Source of the DNA: Alphaproteobacteria bacterium
GTDB taxonomy: Bacteria; Pseudomonadota; Alphaproteobacteria; Micropepsales; Micropepsaceae
Length of the DNA: 64,000 nt
Direction of reading: 5' to 3'
Assembly: GCA_016792785.1 (NCBI GenBank)
Contig: JAEUML010000226.1
Location: forward strand, 1-64,000
The position numbers and the translations under genes are program-made. The notes beneath the pieces were generated by a model. That model worked only from the letters and a program-made list of their open reading frames with translations. It ran no database searches and was not told the origin of the DNA. This document shows, piece after piece, positions 1-64,000 of this stretch (positions are counted from its first letter, which is position 1; each line of letters begins with the position of its first letter).

Positions 1-308
1 AGCGCGGCGTAGAACATCGTCTGCAGCCAGCGCCATGGCAGCAGGCGTTCGGCCAGCGTGCGCATCGCGGCGGAGGCGCGCGTGAATAGAAGTACCAGCG
101 CCACGCCCATCGCGTAGAGCGCATCGACCAGGATCAGCCAATAGCCGCCCTCGAAGTAGGCGTCCGACTTCGCGCGAGCCTCACCGGAGACGGTGGCAAG
201 GTAAGCCTCGGTCGCGGCCTTCGGATCGAAGTCGGCGGCGTGTGCGACGGCGGCGAAGATCATCCAGCTGAATGCCGCCAGCATCGTGAGCGCGATGCGC
301 TTCGTCAT
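1..308 (-). CDS. M48-family (Ste24/CAAX protease-like) metallopeptidase, N-terminal part only
   Basis: The gene runs off the left edge, so only about the first 102 residues are present. The protein opens with a hydrophobic signal or anchor segment ending near AHA. A stretch rich in A/E/R follows (AYLATVSGEARAKSD), then FEGGYW and a second hydrophobic helix. This matches the N-terminal membrane domain that precedes the zinc-protease domain in bacterial M48 CAAX-protease-like proteins, which act in the inner membrane. The HExxH catalytic motif would lie outside the window, so activity cannot be judged. The ATG at 308 is preceded by a G-rich Shine-Dalgarno (GGGGGAA). The assignment rests on remembered family similarity. 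Confidence 0.7.
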   Translation of the reverse strand, partial: MTKRIALTMLAAFSWMIFAAVAHAADFDPKAATEAYLATVSGEARAKSDAYFEGGYWLILVDALYAMGVALVLLFTRASAAMRTLAERLLPWRWLQTMFYAA

Positions 309-439
309 TGTCGTTTCCCCCATGTCCCCTTGGAGGGCATCTTAAAGCGTGCTGGGCCGGTGTCTTGCGGCGCGGATGACGCATGGCGCGGCCTCACGCG
401 TTGTTGACCGTTGGTCACCCTGGACTTAAGTCATTTGCC

Positions 440-628
440 ATGAGCGAAAAGGACATCGCCGAACGGATCGCCGCCGCCGCGCAACGCGCGCTTGCGGAGG
501 CCGAGGCGCGGCGCGCCGAGGAGGCGAAGTCCAAGGTCGAACGGCCCAAAGAGATCGGCGGGCGCGGCGGCCTTGACCCCACGCGCTATGGCGACTGGGA
601 GAGCAAAGGGATCGTTAGCGACTTTTGA
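440..628 (+). CDS. DUF1674 / succinate dehydrogenase assembly factor 4-like protein
   Basis: A 62-residue protein. The first half is charged and Ala/Glu-rich and probably helical. The C-terminus carries the family signature PKEIGGRGGLDPTRYGDWE and ends in SDF. DUF1674 proteins are small, typical of alphaproteobacteria and mitochondria, and their eukaryotic members (SDHAF4) help to mature flavinylated succinate dehydrogenase. I chose the ATG at 440 because the family is short and the reading-frame extension back to 383 has no family character. It is probably monocistronic. Identity is fairly sure; function is by homology. Confidence 0.85.
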   Translation: MSEKDIAERIAAAAQRALAEAEARRAEEAKSKVERPKEIGGRGGLDPTRYGDWESKGIVSDF

Positions 629-834
629 ATCGGGCGGCCCACGCCGGATTAACCGTTGCGCCCACGAACAAATGCCGAACCTCGAGCACGGAGCATTTCC
701 AGTTCTCCACGTCGAAGACGCCATGCTGGTTGCGCGTCCCTGCTAAGCTTGCCCCTTGAAGGAATTTCGACTTGTCGACGCCGACAAGTCCGAAGACCCG
801 CCACCATTCGACGATACTTGCCGATGAGCCACGC

Positions 835-2643
835 ATGCAGAGATTCCTGAGCGAACTTCAGCGGCGCAAGGTGTTGCGCGTGGCCTCGGGTTACGTGGTG
901 GCGGGTTGGGTGGTCCTGCAGGTGGCGCTGTCGCTGCAGGCGGCGATGAAGCTGCCCGATTGGTTTTCGACCATGATCTTGTCGTTGCTGATCATCGGCT
1001 TTCCCATTGCGGTCGTGGTCAGCTGGTTCTTTGAGTTCACGCCCGACGGCATCAGGCGAACCGTTCCGACGGCCGAGGTAGCGCGCTTCAAGCCGCAGAC
1101 GACGGACTTCGCCTTGGCGGCGGCGTTGGTGCTGGTGCTGGCCGCAGTGATGGTGCAACTCACGACGCCTCCTACGGGCGTCACAATAGCGGTTACGCCG
1201 ACGGTCGAGCCCGCGGCCTCCACCGCCTCGATCGCGGTGCTGCCCTTCGCCGATCTCTCGCCTGCCAAGGACCAGTCGTATTTCTCCGACGGCATGGCGG
1301 AGGAAATTCTGAACGTGCTCGCCAAGGTCAAAGGGCTCGATGTCGCCTCGCGCACGTCGTCCTTCCAGTTCAAGGACCAAGAACTCGGCATCCCCGAAAT
1401 CGCCAAGAAACTGAGCGTCCGCCACGTCGTCGAAGGTTCAGTCCGCAAAGCAGGCACGACGATCCGCATCACCGCCCAGCTCATCGACACGCAGACCGAC
1501 CGGAATCTCTGGTCCGACACGTTCGACCGCCCGCTGACGACGGACAACATCTTCGCGATTCAAGACGAAATCGCCCAAGCCATCGTCAAGGCGTTGAACC
1601 AGACGATGGGCATCAGCGCCGTAGCGGAGCAAGTGGCTGTCGCGCCCATTACAGAAAACTTGACCGCCTACGATCTGTTCCTGCAAGCCCGGCCACTATT
1701 TTCGGCGCGCCTAAACCTCGACAAGGCCGACCAACTTCTGGCTCGCGCCGTCCAGCAGGACCCCAGATTCGCGAACGCATGGGAGCTTCGAGCGGCGTTG
1801 CAGGCGCTGATGGTTGACTACGGCTACTCGAATGCCTCTCGGGCAGAAGTTGTCCAGCGTACCGTCGAGTTCGCGAACCGGGCGCTCGCCATCAACCCGC
1901 AAAGCGCCATGGCCATCGCGGTGCTCGCCAAATTGAAAATGGACGATGCGGAAGCCCAACGCGAACGTGGCGACTACGAAGCGATCATCGCCGACTTTGA
2001 CCGCGCAGTTGCGATTGACCCGCGCAACGCCACCGCACTCAACTGGCGCGGACTCAGCTATGGCGATGTTGGAAACCTCAAGGCGTCGCTGGCAAGCTAC
2101 AACCAATGCATCGAGGCCGAGCCCTACTATGCGACGTGCGTCGTAAACCAGGTCGGCATTCTCGCCGCCATGGGGCGGGATGAGGAAGCGCTGGCGGCTT
2201 ATCGCAGGGCGCTCGACGCCGGCGCGGTGAGTTTCTATTTCTCACTCAATTTGTTGGCGCGCACTGGCCAAGAGTACGAGTTCAAGATCATGACCGGCTC
2301 GCCACGATTCCTCTTGGGCTGGCGGCGTCACGACGAACTCTATGAAGCCTTCCGGCATCCGGAGCGCACCTACCCGGAATTGATCGCCGACATCCGCCGG
2401 TTCAACGAAAAGAAAACCGAACCTCTGGTCAAAGACGACCTTGTCGAGCTGCTCGTCCCGCTTGGCTTCTACGATCTCGAGCCCGTCTCCAGCATACTTT
2501 GGGACGCCTCCTTTGCCGGGTACAGGCGCTCGGAACAGTTCAAGGCCAGAATGAAGAACTCCGGCGTCTCCGACTACTGGCGCAAGCACGGCTTCCCACG
2601 GCAGTGCAAGCCGGTTGGCACCGACGATTTCGCGTGCAACTGA
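835..2643 (+). CDS. TolB-domain / TPR membrane protein
   Basis: A 602-residue protein. The N-terminus (MQRFLSELQRRKVLRVASGY) matches the usual opening of alphaproteobacterial TolB-TPR proteins, so I start at ATG 835 rather than at an in-frame TTG at 772. There are three likely membrane helices at about residues 15-35, 44-66 and 93-110. A TolB-N-like domain follows (AVLPFADLSP, FSDGMAEEILN, VEGSVRK, LWSDTFDR), and the C-terminal half is TPR-like. Homologues often replace the three-helix head with a winged helix or a cyclase domain. The exact role is unknown; sensing or scaffolding is an inference. The next gene, of similar build, starts 6 nt downstream, so the two are probably co-transcribed. 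Confidence 0.8.
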   Translation: MQRFLSELQRRKVLRVASGYVVAGWVVLQVALSLQAAMKLPDWFSTMILSLLIIGFPIAVVVSWFFEFTPDGIRRTVPTAEVARFKPQTTDFALAAALVLVLAAVMVQLTTPPTGVTIAVTPTVEPAASTASIAVLPFADLSPAKDQSYFSDGMAEEILNVLAKVKGLDVASRTSSFQFKDQELGIPEIAKKLSVRHVVEGSVRKAGTTIRITAQLIDTQTDRNLWSDTFDRPLTTDNIFAIQDEIAQAIVKALNQTMGISAVAEQVAVAPITENLTAYDLFLQARPLFSARLNLDKADQLLARAVQQDPRFANAWELRAALQALMVDYGYSNASRAEVVQRTVEFANRALAINPQSAMAIAVLAKLKMDDAEAQRERGDYEAIIADFDRAVAIDPRNATALNWRGLSYGDVGNLKASLASYNQCIEAEPYYATCVVNQVGILAAMGRDEEALAAYRRALDAGAVSFYFSLNLLARTGQEYEFKIMTGSPRFLLGWRRHDELYEAFRHPERTYPELIADIRRFNEKKTEPLVKDDLVELLVPLGFYDLEPVSSILWDASFAGYRRSEQFKARMKNSGVSDYWRKHGFPRQCKPVGTDDFACN

Positions 2644-2649
2644 TTGACG

Positions 2650-4662
2650 ATGTCGTCCGACACCACGCGCAAACTCGCCACCATCGTGGCTCTCGACGTC
2701 GCCGGGTATTCCGCGCGGACGGAGGTTGACGAGGCGCGCACGACGTCGGAGGTGGCGGCGCTGCGGAAGGTGATCGAGGGGATCGCGGCGAAACACGGCG
2801 GGCGGGTGTTCAACACCGCAGGCGATGGATTCATGCTGGAATTCGGGTCGAGCCTCGCCGCTGTCGAAGCGGCAGCCGAACTCGCCTCGACCTGCGAACC
2901 CAAGGTCCGCGTCGGGGTCCACCTTGGTGACGTCGTCGTGCAGTCGAACGGCGACTTGCTCGGCCACGGCGTCAACGTTGCAGCGCGGTTGATGGCGCAG
3001 TCGCAGCCTGGTGCCGCGTTGGTCTCGGCGACGGTGCGTCAGACGATCCGGGGACCCATCGCCGAACGGTTGGTGTCGCGCGGGAGCCTCAAGCTCGACA
3101 AGATGGCCGAGGTCATCGAGGCGTTTGCGCTCGGCACGGCGCCGACGCCGTTACACGCTGCACCACCCACCAAGGACGCCGAGCCGCTTTTGACCGTATT
3201 GCCGTTCGACAATCTCTCCACCGATCCGGAGATGCAGTTCTTCTCCGACGGTGTGTCGGAGGAGATCATTCAACGCCTGTCGCGCGGCGGGAAGTTGAAG
3301 GTCATCGGCCGCACGTCGAGCTTTCAGTTTCGCGGCGAGAAGAAAGGCGAAGCGGCGCGCGTGCTGAAATGCAGCCACGTGCTGGACGGCTCGGTCCGCC
3401 GCGCGGGCGGGCGCGTTCGCATTGCCGCGCATCTCGTCGAAGCCTCGTCGCAGACGACGCTGTGGTCCGACCGTTACGACCGCGGGCTCGAGGACACGTT
3501 TGCGGTGCAGGACGAAATCTCAGAATCGATTTCGGAGGCGCTGCATCAGACGTTCACGCGCGCTGCCACCAAGTCGGTCGATCCGGATGCCTATGATCTG
3601 TACCTGCGCACGACGGCGAAATCCTACGCACCGGACGAGGTGCGCACGCACATCGCCTTGCTTGAAGAGTGCGTGAAACGAGCGCCGCACTTCGGCGCAG
3701 CCTGGGGGCGTCTTGCCCACCTGCGGGCGTTCCTGCGCACGTACGAGCCTTACGCCGCCCGGGCTTCGACCGCGGCACGTGTTGGCCAAGAGGCGCAACG
3801 CGCGCTTGCCGCCGATCCGCAGGACATGCCGGCATTGCTCGCCGAGCTATTGATCGTGCCGCCCTTTGGGAGCTTTGCGGAACTCGATGCGGCGCTCGAC
3901 CGCTTGCGTCGCTTGCCCGACAGCTTGGGGGGCAAGTTCTGGACCGGCGCCTTCTCGCGCGCCTTGGGGCGCATCGCAGAGGCTCTGGAAGACACCGAGC
4001 TTACCTATACGCTCGACACGTTGAATATCCTGGCCGCCAATCAGCTTTCGTTGGCGCGCATGGCCGCCGGCCGGTACGAGGGCGTTGTCAGCCTGCTTGA
4101 GGACTTGATGGCGCGCTCGCCCGACATGCATTTTGCCGTGGGCAATCTGATGCGCGCGCAGGCATTTCTCGGCAATTGGGACGCTGTCGACCGCCTGCTC
4201 GATCCGCTGTCGAACCGGCCTCTGCGGGAGTTGCAGGACGGCGTGCTGTTCATCAACACCAAGCGCGACCCGTCGCCTTCGAATGTCGGCCGGATGCGCG
4301 AACGGCTGCTCGCGCGCTATGAAGCGACCGGCGGGGTCGAAGTCTCGCAGCTTGTCTATGCCGCCCATGTGGGCCTGACCGACGACGTGTTTCGTCTGGC
4401 CGAAACGGCAAGGCTCGGGCCGCGCGGCGCCAGTGACGACGTCCTCGGCGTGGACGCGTATCGCACCGGATTGCTGTTCTGGAATGACATGCCCGAGATC
4501 AGGAACGATCCGCGCTTCGTTCGTTTGTGCGCGCGTCTCGGCCTTGTCGAGTTTTGGCTGCAAAGCGGCAAATGGCCCGATTGCGCGGACCAAGTGCCAT
4601 ACGACTTCAGGACCGCGTGCGAGAGCGCCCGCGCGATCGCGAAGGAGCGTTTCAACTTCTGA
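2650..4662 (+). CDS. Class III adenylate/guanylate cyclase-like domain fused to TolB/TPR region
   Basis: A 670-residue protein. Residues 8-165 resemble a class III cyclase catalytic domain. Both metal-binding aspartates are present (D16 in ALDVAGYS, D59 in AGDGF), as are the second substrate residue (D102) and transition-state residues N109 and R113 (VNVAARL). The lysine normally found just before the GDG motif is Asn55, so cyclase activity or base specificity is doubtful. Residues 175-290 form a TolB-N-like domain (FSDGVSEEI, GRTSSFQF, LDGSVRRAG), followed by a TPR-like C-terminus. There is no membrane helix, unlike its upstream neighbour. I use ATG 2650; an in-frame TTG lies directly after the upstream stop. 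Confidence 0.8.
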   Translation: MSSDTTRKLATIVALDVAGYSARTEVDEARTTSEVAALRKVIEGIAAKHGGRVFNTAGDGFMLEFGSSLAAVEAAAELASTCEPKVRVGVHLGDVVVQSNGDLLGHGVNVAARLMAQSQPGAALVSATVRQTIRGPIAERLVSRGSLKLDKMAEVIEAFALGTAPTPLHAAPPTKDAEPLLTVLPFDNLSTDPEMQFFSDGVSEEIIQRLSRGGKLKVIGRTSSFQFRGEKKGEAARVLKCSHVLDGSVRRAGGRVRIAAHLVEASSQTTLWSDRYDRGLEDTFAVQDEISESISEALHQTFTRAATKSVDPDAYDLYLRTTAKSYAPDEVRTHIALLEECVKRAPHFGAAWGRLAHLRAFLRTYEPYAARASTAARVGQEAQRALAADPQDMPALLAELLIVPPFGSFAELDAALDRLRRLPDSLGGKFWTGAFSRALGRIAEALEDTELTYTLDTLNILAANQLSLARMAAGRYEGVVSLLEDLMARSPDMHFAVGNLMRAQAFLGNWDAVDRLLDPLSNRPLRELQDGVLFINTKRDPSPSNVGRMRERLLARYEATGGVEVSQLVYAAHVGLTDDVFRLAETARLGPRGASDDVLGVDAYRTGLLFWNDMPEIRNDPRFVRLCARLGLVEFWLQSGKWPDCADQVPYDFRTACESARAIAKERFNF

Positions 4663-4728
4663 CCGTTCCACGGAGCTGGAACGCGAGCTGTGCCAGCAGC
4701 TATGGTCGATCCGCCATCGGAGAATCAC

Positions 4729-5064
4729 ATGCTGCGCGTTCTTTCCATCGGTTTTGCCTTGCTGTCGGCCACAGCCGCGACACTTCACGCTGCACCTCAG
4801 CGCGCAGCGCTTGATTTCTCAACCGAACCGGATGAGACGGGCGACGTGTTCGCTATCTCCGTGGAGTCGCGCTATGGCGATCCCATCAGCATCGCCGACG
4901 CCGTCGCAGACCTGCGCGCGGCCGGCATGACGTGTACGCAAGACGCGTCGCCGACCTGCACCAAATCGGTCAGCGCCAACGGCTGTACTTACACCTTCGT
5001 CGCGACCATCACGGGCACGCCCGACCGCGCGGTCGTGCGCGGCGCAACGCGAATGGTGTGCTGA
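4729..5064 (+). CDS. Small secreted protein of unknown function
   Basis: A 111-residue protein with a clear Sec signal peptide (MLRVLSIGFALLSATAATLHA, cleavage probably after HAA). The mature part is small and acidic with several cysteines near the C-terminus (MTCTQDASPTC, SANGCTYTF, and a terminal MVC), which suggests disulphides in the periplasm. I start at ATG 4729, preceded by CGGAGAATC; the reading frame also extends back to 4690, but that would bury the signal peptide. I recognise no family. It follows the cyclase-like gene by 66 nt and converges on a TetR gene. Confidence 0.6.
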   Translation: MLRVLSIGFALLSATAATLHAAPQRAALDFSTEPDETGDVFAISVESRYGDPISIADAVADLRAAGMTCTQDASPTCTKSVSANGCTYTFVATITGTPDRAVVRGATRMVC

Positions 5065-5079
5065 AGGCGATTTCGAGCG

Positions 5080-5679
5080 CTAACCGGCGCAGAGCAGGTC
5101 GACGCCTTCGCGGATCATGGCTTTGAGGTCGCGCTTGGGCGTGCCGGCGCGGGCGCGGAGCGCGAGGCTGTGGAGGATCGCGCCTGCGATCTCGGCGCGG
5201 GCGCGGGCGGCACGTTCGGGCAGGGTGCGCTTGAAGCGGTGGAAGAATGCCTCGTCGGCGGCGTCGATCATCGCCTTGAGGCCTTCGCGCACGTCGGCGC
5301 TCTCGACCGCTTCGGACGGCATCGTGCAGACTGCCAGGCAGCCGCGCGGTCCGTGTGCGCCAGAAAGGTAAAGTTCGACGCCCGCCTCGTAGAACGCGGT
5401 CAGTTCTTCGCGCAGCGAGCGTGATCCGCTCATCTTTGCGGTGACCGCAGCGCGCAAATCTTCGGCGAAGAGGGCGACCGCGCGTAGATAGAGGTCGCGC
5501 TTGTCGCCGAAGGCGGCGGCGAGGCTCGGCCGCGCGACGCCCGTCTTTTCCGCGATCGCATCGAGCGAGACATTGGCGAGGCCCTTGTCCCAGAACGCAT
5601 CGCGGGCGGCGGCCACCACGGCGCGCTCGTCGAAGGCGCGGGGGCGGCCTCGAGGCTTTGCGTCATTTTTATGCGGCAT
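5080..5679 (-). CDS. TetR/AcrR-family transcriptional regulator
   Basis: A 199-residue protein. The N-terminal helix-turn-helix is evident (FDERAVVAAARDAFWDKG, VSLDAIAEKTGVARPSLAAAFGDKRDLY) and the rest is a helical ligand domain. I start at ATG 5679, with AAGGA about 10 nt upstream; a longer reading frame begins at 5718. The gene is divergent from a glutathione S-transferase gene, and two matching palindromes lie between and across the two starts, one overlapping this start codon. That arrangement suggests autoregulation and control of the transferase; the ligand is unknown. Confidence 0.88.
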   Translation of the reverse strand: MPHKNDAKPRGRPRAFDERAVVAAARDAFWDKGLANVSLDAIAEKTGVARPSLAAAFGDKRDLYLRAVALFAEDLRAAVTAKMSGSRSLREELTAFYEAGVELYLSGAHGPRGCLAVCTMPSEAVESADVREGLKAMIDAADEAFFHRFKRTLPERAARARAEIAGAILHSLALRARAGTPKRDLKAMIREGVDLLCAG

Positions 5680-5685
5680 CGCAAA
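5670..5685. promoter_or_regulatory. Candidate TetR operator 1 (TATGCG-gcat-CGCAAA)
   Basis: An inverted repeat with arms TGCG/CGCA spans the start codon of the divergent TetR gene. It shares the core ATGCGGYRTCGCA with the palindrome at 5722-5737; the centres are 52 bp apart. Binding there would block translation-proximal transcription of the regulator. Seen directly; the regulator assignment is inference. Confidence 0.5.
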
Positions 5686-5721
5686 TAATCCTTGACCCGG
5701 CACATCGATCCGCGTCATTTA

Positions 5722-5737
5722 TATGCGGTGTCGCATA
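5722..5737. promoter_or_regulatory. Candidate TetR operator 2 (TATGCG-gtgt-CGCATA)
   Basis: A perfect 6-bp inverted repeat around a 4-bp centre, 22 bp before the glutathione S-transferase start. A TTGACC element at 5692-5697 upstream could be its -35, placing this palindrome at or just after the -10 region. It is the better of the two copies and fits repression of the transferase gene by the neighbouring TetR. Confidence 0.55.
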
Positions 5738-5759
5738 CAAATCAAGCCGGGAGACGATC

Positions 5760-6380
5760 ATGGAGCTGTTCTTTTCGCCGTTGTCCTGCTCGCTGGCGAG
5801 CCGTATCGCGATTTACGAGGCAGGGCTCGAGGCAGGTTTCCACAAGGTGACGCTGTCGACGAAGCGGCTCGACGACGGCCGCGACTATCTTTCGATCAAC
5901 CCGAAAGGGCAGGTGCCGGCGCTCAAGCGCAACGACGGGACAATGCTGACGGAAGGGCCCGCCGTGCTGCAGTACATCGCCGATCTGGACCCGCAGGGGC
6001 GGCTTGCGCCCAAGGCCGGTACGGCGGCGCGCTATGAGTTGCAGCAATGGTTGAACTACATCGCGACGGAAGTGCACAAGGCGGTGTTCTACATGATCTT
6101 CAATCCGGCGAGCCCGCCGGAGGTGAAGGCGTTCGCGCGCGACCAACTCCTGCCCGCGCGCTACCGGTTCCTGTCAGCGCACCTGGAAGGCCGCGAGTTC
6201 CTGCTCGATTCGTTTTCGGTGGCCGATGCCTATCTCGTGACGTCGCTCAATTGGGCGCGGCCCGCGGGCGTCGATCTTCGCGCGTGGCCGGTGCTTGCCG
6301 CCTACCACAAGCGGCTCTCCGCGCGGCCGGCCGTCGCGCGCGCGGTCAGCGAAGAACTGGCGCTGCGCGACGCGGCGTAA
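5760..6380 (+). CDS. Glutathione S-transferase family protein (beta-class-like)
   Basis: A 206-residue protein, the usual length. The thioredoxin-like N-domain begins MELFFSPLSCSLASRIAIYEAG; the cysteine at residue 10 in SCSLAS matches the catalytic Cys of beta-class bacterial transferases. The cis-proline and glutathione gamma-glutamyl contact are seen in GQVPAL and in EGPAVLQYIAD. The C-terminal domain is helical. These enzymes conjugate glutathione to electrophiles in the cytoplasm. It is divergent from a TetR gene, so induction by a xenobiotic or metabolite is likely. The ATG at 5760 follows GGGAGACG. Confidence 0.88.
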   Translation: MELFFSPLSCSLASRIAIYEAGLEAGFHKVTLSTKRLDDGRDYLSINPKGQVPALKRNDGTMLTEGPAVLQYIADLDPQGRLAPKAGTAARYELQQWLNYIATEVHKAVFYMIFNPASPPEVKAFARDQLLPARYRFLSAHLEGREFLLDSFSVADAYLVTSLNWARPAGVDLRAWPVLAAYHKRLSARPAVARAVSEELALRDAA

Positions 6381-6462
6381 GGGATGTAGAGGGTCTCGTC
6401 GGGGCCGCGCGCGTTGCGGTATGTTTGAGCAACGCGTTTGAAGTTATCGGCGAGGATGGAGC

Positions 6463-7083
6463 GTGGCGAAGGGGCGAACCTCGGTTGGGGCAACCGTCGG
6501 CGTCGCCGAGCATGGCAACTCGGCGATCCTGGTCACGATTGCGCCCGACGGGCAGCTTCTCGATCGCCGGCGCGTCGACCTTACGCGCGATCTGCCGACG
6601 CATCCCTACCACCACGAAGGATCGTGGGCGGTGGGACGCTATGTCGACAGCCCATGGGCAAAGCAGACAACGATGGCCGAAGCGGTGGCGCTGGTCGCGC
6701 GCGTGCGCGAGGCGGCGGCGCGGGGAGCGCGTGAAGCGCTCGAAGCGCTGGCGGCCTCGGTGCCATCACCGATCGCGCGTATCGCCATTCGCGCGTGTCC
6801 GCCGCTTCCCGCGACGACGGAGGAACGCATCACCGACACGGGCGCGGCGAACGTCGCCGACTCCGTGATGTATCGCGAGACGCTTGCCGCTGCTGCCGAG
6901 GCACGCGGCTGGTCGGTCTTCTGGTACGACCGCGCGAGCGTATTTCGCGATGCTGCGAAGGCGGTCGGCAGCCAAGACATCGACGAACTCCTGCGCGTGA
7001 TGGGGCGGGCGGCCGGGCCGCCTTGGCAGGCAAAGCACAAGCTTGCGGGGGCAGCTGCGTTCGCCGCCACACGGCCTCGGTGA
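6463..7083 (+). CDS. Conserved hypothetical protein
   Basis: A 206-residue soluble protein starting at GTG 6463, with GAGGATGGA upstream. The N-terminal half has a beta-rich pattern (VGVAEHGNSAILVTIAPDG, LDRRRVDL). The middle has PYHHEGSW, and a long Ala/Arg-rich helix follows (VALVARVREAAARGAREAL). Near the C-terminus comes YRETLAAAAEARGWSVFWYD, which resembles a segment seen in uncharacterised actinobacterial and proteobacterial proteins. No catalytic motif is recognisable and I assign no function. It stands alone between a transferase gene and a pirin gene. Confidence 0.65.
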   Translation: MAKGRTSVGATVGVAEHGNSAILVTIAPDGQLLDRRRVDLTRDLPTHPYHHEGSWAVGRYVDSPWAKQTTMAEAVALVARVREAAARGAREALEALAASVPSPIARIAIRACPPLPATTEERITDTGAANVADSVMYRETLAAAAEARGWSVFWYDRASVFRDAAKAVGSQDIDELLRVMGRAAGPPWQAKHKLAGAAAFAATRPR

Positions 7084-7194
7084 TGTTCCGTGGCGGCCTC
7101 GATCACGGCTTCTTGTCGAAGCCGGTGACAGGCTTAGATATCTGCCAACGAAACCAAATTCCTGGGCCAGAGCCCAGCGCAGCGGAGGCATCCC

Positions 7195-7899
7195 ATGACA
7201 CTGACCCTCAGACGCGCCGAAGATCGCGGCCGGGCTGATTTCGGCTGGCTGGACAGCAAGCATACGTTTTCGTTCGGGCACTATTTCGATGCATCGCACA
7301 TGGGCTTTGGCCCCTTGCGCGTCATCAACGACGACCGGGTCGCCGCGGGCGGCGGGTTCCCGACCCATCCGCACAGCGACATGGAGATCATCTCCTATGT
7401 GTTGGAGGGCGCGCTCGAGCACAAAGACAGTCTGGGCACGGGCTCGGTGATCCGGCCCGGCGACGTGCAACGCATGTCGGCCGGCACCGGCATCCGCCAC
7501 AGCGAGTTCAACGCGTCGAAGACGGCGCCGGTGCACTTCCTGCAGATCTGGATCATACCGGAGCAGAAGGGCTTGCAGCCGAGCTATGAGCAAAAGGCGT
7601 TCGCCGCGGCCGAGAAGGACGGCAAGCTTCGGCTGGTCGCCTCGCACGACGGGCGCGAAGGGTCCGTCACCGTGCATCGCGACGCCGACGTCTATGCAAC
7701 GTTGCTGAGCGGCAGCCAGCGCGTCGAGCATCGCGTGCGCGAAGGGCGCGGCGCATGGCTGCAAGTAGCTCGCGGTACGCTGCTGGCGAACGGCGAGGCG
7801 CTGCGCCCCGGCGACGGCGTATCGTTCACCGGGCCGGGCGTGGTGTCGTTGAGTGACGGCGAAGACGCCGAGGTACTGCTGTTCGATATGGCGATGTGA
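7195..7899 (+). CDS. Pirin-family bicupin (YhhW/quercetinase-like)
   Basis: A 234-residue protein. The N-terminal cupin holds the metal ligands in HPHSDMEIISYVLEGALEH and the motif GDVQRMSAGTGIRHSE, both typical of pirins. The second half is a degenerate cupin. Bacterial members such as YhhW bind a metal and can oxidise quercetin in vitro; the physiological substrate is unclear. The start at ATG 7195 has a strong GGAGG 7 nt upstream. The gene converges on a small membrane-protein gene with no gap. Confidence 0.9.
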   Translation: MTLTLRRAEDRGRADFGWLDSKHTFSFGHYFDASHMGFGPLRVINDDRVAAGGGFPTHPHSDMEIISYVLEGALEHKDSLGTGSVIRPGDVQRMSAGTGIRHSEFNASKTAPVHFLQIWIIPEQKGLQPSYEQKAFAAAEKDGKLRLVASHDGREGSVTVHRDADVYATLLSGSQRVEHRVREGRGAWLQVARGTLLANGEALRPGDGVSFTGPGVVSLSDGEDAEVLLFDMAM

Positions 7900-8340
7900 C
7901 TATTCCGGCCAATCGTCGCCGACGGCTTTCGCCAGCTTGTCGGCGACGGCGGCGCGGATGGCGAGTGTGCCGACGCGCGGCTCGCCGAACGTCAGCTCGG
8001 CGAGCTTTTCAAAGAAGCCGTCCTTGCGCTCCACGCGGATCTCTTCCCACGGCACGAAGAAGTCGCGGGAGAAGGGCCCGAGCAGCCTGATGACGCCGAC
8101 GCGCAAGCCCGAACGGCAAGCACTGAGCGTCAGCGCGCCGCGATAACGCGAACGAAGCGGACCCATGAAGCCGGCCTGCCACGTCAAGCGCAGCAGCGCC
8201 GGCTCTTTGCGATCGGGATAGCGCCGCGCCAATGCGTACCAACCCGACATGAAGCCAATCAGCGTGGTCACGGCGAGCCAAAAGCCCGCGAAGACCAGTG
8301 GAAATCCAGCGCCAGCAATCCACGGCCAAAGATCGTTCAT
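7900..8340 (-). CDS. Small membrane protein of unknown function
   Basis: A 146-residue protein with one strong N-terminal membrane helix (IAGAGFPLVFAGFWLAVTTL region) and a basic, soluble remainder. FFVPWEEIRVERKDGFFEK looks like a PH-like or bPH beta strand pattern, suggesting a membrane-anchored sensor or scaffold, but this is weak. Its ATG overlaps the stop of the upstream phosphatase gene by 4 nt (ATGA), so the two are translationally coupled. Confidence 0.65.
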   Translation of the reverse strand: MNDLWPWIAGAGFPLVFAGFWLAVTTLIGFMSGWYALARRYPDRKEPALLRLTWQAGFMGPLRSRYRGALTLSACRSGLRVGVIRLLGPFSRDFFVPWEEIRVERKDGFFEKLAELTFGEPRVGTLAIRAAVADKLAKAVGDDWPE

Positions 8341-9050
8341 GCGTCGCCCCTTCCCGGTGCACCTTCGATCGTGAGGAAGCGCGGACCTTCATCTTCGCCG
8401 AGCGCGACGGCGGTCAAGCGGCCGTGAAACGTTGCACCAGTGTCGACGTTGATGCGGTTGCGCTTCAGTTCCGGTTGTTCGCGCGGCGTATGGCCGTGCA
8501 CGACGATGAAGCCATGATCTGCCTCGCTGTCGAGGAAGGCGCGTCGAATCCAGAGCATGTCCTTCGCCTGCTGCTGCGCCAGCGGGCGGCCTGGGACCAT
8601 TCCCGCGTGGACGAAGAGGTAGGGATCGGCGCGGTGGTAGAGCCTCAGCTTGTCGAGCCATGCCAGACGTTCAGGGCCCAACGCTTTGGCAAGCGCGAGC
8701 GGATCGTAGTCGTTGTAACGGAACCGGAGGCCGAATGATTCCAGCGTCTCGCGACCGCCGTTCGTCACCCACACGCTCCACGTCTCGCGGTCGTCGGTTT
8801 GCATGCAATCGAGCATCAGCTCTTCGTGGTTGCCCTTGAGGTACACAGTGTCAAAGCCTGGCAGACCCTGCATCACGCGGTCGATTACGCGCAGACTGTT
8901 CGCGCCGCGGTCGATGTAATCGCCGAGATATACAAGCGTCGCGCGGGCGCCGGAATGGCGATATGCGCGGTCGGCCACGATGCGCTCGTGCAGCGCCTCG
9001 AGCAGGTCATCGCGACCATGAACATCGCCTATGGCGTAGTGCAGCTCCAT
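8337..9050 (-). CDS. Metallophosphatase (serine/threonine protein phosphatase-like)
   Basis: A 237-residue protein with the calcineurin-like phosphoesterase motifs in order: GDVHGRDD near residue 8, GDYIDRGA near 47, GNHEEL near 75, and later HAGMVPG and HGHTPREQP. These supply the two-metal site. The length and the GDVHG opening fit the PrpA/ApaH-like group, which dephosphorylates proteins or dinucleoside polyphosphates. The substrate cannot be told from sequence. It heads a two-gene unit with the small membrane protein that follows. Confidence 0.88.
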   Translation of the reverse strand: MELHYAIGDVHGRDDLLEALHERIVADRAYRHSGARATLVYLGDYIDRGANSLRVIDRVMQGLPGFDTVYLKGNHEELMLDCMQTDDRETWSVWVTNGGRETLESFGLRFRYNDYDPLALAKALGPERLAWLDKLRLYHRADPYLFVHAGMVPGRPLAQQQAKDMLWIRRAFLDSEADHGFIVVHGHTPREQPELKRNRINVDTGATFHGRLTAVALGEDEGPRFLTIEGAPGRGDA

Positions 9051-9069
9051 CCGAACCTGTTCACGCGAA

Positions 9070-9086
9070 TGTGCACCGGTTGCACA
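9070..9086. promoter_or_regulatory. Inverted repeat TGTGCA-N5-TGCACA
   Basis: A 6-bp perfect inverted repeat around CCGGT, lying between the divergent phosphatase and DUF2785 genes. The position suits an operator, but no regulator gene is adjacent. Low confidence in function. Confidence 0.3.
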
Positions 9087-9141
9087 CTCGATTTCACGGC
9101 GACAATGCGGTCATTCTGACTGTCGCTTCAAGGGGGTGTGC

Positions 9142-10032
9142 ATGGTTCGGGTCGTGTGGGTGTTCGCTAGTATCTTGTTGGCAGCGCAGGCGGCCTCAGC
9201 AAATTGTCCGCCGGCCGGGTGGAGCAAGGACAAGCTTCTGGCGCTCAAAGCGGCAACGTTCCAGATAGCCGATGTGCCAACGCGCGAACGGTTTGCGGAG
9301 GCGGTCGTCGCTTGCCTCGCATCGCCCGATCCCGAACTGCGCGACGGCATCGCGTTCGAGGCATTGTCGCACATGCTGCGGCAGGAGCAACTTGGGACCG
9401 AGGTTCGTTTGCGCATTGCGCGCGACTTGTTGCGGCGTCTTCAGGGCGCGGATGGCGCGGGGTTCGAGCGCCCATTCGCGGCGCTTGTGCTTGCCGAAAT
9501 CGTGCGCGCCGACCGCATCAAAGCGTATCTGCCGGGCGCGATGCGTGAAGCGATCGCGGCGGATGCGCTTTCCTATGTGCGCGGCGTCAAAGACTATCGC
9601 GGGTTCGACGAGCGCGAAGGATGGCGCCACGGCGTTGCGCACGGGGCCGATTTGCTGATGCAGATGGCACGCAATCCAAACTTCGCGGCGCCCGATCTCG
9701 CGGCAAAGATTCGCGATGCGGCCGGCGCGCAGGTCGCGCCGCCAGGCCACTTTTACATCTACGGCGAGCCCGACCGTCTGATGCAGCCGATCGTCGTGCT
9801 GGCGCAGCGAAAGGCGTTTGATGCGGCGGCGTGGTCAGCGTGGTTTGCAGACCTTGCGAAACCCGCGCCGCTCGCCACTTGGGGCGAAGCCTACCGTTCG
9901 CAGGCGGGGCTCGCGCGACTTCACAATCTGCGCGCGTTCCTGACGTCGGTGCTGGTCACCGCGCGCCTCAGCGAGAACACCGACGACGACGTGTTGCTCG
10001 CGGGCGCGGAGGCGGCGTTGCGAGAACTCTGA
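9142..10032 (+). CDS. DUF2785-family secreted protein
   Basis: A 296-residue protein with an N-terminal signal peptide (MVRVVWVFASILLAAQAASA). The body matches DUF2785: SPDPELRDGIAFEALSHML, then ERPFAALVLAEIVRAD, DYRGFDEREGWRHGVAHGAD, and a late GEPDRLMQP. DUF2785 proteins are all-helical and of unknown function; a catalytic role is not established. A GTG at 9136 could also start it, but ATG 9142 gives the more usual signal peptide. A second secreted protein gene follows 16 nt later, probably in the same operon. Confidence 0.75.
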   Translation: MVRVVWVFASILLAAQAASANCPPAGWSKDKLLALKAATFQIADVPTRERFAEAVVACLASPDPELRDGIAFEALSHMLRQEQLGTEVRLRIARDLLRRLQGADGAGFERPFAALVLAEIVRADRIKAYLPGAMREAIAADALSYVRGVKDYRGFDEREGWRHGVAHGADLLMQMARNPNFAAPDLAAKIRDAAGAQVAPPGHFYIYGEPDRLMQPIVVLAQRKAFDAAAWSAWFADLAKPAPLATWGEAYRSQAGLARLHNLRAFLTSVLVTARLSENTDDDVLLAGAEAALREL

Positions 10033-10048
10033 AGCTTGGAGGCTAGAG

Positions 10049-10522
10049 ATGAGAGCGTTCTTTCTTTCTGCTTTGGCGGCTTTGTCCGCGACATACGCGG
10101 TTGCGATCGCAGCGCCCGCGCGCGATCACGACGAGGCGCGGCTGCGTCACATCAAACTGGAAGCCTGGCCCGCGTTCTATCGGACGCAAGATGCGAAGGG
10201 GCTCGCCGGCTTCCTGGATTCCGTGTTCGTCAATGTCGGACCCGACGGGTCGCTCACCACACGCGCGGAGGAACTCGACGCCGTGCGCGCGCAACCGTGG
10301 AACCCGAAGAACTTCCGCTATACGATTCAGCACTTCGTTTGGATGAACGACGATCTCGTCCTTGTCGTCGGACGCGGCGAGAGCGAGCGGACCGGCGAGG
10401 ACGGCAAGCCTTGCCGGCACGGCTATGCGTCGTCGAATTTGCTCAAGCGCGCGGCCGACACGCCGCTCGGCTGGCGGGCGCTCATGAGCCACGTGTCGGG
10501 CGTGGCTTGTACGCCTATGTGA
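10049..10522 (+). CDS. Secreted NTF2/SnoaL-like protein
   Basis: A 157-residue protein: a signal peptide (cleavage near AIAAPA) and then an alpha+beta unit (RHIKLEAWPAFYRTQDAKGL, LDSVFVNVGPDG, FRYTIQHFVWMNDDLVLVVGR) resembling DUF4440/SnoaL-like NTF2 folds. These bind small molecules or act as isomerases or hydrolases; no catalytic residues can be named here. The start at ATG 10049 is preceded by TTGGAGG. It converges on a proline-rich periplasmic protein gene. Confidence 0.6.
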   Translation: MRAFFLSALAALSATYAVAIAAPARDHDEARLRHIKLEAWPAFYRTQDAKGLAGFLDSVFVNVGPDGSLTTRAEELDAVRAQPWNPKNFRYTIQHFVWMNDDLVLVVGRGESERTGEDGKPCRHGYASSNLLKRAADTPLGWRALMSHVSGVACTPM

Positions 10523-10529
10523 GGGGGCT

Positions 10530-11246
10530 TCAGTTCTGAATGTCGATCAGGCGGCGGCAATTCGCGCGGTCGCAGTTCGACGGGTTGAGGTCGCTGCCCG
10601 GCGCAAACGTGATCGTCGCGGGTTTGCCGCTTTGCATGGCGGCCAGGCCCTTTTCCAGTACGCTGGCGGCCACGGGTTGTCCGGTGTCGACGGCGAAGAA
10701 GTTCAGCTTGCCCCGCGCCTTGTTGTAACAGCGGATATGCGTTCGGTCGTAGAAGGCCATCACGTCGCGCACGAAACACCGGAACACAGGCGCCTTTCCG
10801 GGTGCTGCGACATAGGCCTTGCCGCCCGGAATGTCGTCGACCGGCTGCATCACGCCGCGGGGCGGCGGGTTCCTTTCAGCGGTGGATTTGGGCAGCGGCG
10901 GCTTTGGCTGCGGTAGGCGCGCGGCTGCTGCGGGTTTTTCTTTTGCTGGTGCGAGTGCGGGCGGCAGCGGAAGCGCCGACTCGTCGAATTCGATGGCCGG
11001 CGGCCCGAGCGGTTCAGCGGTGAACTCCGGCGGCGGGACCGTGACGATCGCCTGCGGCGAGAGCGGCGTCGCAGTCGTGGCGGCGGTCTTGTCCGCTGCG
11101 GGCTTCGGCGCCGGTGCAGGCGGCTTCTCGCTCTTCTCCTTCGCCGTTTGGTTCAGCGGCAGCGTGACGACGGACTCGGCGCGCGCGGGCACTGCGGCGC
11201 AGCACGCACCAAAAGCGACGACCGCCAGCATGTACCGGCGCTTCAT
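10530..11246 (-). CDS. Proline-rich periplasmic protein of unknown function
   Basis: A 238-residue protein with a signal peptide (MKRRYMLAVVAFGACCAAVPARA). The central 100 or so residues are low-complexity Pro/Ala/Lys (APAPKPAADK, PPALAPAKEKPAAAA). A compact C-terminal domain of about 80 residues contains cysteines (FRCFVRDVMAFYDRTHIRCYN, NPSNCDRANCRRLIDIQN). The tail may form disulphides in the periplasm, with the Pro-rich part as a spacer. I start at ATG 11246 rather than at the upstream 11288 because the signal peptide begins there and GGGGAAA lies upstream. No family recognised. Confidence 0.65.
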   Translation of the reverse strand: MKRRYMLAVVAFGACCAAVPARAESVVTLPLNQTAKEKSEKPPAPAPKPAADKTAATTATPLSPQAIVTVPPPEFTAEPLGPPAIEFDESALPLPPALAPAKEKPAAAARLPQPKPPLPKSTAERNPPPRGVMQPVDDIPGGKAYVAAPGKAPVFRCFVRDVMAFYDRTHIRCYNKARGKLNFFAVDTGQPVAASVLEKGLAAMQSGKPATITFAPGSDLNPSNCDRANCRRLIDIQN

Positions 11247-11406
11247 GACGATTTCCCCACCCACGGCCCGCGTGCCCCAGAACCCCACGCACGCGGCGGA
11301 TGTATTAGACGCCCATCCGCTCGCCTGCTCAAGAGGGAATGTTTGGGCGGCGTATGGCTAACCCGCTCAGGGTGCGCCCCGCACCGTTGCCGGCGCGAGG
11401 TGCCAC

Positions 11407-13341
11407 TTAGAACCTGAACGTCGAGCGCAGCGTTCCGAAGAAGATGTCCTGTTGTTCAAACTCGATCTGCGTGGCGTCGCCGGTTTGTCCTGAGCGGTGG
11501 GCGACGGGATGCGTGTCGCTCTCACCGTATTCAACGCCCAGCGACAGATCGAGCCCCTTCGTTCCCGGTGGCGCGTAGGCGATTGCGGCGCCGATCTTGT
11601 AGCCGAACGTCGTGTCGTCCTTGCCGACGCGAACGGCCTGGGCGTCGCTGACGAAACCGGTGAGATCCAGGCGATCGTGACCTTCGGCATCCAGGAAGTT
11701 CACGCCGACCTCGACGTTGCTTCGAATGCGGATGCCGGAAAATTCGCCGGCGTATCTGACGGCGCTGTTCCACAGACGATCGACGGGAACTTCGACGGCG
11801 CCCTTGACGAACAGCCCAACCTTGCGTGTGTCGACGTCGGTTGAGTACCGAAAATCGGTTAGGAAGCCGGGAATGCTTCCGGTCAGAACGTCCGTGGTGT
11901 CGAGGTCCGCGAACGACAACCCCGCCCCCAACGTCACGGCGCCGCAATCGTATTCGGATCTCTGATCGATGCCCAACCGAACGCCCTGCCACTCGCCGTG
12001 ATGACGGTAGTCGATACCTTCAACATCGTTGAACGCCGGGTTCGCGAAGAACACGCCCGCGGGAAACATGGAGGTCAGGTCGCCGGTGCCCGGAATGCCG
12101 ACGCCTTCGGTCGTGGTGACGATATCCGGCGCATCCGCACGGATGCCGTATCTCAGGGTACCGAGTTCGGCGGAGACGAGCCACCGTTGGCGCGTCGGAT
12201 TGCCGATCTTTGGACCCGAACTACCGAAAGCGTAGGCTCCGTTTAATCCCACAGATGCGATCGTGTCTGTGCGATCCAAGGCGACGACGCCAAGTCTGAG
12301 GTTGCCGCCGACTTCGGTCGAGAGATACGGCTTGTCCGGGATTGTCAGTTCGCCGATGGCGACTTCGGTGCCGAGCGTCCAGCCGCCCGGAATCCAGCCG
12401 ACTTCTTTGCCTTCGTTCGAGCAGTCGACGATGGGCGTGCTCTGGATGAGCCTGCGCGTCGTCTCGATCACTTCGATCGTCCTTTGGCGATCGGCGATCA
12501 GGATTTCGGTCTGGTGAATCTCGTAGTCCATCGAGGTCAACCAGTGGCTTTCGACTTTTCGCTGCTCAAGCTCTGCGCGCCGGGTCCGCAGTTGGGCGAT
12601 GTAGGCCTCGTTGGCCTCGATTTCCGTTTTGGCTTTGGCGATTTCGGGCGGGATTAGGGCAAGTACCGCGTTCATTTCCTGTTGCGAGCAATAGTGCTTG
12701 GAGAGCGGCGGGATGTTGATGGCCTTGAACGGCGGGCGGGTCAGCCCCTTCAGCGGATCGACCGGTGGTGGCGGCGGCGGCGGTGGCGGCGGCTGAACAG
12801 GTGGCTGATTGCCGCCGATAACTTCGATCTCAGTCTTCGTCGGCGCGGCCGGCGCACAATTGCGCTCCGGCTTGGCTTTGAGCTCCGCGTCTCTTTGGTT
12901 GAATTTCTTCTGCAGGCGTTCGGCTTCGAGTTGGTACTTGTTGTCCCGCCAGTAGTTTCGTTCGCGAGGGCTCACGCCGTTGAGCATGAGCTCTTTCTCA
13001 AGCTCGTGATTGCCGGCGAGAAAGTCCTGCAGGCTTTGCTTGTTCGCGCGAAAGCGCGCCATCAGCGCTTGCGTTCGCGCGCCGAACATCTGCATCACGG
13101 AATTGTGCGGGATTTTCATCGGCTCAAGCGGCGGCCGGCAGTATTTCGGCAAGGGTTTGAAATTGTGCATTTCCAGCCAGAGATCCTTCATCTCTTGCCT
13201 GATGCTCTGGAACTCGGCGTCAAACGTGGCCGCGCTGGGCTTGGCCATAGCTGGCGATCCGACGGGCACGATCGCCGTCGCTGAAGCCAGGGCCGTGAAA
13301 AACGTCGCCAAAACGAGAATACGTGGCGGATGGTTCCGCAT
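11407..13341 (-). CDS. Large surface protein: coiled coil, polyproline linker and C-terminal beta-barrel
   Basis: A 644-residue protein. It has a signal peptide (cleavage near AMA). Residues 38-165 are charged and coiled-coil-like (QSIRQEMKDLWLEMHNF, LQKKFNQRDAELKAK). A run of about ten prolines follows near residue 190. A second helical stretch spans about 215-300 (AKTEIEANEAYIAQLRTRRAELEQ). The last 300 residues alternate hydrophobic and polar residues with many aromatics and end in STFRF, the C-terminal Phe signature of outer-membrane barrels. It resembles an autotransporter-like or porin-like protein with a periplasmic stalk. No named family. Function unknown. Confidence 0.6.
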   Translation of the reverse strand: MRNHPPRILVLATFFTALASATAIVPVGSPAMAKPSAATFDAEFQSIRQEMKDLWLEMHNFKPLPKYCRPPLEPMKIPHNSVMQMFGARTQALMARFRANKQSLQDFLAGNHELEKELMLNGVSPRERNYWRDNKYQLEAERLQKKFNQRDAELKAKPERNCAPAAPTKTEIEVIGGNQPPVQPPPPPPPPPPVDPLKGLTRPPFKAINIPPLSKHYCSQQEMNAVLALIPPEIAKAKTEIEANEAYIAQLRTRRAELEQRKVESHWLTSMDYEIHQTEILIADRQRTIEVIETTRRLIQSTPIVDCSNEGKEVGWIPGGWTLGTEVAIGELTIPDKPYLSTEVGGNLRLGVVALDRTDTIASVGLNGAYAFGSSGPKIGNPTRQRWLVSAELGTLRYGIRADAPDIVTTTEGVGIPGTGDLTSMFPAGVFFANPAFNDVEGIDYRHHGEWQGVRLGIDQRSEYDCGAVTLGAGLSFADLDTTDVLTGSIPGFLTDFRYSTDVDTRKVGLFVKGAVEVPVDRLWNSAVRYAGEFSGIRIRSNVEVGVNFLDAEGHDRLDLTGFVSDAQAVRVGKDDTTFGYKIGAAIAYAPPGTKGLDLSLGVEYGESDTHPVAHRSGQTGDATQIEFEQQDIFFGTLRSTFRF

Positions 13342-13363
13342 GGCAATGCCCCCTCAAGAACGC

Positions 13364-13413
13364 GAAGCGATTCGCTTCACCACCCAAGGGTGGGTGCACG
13401 CGCGATTACGCGC
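13364..13413. repeat. Three consecutive short perfect hairpins
   Basis: The gap between the LuxR-type gene and the surface-protein gene holds three inverted repeats: GAAGCG/CGCTTC (13364-13378), CCACCC/GGGTGG (13380-13393) and GCGCG/CGCGC (13400-13413). They could end the upstream transcript or fold the 5' leader of the surface-protein mRNA. No T-run follows. Confidence 0.4.
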
Positions 13414-13444
13414 ATGATGCAAACGCACTAAGCGGTGCGTGCAT

Positions 13445-13840
13445 TCACGCCTTGAGCAGCAGGGAAACGAGTTCTGCCTGGCGATGTGTGCCCGTTTTGC
13501 AATAGGCGGCTTGCAGCTGGTTACGCGCGGTGTTGCGGCTGATGCCCTGCGCCTTTGCGTAGCTCGCGATTGTACCGCCGTTGACCAGATGCGCCGTCAA
13601 GCGCATTTCGGCCGGGGTCAGCGCGTATTTGTGCGCCCACGCATTCTCGATCTCCGCGACGCGCGCGTCCATCCGTTCGATCATGAACGCGAAGCCCGCG
13701 CTGCGGAGGTTTTGGTCGAGCCAATCCACGATGCCGCGAAAGCGATCGGGCATCGACGGATAGGTCCTTGCGTAGTCGGCCATCGGGATCGTGTCGATCT
13801 GGCCTTCCACAGCGTCGGCCAGCTTGATGTTGCGGGACAT
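13445..13840 (-). CDS. LuxR-type helix-turn-helix protein
   Basis: A 131-residue protein. The C-terminal 60 residues form a LuxR/GerE-type DNA-binding domain (LTPAEMRLTAHLVNGGTIAS, GISRNTARNQLQAAYCKTG). The N-terminal 70 residues contain no receiver signature and are too short for a typical autoinducer domain. It may be a small orphan regulator. It lies 103 nt upstream of the surface-protein gene on the same strand and 75 nt from the divergent alpha/beta hydrolase gene, so either could be a target. Confidence 0.75.
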   Translation of the reverse strand: MSRNIKLADAVEGQIDTIPMADYARTYPSMPDRFRGIVDWLDQNLRSAGFAFMIERMDARVAEIENAWAHKYALTPAEMRLTAHLVNGGTIASYAKAQGISRNTARNQLQAAYCKTGTHRQAELVSLLLKA

Positions 13841-13915
13841 GAGCGCACCGTCTGTCGCGAATCAGCGTAAGATTCAGAATAACACCGCGCCGCGGAAACG
13901 AAGGACGATGCCGCC

Positions 13916-14950
13916 ATGACCGCCGCACATACATCAACTGCTCTGCGCATCGAGCGCGTCGCGCCGGCGCCCTCGCGTGTTCCGTTCGCGGCTGTCGCGA
14001 ACCGGCTTGCGACGGCGCTTCAGCGCACGATCGAGCGGGCGACGGTTGCGGGTGCCGTTCGGGCGCTCGAGTCGGGCGACGGCGAGCAGCTTGCGCGCTA
14101 TCTCGCGCGAGGGCGCGCGATGCATGAACGCTTCAGCATGCCCACCGCTTCGCAGATGTCGGCCGCGATGGAGGGGCTCAGCATCCGACCTTCGGTGCGC
14201 CCAGGCGCGAGTTGGCTCTCGCACGACGACTTCGACGACGACGCGATCTTGGTCTATGTGCACGGCGGGTCTTTCATCGCCGACCGCAGCCCGCGCCTGA
14301 CGGCGATGATCGCGCGTGTGGCGAAGGCCGCGCGGCTGAAGACCTTGATGGTCGACTATCGCTTGGCGCCAGAGCACCCCTGCCCTGCCGCGGTCGACGA
14401 TGTATGCGCGGCACTGAACGACGTCATTGCGAAGGGCCGGCCCGGCCATCGCATCGGCATCGTTGCCGAGTCGGCCGGGGCGGCAATCGCACTCGCCGCG
14501 TGCGCGCGCATGCGCGATGCCGGCGTGACGCTGGGCGCGCTCTGCCTGTTATCGCCGTGGACGGACCTTGCGCTGACCGGCCGCTCCGCCGCGGCGCGGA
14601 GCGTCACGGGCGACAGCCCCATCTCCATGGAGTCGATGGCGATTTGCGCGCATTTCTATTTGCAGGGGATGAGCCCGCTCGATCCGGTCGCGTCACCGGT
14701 CTACGGCGATCTGCGCGCGTTGCCAGCCATGCTGATCCATACCAGCCGCACCGATGCGTTGCACGACGATGCGCGCCTGTTGGCGGAGCGGGTGCACGAC
14801 GCAGGCAGCGACGTCATATTGCGCCTGTGGTCGCGCGGCAGCCACGTGTTTGAGCGGATGTTCGACACGCAGAGCGAGCGGGCAATCGCGGACGCGGGCG
14901 ACTTTCTGCGCCGTCGCTTGAACGGAGCGCGGGGCTTGCGCGCGGACTAG
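13916..14950 (+). CDS. Alpha/beta hydrolase (HSL/bacterial esterase IV-like)
   Basis: A 344-residue protein. The oxyanion-hole motif is HGGS at residue 116 (the family norm is HGGG), and the nucleophile elbow is AESAG with Ser186, where most relatives have DSAG. DYRLAPEHPCPAAVDD follows the family closely. Candidate triad acid and base lie in HTSRTDALHDD and SHVFE. Substrates are probably short-chain esters or lactones. The ATG at 13916 has AAGGA upstream. The last 4 nt overlap the end of the convergent thioesterase gene. Confidence 0.85.
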   Translation: MTAAHTSTALRIERVAPAPSRVPFAAVANRLATALQRTIERATVAGAVRALESGDGEQLARYLARGRAMHERFSMPTASQMSAAMEGLSIRPSVRPGASWLSHDDFDDDAILVYVHGGSFIADRSPRLTAMIARVAKAARLKTLMVDYRLAPEHPCPAAVDDVCAALNDVIAKGRPGHRIGIVAESAGAAIALAACARMRDAGVTLGALCLLSPWTDLALTGRSAAARSVTGDSPISMESMAICAHFYLQGMSPLDPVASPVYGDLRALPAMLIHTSRTDALHDDARLLAERVHDAGSDVILRLWSRGSHVFERMFDTQSERAIADAGDFLRRRLNGARGLRAD

Positions 14951-15441
14951 GCCGACGGCGGGCGCAGGATCATCAGCGTCGAGGTCGCGTTTGCGAACAG
15001 GCGGTCGTTCTTGTCGATTAAGTTCGCCTCCGCGGTGACGATGTCGCGGCCGCGTGTGATGACTTTCGCCGTTGCGGTCAGGCGGCCGGACTTTACGGTG
15101 ACCGCGCGGTGGTATTTGAGTTCGAGCGTCAGCGTCGTGAAGCCCTGCCCCGCCTTCAGCGTCGAGTGCACGGCCGAGCCCATGACGATGTCGATGACGG
15201 TCGCTATGACACCGCCGTGCACAGTGCCGAGCGCGTTGTAGTGGAACTCCGCCGGCTCGAAGCCGACGGAGACCTTGCCCTTCTCGGCCACGAAGTCCCC
15301 GACGCCGATGAGGCTGCCCACGGGCGGCGGGGGCACACGGCCCTCTGCCATCGCGCGCAGGAGGTCGAGGCCGGCGAGGCCCTCCGCCGCCTTTGCGATG
15401 TCGGCGGGGTCCGCCCAGCGGTATGTCCGTTCGTTGCGCAT
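14947..15441 (-). CDS. PaaI-type hotdog thioesterase
   Basis: A 164-residue protein. The hotdog signature is NALGTVHGGVIATVIDIVMG, followed by TLELKYHRAV. These enzymes hydrolyse acyl-CoA thioesters, often aromatic or medium-chain, in the cytoplasm. I start at ATG 15441 (MRNERTYRW), since the much longer frame back to 16077 covers the penicillin-acylase gene on the other strand and has no family character. It converges on the esterase gene with a 4-nt overlap. Confidence 0.82.
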   Translation of the reverse strand: MRNERTYRWADPADIAKAAEGLAGLDLLRAMAEGRVPPPPVGSLIGVGDFVAEKGKVSVGFEPAEFHYNALGTVHGGVIATVIDIVMGSAVHSTLKAGQGFTTLTLELKYHRAVTVKSGRLTATAKVITRGRDIVTAEANLIDKNDRLFANATSTLMILRPPSA

Positions 15442-15606
15442 GTGCCCTCGGTCAGGATTGAAGCCGGTTGACCATGCGGGGCGCGCACTTCCCGCGGCAA
15501 GAGGGCTGACATTCCTGCTTCTCCGCCTATCTGCCCTACTCTCTTGCATCCACGCGAGGGACGGCGGCGTATAGGACCGTCGGCATTTTTCGGGGTTCGG
15601 GTCCAT

Positions 15607-17874
15607 ATGCGCGCGATTGCACAGTTTGTTGTTGTGGTTGGAGTGGTTCTGGGCGTCGCGAGTTGCGCGGTGTTCACACCGTTGCCCGAGCCGCGGACGC
15701 TGGAGCAGCGGCTGGCGATGCTTCCGACGAAGGGTCTCCCGGTCGGTGCGCCTGTGACGGTGTGGTGGAACGAGCGGCACGTGCCGTTCATCGAAGCCGC
15801 GAGCGACCGCGATGCGGCATTCACGCTGGGGCTCGTGCATGCGCATTTGCGGCTTGGACAGATGGAGGTGATGCGGCGGGTTTCGCAAGCGCGCATCTCC
15901 GAGATGGCGGGGCCCATCCCGCAAGTCGGCGACATCGAGCATGCGCTGCGCATCCTCAATCTCGGCAAGACATCGAGCGCGGTCTATGCCGCGATGCCCG
16001 CCGACACGAAGGCGTGGCTCGACGCCTTCGTCGAGGGCGTCAATTTCTATCAAGCGAACGCGACGGAGCTGCCGCACGAATATGCACTGCTTGGCCTCGA
16101 TAGGGAGCCGTGGCGGAGCGAGGAGATTCTGACCATCGGGCGGCTCGCCTCGGTCGACGTGTCGTGGCTCGTCTGGATCCGGCTGATGCCGCTACGCGAA
16201 CGCGAGGACTGGCCCGATCTGTGGCGGCAGGTTTTGGAAGAGGGAACCACGTCGGCGCCGAGCTTCGCTTGGACGTCGAGCAACGCAGCGAACGAGTTCT
16301 CGCGCCTGCTCTCGACGATGAGCCGCACGGGATCGAATTCGATGGCGGTCTCGGCCGCGAAGACCGGCACGGGCGCCGCGATGATCGCAAGCGATCCGCA
16401 TCTTGGCATCAGTCTGCCCAACCTTTGGGTTCTGGCCGGCGTGAAGTCGCCTTCGTACAACATGGTGGGCTTCATGGTGCCGGGCGTGCCCTTCGTCGCG
16501 GTCGGGCGGAACGAGAACATCGCCTGGGGCGGCACGAACATGCGTTCGGCCGGCAGCGATCTCTTCGACGTGAGCGGCTTGCCCGCGGACCAGATCAACG
16601 AGCGCACGGTCTCGGTCGAGACGCGCTGGTGGTTCGATTCGGAATACAAGATTCGCGAAACACCCTATGGACCCATCTTGTCGGATGCGGCGCTCCTGCC
16701 GAAGCGCCAGGGGGATCAATTCGCCTTGCGCTGGATCGGGCACTATCCGTCGGACGAATTCACCGCGATGCTGCGCGTCAACCGCGCGAAAGATTGGAAC
16801 GAGTTCCGTTCGGCGCTCGAGGGCTTTTCGATCTCACCGCAGAACTTCGTCTATGCGGACGTGCGCGGCAATATCGGACAAGTGACCGCAACGCACTTGC
16901 CGAAGCGGTCGAAAGAACTGCCGAAGGATTTGATCCGGCCGCTTTCGGACGCGGCCGCCTGGGACGAGATCGTGACGTCGCGCGACCTGCCGTCATCCTT
17001 TAATCCAAAGGAGGGGTTCCTGGCATCGGCCAACAACCGCGGTGCGGAGGCGCAGATTCCGATCGGCTATTTCTTCTCGGCCGACGACCGCGTGACGCGG
17101 ATGCAGGAACTGCTCGGCGCCAAGGCGCGCGTCACAGTCGACGATCTGAAGCGCGTGCAGATGGATACTTATTCGCGCTCGTCGGTGGCAATGCGCGATG
17201 CCTTCGTCGCGCGCATCCGGCGCGAGACGCCGGAGCTTTCGGCCGAGCAGTCGCGTATCGTCGAGCGCATCGCGGCGTGGAACGGCCGCTATGACCGCGA
17301 CAATGCGGACGCCGTGGCGTTCGAGGCAACGATGGCGGCGTTCATGCCGGCTGCCTTCGCGGCGGAGGAAATACTCGCGTTCGATGCGGCGGGCAGCGCC
17401 TATGCGCGTGTGGCAGGGCAAGTCGCCGCAATCGACGGCGCGAAGTTTCGCGCGGCGCTGGTCGAAGGGCTGAAAGCGGCGGAGACGGCGGTCAAAACCT
17501 ATGCCGCCTGGGGCGACATGCACCGGATGGTCGTGCAAGCGCAGTTCGCGGCGATCCCGGTCATCGGCGGGCGCTATGTGTTCGACGATGTGCCGGCTGC
17601 GGGATCGAGCGAGACGCTGCTCAAGACCGACCACGACACCTCGGCCGAGAGGCATCCGACGCGTTATGGCGCGCAGGCGCGGCATGTGTCGGACCTGTCG
17701 GACCCGGACGCGAATTGGTTCGTCATGCTGGGCGGCAACGACGGATGGTACAATTCCTCGACGTTCCGCGATCAAGTGGAGTCGTTCCAACGTGGGACGT
17801 CCTACCAGGTGCCGCTGAAGATCGACAGTGTGCGCGCGTCGTTCAAACACAAGACCGTTCTCAACGCCCCATGA
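15607..17874 (+). CDS. Penicillin acylase family (Ntn-hydrolase) lipoprotein
   Basis: A 755-residue protein. It starts with a lipoprotein signal, with the lipobox cysteine at residue 20 (LGVASC). The Ntn-hydrolase nucleophile is probably Ser243 in TGSNSMAVS, where the precursor would be cut between alpha and beta chains. The following ASDPHLGISLPNLW and the VGRNENIAWGGTN segment fit the family. Members cleave amide bonds of penicillins, cephalosporins, acyl-homoserine lactones or other N-acyl compounds, in the periplasm. The stop overlaps the GH3 start (ATGA), so the two are coupled. The substrate cannot be told. Confidence 0.88.
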   Translation: MRAIAQFVVVVGVVLGVASCAVFTPLPEPRTLEQRLAMLPTKGLPVGAPVTVWWNERHVPFIEAASDRDAAFTLGLVHAHLRLGQMEVMRRVSQARISEMAGPIPQVGDIEHALRILNLGKTSSAVYAAMPADTKAWLDAFVEGVNFYQANATELPHEYALLGLDREPWRSEEILTIGRLASVDVSWLVWIRLMPLREREDWPDLWRQVLEEGTTSAPSFAWTSSNAANEFSRLLSTMSRTGSNSMAVSAAKTGTGAAMIASDPHLGISLPNLWVLAGVKSPSYNMVGFMVPGVPFVAVGRNENIAWGGTNMRSAGSDLFDVSGLPADQINERTVSVETRWWFDSEYKIRETPYGPILSDAALLPKRQGDQFALRWIGHYPSDEFTAMLRVNRAKDWNEFRSALEGFSISPQNFVYADVRGNIGQVTATHLPKRSKELPKDLIRPLSDAAAWDEIVTSRDLPSSFNPKEGFLASANNRGAEAQIPIGYFFSADDRVTRMQELLGAKARVTVDDLKRVQMDTYSRSSVAMRDAFVARIRRETPELSAEQSRIVERIAAWNGRYDRDNADAVAFEATMAAFMPAAFAAEEILAFDAAGSAYARVAGQVAAIDGAKFRAALVEGLKAAETAVKTYAAWGDMHRMVVQAQFAAIPVIGGRYVFDDVPAAGSSETLLKTDHDTSAERHPTRYGAQARHVSDLSDPDANWFVMLGGNDGWYNSSTFRDQVESFQRGTSYQVPLKIDSVRASFKHKTVLNAP

Positions 17875-19385
17875 TGGACTTCACGCCGGCGCTGAAACTG
17901 TTTGCGCGGCGGCGTCGGGCGCATCTTGCGCGGCTCGACAATGTGGCGGCTCAGGAACGGCAACTCGCGAAGCTGGTCGCGAAGGCCAAGGGTACGAAAT
18001 TCGGGCGGGATCACGGGTTCGACCGCATCAAGACCGTCGCCGACTTCCAGGCGGCGGTGCCGCTCCGGCGTTACGACGATTTCTGGAAGGCGTATTGGAA
18101 ACCTGCGTTTCCGGTGATCGAGAACGTCACCTGGCCGGGGCGTGTGCCCTATTTCGCCGTGACTTCCGGCACGACCGCCGGCGCGTCGAAGTACATTCCG
18201 GTGACAGCCGACATGAACCGCTCGAACACGCTTGCGGGTCTCGACCTGCTGACGCATCACGTGACGGCGCGGCCCAAGTCACGCGTCTTCGGCGGCAAGA
18301 GTTTCATGCTGGGCGGTTCGACCGACCTTGTGCGCGAAGCGAACGGCGTGTTCTCCGGCGACCTTTCGGGCATTGCGATCAAGCGGCTGCCGTGGTGGGC
18401 GCGGCAGTTCGCGTTCCCGCCGATCGAGCTCGCGCTGATCACGGACTGGGAAGAGAAGGTGCGGCGGCTCGCGACGCTGTCGGTCGAGAGCGACATTCGC
18501 GTGATCACGGGCACGCCGTCGTGGCTCTTGATCTTGTTCGATCGGCAACAGGCGAACGCCGGGCGGCCGGTAAGCGCGCGGGAGCTTTATCCGAACCTCG
18601 AAATGCTGGTGCACGGTGGGGTCAACTTCAAACCGTATCGTGCGCGGTTTGAGCAGTTCCTGGCCGGCGGCGCGGAGCTGCGCGAGGTTTATCCCGCGTC
18701 CGAGGGATTCATCGCGCTTCAGGACGAGCGACCCGAGGACGGGTTGCGGCTGCTCACTGACACGGGGCTCTTCTTCGAATTCGTTCCGGTCGAGGAACTC
18801 GATTCGCCGAACCCCACGCGCCACTGGATCGGCAACGCCGAGGCGGGAGTGAATTACACGATCGTGTTGTCAACGTGCTCAGGATGCTGGGGTTACGTGA
18901 TCGGCGACACGGTGAGGTTCGTGTCGCTGAACCCGCCGCGGCTGCTGATCACGGGGCGTACGAGCTATTCGCTGTCGGCGTTCGGCGAGCATCTGATCGG
19001 TGAGGAGATCGAAGACGCGGTTGCTGCAGCCGCGGCGGCGGGCGGTTTGACGGTGACCGATTTCTCCGTGGGCGCCGTTTATCCCAAGGCTGCCGGCGAA
19101 CTCGGCGGGCATTTGTACATCGTCGAATTCGAGGCCCTGCCCTCCTCCGCCGCGGGGGCGGCATTCGCCAAAGCGATCGACGAGACGCTGAAAGCGCGCA
19201 ACGACGACTATCGCGCGCACCGGTCGGACGGGTTCGGAATGCACGCGCCCGACGTTCGTGCGGTGCCGCCTGGGACCTTCGCACGGTGGATGAAATCGCG
19301 CGGGCGCATGGGCGGCCAGAATAAAGTGCCGCGCATCATCAACGATCAGCAGCTGTTCCACGACCTCGTGCACTTTACGGCGTGA
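17871..19385 (+). CDS. GH3 family acyl-adenylate/amide synthetase-like protein
   Basis: A 504-residue protein. The nucleotide-binding motif is seen in FAVTSGTTAGASKYIPVT. YPASEGFIALQDE and LITGRTSYSLSAFGEHL further match the GH3 fold, an adenylating enzyme family that in plants conjugates amino acids to jasmonate, auxin or benzoates. Bacterial members are poorly characterised. It starts at ATG 17871 (a second ATG at 17874), overlapping the penicillin-acylase stop by 4 nt. The coupling of a ligase that may form amide bonds with a hydrolase that may cut them is suggestive. Confidence 0.85.
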   Translation: MMDFTPALKLFARRRRAHLARLDNVAAQERQLAKLVAKAKGTKFGRDHGFDRIKTVADFQAAVPLRRYDDFWKAYWKPAFPVIENVTWPGRVPYFAVTSGTTAGASKYIPVTADMNRSNTLAGLDLLTHHVTARPKSRVFGGKSFMLGGSTDLVREANGVFSGDLSGIAIKRLPWWARQFAFPPIELALITDWEEKVRRLATLSVESDIRVITGTPSWLLILFDRQQANAGRPVSARELYPNLEMLVHGGVNFKPYRARFEQFLAGGAELREVYPASEGFIALQDERPEDGLRLLTDTGLFFEFVPVEELDSPNPTRHWIGNAEAGVNYTIVLSTCSGCWGYVIGDTVRFVSLNPPRLLITGRTSYSLSAFGEHLIGEEIEDAVAAAAAAGGLTVTDFSVGAVYPKAAGELGGHLYIVEFEALPSSAAGAAFAKAIDETLKARNDDYRAHRSDGFGMHAPDVRAVPPGTFARWMKSRGRMGGQNKVPRIINDQQLFHDLVHFTA

Positions 19386-19398
19386 AAGCCTTTCGGGC

Positions 19399-20334
19399 AT
19401 GGTGCCCCGCCTCACACGCGGGATGGTTCGCTTGCAAGCCCTGTTCATCGGCCAGACCTATATCGACATTACGTTCCTGACCGACTCCATACCGACCGGC
19501 GACGAGAAGACCGTCGCACGCGACTATGCGGTCGCTTTCGGCGGCAACGCGGTAACGGCCGCGTTCGCGTGCGCGAAACTTGGGATCGTGCCCGATCTTT
19601 TGACGACGATGGCCGACGATTGGCTGGGGCGGATGTTCATGGACATGGCGGCGGCCTATCGCATTCCCCTGCACGCGCGCAAAGTCGCCCGGTCGTCGCT
19701 GTCGTTCATCATGCCGAACGACGGCAAGCGCGCGATCGTGCGCTGCCGCGACGATCACTATCTACATCCGTTTCCGACGCTCAATCTCGACGGCTGCAAG
19801 GTGCTGCATCTCGACGGGCATCAACCGGATGCGGCGATGACCTATGCGAAGCTTGCACGCGAACGCGGCGTGCTGGTATCGCTGGACGGCGGCGGCGTGC
19901 GCGCGAACACGATGGAGTTGCTCGATTTCGTGGACGTTGCGATCGTCGGCGAACGGTTTTGCGAGCAGCTGCAGAAGACGCCCGAGCAAGTGCTTCAGTT
20001 GCTGCGGGAGCGGGGCTGCCGTGTCGGCGGCGTGACGTTGGGCGAGCGCGGCCTGCTTTGGTTTGAGGCGGGGGCAGAGACACGGTTGATGCCGGCGCTG
20101 CGCGTACCGGAAGACCGGGTGATCGACACGAACGGCGCGGGAGACCTTTTCCACGGCGCCTATGTCTACTCGTGGCTGAGCCGGCCGCAGGCGCGGTGGG
20201 AATTCCATTTCCGTTTCGCCCGGGCAGCCTCGGCCTATGGGGTGCAGCATTTAGGCAATGAGGCGCGACTGCCACGGCCCAGCGACGTGTTTGCAACAGC
20301 GGAATCTTTCGGGGACGCGCTGCAGCCCACTTGA
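19399..20334 (+). CDS. PfkB-family carbohydrate kinase
   Basis: A 311-residue protein from ATG 19399, or 303 residues from ATG 19423. The N-terminal FGGNAVTAAFACAKLG matches the first PfkB signature, and the C-terminal signature DTNGAGDLFHGAYVYSW holds the catalytic aspartate in GAGD. These kinases phosphorylate sugars or nucleosides; the substrate cannot be read here. It sits 13 nt after the GH3 gene, so the two are likely one transcript. Its relation to acyl metabolism is unclear. Confidence 0.85.
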   Translation: MVPRLTRGMVRLQALFIGQTYIDITFLTDSIPTGDEKTVARDYAVAFGGNAVTAAFACAKLGIVPDLLTTMADDWLGRMFMDMAAAYRIPLHARKVARSSLSFIMPNDGKRAIVRCRDDHYLHPFPTLNLDGCKVLHLDGHQPDAAMTYAKLARERGVLVSLDGGGVRANTMELLDFVDVAIVGERFCEQLQKTPEQVLQLLRERGCRVGGVTLGERGLLWFEAGAETRLMPALRVPEDRVIDTNGAGDLFHGAYVYSWLSRPQARWEFHFRFARAASAYGVQHLGNEARLPRPSDVFATAESFGDALQPT

Positions 20335-20348
20335 AAGGGCTGGAAGAA

Positions 20349-20361
20349 TGACAATTTGTCA
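20349..20361. promoter_or_regulatory. Palindrome TGACAA-T-TTGTCA
   Basis: A perfect 6-bp inverted repeat around a single T, 42 nt before the chosen start of the COQ4-like gene. TTGAAA at 20331-20336 could be a -35 element just upstream, with no good -10. The form suits a dimeric regulator, but no regulator gene is near. Confidence 0.4.
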
Positions 20362-20403
20362 GTTATGAAAGCGACGTCACTGTCGGCTCGCCCGAGGGTC
20401 CTC

Positions 20404-21192
20404 ATGTCTCTTGCCGAAACCTACTTGCCAGAAGTTTCCCGTACCACGCCCGCCATCGACGAGCGGCCGTTTCGTATGCAGCCGCTGAAGGCGCTGCGCG
20501 CGCTCAGCCGGCTGCTCAAGGACAAGGAAGACACGGCGCAAGTGTTCGAGATCATGCGCGCGCTTTCCGGACGCTCGATCCCAAACGGCTATTCGCGGCT
20601 GATTTCCACGCCGACCGGCGGGACGATTGCGTTCCGGCATCAGGAACTCGCCGACATATTGTCGGATCAGGCGTTCTTGTCGCGTCTGCCGGAAGGCAGC
20701 GTCGGACGCGCCTATCTCAACTTTACAACCAGCGAGAACATCTCGGCCCAGGGCCTTATCGAAGAGAGCCGCAAAGGTATCGACGAGACAATCGACAGTG
20801 CGCATCCCTACGCTTGGTACGGACGGCGTCTGCGCGACATCCACGACCTGTGGCATGTGCTCACTGGTTATGGCCGCGATGCGCTCGGTGAGACATGCAT
20901 CGTCGCGTTCTCCTACGCGCAGACGAAGTCGCATGGATTTGGACTTATCGCGGCGGCGGGGGCGTTGAAGCTGCGCTCCGAGGTGAAGGGCTATCCGTTC
21001 GCCAAGGCTGTTTGGCAAGCCTATCGCAACGGGCGCAAGGCCGCGTGGTTGCCGGGCGAGGATTATGTCCGGCTGCTGAGCGAAGATTTGGCCACCGCAC
21101 GGGCGCGGCTGAACATCGCGCGGCCGACGGTCTATGACGCCATCCCCTCAAGCGTCCGCAACGGCAACGGCGAGATGATCGCCGCCGCCTGA
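20404..21192 (+). CDS. COQ4 family protein (ubiquinone biosynthesis)
   Basis: A 262-residue protein. The COQ4 zinc motif HDxxH-x11-E is intact (RDIHDLWHVLTGYGRDALGE). The upstream ERPFRMQPLKALRALSRLL and EDTAQVFEIMRALSG also fit the family. Eukaryotic COQ4 is needed for coenzyme Q assembly and has been linked to oxidative decarboxylation of the ring carbon; bacterial members presumably do something comparable. ATG 20404 has GAGGG upstream; in-frame starts at 20356 (TTG) and 20365 (ATG) are also possible. It lies among acyl-metabolism genes, not with other ubi genes. Confidence 0.85.
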   Translation: MSLAETYLPEVSRTTPAIDERPFRMQPLKALRALSRLLKDKEDTAQVFEIMRALSGRSIPNGYSRLISTPTGGTIAFRHQELADILSDQAFLSRLPEGSVGRAYLNFTTSENISAQGLIEESRKGIDETIDSAHPYAWYGRRLRDIHDLWHVLTGYGRDALGETCIVAFSYAQTKSHGFGLIAAAGALKLRSEVKGYPFAKAVWQAYRNGRKAAWLPGEDYVRLLSEDLATARARLNIARPTVYDAIPSSVRNGNGEMIAAA

Positions 21193-21267
21193 CGGCCGGC
21201 CGCTTGCAATCGCCGTCCGAAGCGTCCCACAGTTCTCGAACGCTTAGACATTCGAGGACGACGACGC

Positions 21268-22068
21268 ATGAGCTACTCAACGATCAAATTCGACAGCCAG
21301 GCCCCCGTCGCGGTGATCACGCTGAACCGGCCCGAGCGGCTCAACGCGTGGACGCCCAAGATGAGCGAAGAGATGGCGGACGCCATCGAACGCGCGAACG
21401 GCGACCGCTCGATCGGCGCGATCGTGGTGACCGGCGAGGGGCGCGGGTTCTGCGCCGGGGCCGATATCGAAAGCACGTTCAAGTCGCGGATCGACGGTCA
21501 GGATCCGGGTTCCAATACTTCGCAAGGCCAAGGCGGGTTGCCACGGGGGCTCGATTGGATCGGACTCGTTCGGTCGTCGAAGCCTTTGATCGCAGCCGTC
21601 AACGGGCCCGCGGTCGGGATCGGCGTGACGATGATCCTGCCGTTCGACATTATCGTGGCTTCGGAGCTTGCCAAGTTCGGACTTGCTTTCGTGAAGATGG
21701 GCATCGTGCCCGAACTTGCGTCGAGCCACTTCCTGATCAGCCGTGTCGGTTGGGGCAAGGCTAGCGAACTTATGCTCACTGCGCGGCTGATCGACGGGCG
21801 CGAGGCCGAGGCGTGCGGTCTTGCGCAATATGTCACGCCGCACGAGGGCCTGATGCCCAAAGCCTATGAATTGGGCAAAGCGATGTCGGCCAATCCCGAC
21901 CCGATGTTGCGCATGACCAAGGATTTGCTCTCGAAGAACGCGTGCGAGCAGGACATGGCGCTGGCGCAGAAGCGGGAGACGGACTACTTGCGCGCGTGTT
22001 GGGCAACCGCCGAACACAAAGAGGCGGTGCAGGCGTTTCTGGACAAACGGCCCGCCCGTTTCAGATAG
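21268..22068 (+). CDS. Enoyl-CoA hydratase/isomerase (crotonase) family protein
   Basis: A 266-residue protein. The CoA/oxyanion loops are seen in GEGRGFCAGADIESTF and KPLIAAVNGPAVGIGVTM, and FVKMGIVPELASSHFL carries a glutamate in the usual catalytic region. Members hydrate enoyl-CoAs or catalyse related reactions in beta-oxidation; the precise substrate is open. A GAGGACGACGACGC stretch precedes the ATG. The KASIII-like gene that follows starts within about 45 nt, so they probably belong together. Confidence 0.88.
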   Translation: MSYSTIKFDSQAPVAVITLNRPERLNAWTPKMSEEMADAIERANGDRSIGAIVVTGEGRGFCAGADIESTFKSRIDGQDPGSNTSQGQGGLPRGLDWIGLVRSSKPLIAAVNGPAVGIGVTMILPFDIIVASELAKFGLAFVKMGIVPELASSHFLISRVGWGKASELMLTARLIDGREAEACGLAQYVTPHEGLMPKAYELGKAMSANPDPMLRMTKDLLSKNACEQDMALAQKRETDYLRACWATAEHKEAVQAFLDKRPARFR

Positions 22069-22111
22069 TATGGGACCTAAGCGTTCGGGGGCGCATGGTA
22101 AACGGGTCCCC

Positions 22112-23167
22112 ATGGTTTCGCGTATGCAAGACGTATCCATCGTTGCGACGGCCAGCATCTTGCCGGAGACCGTCGTCACCAACCGCGATATCGGCCAGCG
22201 GCTGATCGACGGCGCGCACGCGCGCAACGTGCGCGACGCCGATGCCGAGGCGACGGCGCGGGCGCGATCGGAACTGATCGAGCAGAAGACCGGATTGCGC
22301 GCGCGGCGGTTTTTCAACGCCGAGGACACGCCGGTCGAGATCGGCACGACGCTGCTCGAGAAGTTGATGGGCGAGAGCGATTGGGCGGCGTTGGACGCGG
22401 TCATCGTCTCCTCTTCGTCGACGCAGGGGTTTCCGGGCTTGTCGCAGCAGATCGTCGTGACGGCACGCGAGCGGCATGGGGCGCTGGCGCATCCCTTCGT
22501 GCTCGATATTTCGAGCAACGCGTGCACAAGCTTCATGTATGCGCTAACCGTGGGCAAAAGCTTGATCCTGGCGATGGGCTATCGCCGGGTCGCGTGTCTT
22601 GCGATCGAGTTCTCGTCGCGCTGCATTGCGTATGATCCGAAGGCATTCGGGATTTCGACGTTGTTCGGCGACGCGGCGGCCGGCGTGCTGCTCGAAGGCG
22701 GGGCGAAGGGCATCGCCGTGCTGAAATCGACGCGCGCTTCGTCGATGGTCGATCCGGGCACGATCGCGCTCATCAAGGGCAGCGGCATGCAGGCGAACGA
22801 TCCTTCGCGCGACGTGCCGATGGATCAGCGCTGGTACATGGCGGGGCCGCCGGTTGCGGTCGGGGCCACGCGCATTCTGGTCGACGAAATCCGACGCACG
22901 CAGGCGGAAGGTCACGCGATCGACTGGCTGATCCCGCATCAGGCGAATTTGACGCGCATTCTTATCCCCGCGTGCAAATCAGCGGGGATCGACCCGAAGC
23001 GGCTCTGCGCCTCGTTCGCGGAGACCGGCAACACGTCGAGTGCCAGCATTCCGCTCTTGCTCGATCAACTCGTGCGCGACGGGCGCGCGCAGAAGGGCGA
23101 GAACGCGCTCCTCATCGGGTTCGGCGCGAGTTTTTCGGTTGGGTCGGCGCTGCTGACGTTCAGTTGA
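22112..23167 (+). CDS. 3-oxoacyl-ACP synthase III (FabH-like ketosynthase)
   Basis: A 351-residue protein with an intact thiolase-fold triad: Cys138 in SSNACTSF, His276 in IPHQAN, and Asn307 in ETGNTSSASIP. The alignment of these motifs fits KASIII enzymes that condense an acyl-CoA starter with malonyl-ACP; related enzymes make hydrocarbons or secondary metabolites. The reading frame can extend back to ATG 22070, overlapping the crotonase end, or start at 22124; I chose 22112. It may be a specialised, non-housekeeping ketosynthase, since other fatty-acid synthesis genes are absent here. Confidence 0.87.
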   Translation: MVSRMQDVSIVATASILPETVVTNRDIGQRLIDGAHARNVRDADAEATARARSELIEQKTGLRARRFFNAEDTPVEIGTTLLEKLMGESDWAALDAVIVSSSSTQGFPGLSQQIVVTARERHGALAHPFVLDISSNACTSFMYALTVGKSLILAMGYRRVACLAIEFSSRCIAYDPKAFGISTLFGDAAAGVLLEGGAKGIAVLKSTRASSMVDPGTIALIKGSGMQANDPSRDVPMDQRWYMAGPPVAVGATRILVDEIRRTQAEGHAIDWLIPHQANLTRILIPACKSAGIDPKRLCASFAETGNTSSASIPLLLDQLVRDGRAQKGENALLIGFGASFSVGSALLTFS

Positions 23168-23173
23168 GCGTCG

Positions 23174-23881
23174 TCAGTCGGGCCACGGGAGCTGCGGCAA
23201 GCTTTTCATAGTGATCTTGATCTCCCGCCCACCTGTGCGGCATGCGATGGCGCCCGTGTAGCCCGACGCTGGCTTAAAGGTCGCGAGACGCCACCTATCC
23301 GGTGAATCACCATCGATGCGTTGCACGGCGGCGACCTCATCGCTCGCGAGCGAGACATCGAAGCTGTCGAGGGGATGCGAGAGCCCGTCGCCGATCGCTT
23401 TGACGACCGCTTCCTTACGCGTCCAACAGCGGAAGAACGCCTCGGTCTGCAAGTCCGCGGGCAAGGCGCGCAGCGCAGCCACTTCCGCAGGGGAGAAGAA
23501 ACGACCGGCGATGTCCTCCTTCAAAGGCCTGACGCATTCGACATCGACTCCGATTTCGTGCGCGCGTGTAATGCCGAGAGCTGCCGTGCTCTGCGAATGA
23601 GTGAGGTTGAACTTCTCGGCGCAGCCCTCAAGCGACGGCTTGCCGTGCGCCGCATACGAGAACCGCAGCGCTTCGGGCTCGCGTTTCGTCACCCGCGCCA
23701 AGATCTCGCGCAATCGCCCGCGCGCTACGATAAATCGGTGGCGATCGCGCTCGAACACCAGACGCTCCGCCCGCGCGGTTTCGTCATGGGAGAGCAAGCG
23801 TGCCAGTCTCAGGCGCTCGCTTTCGTCGACGTCAAGCGACCAAACGTAAAGATCGATCTCGACCGGGTTGCCCGCGCTCAT
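23174..23881 (-). CDS. 4'-phosphopantetheinyl transferase (Sfp-like)
   Basis: A 235-residue protein. The motif GVDVECVRPL and the downstream FFRCWTRKEAVVKAIGDGL are the magnesium-binding and CoA-binding signatures of Sfp-type transferases, which activate carrier proteins of polyketide, peptide or fatty-acid systems. The ATG overlaps the ManC gene by 4 nt, so it is co-transcribed with a sugar nucleotide gene. It lies tail-to-tail with the KASIII gene, separated by 6 nt. No carrier protein is seen in the window. Confidence 0.88.
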   Translation of the reverse strand: MSAGNPVEIDLYVWSLDVDESERLRLARLLSHDETARAERLVFERDRHRFIVARGRLREILARVTKREPEALRFSYAAHGKPSLEGCAEKFNLTHSQSTAALGITRAHEIGVDVECVRPLKEDIAGRFFSPAEVAALRALPADLQTEAFFRCWTRKEAVVKAIGDGLSHPLDSFDVSLASDEVAAVQRIDGDSPDRWRLATFKPASGYTGAIACRTGGREIKITMKSLPQLPWPD

Positions 23882-25311
23882 TTCGCGGGTGTACGCCCGT
23901 ATCGGTCGTCAAAGCGCACGATGTCATCTTCACCGAGGTAGCCGCCGGTCTGCACCTCGATTAGCTGCAACGGGATGCGCCCTTGGTTTTCCAGCCGGTG
24001 CTTTACGCCCACGGGGATGAAGGTCGATTGGTTTTCGTAGAGGTGAAAGACCTCGTCTCCCCGCGTCACCTTGCCGGTGCCACTCACCACGATCCAATGC
24101 TCCGAACGGTGATGGTGCAATTGCAGGCTCAAGCTGGCGCCTGGGTTCACGGTGATCAGCTTCACCTGATGGCGCACACCCTCATCGATGCTTTGATACT
24201 TGCCCCAGGGCCGGTGCGTGACCGTGTTCTCGCGTGCTTCTTTGCGATCTTTGGCTTTGAGTTGATCGACGACCTTTCGCACGTCCTGCGCGCGATCTTT
24301 CGCGACGACCAGAACAGCATCGTCGGTCGTCACCACGATCACATCCTCCAACCCGACGACGGCAGTCAACCGCGCGTCCGAGCGCACAAGACAGCCGCGT
24401 GCGTCCTGCACGACTACATCGCCGGAAATTGCGTTGTCATTGTCGTCTTGCGGCAGCGCCTCCCATATCGCCGACCACGACCCCAAGTCGCTCCAATCCG
24501 AGGCGAGCGGACAAATTGCGGCCCGTGCCGTTCGCTCCATGACCGCATAATCGATCGAAATATTCGGCGATTGCGCCAGGGCGCCTTTGTCGAGTCGAAG
24601 GAAGCCTAGATCGCGCTGCGCCTTGTCGACGGCTTCCTGCGTCGCGGCCATGATCTTAGGTTCGAACGCCTTCAACTCAGCCAGCAGTACCTGCGGGCGG
24701 AACATGAACATACCACTGTTCCAAACGTGGCCGCCTTGAGCGAGCAGCTGTTCGGCCTTTGCGTGATCCGGCTTCTCGACAAATTTTGCGACCCGCATGC
24801 AGCCCTCGGCGTGCTCGAGCTTGTCGCCAATGCGAATGTAGCCGTACTCGGTCGCCGCGTGCATCGGCGCCACGCCGAATGTCATCAGATGATCTGCGTT
24901 GGCTCCACCGGCCGCGACCGCGACCGAAGAACGAAATCCGGCGACATCGCGGATCACGTGATCCGAAGGCAGCAAGAGGACGAGCGCGGTTGGGTCAGAG
25001 CGCTCACTGATCAGCGCCCCGACCGCCGCTGCGGCCGCCGAGTTGCGTGCAACCGGCTCGAGTACAATTTCCGCACCCTCGATCCCGGCTTCGCGCACCT
25101 GCTCAGAGATCAGGAAACGATACTGGTCGTTGCACACGATGATGGGCGGCAGGAACTGATCCGACGCAACGCGCAATAGCGTCTGTTGCAGCAGCGAGCG
25201 CTCGGAGACGAGGGGCAGCAACTGCTTAGGTACGGCTTCGCGCGACAGCGGCCACAGTCTGACACCGCTTCCTCCCGCAAGCACAACCGGGCGAATTTTC
25301 GACTGCCCCAT
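23878..25311 (-). CDS. manC: Mannose-1-phosphate guanylyltransferase / mannose-6-phosphate isomerase (bifunctional)
   Basis: A 477-residue protein, typical of the fused type. The N-terminal pyrophosphorylase signature GGSGVRLWPLS is at residues 13-23. The C-terminal cupin holds the metal-binding HHHRSEHWIVV region, which is the isomerase domain. It makes GDP-mannose from fructose-6-phosphate-derived mannose-6-phosphate once a phosphomannomutase is present, which is not seen here. GDP-mannose would feed the EPS glycosyltransferases. The gene is separated from the O-ligase-like gene by a 128-nt gap that contains a terminator-like hairpin. Confidence 0.9.
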   Translation of the reverse strand: MGQSKIRPVVLAGGSGVRLWPLSREAVPKQLLPLVSERSLLQQTLLRVASDQFLPPIIVCNDQYRFLISEQVREAGIEGAEIVLEPVARNSAAAAAVGALISERSDPTALVLLLPSDHVIRDVAGFRSSVAVAAGGANADHLMTFGVAPMHAATEYGYIRIGDKLEHAEGCMRVAKFVEKPDHAKAEQLLAQGGHVWNSGMFMFRPQVLLAELKAFEPKIMAATQEAVDKAQRDLGFLRLDKGALAQSPNISIDYAVMERTARAAICPLASDWSDLGSWSAIWEALPQDDNDNAISGDVVVQDARGCLVRSDARLTAVVGLEDVIVVTTDDAVLVVAKDRAQDVRKVVDQLKAKDRKEARENTVTHRPWGKYQSIDEGVRHQVKLITVNPGASLSLQLHHHRSEHWIVVSGTGKVTRGDEVFHLYENQSTFIPVGVKHRLENQGRIPLQLIEVQTGGYLGEDDIVRFDDRYGRTPAK

Positions 25312-25405
25312 TCGGCAGCACTCTCCTCAAGGCAAGCCAAGCCAAGCAGACAGCACACACGCTAACGTCAGGTCAACGCGAGCGCCTAGGGCCTACCACG
25401 GTGAG

Positions 25406-25426
25406 GCTTGCGCGCCTGGCGTAAGC
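25406..25426 (-). terminator. Terminator-like hairpin between the O-ligase-like gene and manC
   Basis: GCTTGCGC and GCGTAAGC form an 8-bp stem with one G-U pair around a 5-nt loop, 14 nt after the stop of the upstream gene. There is no T-run, so Rho-independent function is uncertain. Confidence 0.35.
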
Positions 25427-25439
25427 AGTCCGGATTGCG

Positions 25440-26777
25440 TTAAGGCCGCTCCTTCGACAGCGCTGAAACCACACCGTGGCGTGCAGGTATGAGGCCCACG
25501 GGCTCCGCAACCTCGCTCGGCGCTTGCTCATCGAGCGTCTTGCGTACCATCTCCTTCAGGCAAACGCTGAGAGCTACCATGCAGAAGAACACGTCGTAGT
25601 ACGCCATCGACAAGAAGGTTCCGGCCATTAAGAACCCCGCGAGGCTGATCAGCAGTGCGCGGGACAGATCGTTCGCCCAGGCGAGCTCTTCGTGTCCTCG
25701 GGTCCGCCTTTGGACTGTAAAAAGGTTGTACATGGCTGCGCCAATGATTGCGAAGTAGAGCGCCAAACCCACAAACCCGTGGTCACCCAAGACTTGGAAG
25801 TAGATGCTGTGCGGAGCGCGCGCGTGCTCGGCTTGCGCTCCGGGGCGGTACCTGACGAATGTCGGCTTGTGCTCGATCGCACCGAATCCACCCCCTAGGA
25901 CCGGGCGATCTGTCGCCAAGTTCCAGGACGTTTGCCAAGCCTCGATCCGACCCTTCGCGGAGCTGTCCTTTTCGTAGCTCTGGGTCGTGGCCATGCGCTC
26001 CTTCCATTCGGCCGGTGCAAAGGTCACGATCCCTGTGACGACTGCTGCAGTTACAGCAATCGCCGTGAATTTCTGTTTGGAAAGGAACAAGAAGGCCAGT
26101 CCCACAACGATGAGCCCGATCATGCCGCCGCGGGAGTAGGTTCCCACGATCGCGATGACCGTCATGACCAGCGAGAACCAGCAGACGAACTTCACGTATT
26201 TGTTGGCAGAGGTTACGCGGAGGTAGTTCAAGATTGGCAGCGTCAGCACCATCGCAAGGCTTAGGTTGTTGTTGTCGGCGATCATCGATTTCTGCGGACC
26301 AAAGATCCGTGAACCTGTCGATCCGGTGAACAGGACGAAGCCGCCACCTTTGATCGCGTAGTATCCGATCGACAGCGCGATGATCCAAAGGAGGGCTTGA
26401 ACACGAAGGCGACTGTTGACCAGCCCCATGACGACCAACGCGAGCGCCATGGTCTTGATGTGCGTGTCCCAACGTTCGTAAGCGTCTTCGGGCCCAAGTG
26501 CCGTGAACGTCGTGAGCGTTATGAACGCAGCGAAGGCGATCATGAGCCCGGGCAGCAGTTGCGAGGGCAAAGTCTTCGGTTCCGTAGACATCACCCAAGC
26601 CGCGAGCGTGGTGACGGCAACGTAGAAATTGAACGGAAATGCGGTCGCAAAGTCGTACGCTTCGCGGTGCGGACTCATGAACGAGATCCACGCCCACAGC
26701 AGCACGCCGACGAACGGATAAAACAGCGTCACTGGAAGTGCTGAAAACACGACCAGAAAAATTGCTATGCCACGCAC
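25440..26777 (-). CDS. Probable O-glycosylation ligase, exosortase-A-associated (TIGR03097-like)
   Basis: A 445-residue protein with around ten to twelve predicted membrane helices. The opening (LVVFSALPVTLFYPFVGVLL, then WISFMSPHREAYDFA) is the pattern of the XrtA-associated O-glycosylation ligase family, related to Wzy/WaaL O-antigen polymerases and ligases. The soluble loop after about residue 270 contains FGAIEHKPTF and the charged segment EHARAPHSIYFQVLGDHG. It probably ligates or polymerises a glycan at the periplasmic face. The start is GTG at 26777. The substrate is unknown. Confidence 0.8.
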   Translation of the reverse strand: MRGIAIFLVVFSALPVTLFYPFVGVLLWAWISFMSPHREAYDFATAFPFNFYVAVTTLAAWVMSTEPKTLPSQLLPGLMIAFAAFITLTTFTALGPEDAYERWDTHIKTMALALVVMGLVNSRLRVQALLWIIALSIGYYAIKGGGFVLFTGSTGSRIFGPQKSMIADNNNLSLAMVLTLPILNYLRVTSANKYVKFVCWFSLVMTVIAIVGTYSRGGMIGLIVVGLAFLFLSKQKFTAIAVTAAVVTGIVTFAPAEWKERMATTQSYEKDSSAKGRIEAWQTSWNLATDRPVLGGGFGAIEHKPTFVRYRPGAQAEHARAPHSIYFQVLGDHGFVGLALYFAIIGAAMYNLFTVQRRTRGHEELAWANDLSRALLISLAGFLMAGTFLSMAYYDVFFCMVALSVCLKEMVRKTLDEQAPSEVAEPVGLIPARHGVVSALSKERP

Positions 26778-27009
26778 CCCGCGCCCCTCTTCCCCCAGCG
26801 GGTTAGCCGGAATTCAATTGCCTCGCCCCAAGGGGGAAATCATTGCACAGCTCGTTGATAGAAGTGAACCCGGCATCTCGCGTAGCGCGGGAAGCTAAGC
26901 TGATTTACGATAAATTTCAGCCAGCGTGGCGCGTAGATGACACGCCAACAGCCCCATGCTACAAAAGTCGCATCCCGACCGTTGGGAGCCGGGCTGTAGG
27001 GGGCCAGCG

Positions 27010-27213
27010 ATGTCATCGTTACCATACCTAGCTGCACTGGTGTGTATCGGCATCATTATCTTCTGGTACGTTCGCGACGAAGCCGTCCGAGACGGCAAGG
27101 GCAATAGCGGCCTTTTGGACATGGGCGGCGGAGAGCGGCCCTCTGGTAAGTCCAAGGGCCCGCGCTGGAAGACGGACAAAGAAAAGAGGCCCTGGCGGCC
27201 GCGCGGACACTAG
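27010..27213 (+). CDS. Small single-helix membrane protein
   Basis: A 67-residue protein with an N-terminal membrane helix (LPYLAALVCIGIIIFWYV) and a basic, Gly/Lys/Arg-rich tail. The ATG at 27010 follows GTAGGGGGCC. It is convergent with the FemAB-like gene, ending 4 nt from its stop. There is no homology I can name. The coding call rests on the helix-plus-tail layout and position; it could be chance. Confidence 0.5.
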   Translation: MSSLPYLAALVCIGIIIFWYVRDEAVRDGKGNSGLLDMGGGERPSGKSKGPRWKTDKEKRPWRPRGH

Positions 27214-27217
27214 GCGG

Positions 27218-28201
27218 TTAGCCGCGGCTCAAGAAGTTGCGGACCAATTTTTTGGCGAACGACTTCACGCCTAGTCGATCAAGCGACGACGAAATCCAGG
27301 CTTCGGCTCGCGAAAAAGCCCGGTGAACCCGCGCGATTGCGGAAGCGCGCGACCATCGTTTGAGTATCAGCAAATCCGCGCATGACAGGGCGTGCGTTGA
27401 AAAAAGCTCCTTGTGTCGGCCCGCGCCTTCGGTGAAGTCAAAGACGCTGAAGATAGCTTCGGCGAACAACCTCTCCATCGCGAGCAACTGAAGCACGGTG
27501 CCCGGCGAGTGCTCAGCGCAGTTCGGGTCGTAACCCAAATATGCGTAAACCACCCGCCCACCTTCGACCGGGAGGTAGAGGTAGCTGACCGCCCCCGCGT
27601 TCAGAAACAGCAGGTAGGCGCGCAGCGTTCCTCGGTCTGCGCGCGCAAGCGCTTCGTCGGTGAAGCTTGGATCATCCGGCAATCCAGCGTCGAGTAAGCG
27701 CTCCTGATACGTCTTCGCGGACAGCTCGCGCGCCAGCGGCAAGAACTGCGCAATCTCCTCTCTCGTTCGGTACTCGGACCATTGGATCTTCCCGCCCGAG
27801 AGCTCTTCAAACTTGCGCAGCTTTCGGCGCAAGGTCGATCGCGTCTTCGCCGAAAACTTCGCCATGTAAGCGTCGAAACCCGTCGACATGTCGACCAGAT
27901 GACGCGGGTAGCTGCGAAGGACACTGTGGCGCCAACCGGGAGGCGCGCGCTCAAATTCAGCATCGAGGGGCAGTGTGGCACCCCTGATCAGATATCCTTG
28001 GCTCCCCCCGAGCGGCGGTAGGCGCATTTGCCAGCCGGGCTCGAGGGTCCCGCCGGGTTCGCACTCCAACACCGCCAGTGGTGCGCTCGGCGAGGAGAGT
28101 CGCAATTCGCCGATCTGGAAGCGGAACGGAATGCGCTGAATCCCAAGAAACGAGGGTTCACCGGAAACAGACGCGGCTCGGCCAGTGTCACGCCCGGTCA
28201 T
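27218..28201 (-). CDS. FemAB/GNAT-like acyltransferase (XrtA locus)
   Basis: A 327-residue protein. The central region (AKFSAKTRSTLRRKLRKFEE, EYRTREEIAQFLPLARELSAKTYQERLL, YLLFLNAGAVSYLYLP, YLGYDPNCAEHSPGTVLQLL) is a GNAT-type acyltransferase related to FemAB-like enzymes. Its closest relative in the window is the gene at 54265-55242. The family often transfers acyl or aminoacyl groups, but the donor is unclear. It overlaps the deacetylase gene by 14 nt and ends the operon that starts at 34305. Confidence 0.82.
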   Translation of the reverse strand: MTGRDTGRAASVSGEPSFLGIQRIPFRFQIGELRLSSPSAPLAVLECEPGGTLEPGWQMRLPPLGGSQGYLIRGATLPLDAEFERAPPGWRHSVLRSYPRHLVDMSTGFDAYMAKFSAKTRSTLRRKLRKFEELSGGKIQWSEYRTREEIAQFLPLARELSAKTYQERLLDAGLPDDPSFTDEALARADRGTLRAYLLFLNAGAVSYLYLPVEGGRVVYAYLGYDPNCAEHSPGTVLQLLAMERLFAEAIFSVFDFTEGAGRHKELFSTHALSCADLLILKRWSRASAIARVHRAFSRAEAWISSSLDRLGVKSFAKKLVRNFLSRG

Positions 28202-29153
28202 ACAGCAGCATTCCCAGCGCCTGTTCCGCCATACGCGCGGCCGTGCGCGCCGGGTTGGACTTCAGCGCGTCGGAGCGACGCGCGGGGCTGCACAATGCGT
28301 TCTCATCAACATCGCGGAATGTTACTACCGGCGCTCGCGCGTCTTGCATGATCGCGCACAGCTCATCAAAACGGCGCACGAGCAACTTGTTCGCGCGCGT
28401 TCGCCGGACGTTCAGAAGTTCGAAACTGTGTGAGACGACCGTGATCGTCGGACGCGCCGCGTCGATGCACCTTCCGATACACCAATCGAATTCGCGAGCG
28501 GACGAGGCACACAGTTGCAACGGACGCGCGTGCCCCGGAAAATCCTCGAAGAAGGTGACTGGAACCTCGGTCACACCGTCCAGTTCCGTCGGAACCAGCA
28601 AATCCCCCTCCGCTTCGATCCGACAGTCCGTGCCGAGGAAGGGTCGGTTGTAGCTTGAGTCATAACGCAGTCCGAGATTGGCAAGCGCGCGCAGGGTAGC
28701 ATTGTCGGCGCCATAGTTCCCGGCGCGGAAGGCTGTGGGGCGGGGCGCGCCCGCCCGCGCCAGCGCTTCAACGCCGAGTTCGAGCAATACTCGCTGCTCC
28801 GGTTCGGTGAAGTCGGCGATGTTGTCGCCTCGCCTTCCCGCGACGGGGTCGCGCTCAATCCATGCAAGCCACTCCGTGTGGATATGAAGCTGCACATCGT
28901 GGCGACGCGAGAGGATCGGGTCGACGATGCGCTTCAAGACGTCTAACCCCAGCGCATGGGCACACAGCGCTTCGACGAAGAAGATGCCCTTGAGTCCGTG
29001 CGTCTCAAGGCGCGTCATTTGGTGTTCGATCCCCCATTCCCCGCCGCCGACGCGTCCGAACACGGCGATGTCGAGATTTTCGCGAGCGTCGACGCCGCGC
29101 TGGTGCAGCGCCGGCGAGAGCTCGGTGTCAACAGTGAACAAGATCCTGGTCAT
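28188..29153 (-). CDS. Polysaccharide deacetylase-like protein
   Basis: A 321-residue protein. The N-terminal FTVDTELSP and IEHQMTRLETHGLKGIFFVE, the HTEWLAW site and the late VSHSFELLN fit the NodB/CE4 fold, a distant version with a modified metal site (D in VDTE, and H in HIHTEW as candidate ligands). Members remove N-acetyl groups from polysaccharides, and in EPS export systems they modify the polymer in the periplasm or cytoplasm. There is no signal peptide. The stop overlaps the FemAB-like gene start by 14 nt, and its own start overlaps the glycosyltransferase end by 4 nt. Confidence 0.7.
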   Translation of the reverse strand: MTRILFTVDTELSPALHQRGVDARENLDIAVFGRVGGGEWGIEHQMTRLETHGLKGIFFVEALCAHALGLDVLKRIVDPILSRRHDVQLHIHTEWLAWIERDPVAGRRGDNIADFTEPEQRVLLELGVEALARAGAPRPTAFRAGNYGADNATLRALANLGLRYDSSYNRPFLGTDCRIEAEGDLLVPTELDGVTEVPVTFFEDFPGHARPLQLCASSAREFDWCIGRCIDAARPTITVVSHSFELLNVRRTRANKLLVRRFDELCAIMQDARAPVVTFRDVDENALCSPARRSDALKSNPARTAARMAEQALGMLLYDRA

Positions 29154-30373
29154 GCAACTTTGGCCGCGCGGCCAGCGGTCAAGCGTTCGTACACCGGCTC
29201 ATATCTGTTGACGCTGGCCGTCCACGTACGCTCGCGGATAACATAGTCGCGGGCGTTTCTGCCGATCACGGGCCACGTCTCTCGCTTCTCAACGGCCGTC
29301 ACGATGCCATCTGCAAGTGCCATGGCATCATCAGCGGCAAACAGCAAACCGTTGATGCCATGGGTGACGATTTCGCGATGCCCACCGCAATCCGACGCCA
29401 GAACCACGCGCTCCTTCGCCATTGCTTCGATCGGCTTGATCGGCGTGACGAGGTCGGTGAGCCGACTCTTGCGGCGGGGGTACACAAAGACATCGACAAG
29501 GTCGTAGTACTTTTCGACCTCGGCGAAGGGTACGCGCCCCGTGAAGACCACCACCCGTTCGAGACCTCCGGCCGCGACAAGCCGTTTCAGTTCCGCCTCA
29601 TGCGGTCCGCCGCCCACGAGCAGTAGCTTTAGGTCCGCGCCGCGGGCCAGAGCTTTGGGCAGCGCATGCAGAAGGACATCGAGCCCCTCGTACTCGTAGA
29701 AGGAGCCGATGAACCCGAGAACCGTCGTACCATTCAATCCCAGCTTCTCCGCGAGAGCCGCGTCCCGACGGCGCTCGGCTGAGAAATTGGTAAGATCGAC
29801 CGCGTTCGGGATGACGACGATTTTCCCTTCGCTGACGCCACGGCTTGTCACATCCCGACGAACGCCTTCGCACAAGACGGCGACCGCGTCGGCGTGATGC
29901 AAAACATAGGACTCGAGCGAACGGCTGGCGCGATAGCGCAAAGAACCGGGCTTTACCGTGCCGGCTTCGACGCCAGCTTCTTCCCAAAGAGCGCGCACCT
30001 CATAGACGACCGGGATTCCCTTGGGATGCGCGGCCCACAACGCGGGCAAGCCGTTCAACGCCGGCGAATGGGCATGCACGATGTCGGGCCGGACTTCGTC
30101 AATCAGCGCTGACACACGGCGTGCGGTCGCCTGCATCTCGCGCACGTAGTTCACGACAGGTGCGCGCGAAAGCACATCGTTCGGCGCGGGCGTCCGATGG
30201 AACCGCCAACCCGAAATCTCTTCGACCCCAACTTCGCCGCGGTTTTGACGCGGCGTGGTCATCAAGACAGGATCCCACTTTCGCGCGCGCTGCTCGTTCA
30301 CGATGCCCAGCGTGCGCGACACATACCCGCTTTGCAACGGCAGCGAATGGTCCAACACATGGAGAATCCGCAT
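29150..30373 (-). CDS. Glycosyltransferase, exosortase-A-associated type (TIGR04063-like)
   Basis: A 407-residue GT-B fold enzyme. The start MRILHVLDHSLPLQSGYVSR is the hallmark of the XrtA-associated Daro_2409-type subfamily. GSFYEYEGLDVLLHAL, LLVGGGPHEAEL and PIKPIEAMAKERVVLASDCGGHREIV form the nucleotide-sugar side of the fold. I start at ATG 30373; the open frame continues back to 31072, but that part overlaps wecC on the same strand in another frame. It probably adds one sugar to the lipid-linked repeat at the inner membrane. Confidence 0.88.
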   Translation of the reverse strand: MRILHVLDHSLPLQSGYVSRTLGIVNEQRARKWDPVLMTTPRQNRGEVGVEEISGWRFHRTPAPNDVLSRAPVVNYVREMQATARRVSALIDEVRPDIVHAHSPALNGLPALWAAHPKGIPVVYEVRALWEEAGVEAGTVKPGSLRYRASRSLESYVLHHADAVAVLCEGVRRDVTSRGVSEGKIVVIPNAVDLTNFSAERRRDAALAEKLGLNGTTVLGFIGSFYEYEGLDVLLHALPKALARGADLKLLLVGGGPHEAELKRLVAAGGLERVVVFTGRVPFAEVEKYYDLVDVFVYPRRKSRLTDLVTPIKPIEAMAKERVVLASDCGGHREIVTHGINGLLFAADDAMALADGIVTAVEKRETWPVIGRNARDYVIRERTWTASVNRYEPVYERLTAGRAAKVA

Positions 30374-30381
30374 CGTCGGCC

Positions 30382-31623
30382 TCACCAAGCGCCGACGGTG
30401 TCGATTACGAATTTGTCCTTCAGCATGTCGCGGTCGACATGCATGAAAGCACGATGCGACACCAATAAGACTATCAGGTTCGCCGCCTTCACCGCGACTT
30501 CGAAGTCTGCGAGCTCTAGGTTTGCGTTGTCGAGCTCTGCGGGGAGCCGGTTCACATGTGGCTCGACGACCAAGATCTTGCCAAGGCCAGCGCCCGCGAG
30601 CTTCTTCACCACCTCGACGGCAGGGCTCTCGCGCAAGTCGTCGACGTCGGCTTTGTAGGACAGCCCCAAGCAGGCAATGACGGGTTGCCGCAGCTCTCCG
30701 GCACGCTTTCTTACCTTGCTCACAACGAAGTCTGGCTTTGCGTCGTTGATCTCGCGCCCGGCACGGATCAAACGCGCGTCCTGCGGCGCACCATCGACGA
30801 TGAACCACGGGTCGACGGCGATGCAGTGCCCGCCGACGCCGGGGCCGGGACGCAGAATGTTCACGCGCGGATGAAGGTTCGCGAGACGGATGAGTTCCCA
30901 GACGTTGATGCCTTGCAGGTCGCAAATTACGGACAATTCGTTCGCGAAGGCAATGTTCACGTCGCGGAAGGCGTTCTCCGTGAGCTTCGACAGCTCGGCC
31001 GTGCGCGCGTTCGTCACGTGGCACTCGCCCTTGACCACGATCTGATAGAGCGACAGCGCGAGTTGGGCGCATTTGCGGGTGATGCCGCCGATGACTCGAG
31101 GGTTGTTGACCACCTCTTCCAGAATACGGCCAGGCAGAACACGTTCAGGGCAGTGGGCAACACGAATGTCGGAAAGTTCGCCCTTCTGATGCGGGAAGGA
31201 GAGGTCCGGCCGCGCGGCGCCCATGATGGCACTGATGCTTTCCGTGGTGCCGACCGGCGATGTCGACTCGAGGATGACGAGATCTCCCGCCTTCAGCTTC
31301 GGGGCGATCGCGGCGGCGGCGGCCTCGACAAAACTCACGTCCGGACGATGATCAGCCCGCAACGGCGTCGGCACTGCTATCAGGTAGGCGTCGGCCTCTT
31401 CGTGCTCCAGCGAGGCGCGTAGCTTGCCGGATTCGACGACGCGACGGACGAGCGCGTCGAGGTTGGGCTCGCCGAAATGCGCCTTACCCTGACGAACCTT
31501 TTCGACGACACCGGATTTCGTGTCGATGCCCACGACTTCGACGCCCTGATCGGCAAAAACGGCGGCCGTCGGCAAGCCGATGTAGCCCAGTCCCACAACT
31601 TCGATCTTACGGAATTGCGGCAT
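30382..31623 (-). CDS. wecC: UDP-N-acetyl-D-mannosamine dehydrogenase (WecC-like)
   Basis: A 413-residue protein. The Rossmann motif VVGLGYIGLPTAAVFA starts at residue 9, and GPGVGGHCIAVDPWF holds the catalytic cysteine. The size and order fit WecC-type nucleotide sugar dehydrogenases, which oxidise UDP-ManNAc to UDP-ManNAcA. Its start overlaps the WecB gene by 17 nt, and WecB would supply UDP-ManNAc, so substrate choice is well supported by context. The glycosyltransferase gene follows 8 nt later. Confidence 0.9.
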   Translation of the reverse strand: MPQFRKIEVVGLGYIGLPTAAVFADQGVEVVGIDTKSGVVEKVRQGKAHFGEPNLDALVRRVVESGKLRASLEHEEADAYLIAVPTPLRADHRPDVSFVEAAAAAIAPKLKAGDLVILESTSPVGTTESISAIMGAARPDLSFPHQKGELSDIRVAHCPERVLPGRILEEVVNNPRVIGGITRKCAQLALSLYQIVVKGECHVTNARTAELSKLTENAFRDVNIAFANELSVICDLQGINVWELIRLANLHPRVNILRPGPGVGGHCIAVDPWFIVDGAPQDARLIRAGREINDAKPDFVVSKVRKRAGELRQPVIACLGLSYKADVDDLRESPAVEVVKKLAGAGLGKILVVEPHVNRLPAELDNANLELADFEVAVKAANLIVLLVSHRAFMHVDRDMLKDKFVIDTVGAW

Positions 31624-32758
31624 TGATCAGACTCCGCGCGATGCGTTCGGCCGCACGGCCGTCGCCATAGGGATTGTAAGCGCGCGACATACGCTCATAT
31701 TGGACGTGATCGTCAAGCAGCGCCGTGGCGCGCGCCAGGAGCTTTTCGGCGTCGGTGCCGACGAGTTCGACCGTGCCGGAAACAACCGCTTCGGGGCGCT
31801 CCGTGGTGTCGCGCGTCACGAGCACCGGCTTGCCAAGCCCCGGCGCCTCCTCCTGGATTCCGCCGGAATCAGTCACGATCAAATAGCTTTGCGCCATCAA
31901 CCAGACGAAGTCGCGGTAGGGCTGCGGTGGAATGAGATGAACGCTGCCGATGCCGTCTAGAATCGCGTTCGCGGCCTCTTGAACCTTCGGGTTCAGATGA
32001 ACCGGAAAGACAACCTGCACATCCGTGCGACGGGCAAGCACCGCCAGCGCGCGGAACACACGCTCAAGCCCGCCGTCGAAGTTCTCGCGGCGATGGCCTG
32101 TGACGAGGATCATGCGGCGCGTCGGATCAAGAAACGGATAAGCCTTTGCGATCGACGCCTGAAGGGTGGGATCGGCAAAGATCTTGTCCCGCGTCCAAAT
32201 CAATGCGTCGATCACCGTGTTGCCGGTGACGACAATGCGGTCGGCCGGCACGCCCTCTGCCTTCAGATTGGCGCATGCGCCTTCGGTCGGCGCGAAGTGC
32301 AGCGTCGCGAGTTGGGAGGTGAGCTTGCGGTTCATCTCCTCGGGCCAGGGCGAGTAGATATTGCCGGTGCGCAGACCCGCTTCGACATGAGCGACTTTGA
32401 TCTTGCGATAGAAGGCCGCAAGTGACGCTGCAAAAGTGGTCGTCGTATCGCCCTGTACAACGACCCAATGGGGGTCGAACGCCGTCAGGACTGGCCCCAT
32501 ACCCTCAAGCACGGCGCTGGTGATGTAGTCCAAGCCCTGCGCGCGACGCATGAGATCGAGATCGGTATCGGCCTTGAGGTCGAAATGCGCCAGGACCTGA
32601 TCGAGCATCTCTCGATGTTGCGCCGTCACGCACAGGTGTCCGCGCAACCGCGCATCGCCGGCGATCGCCTGCACGACGGGCGCCATCTTGACGGCCTCAG
32701 GCCGCGTGCCCACGACGCTCAAGACGCGTAGCGGCTGGCTTGCGCTTTTTGCCGACAT
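31607..32758 (-). CDS. wecB: UDP-N-acetylglucosamine 2-epimerase, non-hydrolysing (WecB-like)
   Basis: A 383-residue protein. The opening SVVGTRPEAVKMAPVV, the GDTTTTFAASLAAFY helix, HVEAGLRTG, and DSGGIQEEAPGLGKPVLVTRDTTERPE are all family signatures. It interconverts UDP-GlcNAc and UDP-ManNAc in the cytoplasm. The overlap with wecC gives a two-step route to UDP-ManNAcA, a building block of the EPS. A 122-nt gap separates it from the upstream sugar transferase, with no clear terminator. Confidence 0.92.
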   Translation of the reverse strand: MSAKSASQPLRVLSVVGTRPEAVKMAPVVQAIAGDARLRGHLCVTAQHREMLDQVLAHFDLKADTDLDLMRRAQGLDYITSAVLEGMGPVLTAFDPHWVVVQGDTTTTFAASLAAFYRKIKVAHVEAGLRTGNIYSPWPEEMNRKLTSQLATLHFAPTEGACANLKAEGVPADRIVVTGNTVIDALIWTRDKIFADPTLQASIAKAYPFLDPTRRMILVTGHRRENFDGGLERVFRALAVLARRTDVQVVFPVHLNPKVQEAANAILDGIGSVHLIPPQPYRDFVWLMAQSYLIVTDSGGIQEEAPGLGKPVLVTRDTTERPEAVVSGTVELVGTDAEKLLARATALLDDHVQYERMSRAYNPYGDGRAAERIARSLINAAIP

Positions 32759-32880
32759 AAGACCGATGAACTATGGTTGCCGGCCCGACATGAGCACATC
32801 TTTCAGGCGATTGGTACCTGCAGCTTGCGTGAACTTTAAGAACGCAAAGGCCGGCCGAATTAACCGTTCCCCGCCATCCC

Positions 32881-34305
32881 TCAGCGGCTGCCGTGACCGA
32901 ATAACACGACACGCACGGTCTGAACGAGAATGGCCGCATCGAGCAGCGAGTCGTTGTTTTTCACGTAGTAGAGATCGTAGGCGAGCTTGCGCTTGGCGTC
33001 TTCCATCGAGGCGCCGTACTGATAGTTGACTTGCGCCCAACCGGTGATGCCGGGACGCACCCGATGGCGCAGATCATAGAACGGGATTTCCTTGCGGATC
33101 TGTTCGACGAAATAGGGGCGCTCCGGGCGGGGCCCGATGAAGCTCATGTCGCCCTTCAGCACGTTAATGACCTGCGGGATCTCGTCAATCCGGGTCTTGC
33201 GGATGACGCGCCCTACCCGCGTCACGCGGTCGTCACCGTTGGACGCCCAGCGTGGAACGCCATCGTGCTCTGCGTCGACACGCATGCTCCGCAATTTCAG
33301 AATCTTGAAAACCTTGCCGTCGAGACCCACGCGCTCTTGCGTGAAAAAGACCGGGCCGCGGCTGTCCAACTTAATGAATGCGGCCGCGATCGCGAGCAAG
33401 GGTGCGGCGAGCACCAGGCCCAGCAGGCTGACCACCACATCGATCACGCGCTTGACCGAGCGGCGCGGCAGATTGAGACGGAACCCGTCGGCGAAAGCGA
33501 GCCAGCCCGCCCCGACGTGGTCGATATCGATCTGCCCGGCTTCGCGCTCCCAAAAGGAGAGGTAGTCCGTGACCTGAATTCCCTGGAGGCGACAGCGAAG
33601 CAACTCCTCCACGGGTAGGCCGCGGCGGTCGTCGGTTGCAACGATGATTTCCTCGGCGTGCAATGATTCAGCCAAGCGGGCGTAGGGCGCGGGCCGGGCA
33701 AAAGGCCTTGCCCGCGCGACGATATTGCCGAGCGAAACGGTGTTGCCGCCAACAACGTTGCGGCCCTGGGCCAGACGGCCCACACACCGCAAGTGGCTTG
33801 ACCCTTCGTTGCTGACGAAGTTCGACACTGTATCGGCCAGCGTGCCTTGGCCAAGGATGACCACGCGCCGCTTGAGCAGGTCGAGGTTCAGCGTCCAAAA
33901 CAAAAGAACGCGTATCGCGAAGATCGCCGCAAAGAACACGGCAATCGCAACGGTGAGAATGCCGATGTACCAACCGAAGGGAAGATCGGCCGCGGACTTC
34001 AAAATGCCGACAACCGCCACGGTCGGGAGAAGCACCATCTGGGACGCGAGAACAAAGCGTTGCGCAAACACCCGGAAGTCGACGAACGCATCGCGGTTAT
34101 AGAGACCCGTGGCCGCCACGATGAGAAGGAACGTGCCCGTGACGAGCAGCGCCTCGTAGACTTCGAGGTCCACGACGTCGTCGAAATAGCAGGCTTCGCA
34201 CTTGCCAATGAAACCAAGCGCCCAAAGCCCGCACAAGAACAGCGCGCCTTCAGCCAACGCGAGCACAATTGTCGGAAGTCCGACGTAGTGTCGGAGAATT
34301 CTCAT
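32881..34305 (-). CDS. Initiating sugar phosphotransferase, XrtA-associated EpsB type (TIGR03013-like)
   Basis: A 474-residue protein. About five membrane helices occupy the first 180 residues, then a Rossmann-like segment (RRVVILGQGTLADTVSNF), and finally the bacterial sugar transferase domain (KRVIDVVVSLLGLVLAAPLL, GPVFFTQERVGLDG, KTRIDEIPQVINVLKGDMSF, IGPRPERPYF). It primes undecaprenyl phosphate with a sugar-1-phosphate to start the EPS repeat. I start at ATG 34305, preceded by GGGGGAC; the frame extends to 34392. A KCEAC cysteine pair sits between the first two helices. It likely heads the operon down to 27218. Confidence 0.88.
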   Translation of the reverse strand: MRILRHYVGLPTIVLALAEGALFLCGLWALGFIGKCEACYFDDVVDLEVYEALLVTGTFLLIVAATGLYNRDAFVDFRVFAQRFVLASQMVLLPTVAVVGILKSAADLPFGWYIGILTVAIAVFFAAIFAIRVLLFWTLNLDLLKRRVVILGQGTLADTVSNFVSNEGSSHLRCVGRLAQGRNVVGGNTVSLGNIVARARPFARPAPYARLAESLHAEEIIVATDDRRGLPVEELLRCRLQGIQVTDYLSFWEREAGQIDIDHVGAGWLAFADGFRLNLPRRSVKRVIDVVVSLLGLVLAAPLLAIAAAFIKLDSRGPVFFTQERVGLDGKVFKILKLRSMRVDAEHDGVPRWASNGDDRVTRVGRVIRKTRIDEIPQVINVLKGDMSFIGPRPERPYFVEQIRKEIPFYDLRHRVRPGITGWAQVNYQYGASMEDAKRKLAYDLYYVKNNDSLLDAAILVQTVRVVLFGHGSR

Positions 34306-34633
34306 GCCGTCCCCCAAACAGCCCTGCGCGCACCCCATGCGCGAATTCAGGACCGCCCCATTCCCCAATAGGCACCTTAACTCAATCACCAAACTGTCAT
34401 GATTCCTAGGCCCCTTCTTTCATTCGAAGCCGCTCTGCCCGGACGACCCTTGATCATGTTGAACGCGATAGCCCCGACGAGGCCCGCCGCCACGCCCACT
34501 TGCAACTACCTGATTCGGCGTGATTATTTGGGGCTCGAAGGCATGCCATCCCGCCGCGTGCCGCTTTTGTCCGCCTGCGGACAAGTGCTAACTCAGGTAA
34601 GACGAAGTTCGTGTCTGTGATCTTGCCGTCACA
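34306..34633. other. Divergent intergenic region of the EPS locus
   Basis: This gap lies between the priming transferase gene (left, minus) and a glycosyltransferase gene (right, plus) and should carry promoters for both. I see no strong paired -35/-10 hexamers. The main structure is an 8-bp perfect inverted repeat at 34567-34584. A GGCATGCC palindrome lies at about 34539. No small coding gene is convincing here. Confidence 0.6.
34567..34584. promoter_or_regulatory. Palindrome TTGTCCGC-ct-GCGGACAA
   Basis: A perfect 8-bp inverted repeat with a 2-bp centre, 50 nt before the TTG start of the plus-strand glycosyltransferase gene. The symmetry and place suit an operator for a dimeric regulator of the divergent EPS genes; a leader hairpin is the alternative. 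Confidence 0.45.
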
Positions 34634-35887
34634 TTGAGGGATAGAGCCCGCTTGGCCGCGCTTCGCGTTCTGACGTTCACCACGCTTTTCCCCAATTCGC
34701 AAAGGCCCAATCACGGCGTCTTCGTCGAAAACCGGCTGCGTCAGACCGCATCCCGGCACGGGTTGCAGGCCACCGTTCTGGCACCGGTTCCGTTCTTCCC
34801 CTTTCGGTCGGCGACATTCGGGGCGTATGCGGCGTTCGCCCGCGTCCCCCGGCGCGAGGAGCGGCACGGGTTCACTGTCCATCACCCGCGGTATCTCGTC
34901 ATACCGAAGGTCGGCATGACCGCCGCCGCATGGCTGCTCTACAGGGGCGCTCTTGCGGCGTGCAAGCGTCTGGGACTTGACCGAACGACGATCGATGTCA
35001 TCGACGCACACTACTTCTATCCCGACGGGGTGGCCGCCGCTTGGCTCGCACGCGCATTGAATCTACCGTTCGTGGTGACCGCGCGCGGCACAGATCTCAA
35101 CGTCCTGCCGCAGTACCAGGGCGTGCGCCGGCAAATACTCTGGGCCGCCTCACAGGCAAGCGCGGTGATCACCGTGTCGGAGGCGCTGCGCCAGCAGTAT
35201 CTGACACTGGGCGCAGAGGGACGAAAGGCTGCTGTCCTGCGAAACGGCGTCGATCTCACCGCCTTCAAACCTGTCGAACGCGAGGCGGCGCGCAAACTCT
35301 ACGGCGTCACGGGGTTCACCATCGTGTCCGTCGGCAACCTGGTACCGCTTAAGGGGCATGCGCTGACGATCGAGGCGATGGCCTCTCTACCCGACTGCCA
35401 GCTTCTGATTGCGGGCGGCGGACCACTGCGCGCGTCGCTTCAAGAAACTGCCCGAGCGATGGGTGTTAGCGAGCGGGTGCGATTGTTGGGCGAGGTGCCG
35501 CACGCCGAGTTACCTCGGCTCTTCTCTGCAGCGGATGTGTCCGTTTTGATGTCGGAGCGAGAGGGGTGGGCGAATGTGCTGCTCGAGTCCATGGCATGCG
35601 GTACGCCGGTGCTGGCTACCCGCGTGGGTGGGAATGCGGAGGCCATCACGGCCGTTGCGGCCGGAGGCTTGCTGAAAGATCGTTCCGTTGCGGCGCTTGT
35701 CGCTGCGGTGCGTGACTTTCGCGCTCGCGGAGGCGACCGCGCGGCGACGCGGCGCCATGCCGAAGCATTTGGGTGGTCGGCGGTGGCGGCCGGCAATCAT
35801 GCCCTCTTGGCGGCTGCGGCGGACGGCACATGTTCCGAGCGGCCGGCACAAGAAATCGTCGACCGCGCAATGCACACCATCGACTGA
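34634..35887 (+). CDS. Glycosyltransferase family 4
   Basis: A 417-residue GT-B protein. The opening RVLTFTTLFPNSQRPNHGVF is common among EPS-cluster glycosyltransferases. VIDAHYFYPDGVAAAWLA, VTARGTDLNVLPQY, SVGNLVPLKGH, LIAGGGPLRASL and EREGWANVLLESMACGTPVLAT complete the fold. I list the TTG at 34634 as start, but a second TTG at 34652 is close to the point where family similarity begins, so the first residues are uncertain. It adds a sugar to the growing polysaccharide; donor and linkage are unknown. Confidence 0.83.
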   Translation: MRDRARLAALRVLTFTTLFPNSQRPNHGVFVENRLRQTASRHGLQATVLAPVPFFPFRSATFGAYAAFARVPRREERHGFTVHHPRYLVIPKVGMTAAAWLLYRGALAACKRLGLDRTTIDVIDAHYFYPDGVAAAWLARALNLPFVVTARGTDLNVLPQYQGVRRQILWAASQASAVITVSEALRQQYLTLGAEGRKAAVLRNGVDLTAFKPVEREAARKLYGVTGFTIVSVGNLVPLKGHALTIEAMASLPDCQLLIAGGGPLRASLQETARAMGVSERVRLLGEVPHAELPRLFSAADVSVLMSEREGWANVLLESMACGTPVLATRVGGNAEAITAVAAGGLLKDRSVAALVAAVRDFRARGGDRAATRRHAEAFGWSAVAAGNHALLAAAADGTCSERPAQEIVDRAMHTID

Positions 35888-36071
35888 CGCAACCCACCTT
35901 CAACTACGTGTGGTTGACCAGGGCGCGCCTGCACATCCCACGCGCGGTTTTCCCGCAGGAATTGCGGCCTCAGAATGCCATGGTCGCTGTCGACGCAATT
36001 CTCGATTTGGTAGACATGCTTGCGTGATGATTCGCCCCCTGCATCACATACAGCTCACGAGTTCCGCCCCG

Positions 36072-36230
36072 ATGAAACTGCTGTTGCGACCTGAATTGCC
36101 GTTGACCGATGAAGCGTTCGGGCAGCCTCAGGAAGAACTGCTGCCGCTCAAGTGGAGCATCGCCGTGTGGCTGGTTCTGGCGGCGCTTTCGTGGGGCGCC
36201 GTCTATTTCGTGCTGTCGCTCATCCTATAG
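36072..36230 (+). CDS. Small single-helix membrane protein
   Basis: A 52-residue protein from ATG 36072 (an in-frame ATG at 36027 would add 15). The N-terminal half is hydrophilic with LPLTDEAFGQPQEELLPLKW, and the C-terminal half is one membrane helix (IAVWLVLAALSWGAVYF). It ends 1 nt from the convergent amidotransferase gene. I know no family. The clean helix and amphipathic leader make it more likely real than chance. Confidence 0.5.
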   Translation: MKLLLRPELPLTDEAFGQPQEELLPLKWSIAVWLVLAALSWGAVYFVLSLIL

Positions 36231-36231
36231 C

Positions 36232-38187
36232 CTATAGCGCGAGCGCGCCGACGGGTGCCTTGGGCGCCTCAATCTTAGACATTACGGATGGCGCCCGAGC
36301 GCCGGCACGCACGTTCAAGAATGCGTCGAAGACAAAGAGCAGCCATAGCGGTTGCCAATGATCGCGAACGCCCTGCAGATGCTGGTCGACCCAACGGTCC
36401 ACTACTTTCATATTGAAAAGGCCGCAATCCTGCAGCCGCGAGCTTGAACTCAGACCCAACGTCATGTCGCGCAGCGGCCCGCGCAGCCACGCCGAGATCG
36501 GAACGGAGAAGCCGCGCTTCGGCTGATACAGCAAGTCGTGCGGCAGGTGCGCTTCCATGCCCTTCTTCAGGATCGCCTTGCCTTCGCCGCCATCGACTTT
36601 GACGTTTGTATCGAGCGCGAACGCCCAGGCGACGAAATCGTGATCGAGGAAGGGCGGGCGCGTCTCCAACGAGTTCGCCATCGCTGCGCGATCGACCTTT
36701 ACCAAAATGTCGCCGGGTAGGTACGTCATCAGGTCGGCATACTGAGCGCGCTGAAGCGGCGTGAACTCCCGCGCCTCGCGGAACCGATCGCGAATGACGT
36801 CGGCGGGATCGTAGCCGTTCAGCTTTTGCAACAGGTCGCCGCTTAGCAGCGAATCGCGCTCTTCCGGCGAGACCATCGCGACCATGCGTGCAAAGGCGCT
36901 GTCTTCGTCACCCGAAAGCTCGAGAAGTGTCGTCTTCGCGCGTAGCGGCCGCGGCGCCCAATCCAGCTTCGGATAAGCGCGCGCGAGTGGCGCCATGATC
37001 CTCTTGCGCAAGAACTCCGGCAGGTAGCGCCGTGTCGCGTTCTCAGCCAGGTGGAAGCGGTAGCGGCGGTAGCCTGCAAGAGTCTCGTCGCCCCCATCAC
37101 CAGTGAGGCAGACTTTCAAAGTACGCGCCGCCTCCCGGCAGACTGCGAAGGTGGGGATCGCTGAGTCGTCGCCGAAGGGCTCGTCGTAGATGGTGGGCAA
37201 CCGCGGCAGAAGCTGCGTGAGGTTGCGCGGATCGACATCTCGAACCTCATGCCGGGTCCGGTAACGCTCTGCGACCGTCCGCGCGAACGCGGCCTCGTCG
37301 CGGTTCTCTAGACCAACGCTAATCGAGTAGGTGGCGATGGGTGCCGAAGCGATTTGGGCCATCATGGCCACGACGCTCGATGAATCGACGCCGCCGGACA
37401 AGAATGATCCGACCTCGACGTCAGCAACCATCTGGTAGCGGACCGCCGACTTCAGCCTCTCGGCGAGTTCCTCACCCGTGGCGGTTCGCGTTTCCGTACC
37501 CGCGGCTTCGAGCACGTTCCAATATGGGGCGACGGCCGGCGTGCGGCCACGCATAAGCGTCATCGTGTGTGCCGGCGGCAGCTTGCGGATGGCGCGATAG
37601 ATCGTTTTGGGATCGGGCACGTAGCCATAGGTGAAGAAGTCGGCGACCGCTTCGGTGTCGATCGTCAGATCGACGCCCGGCAGTGTGAGAAGCGCCTTGA
37701 TCTCGGAGGCGAAGGCGAACGTGCCGTCGGCAAGCGTTGTGTAGTGGATGGGCTTTTCGCCCATACGGTCGCGCGCGAGGAACAACGTCTTTTGCCGCTT
37801 GTCCCAAAGCGCAAAAGCGAATTGCCCGCGGAGCCGGTTCACGATCGCCGGCCCCCAGGCGCGCCATCCCTCGATAATCGCCTCGATATCGGAGGCCGTC
37901 GCAAAGCTGTGTCCCTTCGACGCGAGTTCGGCGCGCAACTCTTTGTAGTTGAAGATCTCACCATTGAAGGTGATCGTCACCGTGCCGTCGATCGAATGCA
38001 TCGGCTGAATACCGGCGGCGAGGTCGATGATCGCCAGGCGGCGATGGCCAAAGGTCACGCCCGGCGCCGCGAAAAAGCCATCGCCATCTGGACCGCGATG
38101 AGCGATCGAAGCGGTCGCGCGACGGATCAAGTCCGGGTCGAAATCCCGCTCACCCCGCGTGTCGAATAGGCCCGCGATGCCGCACAC
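36232..38187 (-). CDS. Asparagine-synthase-type amidotransferase, exosortase-A-associated (TIGR03108-like)
   Basis: A 651-residue protein. I start at GTG 38187 because the next codon is the catalytic cysteine of the glutaminase domain (CGIAGLFDT), which must be the second residue to become N-terminal. RGPDGDG, NGEIFNYKEL and SGGVDSSSVV (the ATP-PPi synthetase loop) follow. The longer frame to 38220 would bury that cysteine. The family is linked to XrtA loci and may amidate a sugar acid or other carboxylate of the polymer. It is divergent from a glycosyltransferase gene. Confidence 0.9.
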   Translation of the reverse strand: MCGIAGLFDTRGERDFDPDLIRRATASIAHRGPDGDGFFAAPGVTFGHRRLAIIDLAAGIQPMHSIDGTVTITFNGEIFNYKELRAELASKGHSFATASDIEAIIEGWRAWGPAIVNRLRGQFAFALWDKRQKTLFLARDRMGEKPIHYTTLADGTFAFASEIKALLTLPGVDLTIDTEAVADFFTYGYVPDPKTIYRAIRKLPPAHTMTLMRGRTPAVAPYWNVLEAAGTETRTATGEELAERLKSAVRYQMVADVEVGSFLSGGVDSSSVVAMMAQIASAPIATYSISVGLENRDEAAFARTVAERYRTRHEVRDVDPRNLTQLLPRLPTIYDEPFGDDSAIPTFAVCREAARTLKVCLTGDGGDETLAGYRRYRFHLAENATRRYLPEFLRKRIMAPLARAYPKLDWAPRPLRAKTTLLELSGDEDSAFARMVAMVSPEERDSLLSGDLLQKLNGYDPADVIRDRFREAREFTPLQRAQYADLMTYLPGDILVKVDRAAMANSLETRPPFLDHDFVAWAFALDTNVKVDGGEGKAILKKGMEAHLPHDLLYQPKRGFSVPISAWLRGPLRDMTLGLSSSSRLQDCGLFNMKVVDRWVDQHLQGVRDHWQPLWLLFVFDAFLNVRAGARAPSVMSKIEAPKAPVGALAL

Positions 38188-38279
38188 GGGGAAGCCCTCA
38201 AGGTTGCCGGACGGGACCATACGAAAAGTCGGCGCGGGTCTTCAATAGATTTGAAAATCCACTATGTTGCGCGGCTCTC

Positions 38280-39473
38280 ATGGCCCGCATCCTGTTTCTC
38301 GTTCATAGGTATCCGCACCCGCCGAACAAGGGCGACAAGATCCGCGCGTTCCATATCGTCGAGCACTTGCTGAAGAGCCACGACGTCGCGATCGGATTTA
38401 CCGTAACCCCTGGCGACAGCGAACCAGACATGGCCTGGGCGCGGTCGTTCTCCGGCGCCTATTGCGGGCGTGTCTCGACGCACAGCCGCATGATGCAGGC
38501 CGGGCTTGCGGCCTTCACCGGCGAGTCGATGAGCGTCGCCGCCTTCCGGCACACGGGTCTCAAGCGATGGGTCGCGCGCGAGATCGCGGAGAGCAAGCCC
38601 GACTTGCTCTTTCTTTATTCATCGGCGATGGCGCAATACGTGCCCGAAGGCGTCCCCTTCGTGTTGGACTTCGTCGACGTCGACTCCGAGAAGTGGCGCC
38701 AGTACGGCGACACGCAGCCGGTTGCCAAACGGTGGTTCTACCGCATGGAGGCGCGCCGGCTTCTCGCGTTCGACCGCACTCAAGCGGCGCGCGCACGCGC
38801 CGCATTGTTCGTGTCCGACGACGAAAAGCGCATCTTCGATCGGCTCTCTCCCGAGACGGCGGCGAAGCACGTGGCGATCGCCAACGGTGTCGACATGGCG
38901 TTTTTCGATCCGCGCAAAGTGCAGGCACGCGCGAATGACGCGCCGACCATCGTCTTTGTCGGTATGATGGACTATTGGCCCAACATCGACGCCGTTTCTT
39001 GGTTTGCGAATGCCATCTTGCCGCTCGTCCGTCTGAGCCATGCGCGAGTACGGTTTCAAATTGTGGGCGCACGCCCGACCGCCGCTGTTCGTGCGCTCGG
39101 CGCGGCGCCGGGGGTGGAGGTCACCGGCGCAGTCGACGATGTTCGCCCCTATGTTGCTGCGGCAGACGTTGTGGTTGCACCGTTGCGCATTGCGCGTGGA
39201 ATCCAGAACAAGGTGCTCGAAGGAATGGCGATGGCGCGGCCTGTCGTGACCACGTCGGGCGCGCTCGAAGGCATCAATGCCGTTGACGGCCGCGACCTGC
39301 TGACGGGGAACACAGAAGCGGAGCTCGCTGCTGCGGTCGTGCGCGTGCTCGACGGTCGCGCGCCGCAAGACCTCGGCGCGGCTGCACGCGCCTTCGTTCT
39401 AGGGCATCATGAATGGAGCGCAAACTTGGGCAAACTGGATGAAGTTGTGGCGCACGCGCTTGCTGCAGATTGA
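38280..39473 (+). CDS. Glycosyltransferase, XrtA-associated (TIGR03087-like)
   Basis: A 397-residue GT-B enzyme. The beginning MARILFLVHRYPHPPNKGDK is the signature of the XrtA-associated TIGR03087 family. DFVDVDSEKWRQYGD, FVGMMDYWPNIDAVSWF, and RIARGIQNKVLEGMAMARPVV also fit. It probably transfers a sugar in the EPS repeat. It is convergent with the FemAB-like gene that follows, with a gap of 10 nt. No good Shine-Dalgarno precedes the ATG at 38280. Confidence 0.88.
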   Translation: MARILFLVHRYPHPPNKGDKIRAFHIVEHLLKSHDVAIGFTVTPGDSEPDMAWARSFSGAYCGRVSTHSRMMQAGLAAFTGESMSVAAFRHTGLKRWVAREIAESKPDLLFLYSSAMAQYVPEGVPFVLDFVDVDSEKWRQYGDTQPVAKRWFYRMEARRLLAFDRTQAARARAALFVSDDEKRIFDRLSPETAAKHVAIANGVDMAFFDPRKVQARANDAPTIVFVGMMDYWPNIDAVSWFANAILPLVRLSHARVRFQIVGARPTAAVRALGAAPGVEVTGAVDDVRPYVAAADVVVAPLRIARGIQNKVLEGMAMARPVVTTSGALEGINAVDGRDLLTGNTEAELAAAVVRVLDGRAPQDLGAAARAFVLGHHEWSANLGKLDEVVAHALAAD

Positions 39474-39483
39474 TCGGTTTGCC

Positions 39484-40509
39484 TCATCCAAGGCTCGGGC
39501 TGATGAACGACGACACCGCGTTCGCGACGGGGATCGGCAAGCGGCGCCAAATGCCGATCAACTGCGCGTAACGTGGGTTTGTGGGATTCACATTCGGCAG
39601 CGTTTCGCCCTTGAGCAGCAGGTATTGGTGGGCGATCGGGCGCGGTTCGAAGCCCCAGTTCTTCTTGAATGAATAGGGTCCGGTGCCGACCTTGCTACGC
39701 CCGAAGTCGAAGACCCTACAGCCCCGCGCCACCGCATGGCGCATCAGCTTCCAGTACATGTAGTCATTGGTGCCCGCGACGCGCGCGGCCGGATCGCTCC
39801 CGGTGTAGTACGGATACACACGATCACGGAAGTAATACGACAGCACGCTCGATAGTGGCCGGTCGTCCAGCCACACGGTGAGGATATCGGCGTCATCGGG
39901 GAATGCCCGCAAGATTTCTCGGAAGAAGCGCTTTGGAAAGACCGGCGTGCCGTGATCACGAACTGTGCGCGCGAATAGCGCAAAGAAGGTGTCGAGGTCC
40001 CGATCGACCGTCACTCGGAACTGACCATCGATTGCCTTGCGCACAACGGCGCGCTGCTTGCGAGGAACCTGCAAGAGATTCTTAGCTTCGTCTGCATCCA
40101 TCTCGCGCTCGAAGCCGGCGTATAGGTCGCTTCTGGCGACCCAACCTTCCGCCGGTGCAGCGTCACGCAGTTCGACGTGGTCGACACCGCAAGCACGCCC
40201 GATCTTTGCTGCCTCGTCCAGTAGGACTTGACGAGCTTCTTCGTCGACAGCGAGCGGCCCGCCACCCACGCAGAACGCGTTTGAAATCAGCGCGTGTCCG
40301 AACAAGCGGCTCTTGATTTCGACCAGCGGCACGACGCCGGCGACCTCGCCGTTCCGAATTGCCGCCACAAAATGGGTCTTGTGCCGGTAAGCCTCCCTCA
40401 TGACGTCGGCCCAAGCGGCCAAATGGAAGAACGTACCGGTAGGCTGCGCGGCGACGAAGGCGTCCCAGAGCGCGCGGGTGTCAGGGGTAAGCGGGGAAGT
40501 TGCGATCAT
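39484..40509 (-). CDS. FemAB-like protein, XrtA/PEP-CTERM-associated (TIGR03019-like)
   Basis: A 341-residue protein. LWDAFVAAQPTGTFFHLAAW, the VPLVEIKSRLFGHALISNAF segment, LLQVPRKQRAVVRKAIDGQ, and FDFGRSKVGTGPYSFKKNWG are the family signature. Fem proteins transfer aminoacyl groups to peptidoglycan precursors; the XrtA-linked subfamily is unassigned and may modify the EPS or a lipid carrier. It is divergent from a secreted phosphatase gene with a 100-nt gap. Confidence 0.85.
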   Translation of the reverse strand: MIATSPLTPDTRALWDAFVAAQPTGTFFHLAAWADVMREAYRHKTHFVAAIRNGEVAGVVPLVEIKSRLFGHALISNAFCVGGGPLAVDEEARQVLLDEAAKIGRACGVDHVELRDAAPAEGWVARSDLYAGFEREMDADEAKNLLQVPRKQRAVVRKAIDGQFRVTVDRDLDTFFALFARTVRDHGTPVFPKRFFREILRAFPDDADILTVWLDDRPLSSVLSYYFRDRVYPYYTGSDPAARVAGTNDYMYWKLMRHAVARGCRVFDFGRSKVGTGPYSFKKNWGFEPRPIAHQYLLLKGETLPNVNPTNPRYAQLIGIWRRLPIPVANAVSSFISPSLG

Positions 40510-40609
40510 TCCGCCGCTCGATACGATCCCCTTGGAGGCCGCGCAAGGGGCTTGGCAGGCGTGGACGCAGCGGCCAATTCGCCTTAGGAATAGCCCTCAT
40601 TTTAGGGGA

Positions 40610-41566
40610 ATGAGGATGCGCGGCGTAATCTCGCGACGTCAACTGCTGACCGGAGCTGCGGCTCTGCCGCTGGTATTTGCTGCGAGCCGTGCGGTCACGG
40701 GGACGGTACCGCTCGCGTTTTTGCTCATCGGCGATTGGGGCCGTGAGGGCGAGGATCGGCAACGCGATGTCGCCGAGCAAATGGGCCGCATAGCCGCGCA
40801 ACGCCAATGCAAGTTTGTCGTCACGCTCGGCGACAATTTCTATGAGCGTGGGGTGGAAAACACGCAAGACCCCCACTGGCAGGATTCCTTCGAGCAGATC
40901 TACACGGCTGAGAGCCTTCAAGTCCCTTGGTACGCGATTCTTGGTAACCATGACTACTACGGCAATCCCGACGCACAGATCGAGTATTCGAAGTTGAGTT
41001 CGCGCTGGCGTATGCCGGCCCGGTACTATCAGCAATCGATGATGTCGACCGACGGCGCCACGATCGACATGTTCTTTCTGGACACGGTCGAAATCGAGGA
41101 GAACTACGTCATCCATCATGAGAGCGACGACGACGACGAGAACCGCCGCGAGCGCGCAGAGTCACACAACGCTATCGAGCAACTCGTGTGGTTGGAGGGC
41201 AAGCTTGCCGCTTCTCGCGCCGCGTGGAAGCTCGTGTTCGGGCATCATCCCATCATGTCGGGCGGGGAGCATGGACCAACCGAAGAACTCGTGATGGCCA
41301 TCAAGCCCTTGCTGGAGCGCTATCGCGTTGCTGCCTATTTCAACGGCCACGATCACGACCTGCAGCATATCGTTGGGAACGGGATACACTACATCGGTTG
41401 CGGCGCGGGCTCGCAGACGAGGACAGTCTCTACCAGCGAAGGGGCGCGCTTCTTTTCGGACCGCGAAGGATTCGCCGTGTGCACAATTGATGCGCGCCGC
41501 ATGCTCATCGATTTCATCGACTACAAGGGTGAGCGGCTCTATGCGGCGTCCATCGATCGGGCTTGA
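40610..41566 (+). CDS. Purple acid phosphatase-like secreted metallophosphoesterase (Tat signal)
   Basis: A 318-residue protein. A twin-arginine signal is visible at residues 8-15 (SRRQLLTG) before a hydrophobic stretch. The two-metal site motifs run in order: GDWG (41), GDNFYE (74), GNHDYY (112), FGHHPIM and NGHDHDLQ. This is the tartrate-resistant purple acid phosphatase pattern. The Tat signal fits export of a folded, metal-loaded enzyme. AGGGGA lies just before ATG 40610. It is adjacent to the small membrane gene on the other strand with no gap. Role in EPS processing is only a guess. Confidence 0.85.
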   Translation: MRMRGVISRRQLLTGAAALPLVFAASRAVTGTVPLAFLLIGDWGREGEDRQRDVAEQMGRIAAQRQCKFVVTLGDNFYERGVENTQDPHWQDSFEQIYTAESLQVPWYAILGNHDYYGNPDAQIEYSKLSSRWRMPARYYQQSMMSTDGATIDMFFLDTVEIEENYVIHHESDDDDENRRERAESHNAIEQLVWLEGKLAASRAAWKLVFGHHPIMSGGEHGPTEELVMAIKPLLERYRVAAYFNGHDHDLQHIVGNGIHYIGCGAGSQTRTVSTSEGARFFSDREGFAVCTIDARRMLIDFIDYKGERLYAASIDRA

Positions 41567-41773
41567 TCAGTCGGACTCGCCCTTGTCGCGCGTGACATGC
41601 CAAATGCGGCGCAATGATCCGGGAACTTCGCCGACGCGCCACGCATGTTGCTTATGCGTGGTCGGCGCCTCTCTCTGACTGCTCGTTCTGATCAGCAGCC
41701 AAAATAAGCAAACCACCACGATCAAAAGATATGGCAACGCATTCAGGTTCTCACCCAGGAACCAATTCGACAT
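41567..41773 (-). CDS. Small single-helix membrane protein
   Basis: A 68-residue protein: a short lead, one membrane helix (LPYLLIVVVCLFWLLI), then a basic tail ending RDKGESD. I start at ATG 41773 after a GGGGGGAG stretch. It lies downstream of the export operon, after a tandem hairpin, and converges on the phosphatase gene. No family known. The membrane helix followed by a charged tail resembles the small proteins at 27010 and, in general form, 36072. Confidence 0.5.
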   Translation of the reverse strand: MSNWFLGENLNALPYLLIVVVCLFWLLIRTSSQREAPTTHKQHAWRVGEVPGSLRRIWHVTRDKGESD

Positions 41774-42000
41774 CGCAAACTCCCCCCGAGCAATCGGCAC
41801 GCGTGGTGTGGCGTCGCTCGGCCTATCCCCAGCACCAGAGTACGCGTTGTTTCGCCTTCCACGAGATTGCCGAAGGCGATTGACACTTATCGCGGTTGCA
41901 TAGGTGCGAGAGTGCAACGCCTGCTGTAACGCATTGATCTATATGAGATTAGCCGCACAACATTCGCTTCGTTTGGGAGCGGCGCGCTCGTTATGGCTGC

Positions 42001-42043
42001 GCCGTGTTGCAACACGGCACCAGCTCAAGCTGAGAGCTTGAGC
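42001..42043 (-). terminator. Tandem hairpin at the end of the export operon
   Basis: The deacetylase stop codon lies inside a perfect 8-bp stem (GCTCAAGC/GCTTGAGC, loop 5 nt). A perfect 18-bp palindrome follows on the minus strand (42001-42018, GCCGTGTTG/CAACACGGC). Both are strong for so short a space. With no T-run they may slow or protect the transcript end, or the second may be an operator. Confidence 0.6.
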
Positions 42044-42915
42044 GGCATCGGGCCATCTGTGGCGCCGCCGACGGCTGGACCGAAGGTGCGATCGATGCGG
42101 TCCCAGCGGAAGTCGTTCAAGAGCCGCTTCAAGCGCGGCACCGTGCGATGCAGATTGAGGTAGTGGCGGAAACGCGACTTCAACTCGACGCCGGCGGGCC
42201 GGGGCTGGTCGGGATCGACCTCCCAAGGATGCAGATAGAAAACCGCCGGCCGACCTTCGTTGCTGTTGATGTGAGCAATGGCGCGGCGGAACATGCCGTA
42301 AGGCGCCGCGCGAAAGTAACCGCCGCCACCACATGGGAGATTCCGTCCCGCGATGCGGACAGTCGAGATGGGGTATTCCCACAGCCGCGCCGTTCCCGGT
42401 GGCCTATAGGCAAACCGCGGAGCATCCGGGTTCGAGTAGTTGTCGTGAGCGACGGGATAAATGCTCGACGAATAGCTGTAGCCGGCATCCTCAAGCACTT
42501 TGAAAGCCCAAGGGGTCGAGGCGCCGACCGAGAACGTGGCGGCGCGATAGCCCCTGACAGGCACGCCGCCCACGTCCTCGAGAATTCCTTTCGTGCGTGT
42601 GATGTCGGCTGAGAATTGCGCAGCTGTTTGTCCGTCAACCCGATGATGATCGTAACCGTGGCTCGCGAGTTCGTGACCTTCGGCGACCATACGGCGCACC
42701 AGCGCGGGAAAGCGCTCCGCAACCCACCCTAGCGTGAAGAACGTTGCGTTGACGCCGTGCTCCGCCAGAAGGTCCAGGATCAGGTTGGTGTTGCGCTCCA
42801 CCCTGGGCTCAAACGCGTCCCACTGCGCGCGATCGCAGACGCTTGCCAGAGCTTGGACCTGAAAGTAGTCCTCGACGTCAAACGATAGTGCGTTCGTAAT
42901 CGACCCTGATGTCAT
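42025..42915 (-). CDS. Polysaccharide deacetylase, XrtA-associated (TIGR03006-like)
   Basis: A 296-residue protein. The start ALSFDVEDYFQVQALASV is the signature of the XrtA-associated NodB-type family. The metal site is clear: FDVED (aspartates), SHGYDHH (histidines), and a late FYLHPWEVD. It removes N-acetyl groups from the polymer, and there is no clear signal peptide. I start at ATG 42915. It is 16 nt downstream of the outer-membrane protein gene and last in the export operon. The usual locus ATPase gene does not lie between the two. Confidence 0.9.
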   Translation of the reverse strand: MTSGSITNALSFDVEDYFQVQALASVCDRAQWDAFEPRVERNTNLILDLLAEHGVNATFFTLGWVAERFPALVRRMVAEGHELASHGYDHHRVDGQTAAQFSADITRTKGILEDVGGVPVRGYRAATFSVGASTPWAFKVLEDAGYSYSSSIYPVAHDNYSNPDAPRFAYRPPGTARLWEYPISTVRIAGRNLPCGGGGYFRAAPYGMFRRAIAHINSNEGRPAVFYLHPWEVDPDQPRPAGVELKSRFRHYLNLHRTVPRLKRLLNDFRWDRIDRTFGPAVGGATDGPMPLKLSA

Positions 42916-42931
42916 GGCGAGCCGGTGCACC

Positions 42932-44398
42932 TCAGAACGAGCGCGCGATGCCAAGGCGAACGACGTTCTCTTGGCTGTCGTCGTTGTTCTCGCGAACGTT
43001 GAGGCCCCAAAGATAGCTGCCGGTGAAGGTCACTTGCGGGGTGAACAGATACGTGAACCCTGCCTGGGCCCTGTATTGCTGCACCTCCTGCGATCCCAAA
43101 TTCGGTGAGTAGTTGTCAAAGAAGCCAACGCTGGCGGTCGCGGTCAGGCTTCGAGACAAGGTTTCCTTCCACTCAAGGTCGACGCTGTAGATCTTGTCCG
43201 ATAGGCCCAACCCCGGAATCTGGCGGTCGGCATGGCGACCGATCAGCGAGTACGTCGCAAGGCCAATGCGATAGTCGGCGCTGAAATTGAAATTCTTGTC
43301 GCGGACGACTTGTCCGATGAGAGCCGGATTGGGAACGAGTTGGGTGGGCGTCGTGCCAAGGTCGACAGACCCGGCATCGTCGAACAGATCGTCCAGAGGA
43401 CGAACGAGGGAAAGTTGGGCAGGCGCGATCGAGTCCGTGTACTGACCGGCAATGTTGACCCGCGACGTCAGCTGAACACTGACTTCGCCAAGCCAGCTGG
43501 TGTCGTTGAAGCGATTGCCGTATTCCACGCGGATCGCGGAGTTGTCGGCGAACGAATAGCGACCGCCGAACGACCATCGCTGTCCCTTGATGGTCGGAAA
43601 GCTCGGATCCTCGATGCGCTCATAGCCGTAGCGGCCGATCACGTCGATCCGGTCCGTCAGATGAACGATCAAGTGTCCGACGATGTTTCGCAGCCTGAAG
43701 TCCGCATCCGTCTCGAGATACTCCGCCGTGCCGATCGCCTCATACAGCGACGAGCGATCTCCCGTCGTGACACGACCTGCCGCTTGCTTGGCCGTCAGGT
43801 CTTCGATCGGAACAAGCAGCGGACCCGTCACCGGTTCGCTGAAGAGGATTTGCGAGTAGGTGGCGCGGGCCACCAAGTCGGCGATGTCGAAGACGTTCAG
43901 AGTTAGTAGCGGACCAACGCTGTAGTTTGTTTCCTTCGAGCGCGATCCGCCCGGTGAGAGGTTCGAGGCCGAGGTCGAATCCGGTGAGAGGAAGACTTCC
44001 TGGCGGCTGACCTGACCGTCGAGGAACAGGCGGTTGTGCAGCAGAGTCACACGCCCCGCCGCGATACCTTCGCCGTTGAAGTTGTCGAACTCGTCGGTGG
44101 CCCAGAATTCGTTGTAGTAGACGCTGGCGGACATCGCAGCCTCCACTCGGGTGCCGTCCAGTGTGGCGTCTAGGCGAGCGCCAAGCGAGGTGACGCCGTC
44201 GGCATCCTGGTCGGTGCTGGATCCGCGGATGTTGTCGGTGAAGATTTGCTCAAGAAACAGCGTCGGCGTGAAGCGGAGGATGTCGCCCCAAGCCTGGGTC
44301 GAGAGCGTCGCCAGCGCAACGCCCAAGCCGGCCGCAAGCGCCGTCGGCACCTGCAAGCGGCTCAGCGAGCGCGAGCGCGAATTCCCTCCCCAGCGCAT
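42932..44398 (-). CDS. Outer-membrane beta-barrel protein, PEP-CTERM-system-associated (TIGR03016-like)
   Basis: A 488-residue protein with a signal peptide ending near TQAWG. The body is beta-rich with repeated aromatic and polar strands (RFTPTLFLEQIFTDNIRG, GRYSFADNSAIRVEYGNRF, AQAGFTYLFTPQVTFTGSYLW) and ends in RSF, the terminal Phe seen in outer-membrane barrels. The family accompanies XrtA-type EPS clusters and may be the outer-membrane pore or a porin-like scaffold. A strong GGGGGA Shine-Dalgarno precedes ATG 44398. Confidence 0.85.
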   Translation of the reverse strand: MRWGGNSRSRSLSRLQVPTALAAGLGVALATLSTQAWGDILRFTPTLFLEQIFTDNIRGSSTDQDADGVTSLGARLDATLDGTRVEAAMSASVYYNEFWATDEFDNFNGEGIAAGRVTLLHNRLFLDGQVSRQEVFLSPDSTSASNLSPGGSRSKETNYSVGPLLTLNVFDIADLVARATYSQILFSEPVTGPLLVPIEDLTAKQAAGRVTTGDRSSLYEAIGTAEYLETDADFRLRNIVGHLIVHLTDRIDVIGRYGYERIEDPSFPTIKGQRWSFGGRYSFADNSAIRVEYGNRFNDTSWLGEVSVQLTSRVNIAGQYTDSIAPAQLSLVRPLDDLFDDAGSVDLGTTPTQLVPNPALIGQVVRDKNFNFSADYRIGLATYSLIGRHADRQIPGLGLSDKIYSVDLEWKETLSRSLTATASVGFFDNYSPNLGSQEVQQYRAQAGFTYLFTPQVTFTGSYLWGLNVRENNDDSQENVVRLGIARSF

Positions 44399-44451
44399 CT
44401 CTCCCCCAAAGAGATTCTACAACTCAAGCGCGATTCTCGCGGCGGAGCCGA

Positions 44452-45147
44452 TCAGTTGAAGATCAGACCCACCGAGTTCTCATCGATGGGACCGGCAATG
44501 CGATCGAGCGTCGCCAAGCTTTGGTTGATATCGCTACGACGCGTGCGGTTGGCCGCCAACACGAAGCCGATTTGTCCGGCACTTCGCGCCAACACGGCCG
44601 CGCCTCCCGACAAAACGGGACCGGCATCAATGATCACAAACGCGTTTTCGTTCGCGGCCAAGGCCGACATCAGGTGTTCGACGCGGCCGCTCGCTAAAAG
44701 CTCCGGCGCATTGTCCCGCCGGCTGCCCGAAAGGATGACTTTCACGTTCGGCAAGCCCGTCGACATCAGAATTCGACTGTGGTCGGTGGTGTGGTCTTCC
44801 AGATAGTCGAGCAGACCCGGACCCGAACTGGAGCCGCCCATCCAAGACGACGATCCGAGCGCCGGGTTGTCGAAGTCAGCGTCGACCAACGTCAGCTGGA
44901 CGTTGGGATCGAGTGCGAAATTCGCCGCCAGATGGTGCGACACGTAGCTCTTACCTTCGCCCTCGTTGGCGCTCGTGATCAGGATGACCCGCGGGTGCTT
45001 TCCGCCCACAGGCGCCGTGTTGGAGTGCGCAAGAAAGTGCCATTTCACTAAGCGGAATTCGTCGTTCGTGCCGGAGCCGCCCGAGAACGACCTAACCGCT
45101 ACCGCGCCTTCGTCCGAAGAAGATCTGAAACTCGTCAGAAGCGACAT
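44452..45147 (-). CDS. Tyrosine-kinase-like (BY-kinase) P-loop ATPase, XrtA-associated
   Basis: A 231-residue protein. Walker A is NEGEGKS at residues 61-67, and the A' motif is VDADFD at 88-93. The Walker B-like segment reads VIIDAGPVL, not the more usual IIDTPPV. The only tyrosines are in KSYVS and LDYLED, so the C-terminal tyrosine cluster used for autophosphorylation is absent. It pairs with the chain-length protein upstream (10 nt) and probably controls polymer assembly, but perhaps without autophosphorylation. I start at ATG 45147; the frame extends to 45219. Confidence 0.85.
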   Translation of the reverse strand: MSLLTSFRSSSDEGAVAVRSFSGGSGTNDEFRLVKWHFLAHSNTAPVGGKHPRVILITSANEGEGKSYVSHHLAANFALDPNVQLTLVDADFDNPALGSSSWMGGSSSGPGLLDYLEDHTTDHSRILMSTGLPNVKVILSGSRRDNAPELLASGRVEHLMSALAANENAFVIIDAGPVLSGGAAVLARSAGQIGFVLAANRTRRSDINQSLATLDRIAGPIDENSVGLIFN

Positions 45148-45157
45148 TGTGAATCCC

Positions 45158-46864
45158 CTAGCTTCCAAGACCCAAGGCGCGGCCGATACCGACTTGGAAC
45201 AGCTGATAAATCTGGTCACGTATCGGCGCCGCCCAACCGGACGTGGCCGATATCACGTAGGCTGCGGCGAATATGCCGCCGATTGCGCCCAGCAACATCA
45301 GCACCTCGATGAGCTGCGAAGCGCGTGTGATCACGCCCTGCGTGTTCGCAAGCCGCGCGATCACGGGAAGGCCGAGTGCCTGCTCCGCTTCATTTGCACT
45401 GACGAACGTGCCGCGCAGCAATCCGAGACCGTAAGCAATTGCGCCGCCCGCCAAGACCGACGCGAGCGCGGCCAAGAGCAAGATCGAAGGACGATCGGGG
45501 CTCGTCGGACCGGTCGGCAGAGAAGGCTCTTCCAGCACGCGGAACTGCTCGATGCCAGTGGAGAGATCAACGGCGGCCGTGATCTTCGCCGATTCACGAC
45601 GCCGGACAAGTTGCTCGTAGTTCTCTTTCACGACGGCATACTCGCGGGTCAACTGGTCAAGCTGGGCCTCGGCCGCAGGTGCGGTCCCCGACTGTTCTTG
45701 GATGGCCGCCACTGCCGCTTCGGCATCCCTCGTCTTGCGCTCGGCGTCGAGCACAGCGAAGTTGGCGCGCACCAGCTGCATCTGCATGCTGTTCGTCTCA
45801 GCGGCAGCCGGCGTGAAGGTCGGCGACGCGGAGGCGGGTGTCAGCGGCGTCGGCTCAGGTGCGCCGATGGCCGCGTCAACCGCTGCTGAGGGCGCCACCT
45901 GTCCGGGCGCAAACGGTTGGGTCACCCTTCCGAGGTTTTCGCCCAAGCCATATTGCTCGGTGAGCAATGCGATTTCGCGCTTCGTGGCGATGACATCCGG
46001 ATGCTGGTCGGTGTATTGCAGCAGCAGTTGGTTCAGCTGATTCTGGAGCGCGCCCAACCGATCGATCGCCGCCGGGAAAGTCTGATCTGTCGCAAAGATC
46101 GCCTGGCCGCCGACTTTGCCTTGCGACGATGCCGCGATAACACCTTTGATCCGATCGCGATTGGCAACGGCAATCTTGCGCGCCAATTGGGCCTCACGCA
46201 GTGCCGTCAACGCAACCGCGAGACGCTGCTGGTGGGTCGTCGTATCGCCGAGCAAGTTGGCGTTGACCAGCCTGAAGCCAGCGATCTGGGATTCCAAATC
46301 CTGCAGCTTCACCTGATACTCTTGGATTTGCGCATCGAGGAACTTTTGCGCGTCGTCATAGTCGCGCTGCGCAAACCCCGACTTAGCCTTGAGCAGGACC
46401 TGCAGCAGCCCCGCGAGCACGTTGCGGGCGCGAGTCCCATTGGTATCGGCATAGGCGAGGTCGTAGAGATTCTCCAAATCGTCCTGCTCGACAATCTTGA
46501 AGCCGCCACGAACTGCGCGGATGGCCTTCGACCGTTTGCTGGGCGTGGATACATCAAATCCGAGCTCGGGGATTTCCAACAGCATGTCGATGTTGCGGTC
46601 GTTGAGCACTGTCGACTGCAGAATCTTGAGCATGTTCTCCCGCGTGTCGGGATCATCCTCCGGGGTGATGCCACGAAGCAGCGGCCGCAGAACGACTTCA
46701 GCGTTCACGTAGACTCGCGACTTGGACTCGTATTGGTCCGGCATTGCCATGACCGTGATCGCCACGACCGCGACGATGGCTGAGGCCACGAAGATCCCCA
46801 ACCAACGGTTGGGCCACGCCCTCAGCAACTCAAGATAGAGTCCTGATAGAAAGTTCTTTTCCAT
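45158..46864 (-). CDS. Polysaccharide chain-length determinant, XrtA-associated (Wzz/GumC-like, TIGR03007-like)
   Basis: A 568-residue protein. The N-terminal membrane helix (WLGIFVASAIVAVVAITVMA) is followed by the Wzz-like YESKSRVYVNAEVVLRPLL. Long coiled coils fill the middle (VKLQDLESQIAGFRLVNANL, VVKENYEQLVRRRES), interrupted by a low-complexity Pro/Ala/Thr stretch. A C-terminal helix returns to the membrane (PSILLLAALASVLAGGAIA), and a further hydrophobic stretch follows (QLIEVLMLLGAIGGIFAAAY). It controls polymer length at the inner membrane. It starts at ATG 46864 with a G-run upstream. Confidence 0.9.
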   Translation of the reverse strand: MEKNFLSGLYLELLRAWPNRWLGIFVASAIVAVVAITVMAMPDQYESKSRVYVNAEVVLRPLLRGITPEDDPDTRENMLKILQSTVLNDRNIDMLLEIPELGFDVSTPSKRSKAIRAVRGGFKIVEQDDLENLYDLAYADTNGTRARNVLAGLLQVLLKAKSGFAQRDYDDAQKFLDAQIQEYQVKLQDLESQIAGFRLVNANLLGDTTTHQQRLAVALTALREAQLARKIAVANRDRIKGVIAASSQGKVGGQAIFATDQTFPAAIDRLGALQNQLNQLLLQYTDQHPDVIATKREIALLTEQYGLGENLGRVTQPFAPGQVAPSAAVDAAIGAPEPTPLTPASASPTFTPAAAETNSMQMQLVRANFAVLDAERKTRDAEAAVAAIQEQSGTAPAAEAQLDQLTREYAVVKENYEQLVRRRESAKITAAVDLSTGIEQFRVLEEPSLPTGPTSPDRPSILLLAALASVLAGGAIAYGLGLLRGTFVSANEAEQALGLPVIARLANTQGVITRASQLIEVLMLLGAIGGIFAAAYVISATSGWAAPIRDQIYQLFQVGIGRALGLGS

Positions 46865-46939
46865 CACCTAGGCCCCCCCAAAGGCCTCAGAAATTCTCGC
46901 CCGCAGCGCCTTCCCCAAAGGACGCCGCGTACCCCTCGT

Positions 46940-47557
46940 TCAGAACCAACGTTCCGGAATGCGAATCACGTCCCCAGGCGCAAGCTCGACATTGGCGCTC
47001 GTGTCGCCGTCCTTCATGAGGTCCGCGACGCGAATTCTGAATTCCTTTGTACGCCCGCCCGACATGCGCATCAGACGCGCGTCGTTGCCGTTGGCGAATT
47101 GCGTTAGACCGCCCGCCTCGATCATCACATCGAGCAGCGTCAATCCGGCGCGATATGGGACAGATCTCGGCGTAACTGCTTCGCCAACCACGCTCACTTT
47201 GCCTTGGCCGGTGCCGAGCACGTTCTGAACGATGACGGTGACGACTGGTTCGCGAACGAAGCCTTTGAGGCCTTCCTCTACCGCATCGGCCACTTCGCTG
47301 GGCGACCTTCCTGCAGCCTGGACGTCCTGCAAGAGCGGCATCGAGAAGCGACCGTCGGGGCGAACCGGAACGGTTACCGAGAGCTCGGCGCTGCGCCAAA
47401 CAAAAACCTGAAGGCTATCGCCGGGCCCGATAATGTACTCGGGTGCGCTGCTGTAAACCTCGGGCGCTTTCGGTCCGACCGGCGCCTTGTCCAGCCAGAA
47501 CGCACAACCTGATAACCCGAGCGCAGCGAATGCTGCGACTACCCACAAGCGAAGCAT
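46940..47557 (-). CDS. Polysaccharide export lipoprotein (Wza-like, TIGR03027-like)
   Basis: A 205-residue protein. The lipobox cysteine is at residue 18 (LGLSGC). The polysaccharide export domain is seen in YIIGPGDSLQVFVWRSAELS and RFSMPLLQDVQAAGRS, followed by a SLBB-like part (GKVSVVGEAVTPRSVPYRAG) and a terminal APGDVIRIPERWF. It forms part of the outer-membrane export channel. GGGGGAG precedes ATG 47557. It is the first gene of the five-gene export operon (47557 to 42025). Confidence 0.92.
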   Translation of the reverse strand: MLRLWVVAAFAALGLSGCAFWLDKAPVGPKAPEVYSSAPEYIIGPGDSLQVFVWRSAELSVTVPVRPDGRFSMPLLQDVQAAGRSPSEVADAVEEGLKGFVREPVVTVIVQNVLGTGQGKVSVVGEAVTPRSVPYRAGLTLLDVMIEAGGLTQFANGNDARLMRMSGGRTKEFRIRVADLMKDGDTSANVELAPGDVIRIPERWF

Positions 47558-47650
47558 GTCTCCCCCTTCACGGAAGTCTCGCGCGGGACCCGAATTCGCG
47601 ACGCTATCCCCAGTTAGATCTAGCGCCGCGCCCCATCGGTACGCGATCCG

Positions 47651-47679
47651 TTGACATCCCGAAAACTAGTACCAACAAT
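47651..47679 (+). promoter_or_regulatory. Sigma-70-like promoter TTGACA-N17-AACAAT on the plus strand
   Basis: A perfect -35 hexamer, an ideal 17-bp spacer and a 4/6 match to the -10. It reads away from the export operon, and no plus-strand gene follows before the tail of a minus-strand glycosyltransferase gene. It could drive a short RNA or be chance. Confidence 0.35.
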
Positions 47680-47836
47680 CCCTACGAAGCGAAATCGAAC
47701 TTGACGATTTAATAACATTTGATGTGGCTGATGATACGCAGAAGTCACACTATCATTAATGCAGTCGATTTACTTTGAACTATATATAGTATTCGTCACG
47801 TCCTTGCAGGCAATATGTGTTGGACGTCGAGCTTGC

Positions 47837-47900
47837 CATGTGACATCGCAATCACAGCGCGACATCCATGTGACATGCAATCTGAGCGCGAGCATGTGAC
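47837..47900. repeat. Direct repeats with CATGTGAC cores
   Basis: CATGTGAC occurs at 47837, 47867 and 47893. The first two are followed by nearly the same 26 bp (CATGTGACATcGCAATC, then AGCGCGA), with one base missing and two changed. Spacings are 30 and 26 bp. The array lies between the upstream glycosyltransferase stop and the export-operon promoter region, as a cluster of activator or repressor sites would. Confidence 0.6.
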
Positions 47901-47914
47901 CCGCGGAACATCAA

Positions 47915-49066
47915 CTAGCCGGGTTGCCCCAGGCCATAAACGGCCAGATAACGCGCCGAAATCTGGTCCATTCCGAACCTAGGGATCACGAAAGTGCGTG
48001 CATCAGCGCCCATCTTCCGGCGCAAGTCCGGTTCGGCCAGCACTCTCAGTACAGCGTCGCGAAATTGCTGCTCGTGATCGAACAAGAAGCCGGTCTCGCC
48101 GCTCTTGATGAAAACATCATTCACGCCCGGCAGTCGTCGAGCAACAACCGGCAACGCGTAGGACATCGCTTCGATCATCGCCGTACCGAAGCCTTCCTCA
48201 TGGGAGGCGAAAACCATCATGTCGGCGGCTTCATAGTAGGGCCACGGTTCCTGCACCCAACCCGCAAGACGCACGTTCTGCTGAAGACCATTTGCCTGGA
48301 TGAATTCGTCCAGTTTCTTCGCATAGGCCGGCTCAAGCGCGGGGCCCATGAGCACGAGAACCAGATCGGGAAACTTGGCGACAATGTCCGGCAAGGCGCG
48401 GACTAGCGTCATCTGGTCCTTGCGCTCGCTGAGGGCGCCGACCGAGATGAGCACGCGCGTATCGTCCTTAAACCCAAGATTGCGTCGCGCCTGCAGTCGC
48501 CGCTCCTCGGAGAGCTGCGGCATGTTGATGCCCATCGGTATCAAGTGGGCGCGACTGTCGCCCAAGTCGGACACGGTTTCGGCGTGAAGCCTTGGGCTGA
48601 TCGAGACAAAGGCGTCGAACCGCCGAAGCAGCCGGCGAACCAGCGGGCGAAGCCAAGCGCGATACGAGCTGCCGATTTGCAGCGTGCTGTCGTCCAAAGT
48701 TGCGGACAGGACGATCCTTTTTCCGAGCAGACTTGCGAGCCAATACGATAGGAACGTTCGGTCGACGTGGGTGTGATAGTGCACGACGTCGTAGCGCCAT
48801 ATGTTTCGTAACGTCCACCAGAAGAGTTCGACAAACGTCATGGCGCTCTTGTTGCTGCGCGCTGTGAGGTAGCGAACCGACCCGATGCCATCGAGGGCGC
48901 CGATCCCGCCTTGAGGCTCGCCCGTCAAAGTGCAAAGCACGTCGTGGCCGACGTCAGGTCGCGCTTTCCGGAAGGCCGGCGCGATACGTTCGAGAAACGT
49001 GCCTTCGCCTGTGAAGTCGGGTCGAAAGTACTTGAAGACATGAAGGATCCGACGTTGGTCCGACAT
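47915..49066 (-). CDS. Glycosyltransferase family 4
   Basis: A 383-residue GT-B enzyme. RILHVFKYFRPDFTGEGTFL opens the acceptor domain. VVHYHTHVDRTFLSYWLASL, SVGALSERKDQMTLVRAL and SHEEGFGTAMIEAMSYALPVVA complete the fold. It probably transfers a sugar in surface glycan synthesis. It directly abuts the GNAT-like gene on the same strand (no intervening base), so the two are likely co-translated. Confidence 0.86.
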   Translation of the reverse strand: MSDQRRILHVFKYFRPDFTGEGTFLERIAPAFRKARPDVGHDVLCTLTGEPQGGIGALDGIGSVRYLTARSNKSAMTFVELFWWTLRNIWRYDVVHYHTHVDRTFLSYWLASLLGKRIVLSATLDDSTLQIGSSYRAWLRPLVRRLLRRFDAFVSISPRLHAETVSDLGDSRAHLIPMGINMPQLSEERRLQARRNLGFKDDTRVLISVGALSERKDQMTLVRALPDIVAKFPDLVLVLMGPALEPAYAKKLDEFIQANGLQQNVRLAGWVQEPWPYYEAADMMVFASHEEGFGTAMIEAMSYALPVVARRLPGVNDVFIKSGETGFLFDHEQQFRDAVLRVLAEPDLRRKMGADARTFVIPRFGMDQISARYLAVYGLGQPG

Positions 49067-50680
49067 TCACCCCGCTCCTTCCGATGATGTCGCCCGACCG
49101 GGCCGTTGCACTTGCTGCTCAAGGCTAAATCCCAGGCCCTTTAGGAATGTCAGCGCATGTTCGTCGTTCTCGGCCACTGCGAGGGTAATGGAACCGACGC
49201 GACCCTCCGACTGCAGCCTCTGGATGATACCCTCAGCCAGATTGCGACCCGCCGTTGAGGCGACGTCCAATTCCTCGTTGGTCCAGCCGCGCAGTGTGGC
49301 GACGCTCCCGTCGCCGGTGGTCTCCACCCATGCCGCGTGCAACGTTCCGTCGCCATCGGGATATGCAAAACATGTTTCACCGGCCTCAATCCGCGACAGG
49401 GTACGCCGGAGATGCTCGTGCCTTCGCCCCTGACCCTGGCGCGTCGCCCACGCGACCAATTCGGCGAGCGGATTGGCTATGATCGAGACTTCCTGCGGTC
49501 GAGGTTTCACGTTCCCAAGGTCGACCCGAAGAATATGGGTATGCCCGGTAGGTCGCCGTTCTTGTGTCGAGGAAGAGGTTGAGCGGCGTAGCACGTTCTT
49601 GATCGCTTCACGACGCTCCGGGCTGATCGACAGCGCGTTCGCGACAGCCGAAAGGCCTCGCCGCATGCCGGCCTGCAGCTTGATACGCATGGCCTCCGCC
49701 CGCGTCGGGTAGGCGATCAGTTCGAACGCTGTCTCATGGTGTGTGCCGAAACGCTCCTTCCAAGCGTCGCCCCCCGGCGTCATGTCGAGCTGATTGCAAC
49801 CCTCGGCCGCAAGCGCGCGCGCGGCCATATAGAGCAGCAGTTTGCTGGGCGAGTGAGCCGCCACTTCCGGCGCATATGTCACGATGCCGATGTGCGCAGT
49901 GCGTTTGCTCTTGATGAGAAATACCGAAGCGATCAAAGCGTCTCCCAGAAACAATGCCGAAACATGACATTGCTCAGGCGCTGCTTCGAACCACGCAAGG
50001 TGGAACGGCGCTTTTCGCGGATCATCGGTGAACGGGCAGGAATCGTTGACGGCGCCTTGACGAAAGTCGCATTGCGCGGAGATCGCCCCCGCATGTGTTT
50101 GCCAATCGGCGGATGAGAGGCGCTTGAAACCGAAGTCGCCAAGCCGCTTGAGGCGATTGAGCTTGCTCTTGTTGCCCTTCTTCTTGAGGGCGTCATCTAT
50201 GGCTTGCTCGTCAAGGCTCAGGTACGGGCATTCGTGGCGTCGCACGAGCACGCGCGGGTCTCGCGCGGCGAGCGCCTCCAACACCGCCGCCGGCACCAGC
50301 GGCGAGACATAGCGCCAGTGGATTCGCGACGTCGGAAAGGCTCCTCGAAGCAGATCGAGCGCTTGCCCAGCGAACGCCGGCCCGGCCGCCTCATCTCCGA
50401 TCCAGCCGTGGTACTCAGCTTGATGCGCCCCGACGCCGGTGATCACCCCGGATCTTGAGGCCAAAGGCATGAGGCCAATGAGGCGCCCTTCGCTTTGAGC
50501 GACCGCCAGCACGGGGATCCATTGCCCACCGTAATGGTCGAACCAAACGTTGAAGAAGCTCGGCGTTTGAAACGCGGTACCCCAAGGGCAGGTCTCATAA
50601 AGCGCGGCCCATTGCGATCGATTCTCGGCCGAGCGCGCCCATGCCCGACACTCGTCGCCAACGAGAAGCCGGACCTCCAT
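49067..50680 (-). CDS. GNAT/FemAB-like protein, enlarged
   Basis: A 537-residue protein from ATG 50680 (in-frame TTG 50746 and ATG 50722 are alternatives; no clear Shine-Dalgarno for any). The first 300 residues form a CelD/FemAB-like acyltransferase (CPWGTAFQTPSFFNVWFDHY, KKGNKSKLNRLKRLGDFGF, ARALAAEGCNQLDMTPGGDA). The last 120 residues look like a second GNAT-type unit (SITLAVAENDEHALTFLKGLGFSLEQ). The double domain is unusual. The substrate is unknown, but the abutting glycosyltransferase suggests modification of an EPS sugar. Confidence 0.72.
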   Translation of the reverse strand: MEVRLLVGDECRAWARSAENRSQWAALYETCPWGTAFQTPSFFNVWFDHYGGQWIPVLAVAQSEGRLIGLMPLASRSGVITGVGAHQAEYHGWIGDEAAGPAFAGQALDLLRGAFPTSRIHWRYVSPLVPAAVLEALAARDPRVLVRRHECPYLSLDEQAIDDALKKKGNKSKLNRLKRLGDFGFKRLSSADWQTHAGAISAQCDFRQGAVNDSCPFTDDPRKAPFHLAWFEAAPEQCHVSALFLGDALIASVFLIKSKRTAHIGIVTYAPEVAAHSPSKLLLYMAARALAAEGCNQLDMTPGGDAWKERFGTHHETAFELIAYPTRAEAMRIKLQAGMRRGLSAVANALSISPERREAIKNVLRRSTSSSTQERRPTGHTHILRVDLGNVKPRPQEVSIIANPLAELVAWATRQGQGRRHEHLRRTLSRIEAGETCFAYPDGDGTLHAAWVETTGDGSVATLRGWTNEELDVASTAGRNLAEGIIQRLQSEGRVGSITLAVAENDEHALTFLKGLGFSLEQQVQRPGRATSSEGAG

Positions 50681-50755
50681 GTGCTTTGCGTGCGCCGTGT
50701 CGGAGGTGTCGCGTGTAGGCATGTCGTGGCTGAGGTGTCGATCCAAGTCCGACCG

Positions 50756-51469
50756 TCAGCCGAACGATAGCCTGAACTCAACCTTCTGCCGAGACACGTA
50801 GGTGAGCGCGGTTACAACATAGAGGATCAACGCGCACATCTCGAAGCTTTCTTCGAGCATGGCCGAGGCGACGTAGGGCCAAGTGTTCTTAACCTCGGTC
50901 CATTGTGTTTTCGTCATTTCGGCAACGGGCGTGCCGGTGGCGGCTTCTGCTATGCTTGCGCCAAACCACTCCATGGCAACGGCCCCGAAGGTAAACAAGA
51001 GGCCGGAGACCACGAGACCAACGGCAGTCGGACGGGGCAATCGTAGAAGCAGGGGAAGCGCACCCACCGCAAGCAAACCGACTGCCGGCGCATAAATGAG
51101 CGTCCAACCGACGAAGGCCGGTTGACCAAAAAGGGTCGCCACGTAGGCGTGGATCGACGCCACTTCGTCGAATGAGAGAAACGCGAGTATTCCTGAGATT
51201 CCAAACCAGTAGCCCCGTTCCCACCCGTGTCCCGTCGCCAGTCCGCACATGGCGCTTGACAGTGCGGCCGCCAAGAACAGAACGCCGGTAAACCAATCGG
51301 GCGCACTGATCGGGCGGTCGAAATCGAAGCGGAGCGCCAGGCCGTAGAGGTAGTCGCGGCCAAACTCGAGACGGAGCACGACGACTGCAATGTGGGCGAG
51401 CAGCAGCACGGCAAACAGGCAAACGAGCATTCGACCCACTACAAAGGGCCGGATGCGCAGTTCAAACAT
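50756..51469 (-). CDS. Multi-pass membrane protein, paralogue of the next plus-strand gene
   Basis: A 237-residue protein with around six predicted helices. Conserved with the gene at 51606: RFDFDRP..PDWF..VLF, FLSFDEVASIH, LLLRLPR, a T..QW pair in the last loop, and LEESFEMCALILY near the end. The two lie in divergent orientation. No named family; acidic residues in FLSFDE and LEESFE sit next to or inside helices and may bind a metal or cation. Confidence 0.65.
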   Translation of the reverse strand: MFELRIRPFVVGRMLVCLFAVLLLAHIAVVVLRLEFGRDYLYGLALRFDFDRPISAPDWFTGVLFLAAALSSAMCGLATGHGWERGYWFGISGILAFLSFDEVASIHAYVATLFGQPAFVGWTLIYAPAVGLLAVGALPLLLRLPRPTAVGLVVSGLLFTFGAVAMEWFGASIAEAATGTPVAEMTKTQWTEVKNTWPYVASAMLEESFEMCALILYVVTALTYVSRQKVEFRLSFG

Positions 51470-51605
51470 CGTACAACTCCGGGAGCCACCACCTCATTCA
51501 GCATAGACAAGTCGGCGAACACAACGCAATGACGGGCATTCTGGACGCCACTGGGCGACAGCCCTATTCTCGTTGTTCGTGACGGGCCGGCGCTTTGGGG
51601 ACTGC

Positions 51606-52340
51606 ATGGTCGAATTGAAACTGTCGCCGCGCCGGATCGCCCTCGGCCTCTTCGGCGTCTTCCTTCTGCTCCTGATTTGCTACGCCGTCGTGGTCGTGTT
51701 TCGGCTGCAGGCGGGGGATCACCAGCTCCTGATCGATCCGCTCTTCGATTTCGACCGCGAAGGAAACTTCCCTTCCTGGTTCAACTCCGTTCTGTTCGTT
51801 CTTGCCGCTGCGGCGAGCTTCATCAACGGGCGCTTCGCCCACCGTCACGACCCGCGCCAGGCCGCTAGATGGTCGGCGCTTGCGGCGGTCATGATGTTTT
51901 TGTCCGTGGATGAGTTGGTCGCGTTCCACGAACTGCTTGGGCAGTTCAAGGCGCTTCGCGGAACGTTCTACTTCAGCTGGATGATGGTGTTTGGGCCGCT
52001 CGCCGCCGCGCTGGGTTTGTGGTTCATACCGTTCCTCTTGCGCCTTCCGAGGACAATCGCTCTGCCGCTGGCTTTCTCGGGCGTCGTGTTTCTGACGGGC
52101 GCCATCGGCTTTGAGATTCTCGGCGGCAAGATCGTCGAGAGCATCACTCACGTTCCCTCTTCGGAGGTTACGCCGGAGCAGTGGGCCATTGTTGCCCGCA
52201 CACCGCTCTATCTTCTTGAGGTCGCGCTGGAGGAATCGTTCGAGCAATGCGGCCTTATCATCTACATCTATGCCGCACTGCGTTACCTGTCGGTGGCCAA
52301 CGCGACGATGAGCGTTCGCCTTCCGTCAGCGAGAGCCTGA
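51606..52340 (+). CDS. Multi-pass membrane protein, paralogue of the preceding minus-strand gene
   Basis: A 244-residue protein with about six helices. It shares with its neighbour the pattern LFDFDRE..PSWF..VLF, FLSVDELVAFHE, LLRLPR, TPEQW and ALEESFEQCGLIIYIY. I use ATG 51606; the frame extends back to 51573. The end overlaps the convergent phosphotransferase gene by 15 nt. The pair probably arose by duplication and inversion. Function unknown. Confidence 0.65.
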   Translation: MVELKLSPRRIALGLFGVFLLLLICYAVVVVFRLQAGDHQLLIDPLFDFDREGNFPSWFNSVLFVLAAAASFINGRFAHRHDPRQAARWSALAAVMMFLSVDELVAFHELLGQFKALRGTFYFSWMMVFGPLAAALGLWFIPFLLRLPRTIALPLAFSGVVFLTGAIGFEILGGKIVESITHVPSSEVTPEQWAIVARTPLYLLEVALEESFEQCGLIIYIYAALRYLSVANATMSVRLPSARA

Positions 52341-53333
52341 TTGCACCAACGACTTCCGCAATGCGCTGATCCGCCGCTCAAGCAGGGCCGACATCAACCG
52401 CCGCTTGACGACCGTGCCAAGGCCACCCGACGCCGCATGCCACACCAGATAGCGCGCGAGATCGTAGACGAGAAAAGCGAGGAGAGCCGTCCGATCGGGC
52501 GGTTGAACCTCGCTCGCATAGCCCGCAAGGAAGGCTCGCTCAAGCCGACCCAAGCGCAGCATGAGCGTCAGTCGACCGCCCTTGATGAGATCGAGCGCCA
52601 GCGCGTTCAGAAAATGCGCCAAATCAAAGCAAACGCTCGTTACGTCGGAGTCATGAAAGTCGATGGAAAACATCTCGCCGTTGGTGACGATGACGTTTGC
52701 GGGCTTGAAGTCGCAATGCAGCCGGCTTGCCAGCATCGGCCGCCCGGCCAGCAGTGATCGCCCTTCGCGCAACTGTATTGCAGCCCTTGCGAGCACCGCC
52801 GAGGTTTTGGAGGCAGCCTCGATTTCGGCGGCCAGCAATCCGGGATCGAAGGGCTTCTGCTCAAGACCGCCCGCCTTGTGATAGCGGGCGAGCCATTTCC
52901 CCGCGTCGCGAACAAGCGACTCAACGCGAACGCTCCCCACGGTCCGGTCGCTGAGGAGAGCGTCGAGCCCCTTCCCTTCGATCCAGGCCTGAACGATGAC
53001 AGCCTCGGGCTCGAACAGCCGAAGGGGGCGCGGCACGTTCAGCGCCCGGCCGGCCACCTGCGCCTCAGCGGCGCGGGTCAGTATTTCAAACTGCCGGCGG
53101 GCGTAACTCACGTTGGGGAGGCCGGTCGCCGCATCGACTGCGACTTTGACCAACACCTTTCGGGCGGAGCCCTCAAGAGTGCCGAGATACAGACGCGTCT
53201 GCTCCGATTGGTAGATCGGGCCGGTCAGCGCCAACTTCGAACTCTCGCCGACGCCGTCGATGGGACCCGCCCCTTGCAATAGGCGCGTCAGCCACTCGCG
53301 TTCAGTCTGAGACGAGGGAGATTGCGCGATCAC
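52326..53333 (-). CDS. Aminoglycoside-phosphotransferase-like kinase
   Basis: A 335-residue protein. The kinase-fold catalytic loop HCDFKPANVIV and the metal-binding IDFHDSDV are intact, as in APH/choline kinase-like enzymes. The N-terminal half lacks a strong glycine loop but has KVLVKVAVDAATG with a candidate ATP-binding lysine. The substrate is probably a sugar or lipid head group, not a drug, given the neighbours. It starts at GTG 53333, overlapping the stop of the membrane-protein gene by 4 nt. Confidence 0.75.
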   Translation of the reverse strand: MIAQSPSSQTEREWLTRLLQGAGPIDGVGESSKLALTGPIYQSEQTRLYLGTLEGSARKVLVKVAVDAATGLPNVSYARRQFEILTRAAEAQVAGRALNVPRPLRLFEPEAVIVQAWIEGKGLDALLSDRTVGSVRVESLVRDAGKWLARYHKAGGLEQKPFDPGLLAAEIEAASKTSAVLARAAIQLREGRSLLAGRPMLASRLHCDFKPANVIVTNGEMFSIDFHDSDVTSVCFDLAHFLNALALDLIKGGRLTLMLRLGRLERAFLAGYASEVQPPDRTALLAFLVYDLARYLVWHAASGGLGTVVKRRLMSALLERRISALRKSLVQSGSR

Positions 53334-54052
53334 GCGCCTGGCTGCCGACCGGCGCTGGTTTGCGTCCTAAAGTACACGTCGCCCGGCCACATCAACGTGT
53401 GAAGCGCGAAGAACGCGCTGCCAACAGCCATCAACATCTCTCTGATCTCGGTCGGCGTGTTCGGCGGCTGGAGGTCCGGAACGGGAAACCAAACCCGATA
53501 GTACGCGCCATAGACATAAGCGCCCAGAAATAGAACTGAGTAACACCAGGGCGAAACCGGGAAGCGGAAAAATGCGAAGATCTGTTTGCCCCAATTGGTG
53601 AGCGCAACCAGCGGAATGCCGAAGCCCATCATCAACAAATAGATGCTCATCCAACGATACGTACCGCCGAAAAACTCGTTCACCGCGCCGATATTGTGGA
53701 AGTTGATCTCGCCTTGCGTGTTGATTTCCGACATCGAGGCCGGCGTTTCAATGCCGAGAATGCGCTGACCCCAGCTGATCTCTTCACCCAGGGCGAGCAG
53801 CATCAGCACTGCCCAGCAGATCGTCATGGCCCGTGCCCATACCGGCTCCCGCAGCTGCGGGGCCCTTGCCGCGGCGAGAGCAAAACACACGGTTGCCACC
53901 GCGAAACTGATTGCCGTTATCGACTCGAGCAGGCCGTCTTCGCGGGCGATGAGCGCCAAACTGAACGGCACCGTCTCCATCAAAATAACCAGCAGCGCTA
54001 CGATGGCCGCAGGAACTGCGAACAACGCATATTGGACGGTGGCTGACTTCAT
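53330..54052 (-). CDS. Multi-pass membrane protein of unknown function
   Basis: A 240-residue protein with about six helices. The loop GEEISWGQRILGIETPASMSE and NTQGEINFHNIGAVNEFFGG recalls an uncharacterised family with EEISWGQRIFG motifs in cyanobacteria and archaea. Two glutamates and the histidine are candidate catalytic or ligand residues. It is different from the paralogous pair next door. The GTGA overlap with the kinase-like gene argues for a joint function. Confidence 0.7.
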   Translation of the reverse strand: MKSATVQYALFAVPAAIVALLVILMETVPFSLALIAREDGLLESITAISFAVATVCFALAAARAPQLREPVWARAMTICWAVLMLLALGEEISWGQRILGIETPASMSEINTQGEINFHNIGAVNEFFGGTYRWMSIYLLMMGFGIPLVALTNWGKQIFAFFRFPVSPWCYSVLFLGAYVYGAYYRVWFPVPDLQPPNTPTEIREMLMAVGSAFFALHTLMWPGDVYFRTQTSAGRQPGA

Positions 54053-54099
54053 TGCGATCCCGGATGTTGCACGGTCGCAGTGCGCCCGGCGTGCCCTTC

Positions 54100-54117
54100 G
54101 TACTCAAGACTGAGTAC
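54100..54117. promoter_or_regulatory. Inverted repeat GTACTCA-agac-TGAGTAC
   Basis: A perfect 7-bp inverted repeat with a 4-nt centre between the divergent membrane-protein gene (minus) and the GNAT-like gene (plus). It may be an operator for both, or a hairpin. No regulator gene adjoins. Confidence 0.4.
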
Positions 54118-54264
54118 CTCATCCTAGCTCTGCGGGCGTCCGACCTGTCAAGCAAAGGCTCAGCTTTCCGCGGTCGCGGTAAACGCTCCTGGCGCTCGCG
54201 GACTGTTTGACCTCTCCAGACCGTCCGCCTACAGATGACGCGTAAGATCTCTCCTGGAGCAGAA

Positions 54265-55242
54265 ATGAGCGAGGCGACCGCTTTGTGGGAGCGAAAGCCG
54301 CAAAGCCTGAGGTTCACCTTGGGCGATTTCTGCTATTGGCAGTACCCATTCGAGGCGATGGTGTTGGACGCGCCGCTGTCTTTGCAGATCGAAGGGTCGT
54401 TTGACCCCGCAGCGCTGATCGCAAGCGCTCCGCACGGGCCCAGTTCTTACGTCGTGCGCGCAATGCCTGCGAACGGTCCGCTGGCGAAGATCAGCAGCGA
54501 GGCGGGCTTCATACGCTATGCCCCGGCGCAGTATCCGCGCCATTTCGTCAAGCTTGAGGGTACGTTTCCGGACTATCTGGCGAAGTTCTCCGCGAAGTCA
54601 CGCTCTACGATGCGGCGCAAGGTCAGGAAGTTCGCGGACCAAGCGGGGGGAACGATCGAGTGGCGGCAGTATCGGACGCCGGACGAAATGAGAGCACTTT
54701 ATCCGCTCGCGCTGGAGCTCTCGCGCAAGACCTACCAGGAGAAACTGTTCGGCGACGGCTTCGAGAACCATGCGGGATCGTTGGACAAGCTTGTTTCGCA
54801 GGCCGAACGCGACTTGGTCCGCGGCTACATGCTTTTCCTTCGCGGGGAACCGGTCGCCTACGTCTTTTGTCCCTGCTCCGCGGGAACGATGCTCTACGGA
54901 AGCTTGGGTTACGATCCGCAGCATAGGTCGCTTTCTCCGGGGGACGTGCTGCTGTTCTTGCTCATCGAGCGGCTGTTCACTGAGCGCGACTTCAGATACC
55001 TGGATTTCGGCGAGGGCGAGAATTGGTACAAGGAGCACTATGCGACGGACTCCATACGTTGCGCGCGAGTCTACTACTTCAAGCGATCTGCCAAGAATTG
55101 GACCGCTGTGATGCTCCATTCCTTTGCCAGCAAGGTGACCGACCTGCTGGGCAGCGCCCTTAGCGCGCTTCGCGTGCGTGACACGATCCGGCGGCTAATC
55201 CGACGGCAAGCCACGGACAGCGGACCGAGCACGGCAACTTGA
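54265..55242 (+). CDS. FemAB/GNAT-like acyltransferase
   Basis: A 325-residue protein. The core (YLAKFSAKSRSTMRRKVRKF, EWRQYRTPDEMRALYPLAL, LSRKTYQEKLFGD, YMLFLRGEPVAYVFCP, YGSLGYDPQHRSLSPGDVLL, FRYLDFGEGENWYKEHYATD) parallels the gene at 27218-28201 closely, so the two are paralogues. I start at ATG 54265 (CTGGAGCAGAA upstream); ATG 54235 is in frame. The AGE-type epimerase gene begins 4 nt later, so the two are co-transcribed. Confidence 0.82.
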   Translation: MSEATALWERKPQSLRFTLGDFCYWQYPFEAMVLDAPLSLQIEGSFDPAALIASAPHGPSSYVVRAMPANGPLAKISSEAGFIRYAPAQYPRHFVKLEGTFPDYLAKFSAKSRSTMRRKVRKFADQAGGTIEWRQYRTPDEMRALYPLALELSRKTYQEKLFGDGFENHAGSLDKLVSQAERDLVRGYMLFLRGEPVAYVFCPCSAGTMLYGSLGYDPQHRSLSPGDVLLFLLIERLFTERDFRYLDFGEGENWYKEHYATDSIRCARVYYFKRSAKNWTAVMLHSFASKVTDLLGSALSALRVRDTIRRLIRRQATDSGPSTAT

Positions 55243-55246
55243 ACCC

Positions 55247-56416
55247 ATGAGTACACTTTCGGATGCGGCACGCGCCGCCAACGTCCCCATCGAGAGCGTG
55301 CGGCGATGGCTCGTCGACAAAGCCCTGCCGCTCTGGCTGACGACAGGCGTCGATTGGACGAGCGGCGGCTTCGAAGAATCGTTGACGCTCGCAGGCGAAC
55401 GCATTCCGGGCCAGAACAAGCGTGTTCGCGTGCAAGCGCGGCAAATCTATACAGCCAGTCACACAGCGGTGCTCGGGCTTCACCCTGATGCGCTCGCAGC
55501 GGCGCGCCACGGGTATGACTTCCTGACGCGTCACGGCTGGAATCCCGAAGGCGGCTGGGTAAATCTGCTGTCGGCTACAGGAGAGGTGCGCGACGCCAGG
55601 CGCGACACATACGACCATGCCTTCGTCCTGCTCGCGCTCTCTTGGTACTACCGCGCCTCGCGCGACGCCGGCGTGCTTGCGTGGATTGAACGCACCGTAA
55701 GTTCGCTCGATGCCGTATTGAGCGACGGTACGGGCGCATATCTCGAATCGAGTCCACCGCAGCAGCCGCGGCGGCAGAACCCCCATATGCATTGCTTCGA
55801 AGCGATGCTGGCGGCGTTCGAGGCGACCGGCGACAGCGATTATGCGCGGCGCGCCGAGCGGTTGTACAACTTGCTGCGCGAGCGTTTCTTTGATCCCGCC
55901 AAGGGCGCGTTGCGCGAGTTTTACGGCGACGATTGGCTTCCACTGGCTGGTCCCGAGGGCCGGGTGGTCGAGCCGGGGCATCACTGTGAGTGGGTTTGGC
56001 TCCTGGACAAGTTCGAGCGCGCCATATCGCTGGACACCAGCACCATTCGACGCGCGCTCCTCGACTTCGCGATGATGCACGGACGGCATTCCGGCAGCCG
56101 GTTACTGGTTGATCAGGTCGATGTCGACGGCAAACAACTCCAAACCTCGCAGCGTTTGTGGCCGCAGACCGAGGCCATCAAGGCTCTACTGACCCGCATC
56201 GAGCGTGGAGACATGTCGGCGTGGCCGGACGTGAGTACGTTCGCCCACGGCTTGCTCGATCGCTTTCTGGCCGTCGAACCCGTGGGCATATGGCACGATC
56301 ACTTCGGCGCCGACGGCAAACTCCTGAACTCGTTCGTGCCCGCGAGTTCTCTCTACCATCTGTTCGTCTCGTTCTCGGAATTGCTGCGCGTCGTCCCTGC
56401 CCGATCGACCGGCTGA
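55247..56416 (+). CDS. AGE family epimerase/isomerase (N-acylglucosamine 2-epimerase-like)
   Basis: A 389-residue alpha/alpha-barrel protein. RVRVQARQIYTASHTAVLG, NPHMHCFEAMLAAFEATGD, EPGHHCEWVWLLDKFE and RLWPQTEAIKALL are the family's barrel motifs with the likely catalytic histidines. Members interconvert GlcNAc/ManNAc or act as mannose/glucose isomerases. Which sugar is meant here is unclear. It starts 4 nt after the GNAT-like gene and is convergent with a glycosyltransferase gene. Confidence 0.85.
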   Translation: MSTLSDAARAANVPIESVRRWLVDKALPLWLTTGVDWTSGGFEESLTLAGERIPGQNKRVRVQARQIYTASHTAVLGLHPDALAAARHGYDFLTRHGWNPEGGWVNLLSATGEVRDARRDTYDHAFVLLALSWYYRASRDAGVLAWIERTVSSLDAVLSDGTGAYLESSPPQQPRRQNPHMHCFEAMLAAFEATGDSDYARRAERLYNLLRERFFDPAKGALREFYGDDWLPLAGPEGRVVEPGHHCEWVWLLDKFERAISLDTSTIRRALLDFAMMHGRHSGSRLLVDQVDVDGKQLQTSQRLWPQTEAIKALLTRIERGDMSAWPDVSTFAHGLLDRFLAVEPVGIWHDHFGADGKLLNSFVPASSLYHLFVSFSELLRVVPARSTG

Positions 56417-56421
56417 CCGCT

Positions 56422-57627
56422 TCAGCCGCCGGCCTCGAGATTGCCGTCTACGATCGCTCTGAAGCGCGGCGCCAAGACTGCGATCTCACGGGAGCGGGCC
56501 ACCTTGTCGAGGTTGTCGATCTGCCGACGGTAGCGATCAGGATCGACAACCGTAGCGGCCCGCGTGACGGCTTGCACGATCTCAGCCTGCGATCGGCAAA
56601 TGTCGCCGATGTCGCCAAATCGCGCGAACAGATCCCGTGCAAAGGGAATGTCGGTGACGATCACCGGCTTGCGGTGTGCGATCGCATCCAGCAGCACGCC
56701 GCTTGCGCCGAGACGATAGTAGTTGGGTTCGTAAAAGGCGCACACATAGTGCTGTTGGTTCACCTGCTCGATGTAGGCGCGGCGGGGAATTGCGCCGGTA
56801 TTCGGCGGTGCGACAAGCGCGCGTGTCGGAAGGTGAGCGAGCGATGGGTGAAGGCGCCCGATCATGCGGAATTCGGCTTTGTCGCCGACGACCTGCCGTA
56901 CGTCAGCGGCGGCAGAGAGAAAGCGATCGGCGCCTTTGTCCTGCGTGCCCACGCCGAGGAACGCAAAGCGCACGGCATGACCCACCTGCGGGACGTCCAG
57001 GGCACCTTCAGGCTGAAAAGTCGGCGGCTCCTCGAGAACGTAGACATGCCCGTTCAGTTCGGGCCGGAGGGCGAGCAGTTCCTGCCGGATCGACTGCTCC
57101 AGCACGACAAGCCGGATACCGGTGCGACGCGCATGCCGCAAACCGCTTTCCAGACGAAGGGCCTGCCGAACGGGATTACGCGCGCGGGGGCTCGTGATCT
57201 CGTTCAGATTCCCGTGTAACCGCGCAACGATGCGATCTTGCGGACGGCCGGCGAGCCGCCAGCGCATCGCGCAGAGTGCGAGACTTGCTCGATAAGCGGA
57301 GCAAAGGACGAGGATGCCGCGTGTGCCTTTCCGCATGAGATCGAATGCACGAGAGACGTTTCGCCAATCCTGACGCAAGCGCGCGTAGGGCGATGACTCC
57401 TCATCGGGGACCTCAATCTCGTGCGTCGTCAGATTTGTCATGCCCGGCAGGTCGGCCAGCACGGCAGCCATGTGGTCGCGCTCGCCAAGAAAGGCGATGG
57501 GTTCGTTCGGGTAGGCCTCGCGCACGACACGCAGTGTCGAGGCGTTTCCAGTCGTATGGCCCAATCCACGCCAATACGCTTCCATCACGACGATCATGCG
57601 CGGGCTCGTAGTTGCGGCGCGTTGCAT
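56422..57627 (-). CDS. Glycosyltransferase (GT-B fold)
   Basis: A 401-residue protein from ATG 57627 (ATG 57597 and 57651 also possible). The N-terminal half is atypical (IVVMEAYWRGLGHTTGNAST, PIAFLGERDHMAAVLADLPG). The C-terminal half is GT-B-like (RFAFLGVGTQDKGADRFLSA, HYVCAFYEPNYYRLGASGVL, LDAIAHRKPVIVTDIPFA). It is divergent from the heptose kinase gene and probably uses a nucleotide sugar, perhaps the heptose. Confidence 0.75.
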   Translation of the reverse strand: MQRAATTSPRMIVVMEAYWRGLGHTTGNASTLRVVREAYPNEPIAFLGERDHMAAVLADLPGMTNLTTHEIEVPDEESSPYARLRQDWRNVSRAFDLMRKGTRGILVLCSAYRASLALCAMRWRLAGRPQDRIVARLHGNLNEITSPRARNPVRQALRLESGLRHARRTGIRLVVLEQSIRQELLALRPELNGHVYVLEEPPTFQPEGALDVPQVGHAVRFAFLGVGTQDKGADRFLSAAADVRQVVGDKAEFRMIGRLHPSLAHLPTRALVAPPNTGAIPRRAYIEQVNQQHYVCAFYEPNYYRLGASGVLLDAIAHRKPVIVTDIPFARDLFARFGDIGDICRSQAEIVQAVTRAATVVDPDRYRRQIDNLDKVARSREIAVLAPRFRAIVDGNLEAGG

Positions 57628-57675
57628 GCCGCAACCCCGCGAGCGACACAAGGCGGCACCGCACGCCGTCGGTAA

Positions 57676-57695
57676 CCAATCCCTTTGATGATTGG
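57676..57695. promoter_or_regulatory. Inverted repeat CCAATC-N8-GATTGG
   Basis: A perfect 6-bp inverted repeat in the divergent region between the glycosyltransferase and heptose kinase genes. Possible operator; no matching copy was seen elsewhere. Confidence 0.3.
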
Positions 57696-57774
57696 GTCCG
57701 GCGCGCCTCGTTCGATTGATTCCTTACCGGCAATGGCGCAGTTTTGCGTCCACCCTGGAGAACAAGGAACGGCT

Positions 57775-58818
57775 ATGGGAACGACGAGCAGCGTCCGCGC
57801 ACGCGCCCCCCTCAGACTGGGGCTCGCCGGTGGCGGTACCGACCTGTCGCCGTTTTGCGACAAGTATGGCGGATACGTCCTGAACGCGACGGTGGCGCTT
57901 TATGCATACGCAATCTTGAGCCCGCGCGACGATGGCCGGGTTCGGATGATCTCAGCGGACCGAGGCGACGTCTTCGAGGCGCCGGCAGCGAGTTCGTTCG
58001 ACACCAATGGACCGCTGGTCCTTCATCTTGGGGTCTATAACCGTATTGTGCGCGAGTTCTGCGGCGGGCGGTCACTCCCCATCACAATCACCACCGGCTC
58101 GGACGTACCAGCCGGCAGCGGGCTTGGCTCTTCGTCGGCCCTGGTCGTCGCGATGGTACAGGCCTATGCGGAGCTGTTGAGCTTGCCGCTGGGCGAGTAC
58201 GATGTGGCACGGCTTGCCTATGAGATCGAGCGTGTGGACCTGCTGCAAAGCGGCGGACGGCAAGATCAGTACGCGGCGGCGTTCGGGGGGCTGAACTTCA
58301 TCGAATTCTATGATCGGGAACGCGTGATCGTGAACCCACTGCGCATCAAGGAACATGTGCGCAGCGAGCTCGAGTGTTCGATGATCCTCTACTATACCGG
58401 CGTGTCGCGGCTATCGTCGCAGATCATCAGCGAGCAGAAGCGCAACATCGAGACCGGCGACGACGCGTCGATGAAAGGGATGCAGTTGCTGAAGACGAAT
58501 GCGATCGACATGAAGGAAGCGGTCCTCAAAGGCGACATTCCGCGTGTCGGCGAACTCTTGGGCGCAGGATGGAAGGCCAAGAAGGAAACGGCGGCCGGGA
58601 TCAGCAGCGACTCGATCGAGTACGCGTTTTCGACGGCGCTCAAGGCTGGCGCCTACGCCGGCAAAGTCTCCGGCGCGGGCGGCGGCGGTTTCTGCATGTT
58701 CATGGCTGAGCCCGAGGCGCGGCAGAACGTGGTCAACGCGCTCTCTGCGCTGCCGGGCAAGGTGATCAACTGCAATTTCACCGCGAATGGCGCAACGGCC
58801 TGGCGCATTCGCTCATAG
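57775..58818 (+). CDS. hddA: D-glycero-D-manno-heptose 7-phosphate kinase-like GHMP kinase (HddA type)
   Basis: A 347-residue protein. LRLGLAGGGTDLSPFCDKYG opens the GHMP kinase fold, PAGSGLGSSSALVVAM is the phosphate-binding loop, and SGAGGGGFCMFM the third motif. This pattern fits HddA, which makes heptose 1,7-bisphosphate on the GDP-heptose route. AAGGAA lies 8 nt before ATG 57775; the frame extends further upstream. The next two genes encode a nucleotidyltransferase and GmhB, which supports the assignment. Confidence 0.86.
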   Translation: MGTTSSVRARAPLRLGLAGGGTDLSPFCDKYGGYVLNATVALYAYAILSPRDDGRVRMISADRGDVFEAPAASSFDTNGPLVLHLGVYNRIVREFCGGRSLPITITTGSDVPAGSGLGSSSALVVAMVQAYAELLSLPLGEYDVARLAYEIERVDLLQSGGRQDQYAAAFGGLNFIEFYDRERVIVNPLRIKEHVRSELECSMILYYTGVSRLSSQIISEQKRNIETGDDASMKGMQLLKTNAIDMKEAVLKGDIPRVGELLGAGWKAKKETAAGISSDSIEYAFSTALKAGAYAGKVSGAGGGGFCMFMAEPEARQNVVNALSALPGKVINCNFTANGATAWRIRS

Positions 58819-58826
58819 GGACGATC

Positions 58827-59537
58827 ATGCCGGCGATCGACGAAGCGATCATCCTCGTCGGCGGGCTTGGGACCCGCTTGCGCAGCGCCGTTCCCGATCT
58901 ACCAAAGCCGATCGCGCCGGTCGCGGGCCGCCCATTCTTGGCCTGGTTGCTCGATCACTTGGCGCGGTCGGGCATTCGCCGGACCATCCTATCCGTCGGC
59001 CATGGCGCCGCGCTGATCCGCTCAGCTATCGGCATCCAGCACAACGGGATGACCGTGGACTATGTGGAAGAGCGCGAGGCCTTGGGCACCGGCGGCGCGT
59101 TGCGCCTAGCGTTGACTCTTGTTCGGAACACGAGCGCCTTTGCCTTGAACGGCGACACGCTCTTTCTTGTCGACTTGCATCGAATGGGGGAAGCAGCCCA
59201 GCCCGAGCCGTCGCGCTTGGTGGTGGCGCTGCGCACCGTCGACAACGCCGATCGGTACGGAACGTGCGTTGTCGAGAACGGCACCATCGTTGCCTTTGCC
59301 GCCGCCCGTTCCGCACGTCAGGCGCTGATCAACGGGGGCGTCTATGTTCTGCCGCGCGGCGCGTTCGACCCGTTCGATTTGCCCGAGAAGTTTTCGTTCG
59401 AAGCGGATTTCTTGGAGCGGCACGTCTCGGCTTTGCGGCCGCGCGCGTTGATCAGCGACCGCGAATTCATCGACATCGGCGTGCCGGCTTCCTACGAAGC
59501 TGCGCAGACCCTCGTCCCGGCTTGGCTGAGCAGATGA
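58827..59537 (+). CDS. Nucleotidyltransferase (HddC-like)
   Basis: A 236-residue protein. The nucleotide-binding signature is ILVGGLGTRLRSAVPDLPKP, with further motifs GTGGALRLA and NGDTLFLVD. It resembles HddC, the D-glycero-alpha-D-manno-heptose 1-phosphate guanylyltransferase, which makes GDP-heptose; other small sugar nucleotidyltransferases cannot be excluded by sequence alone. It follows the HddA-like gene by 8 nt, and its stop overlaps the GmhB start by 4 nt. Confidence 0.82.
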   Translation: MPAIDEAIILVGGLGTRLRSAVPDLPKPIAPVAGRPFLAWLLDHLARSGIRRTILSVGHGAALIRSAIGIQHNGMTVDYVEEREALGTGGALRLALTLVRNTSAFALNGDTLFLVDLHRMGEAAQPEPSRLVVALRTVDNADRYGTCVVENGTIVAFAAARSARQALINGGVYVLPRGAFDPFDLPEKFSFEADFLERHVSALRPRALISDREFIDIGVPASYEAAQTLVPAWLSR

Positions 59538-60082
59538 GCCTGCGGCGAGCGCTGTTCCTGGACCGCGACGGCGTCATCAACATCGATCACGGCTATGTCC
59601 ATCGCGTTGATCAAGTGGACTTCGTCGACGGGATCTTTGCGTTGTGCCGGGCCGCGCAGCGCCACGGCTACCTCAGCGTCGTCATCACCAACCAAGCGGG
59701 GATCGGCCGCGGGTACTACGACGAAGGCGATTTCCGTGCGCTGATGTCGTGGATGAAGACCGAGTTCGAGCGGGCAGGCGCTTCGCTCGACGGCGTTTAC
59801 CACTGCCCACACCACCCGGTGCATGGGCTCGGGGTCTATCGCATCGCCTGTGCGTGCCGCAAACCCGAACCGGGACTGCTGCTTGCAGCACAGCAGGAGC
59901 TGTCGCTAGACCTTTCGACATCAGTGCTTATCGGCGACAAGATGAGCGACATTGAAGCGGGCCGGCGCGCCGGCGTCGGGCAGCGGATTCTGCTCTCCGG
60001 GGATGCGGCGGCACTCGACGGTGCGGGGGAGGCGGTTTTGCCGTCACTCGATCTGATCCGCTTTCACCTTTTCGGGCATTGA
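59534..60082 (+). CDS. gmhB: D-glycero-D-manno-heptose 1,7-bisphosphate phosphatase (GmhB)
   Basis: A 182-residue HAD phosphatase. The nucleophile motif is FLDRDGVIN. The ITNQAGIGRGYY loop and the zinc-binding CPHHP...CACRKPEPG cluster are diagnostic of GmhB. It removes one phosphate from heptose 1,7-bisphosphate. The ATG overlaps the upstream stop (ATGA). The trio with hddA and the nucleotidyltransferase covers the later steps of GDP-heptose synthesis; the sedoheptulose-7-phosphate isomerase gene (gmhA) is not in the window. Confidence 0.9.
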   Translation: MSLRRALFLDRDGVINIDHGYVHRVDQVDFVDGIFALCRAAQRHGYLSVVITNQAGIGRGYYDEGDFRALMSWMKTEFERAGASLDGVYHCPHHPVHGLGVYRIACACRKPEPGLLLAAQQELSLDLSTSVLIGDKMSDIEAGRRAGVGQRILLSGDAAALDGAGEAVLPSLDLIRFHLFGH

Positions 60083-60110
60083 CGCTAACGCCAGTGCTCG
60101 GCCGCCAGAG

Positions 60111-60156
60111 TCGAAAATTCGATTGACAAGGTAACGCCCTGACCATTCTTAGGGCG
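60111..60156 (+). promoter_or_regulatory. Palindrome and promoter-like elements upstream of the ABC transporter
   Basis: TCGAA-aa-TTCGA (60111-60122) directly abuts TTGACA (60123-60128), a perfect -35 hexamer. The -10 is weak (TTCTTA after 17 bp). A 6-bp hairpin CGCCCT/AGGGCG overlaps this region (60135-60156). The palindrome could be an operator that controls the promoter 81 nt before the transporter start; the hairpin could end the gmhB transcript. Confidence 0.4.
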
Positions 60157-60236
60157 CGAACAGGGGCTCGACGCGTGTACTCAACCTCCAACCGGCCGCC
60201 GGTCGGCCAACCTTCGCACGACACGGGAGCGTTCTT

Positions 60237-62075
60237 ATGCTTCGCCTGAACGAGGTGCAGGTTGTTCGCGATCTTCTTGCAATTCTGCCTCGCTCGCAGC
60301 GCACCAAGTTGCTCCTGCTGGCGGGGGGGCTGTTGTTCGTCGGCCTCATCGAAATGGTCGGGCTCAGCGTCATCTTCGTCTACATCAGCGTCCTCGACAA
60401 GATGTCGACGCAGAACGTCGAGAGCGGAAGTCTCGTTGCGACGCTGATCGCATGGACAGGCGTCAACGATGTGGTCTCGGCCTCCGTCTGGTTCGGCCTT
60501 GCGCTGATCGCCATCTTCATCGCCAAGGCCACCACGGTCATCTCCGTCTACTTCGTCGTGATGAGGTTCGTGTTCGACAATTTCAGAATCGTCGGCGAAC
60601 GCCTGTTTCAGGGCTACTTGAGCGCTCCTTACGAATACCACCTGGAGCGCAGTTCGTTCGAGCTGCAGCGCACGATCAACGTCGAGCTGCCGGCTGCGTT
60701 CACCTCGGCGAGCCTCGCCGTTGTCTATCTGATCGCGAATATCTTCACGATCGGCTTGATGTCGATCGCACTGATCATCGTCCAACCTTACGTGACGGCG
60801 TTTGCGATCGTCGTGCTGGGCGGACTGAGTACGCTTTTCTATTCGTTCTTCCGCAAGTTCGTTTACAATTTGGGCGTCCGCCGTCACAAGCACGTCGAAG
60901 GCTCGATCAAGTGGGTGAGCCAGGCGTTGGACGGCATTCGCGAAATCCGCGTCTTCGGGCGCGAACCGTTTTTCGCCGACAGCTTCCGTGAAAACATCAA
61001 GGGCGTGACGGATTCCGAGCGGAAGTTGCGCACGTTCTATCAGGTGCCCAGCCTGGTGAACGAAGCGATCCTCGTGTGCGGTGTTGTCGGCCTGATCGTC
61101 GGATCGATCTTCGCGGGGCAACCGCTGCCCACGCTGTTGCCCACGCTGGCCATGTTCGGGGTGGCGGGCGTGCGCATCAGCGGCATGGTGAGCAGCATGG
61201 TCAACCAGTTGCAGATGCTGCAGTACACTGCCCAAGCGGTGAAGACGATCCGCACCGAACTCGACACCGTCAACGAATTCAAGACGCCTACCGCCGCGTC
61301 GAACGAGCCCGACTTCCTTACGGGCGACATCGTTCTGGAGCGCGTCGGTTACCGGTATCCCAGCGCCAAGACGCCGACGGTCGCGAACCTGAGCGTGCGC
61401 ATTGCTGAAGGAAGCCGTGTCGCCTTCGTGGGCCCCTCGGGGGCGGGCAAGTCGACCATTATCGCTCTGCTGCTGGGTTTGCTGCGGCCAACGGAGGGCA
61501 GCATTCGCGCAGGCGACGTCGAGATCGCGCACGCGTTCGCCACGTGGCGTAAGGGGCTCGCCTTTGTGCCGCAGTCGATCTTTCTGCTCGACGATACGAT
61601 CCGAACCAACGTGCTCTTCGGCACCGCCTCAAACGGCCACTCGCGCGAGGCGGACGTGTGGGAGGCACTCGAAGTTGCCCAGCTTGCCGACTTCGTGAGG
61701 GCGCAACCCAAAGGGCTCGATACACCTGTCGGCGAGAACGGTTTGTCGCTTTCAGGAGGCGAGCGCCAGCGCTTGGGAATCGCGCGAGCGCTGTTCAGCA
61801 AACCAAAGGTTCTGATTCTCGACGAAGCTACCGCCTCTCTGGACACCATCACGGAACAAAAGCTCACGCGGAACGTCCTCGACCGCTGCAAGGGCATGAC
61901 GCTCGTCGTGGTTGCCCACCGGCTCTCGACCGTGCGCGATTGCGATCGCATCTATTACTTGGAGGGCGGGCGCGTGGCTGCGAGCGGCAGATATGATGAG
62001 CTGCTGAACAGCAGTCCGGGCTTTAGAGCCATGGCTCAGACGGGGATGACCACAGAGACCAAGATCCCGGCCTAA
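60237..62075 (+). CDS. ABC transporter, permease fused to ATPase (lipid-linked glycan flippase type)
   Basis: A 612-residue protein with an exporter-type half-transporter layout: about six membrane helices in the first 330 residues, then the ATPase. Walker A is GPSGAGKS at 399-406, the signature LSGGE at 505-509, and Walker B LILDEATASLD at about 526-536. The build is like MsbA/PglK, which flip lipid-linked glycans as homodimers. Its place after heptose nucleotide genes and before glycosyltransferases suggests export of a lipid-linked glycan. The stop overlaps the convergent glycosyltransferase gene by 4 nt. Confidence 0.9.
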   Translation: MLRLNEVQVVRDLLAILPRSQRTKLLLLAGGLLFVGLIEMVGLSVIFVYISVLDKMSTQNVESGSLVATLIAWTGVNDVVSASVWFGLALIAIFIAKATTVISVYFVVMRFVFDNFRIVGERLFQGYLSAPYEYHLERSSFELQRTINVELPAAFTSASLAVVYLIANIFTIGLMSIALIIVQPYVTAFAIVVLGGLSTLFYSFFRKFVYNLGVRRHKHVEGSIKWVSQALDGIREIRVFGREPFFADSFRENIKGVTDSERKLRTFYQVPSLVNEAILVCGVVGLIVGSIFAGQPLPTLLPTLAMFGVAGVRISGMVSSMVNQLQMLQYTAQAVKTIRTELDTVNEFKTPTAASNEPDFLTGDIVLERVGYRYPSAKTPTVANLSVRIAEGSRVAFVGPSGAGKSTIIALLLGLLRPTEGSIRAGDVEIAHAFATWRKGLAFVPQSIFLLDDTIRTNVLFGTASNGHSREADVWEALEVAQLADFVRAQPKGLDTPVGENGLSLSGGERQRLGIARALFSKPKVLILDEATASLDTITEQKLTRNVLDRCKGMTLVVVAHRLSTVRDCDRIYYLEGGRVAASGRYDELLNSSPGFRAMAQTGMTTETKIPA

Positions 62076-63205
62076 CCGTTCGGCGCCAGGGCCGATCGAT
62101 ATTCGCGCTCGTATCGCGCGATCATGGCGGTCAGCGAAAATTCGCGTGCGACGCGTGCGCGATTGGCGGCCCCAAGGCGAGCTCGCAGGGCTGCGTCCCG
62201 GAGCAATGTCTCCATGGCTCGCGCTAGCGCTGCTTCGTCCTCTCGCGGGGCGACGTAAGGCGCGTTTTCCTCGGCGACGATGCTGGCGACATCGCCAACG
62301 TTTGTGCACACGGCCGGCAAGTTGGCGGCCATGGCTTCGACAAGACTGATCGGAAATTGCTCGGTATCCGACGATAGCGCAAAGACGTCGAAGAGGCCGA
62401 CATATCTCTCCGGACGGGGCAAGAAGCCGGTCAGATGAACCCGATCTTCGATGCCTTGTGCGCGCGCCTCGGCTTGTATTCGCTCGCGCGTGGGCCCATC
62501 GCCTACGATGACGAGGCGGGTGGATATACCGCGCGCGGCTTGCGCGAAAACGCGAACGAGGCGCGTCAGGTTCTTCTCTTCCCTCAACCCCGCGACCGTT
62601 CCCACCTGGAGAACACCGTCTCCACGATCGAGACCCGGCAGCGCATCGGACCGCGGCACAGCGGCGAATGCAACCGCGTCGACGCCATTCGGGATGTAGA
62701 CGACCTTGCCCGCAGGCTGGCGCCAGACATCACGCGCAGCGCGTTCCAGCACATGGGAGGGAACGATCAACCTTCGCGCTGCAGGCAGGGCGAGGCGGCG
62801 GAACCAGACGCGGCGCCCGAGTTGGGTCTCGCTTTCGTCAGGGCCGAAGCCGTCTTCGTGGTGGACGAGAGGCGGACCTCCAAATAGTCGCTGGCTCATC
62901 ACGACCTCAACGGCACCCCAATTGTAGGTCAGTACAAGATCCGGTTTGAGCGCGGCTACCCTGTTGCGGATGGCGCGGAGACGTGAAGGCAAGGACCCTT
63001 GCTTGAGGTCAGGGAAATCGGGGAACTCGATGGAGAGCGACGTCTCCAAGCCCGCTCGCGCGGCCAGTTCGCCATGTCCGACGGAGACGATCGAATGCGC
63101 GAAGGACGATCCCCATGCGTTCATCAATTGTACGGCGCGCACCTGTGGGCCGCCCGGATTGAAGGTCGAGAAGACGTGCAGGAGGCGCGGCTGGGATTGG
63201 CTCAT
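62072..63205 (-). CDS. Glycosyltransferase family 4
   Basis: A 377-residue GT-B enzyme. The start RLLHVFSTFNPGGPQVRAVQ, the VHHEDGFGPDESETQ segment, VVYIPNGVDAVAFA, VGTVAGLREEKNLTRLVRVF and SSDTEQFPISLVEAMAANLP give the full fold. I start at ATG 63205 (MSQSQPRLLH); the longer frame back to 63430 overlaps the upstream gene. It is 2 nt after the epimerase gene on the same strand, so the two probably share a transcript. Confidence 0.88.
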   Translation of the reverse strand: MSQSQPRLLHVFSTFNPGGPQVRAVQLMNAWGSSFAHSIVSVGHGELAARAGLETSLSIEFPDFPDLKQGSLPSRLRAIRNRVAALKPDLVLTYNWGAVEVVMSQRLFGGPPLVHHEDGFGPDESETQLGRRVWFRRLALPAARRLIVPSHVLERAARDVWRQPAGKVVYIPNGVDAVAFAAVPRSDALPGLDRGDGVLQVGTVAGLREEKNLTRLVRVFAQAARGISTRLVIVGDGPTRERIQAEARAQGIEDRVHLTGFLPRPERYVGLFDVFALSSDTEQFPISLVEAMAANLPAVCTNVGDVASIVAEENAPYVAPREDEAALARAMETLLRDAALRARLGAANRARVAREFSLTAMIARYEREYRSALAPNG

Positions 63206-63207
63206 GC

Positions 63208-64000
63208 TCAGTCGAAGAGCAGCGCACGCGCCGGCACGCGAATACCGCGCTCGATGAACTTCGCACGGTCCCCGAGGGGTCGCCATGCGAGGGTTGCTTC
63301 CGTTGCAGCCGTGTCGAAGCGCGCGAGCATGCCGCGCGAACGCAAATCCCGCGCGCCGGGGAAGGGTACAGCCCGCCCGCCGGCACGCTTGACGAGCCAT
63401 TTCGCGACTTCGATCGCTTGCATCCGCCAAACCGATCGGGGGTGAAAGACCAACGGCCGACCCAGGGCGTGTGCGAGCTCGCCGATATACTCGCGCGCCG
63501 TTAGGCGCACCGGCCCCACGATGTTGTCTGCACGGCCGTGGATGGCGTCATCCGCTTTCAACGCGCACACGATCGCCGCTGCGCAATCTTCGACCAGCAC
63601 GAACGCCAGCGGGTTTCGACCGTCAGACCAACCCAGGCAATGCTGCTCGTTGTTGAAGAGGCCGAGACCGGAATGGAAGGGGCTGGCACCTTCGCCGACC
63701 ACGACCCCCGGACGCTGAATCGTGACGGGCAGTCCTTGCGCCCGGTGCATGGCGAGAAGAAGGCGCTCAGCCTCGGCTTTCGCAAAGGAGTAATCGCCGC
63801 GCTCGGCGCCACGATCATCGGCGGGCGTCGAGGACGTGATCGTTTCGTTCGGGTCACCCAGATAGAGTGCGGCTATCGAGCTGACGTGAATCAAGCGCCC
63901 GACACCGGCGGCGAGGCACGCATTTGCGACTGTCTCTGCCGATCCGACGATCGTCTTGACGATCGTTTCGCGAGACCCTGAAGCCCCGCCATGGGCAAGG
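63208..64000 (-). CDS. NAD-dependent epimerase/dehydratase (SDR family), 5' part missing
   Basis: The gene enters from the right edge, so the N-terminal NAD-binding glycine motif is outside. The in-window part begins LAHGGASGSRETIVKTIVGS and continues with RLIHVSSIAALYLGDP, YSFAKAEAERLLLAM (the YxxxK catalytic pair) and QRPGVVVGEG. It is an extended SDR enzyme acting on a nucleotide sugar or related substrate. The C-terminal 100 residues are more divergent (VFHPRSVWRMQAIEVAKWLV). It precedes a glycosyltransferase gene by 2 nt. Confidence 0.85.
   Translation of the reverse strand, partial: LAHGGASGSRETIVKTIVGSAETVANACLAAGVGRLIHVSSIAALYLGDPNETITSSTPADDRGAERGDYSFAKAEAERLLLAMHRAQGLPVTIQRPGVVVGEGASPFHSGLGLFNNEQHCLGWSDGRNPLAFVLVEDCAAAIVCALKADDAIHGRADNIVGPVRLTAREYIGELAHALGRPLVFHPRSVWRMQAIEVAKWLVKRAGGRAVPFPGARDLRSRGMLARFDTAATEATLAWRPLGDRAKFIERGIRVPARALLFD

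Follow-up and report, generated by a model that had tools for sequence, protein, structure and literature searches.

A conserved acylase–GH3 ligase gene pair of Alphaproteobacteria as a candidate module for making and breaking N-acyl amides

Both enzyme families considered here, GH3-type ligases and penicillin-amidase-type Ntn acylases, are already known. GH3 ligases usually form amides and not acyl-CoA, and the plant representatives JAR1 and GH3.15 use hormone or other acids as substrates. Among the acylases, PvdQ and MacQ are AHL acylases with long N-acyl substrates, PvdQ being an exported enzyme, and the D-succinylase of Cupriavidus acts on N-succinyl amino acids. A publication of 2025 introduced a GH3 lipid ligase: OlsH of Singulisphaera acidiphila is an experimentally characterized N-acyl-ornithine synthetase and its partner OlsI is an acyltransferase with a hydrolase fold (PMC12493201). 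The same publication leaves open which amino acid is used by bacterial GH3 proteins outside planctomycetes and allows that OlsH homologues there could use other amino acids (PMC12493201). In the literature searched, mostly papers available without subscription, no published description of an acylase–GH3 pair was found.

The DNA analysed here (the window, 64,000 nucleotides) stems from a draft alphaproteobacterial genome of 3.96 Mb that is 93% complete. An initial annotation had read seven of its genes as one acyl-metabolism run that could make and recycle an acyl-amide. All genes lie where they had been placed and the Pfam assignments agree with the families proposed:

15607–17874, + strand: penicillin-amidase-family Ntn acylase, predicted lipoprotein (PF01804, 455.7 bits)
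17871–19385, + strand: GH3-family acyl-acid amido synthetase, putative N-acyl amino acid ligase (PF03321/PF23571/PF23572)
19399–20334, + strand: PfkB-family kinase, opening a separate genus-level block (PF00294, 85.2 bits)
20356–21192, + strand: COQ4-like protein, same separate block as PfkB (PF05019, 64.8 bits)
21268–22068, + strand: crotonase/enoyl-CoA hydratase family protein, same block as PfkB (PF00378, 171.7 bits)
22070–23167, + strand: divergent KASIII, same block as PfkB (PF08541/PF08545)
23174–23881, − strand: Sfp/HetI-type phosphopantetheinyl transferase (PPTase; PF01648, 79.7 bits)

The run consists of two separate modules and one bystander. Of the initial reading, the coupling of ligase and hydrolase is retained, and the placement of KASIII, crotonase, PfkB, COQ4 and PPTase in one pathway with them finds no support. 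The 4-nt overlap of acylase stop and GH3 start (ATGA) is present as described, and an alternative in-frame ATG at 17874 would shorten it to 1 nt. A promoter and terminator scan gave no excess above shuffled sequence.

The GH3 protein is the single GH3 match in the source genome. Pfam detects all three domains of the family (N, M and C), and the adenylation motifs TSGTTAGASK, VYPASEG and VIGD are present. Plant GH3 amide synthetases occupy ranks 1–23 of the Foldseek matches to its structure model (mean pLDDT 86.1), with PaaK-type ligases ranking after them. Domains, adenylation motifs and fold all place the protein in the GH3 family, at 15–19% identity to the plant enzymes in structural alignments. 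With OlsH it shares the GH3 ligase type, the same three nucleotide-binding motifs and a hydrolase-type gene nearby, and the serine of its first motif is equivalent to OlsH S115, which is required for OlsH activity; its partner, however, is a predicted exported Ntn acylase where OlsI is an alpha/beta-hydrolase, and the source genome carries an OlsB-like gene (comparison with PMC12493201). No alpha/beta-hydrolase gene adjoins the GH3 gene; one is located at 13916–14950, on the upstream side past both the acylase gene and that of a thioesterase.

The acylase gives a full-length profile match to PF01804 (residues 49–742). Its N-terminus carries a lipobox, VASC, with Cys20 as the predicted lipidation cysteine, and the protein is predicted to be an exported envelope enzyme. 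By a simple rule, 51 of the 71 relatives with a readable N-terminus have a lipobox behind a hydrophobic stretch, eight acylases with cut N-termini being left out; among the 20 that fail the rule, a Cys motif is visible by eye in L036, L097 and L207 and is absent from most others. Ser243, the predicted nucleophile, aligns with residue 1 of the beta-chain of solved acylases. Counting only rows with the respective column filled among 80 aligned rows, window protein included, S243 is conserved in 76/76, H265 in 77/77, N476 in 78/78 and R495 in 78/78; we take the catalytic roles of the latter three residues from the penicillin-amidase family, and by alignment the catalytic residues are intact. The closest fold to the acylase model (mean pLDDT 85.3) is that of the Cupriavidus D-succinylase (7ea4, 7eby; Z 42.7 and 23–24% identity over 678–682 residues), from which the window enzyme may differ in its predicted lipoprotein nature and in the coupling of its gene to a ligase gene. 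The Ntn penicillin-acylase fold is likewise shared with MacQ (Z 33.6) and PvdQ (Z about 24–26), and isopenicillin N acyltransferase, an Ntn-type acyltransferase, is among the structural matches (Z 26.4 over 340 residues).

Adjacency of acylase and GH3 recurs far above chance. GH3 loci were drawn from order relatives (20 fetched), 40 class loci and the best 80 of 541 named loci, and 143 GH3 proteins were reduced to 120 after dropping 23 near-copies. Crude gene calling in a first neighbour clustering missed GH3 in 11 of 60 loci, so locus maps made by tblastn were relied on. An acylase lies directly upstream of GH3 on the same strand in 76 of the 120 non-redundant loci, which are mostly alphaproteobacterial; of the remainder, 3 have an acylase nearby in a different arrangement, 35 are without one nearby and 6 are undecidable. 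The gap, measured between tblastn matches, is at most 60 bp in 58 of the 76 linked loci. GH3 matches were obtained in 25 of the 96 genomes of the order; 22 of these matches are complete or almost complete, two are fragments at contig ends and one is at chance level. Of the 20 fetched loci, 16 have the acylase directly upstream on the same strand. Named taxa with the linked pair include Roseospira marina, Caenispirillum salinarum, Inquilinus limosus, Belnapia and Desertibaculum; in Stella and a Kordiimonadales strain GH3 is unlinked to the acylase. The pair is also found in a few MAGs labelled Desulfofustis, Terriglobia and Gammaproteobacteria, for which misbinning is possible. In the GH3 tree the linked rows are dispersed, with 23 label changes compared with 35.7 in shuffled labellings (none of 500 being as low), from which we infer that the pairing is old and has been lost many times, on a tree that is midpoint-rooted and has a weak root.

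No other neighbour recurs class-wide beside GH3, where just small genus-level clusters are seen, and inspection by eye of 20 acylase loci gave no recurrent partner around the acylase; L233, one of these loci, is linked to GH3 at a contig end. Tandem GH3 genes occur in the genomes of L077 and L103 (L166 is a record of the latter genome). No acylase gene is seen next to either tandem, the upstream side of L077 being cut by a contig end, and both genomes encode an acylase elsewhere.

Co-occurrence was assessed in a class sample of 386 genomes, with GH3 counted at E below 1e-100 and acylase at E ≤ 1e-90; nine of 58 GH3 matches were dropped as weak, leaving 49 GH3-positive genomes, and 58 of the 386 genomes are acylase-positive. 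The acylase is present in 41/49 GH3-positive genomes and in 17/337 others (Fisher p 1.6e-33, phylogeny ignored), the latter being the 17 genomes with acylase and without GH3. Eight GH3-positive genomes are without an acylase match at this threshold, one of which, G294, has a contig-end fragment. In ten genomes (G153, G166, G256, G258, G268, G269, G342, G353, G412 and G475; nine GH3 loci fetched, G258 assigned by contig number) the two genes are not seen side by side and the acylase lies elsewhere. GH3 occurs in 27 families, and in 23 of these at least one sampled genome has the acylase. Within the order, a close acylase (≥250 bits) is found in 21 of 96 genomes, 19 of which have GH3; the other two are 63% and 74% complete. 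Pairwise distances of acylase and GH3 correlate with r 0.81 over 69 linked pairs, compared with at most 0.23 in 999 permutations (phylogeny ignored); common ancestry contributes to this correlation as well. Seven of the 76 linked pairs, with short or broken acylases, were left out. Synteny, co-occurrence and co-variation thus back the coupling of ligase and hydrolase. As to gene order across relatives, which the initial annotation had offered as a check on its proposal, the two-gene acylase–GH3 unit is conserved and a six-gene unit is not.

The PfkB, COQ4, crotonase and KASIII genes form a separate genus-level block that neighbours the pair. Their order is the same in seven genomes including the source, with KASIII cut by the contig end in three. 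KASIII has Cys152, His290 and Asn321, presumably its catalytic triad, and among the 96 order genomes its matches above 50% identity are confined to its own genus (g1) and G095, which belongs to another genus. Four other members of the genus have the block with no pair immediately ahead of it: a thioesterase gene lies directly 5' of PfkB in G092, G094 and G087, and in G090 PfkB is preceded by an alpha/beta-hydrolase gene, with the pair about 5 kb off. GH3 directly before PfkB looks like a recent rearrangement. In the window, a hormone-sensitive-lipase-type hydrolase gene (13916–14950) and a PaaI-type thioesterase gene (14947–15471) are convergent and overlap by 4 nt, and one or both of these gene types adjoin the KASIII block in several relatives. 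Further upstream, 11407–13341 (− strand) encodes a protein of 644 aa that contains a long proline run and, by eye, looks autotransporter-like; it is 32–33% alike in two relatives, its neighbours 64–85%.

The PPTase is a convergent bystander coupled to manC (23878–25311), which it overlaps by 4 nt on the strand opposite to the run. It was not found at KASIII loci that extend past its position (L117–L123 and L125). The segment 23878–31072 (− strand) appears to be an exopolysaccharide operon, with manC, a GNAT/FemAB-like gene and, by eye, an O-antigen-ligase-like gene.

That all seven genes would make or recycle one acyl-amide can hardly be the case. The single strand and short gaps of all genes except the PPTase would fit such a cluster, as would the sister genome G085 (L116), in which GH3 again directly precedes the block on a contig that starts at GH3 with the acylase out of view, and G089, in which contig ends are consistent with the order GH3-PfkB-COQ4-crotonase-KASIII. 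However, PfkB and COQ4 accompany GH3 at 1 of 118 loci from relatives (L029, a genome of the same genus), and neither KASIII nor PPTase was found at any of the 118, within a reach of at most about 10 kb per side and often less; this speaks against a carrier-protein-based cluster, which would call for a ketosynthase and a PPTase conserved with the ligase. In addition, genomes G088 and G093 have a KASIII orthologue and no GH3. A six-gene pathway was rejected on these counts, on the confinement of KASIII matches above 50% identity to two genera and on the four genomes in which the pair does not directly precede the block. Distant crotonases (26–29% identity) at four other GH3 loci would also fit the full cluster and are read as members of a common family; they adjoin the pair at L113 and L188 and lie elsewhere in the locus at L177 and L207. 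The crotonase genes of L113 (4871–9674) and L188 (7–4807), from two related genomes, encode proteins with 26% identity to that of the window and immediately precede the pair in the same orientation.

We hypothesize, at slightly less than even confidence, that 15607–19385 is a two-gene module making and breaking N-acyl amides. As its family and fold suggest, the GH3 enzyme would act in the cytoplasm, adenylating a fatty acid with ATP and coupling it with either an amino acid or an amine, to yield an N-acyl amino acid or lyso-amino lipid that would then arrive at the envelope. There, the predicted lipoprotein acylase, whose sequence shows an export signal and the catalytic residues, would cleave itself before Ser243 and hydrolyse the GH3 product or a close relative beyond the inner membrane. 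Synthesis and cleavage in different compartments would avoid a futile cycle and could let the pair turn over or release an exported acyl-amide. Counting against this module are the 35 GH3 loci without an acylase nearby, the eight GH3-positive genomes without an acylase match, the 17 acylase-only genomes, the 20 acylases that fail the lipobox rule and a somewhat higher frequency of LuxI in acylase-positive genomes.

The identity of this compound can be approached through OlsH, OlsB and LuxI. It is rather improbable that the GH3 enzyme makes N-acyl-ornithine, with the Ntn acylase replacing OlsI as second-step O-acyltransferase. This reading draws on the experimental precedent of OlsH and OlsI introduced above, on the isopenicillin N acyltransferase among the structural matches of the acylase and on the GH3 protein itself, which passes the OlsH model NF052613 (lyso-ornithine lipid/N-acyl-ornithine synthetase) marginally, at 628.3 bits against a cut-off of 620. 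The cut-off is reached, however, by none of the 27 other aligned GH3 relatives (E 3e-186 used as a stand-in for 620 bits), and the acylase export signal would lead away from cytoplasmic acyl donors. Moreover, OlsB is present in 47/49 GH3-positive genomes (47 being read by eye from a table) compared with 198/337 others, an excess that may be due in part to many small GH3-less genomes, and the OlsB-like gene of the source genome scores 319.7 bits against a cut-off of 320. Since OlsB accompanies GH3 in 47 of 49 genomes, GH3 is no replacement for it, a role that was rejected on this ground, and ornithine lipid can be made without GH3.

A scavenging role is unlikely as well, if somewhat less so: the exported acylase would cut foreign N-acyl compounds (N-acyl amino acids, lipopeptides or AHLs) and GH3 would activate or re-conjugate the freed acid, with no single endogenous metabolite involved. 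The gene order, acylase then ligase, the acylase export signal and the fold in common with MacQ and PvdQ are in keeping with this, as is a weak excess of LuxI with the acylase (16/58 acylase-positive genomes and 43/328 others, p 0.009, phylogeny ignored; 8/17 acylase-only genomes, several of one genus), so that AHLs may be substrates in some genomes. LuxI is not associated with GH3, however (9/49 GH3-positive genomes, 50/337 others, p 0.53), the PvdQ equivalog model NF051460 gives the acylase 30.5 against a cut-off of 950, and GH3 ligases, as their family and the fold ranking indicate, normally build amides and not acyl-CoA. On the PvdQ score and the missing GH3–LuxI association, a function of the pair in quenching AHL signals was rejected. 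Elsewhere in the source genome, two LuxR-LuxI-like pairs are found (L212 G000:C318 and L213 G000:C55), whose LuxI-like genes are over the PF00765 cut-off and below the specific AHL synthase cut-offs.

Together, the OlsH, OlsB and LuxI results favour, with modest confidence, an N-acyl amino acid or amino lipid not made by OlsB as the common compound of the pair. More tentatively than for the module as such, we propose a class-wide transmembrane cycle in which GH3 would make this N-acyl amino acid or amino lipid in the cytoplasm and the co-encoded lipoprotein acylase would deacylate it in the envelope, resulting in turnover of a membrane amino lipid other than the ornithine lipid made by OlsB, or in release of a masked compound. 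The side-by-side conservation of the two genes points to a hitherto unstudied fatty amino-acid cycle. The conserved hydrolase partner offers a handle on it, as the compound accumulating without the acylase should be the GH3 product. If this is true, two enzymes of opposing action, one forming amides and the other cleaving them, would have been kept adjacent across a class, which is unusual.
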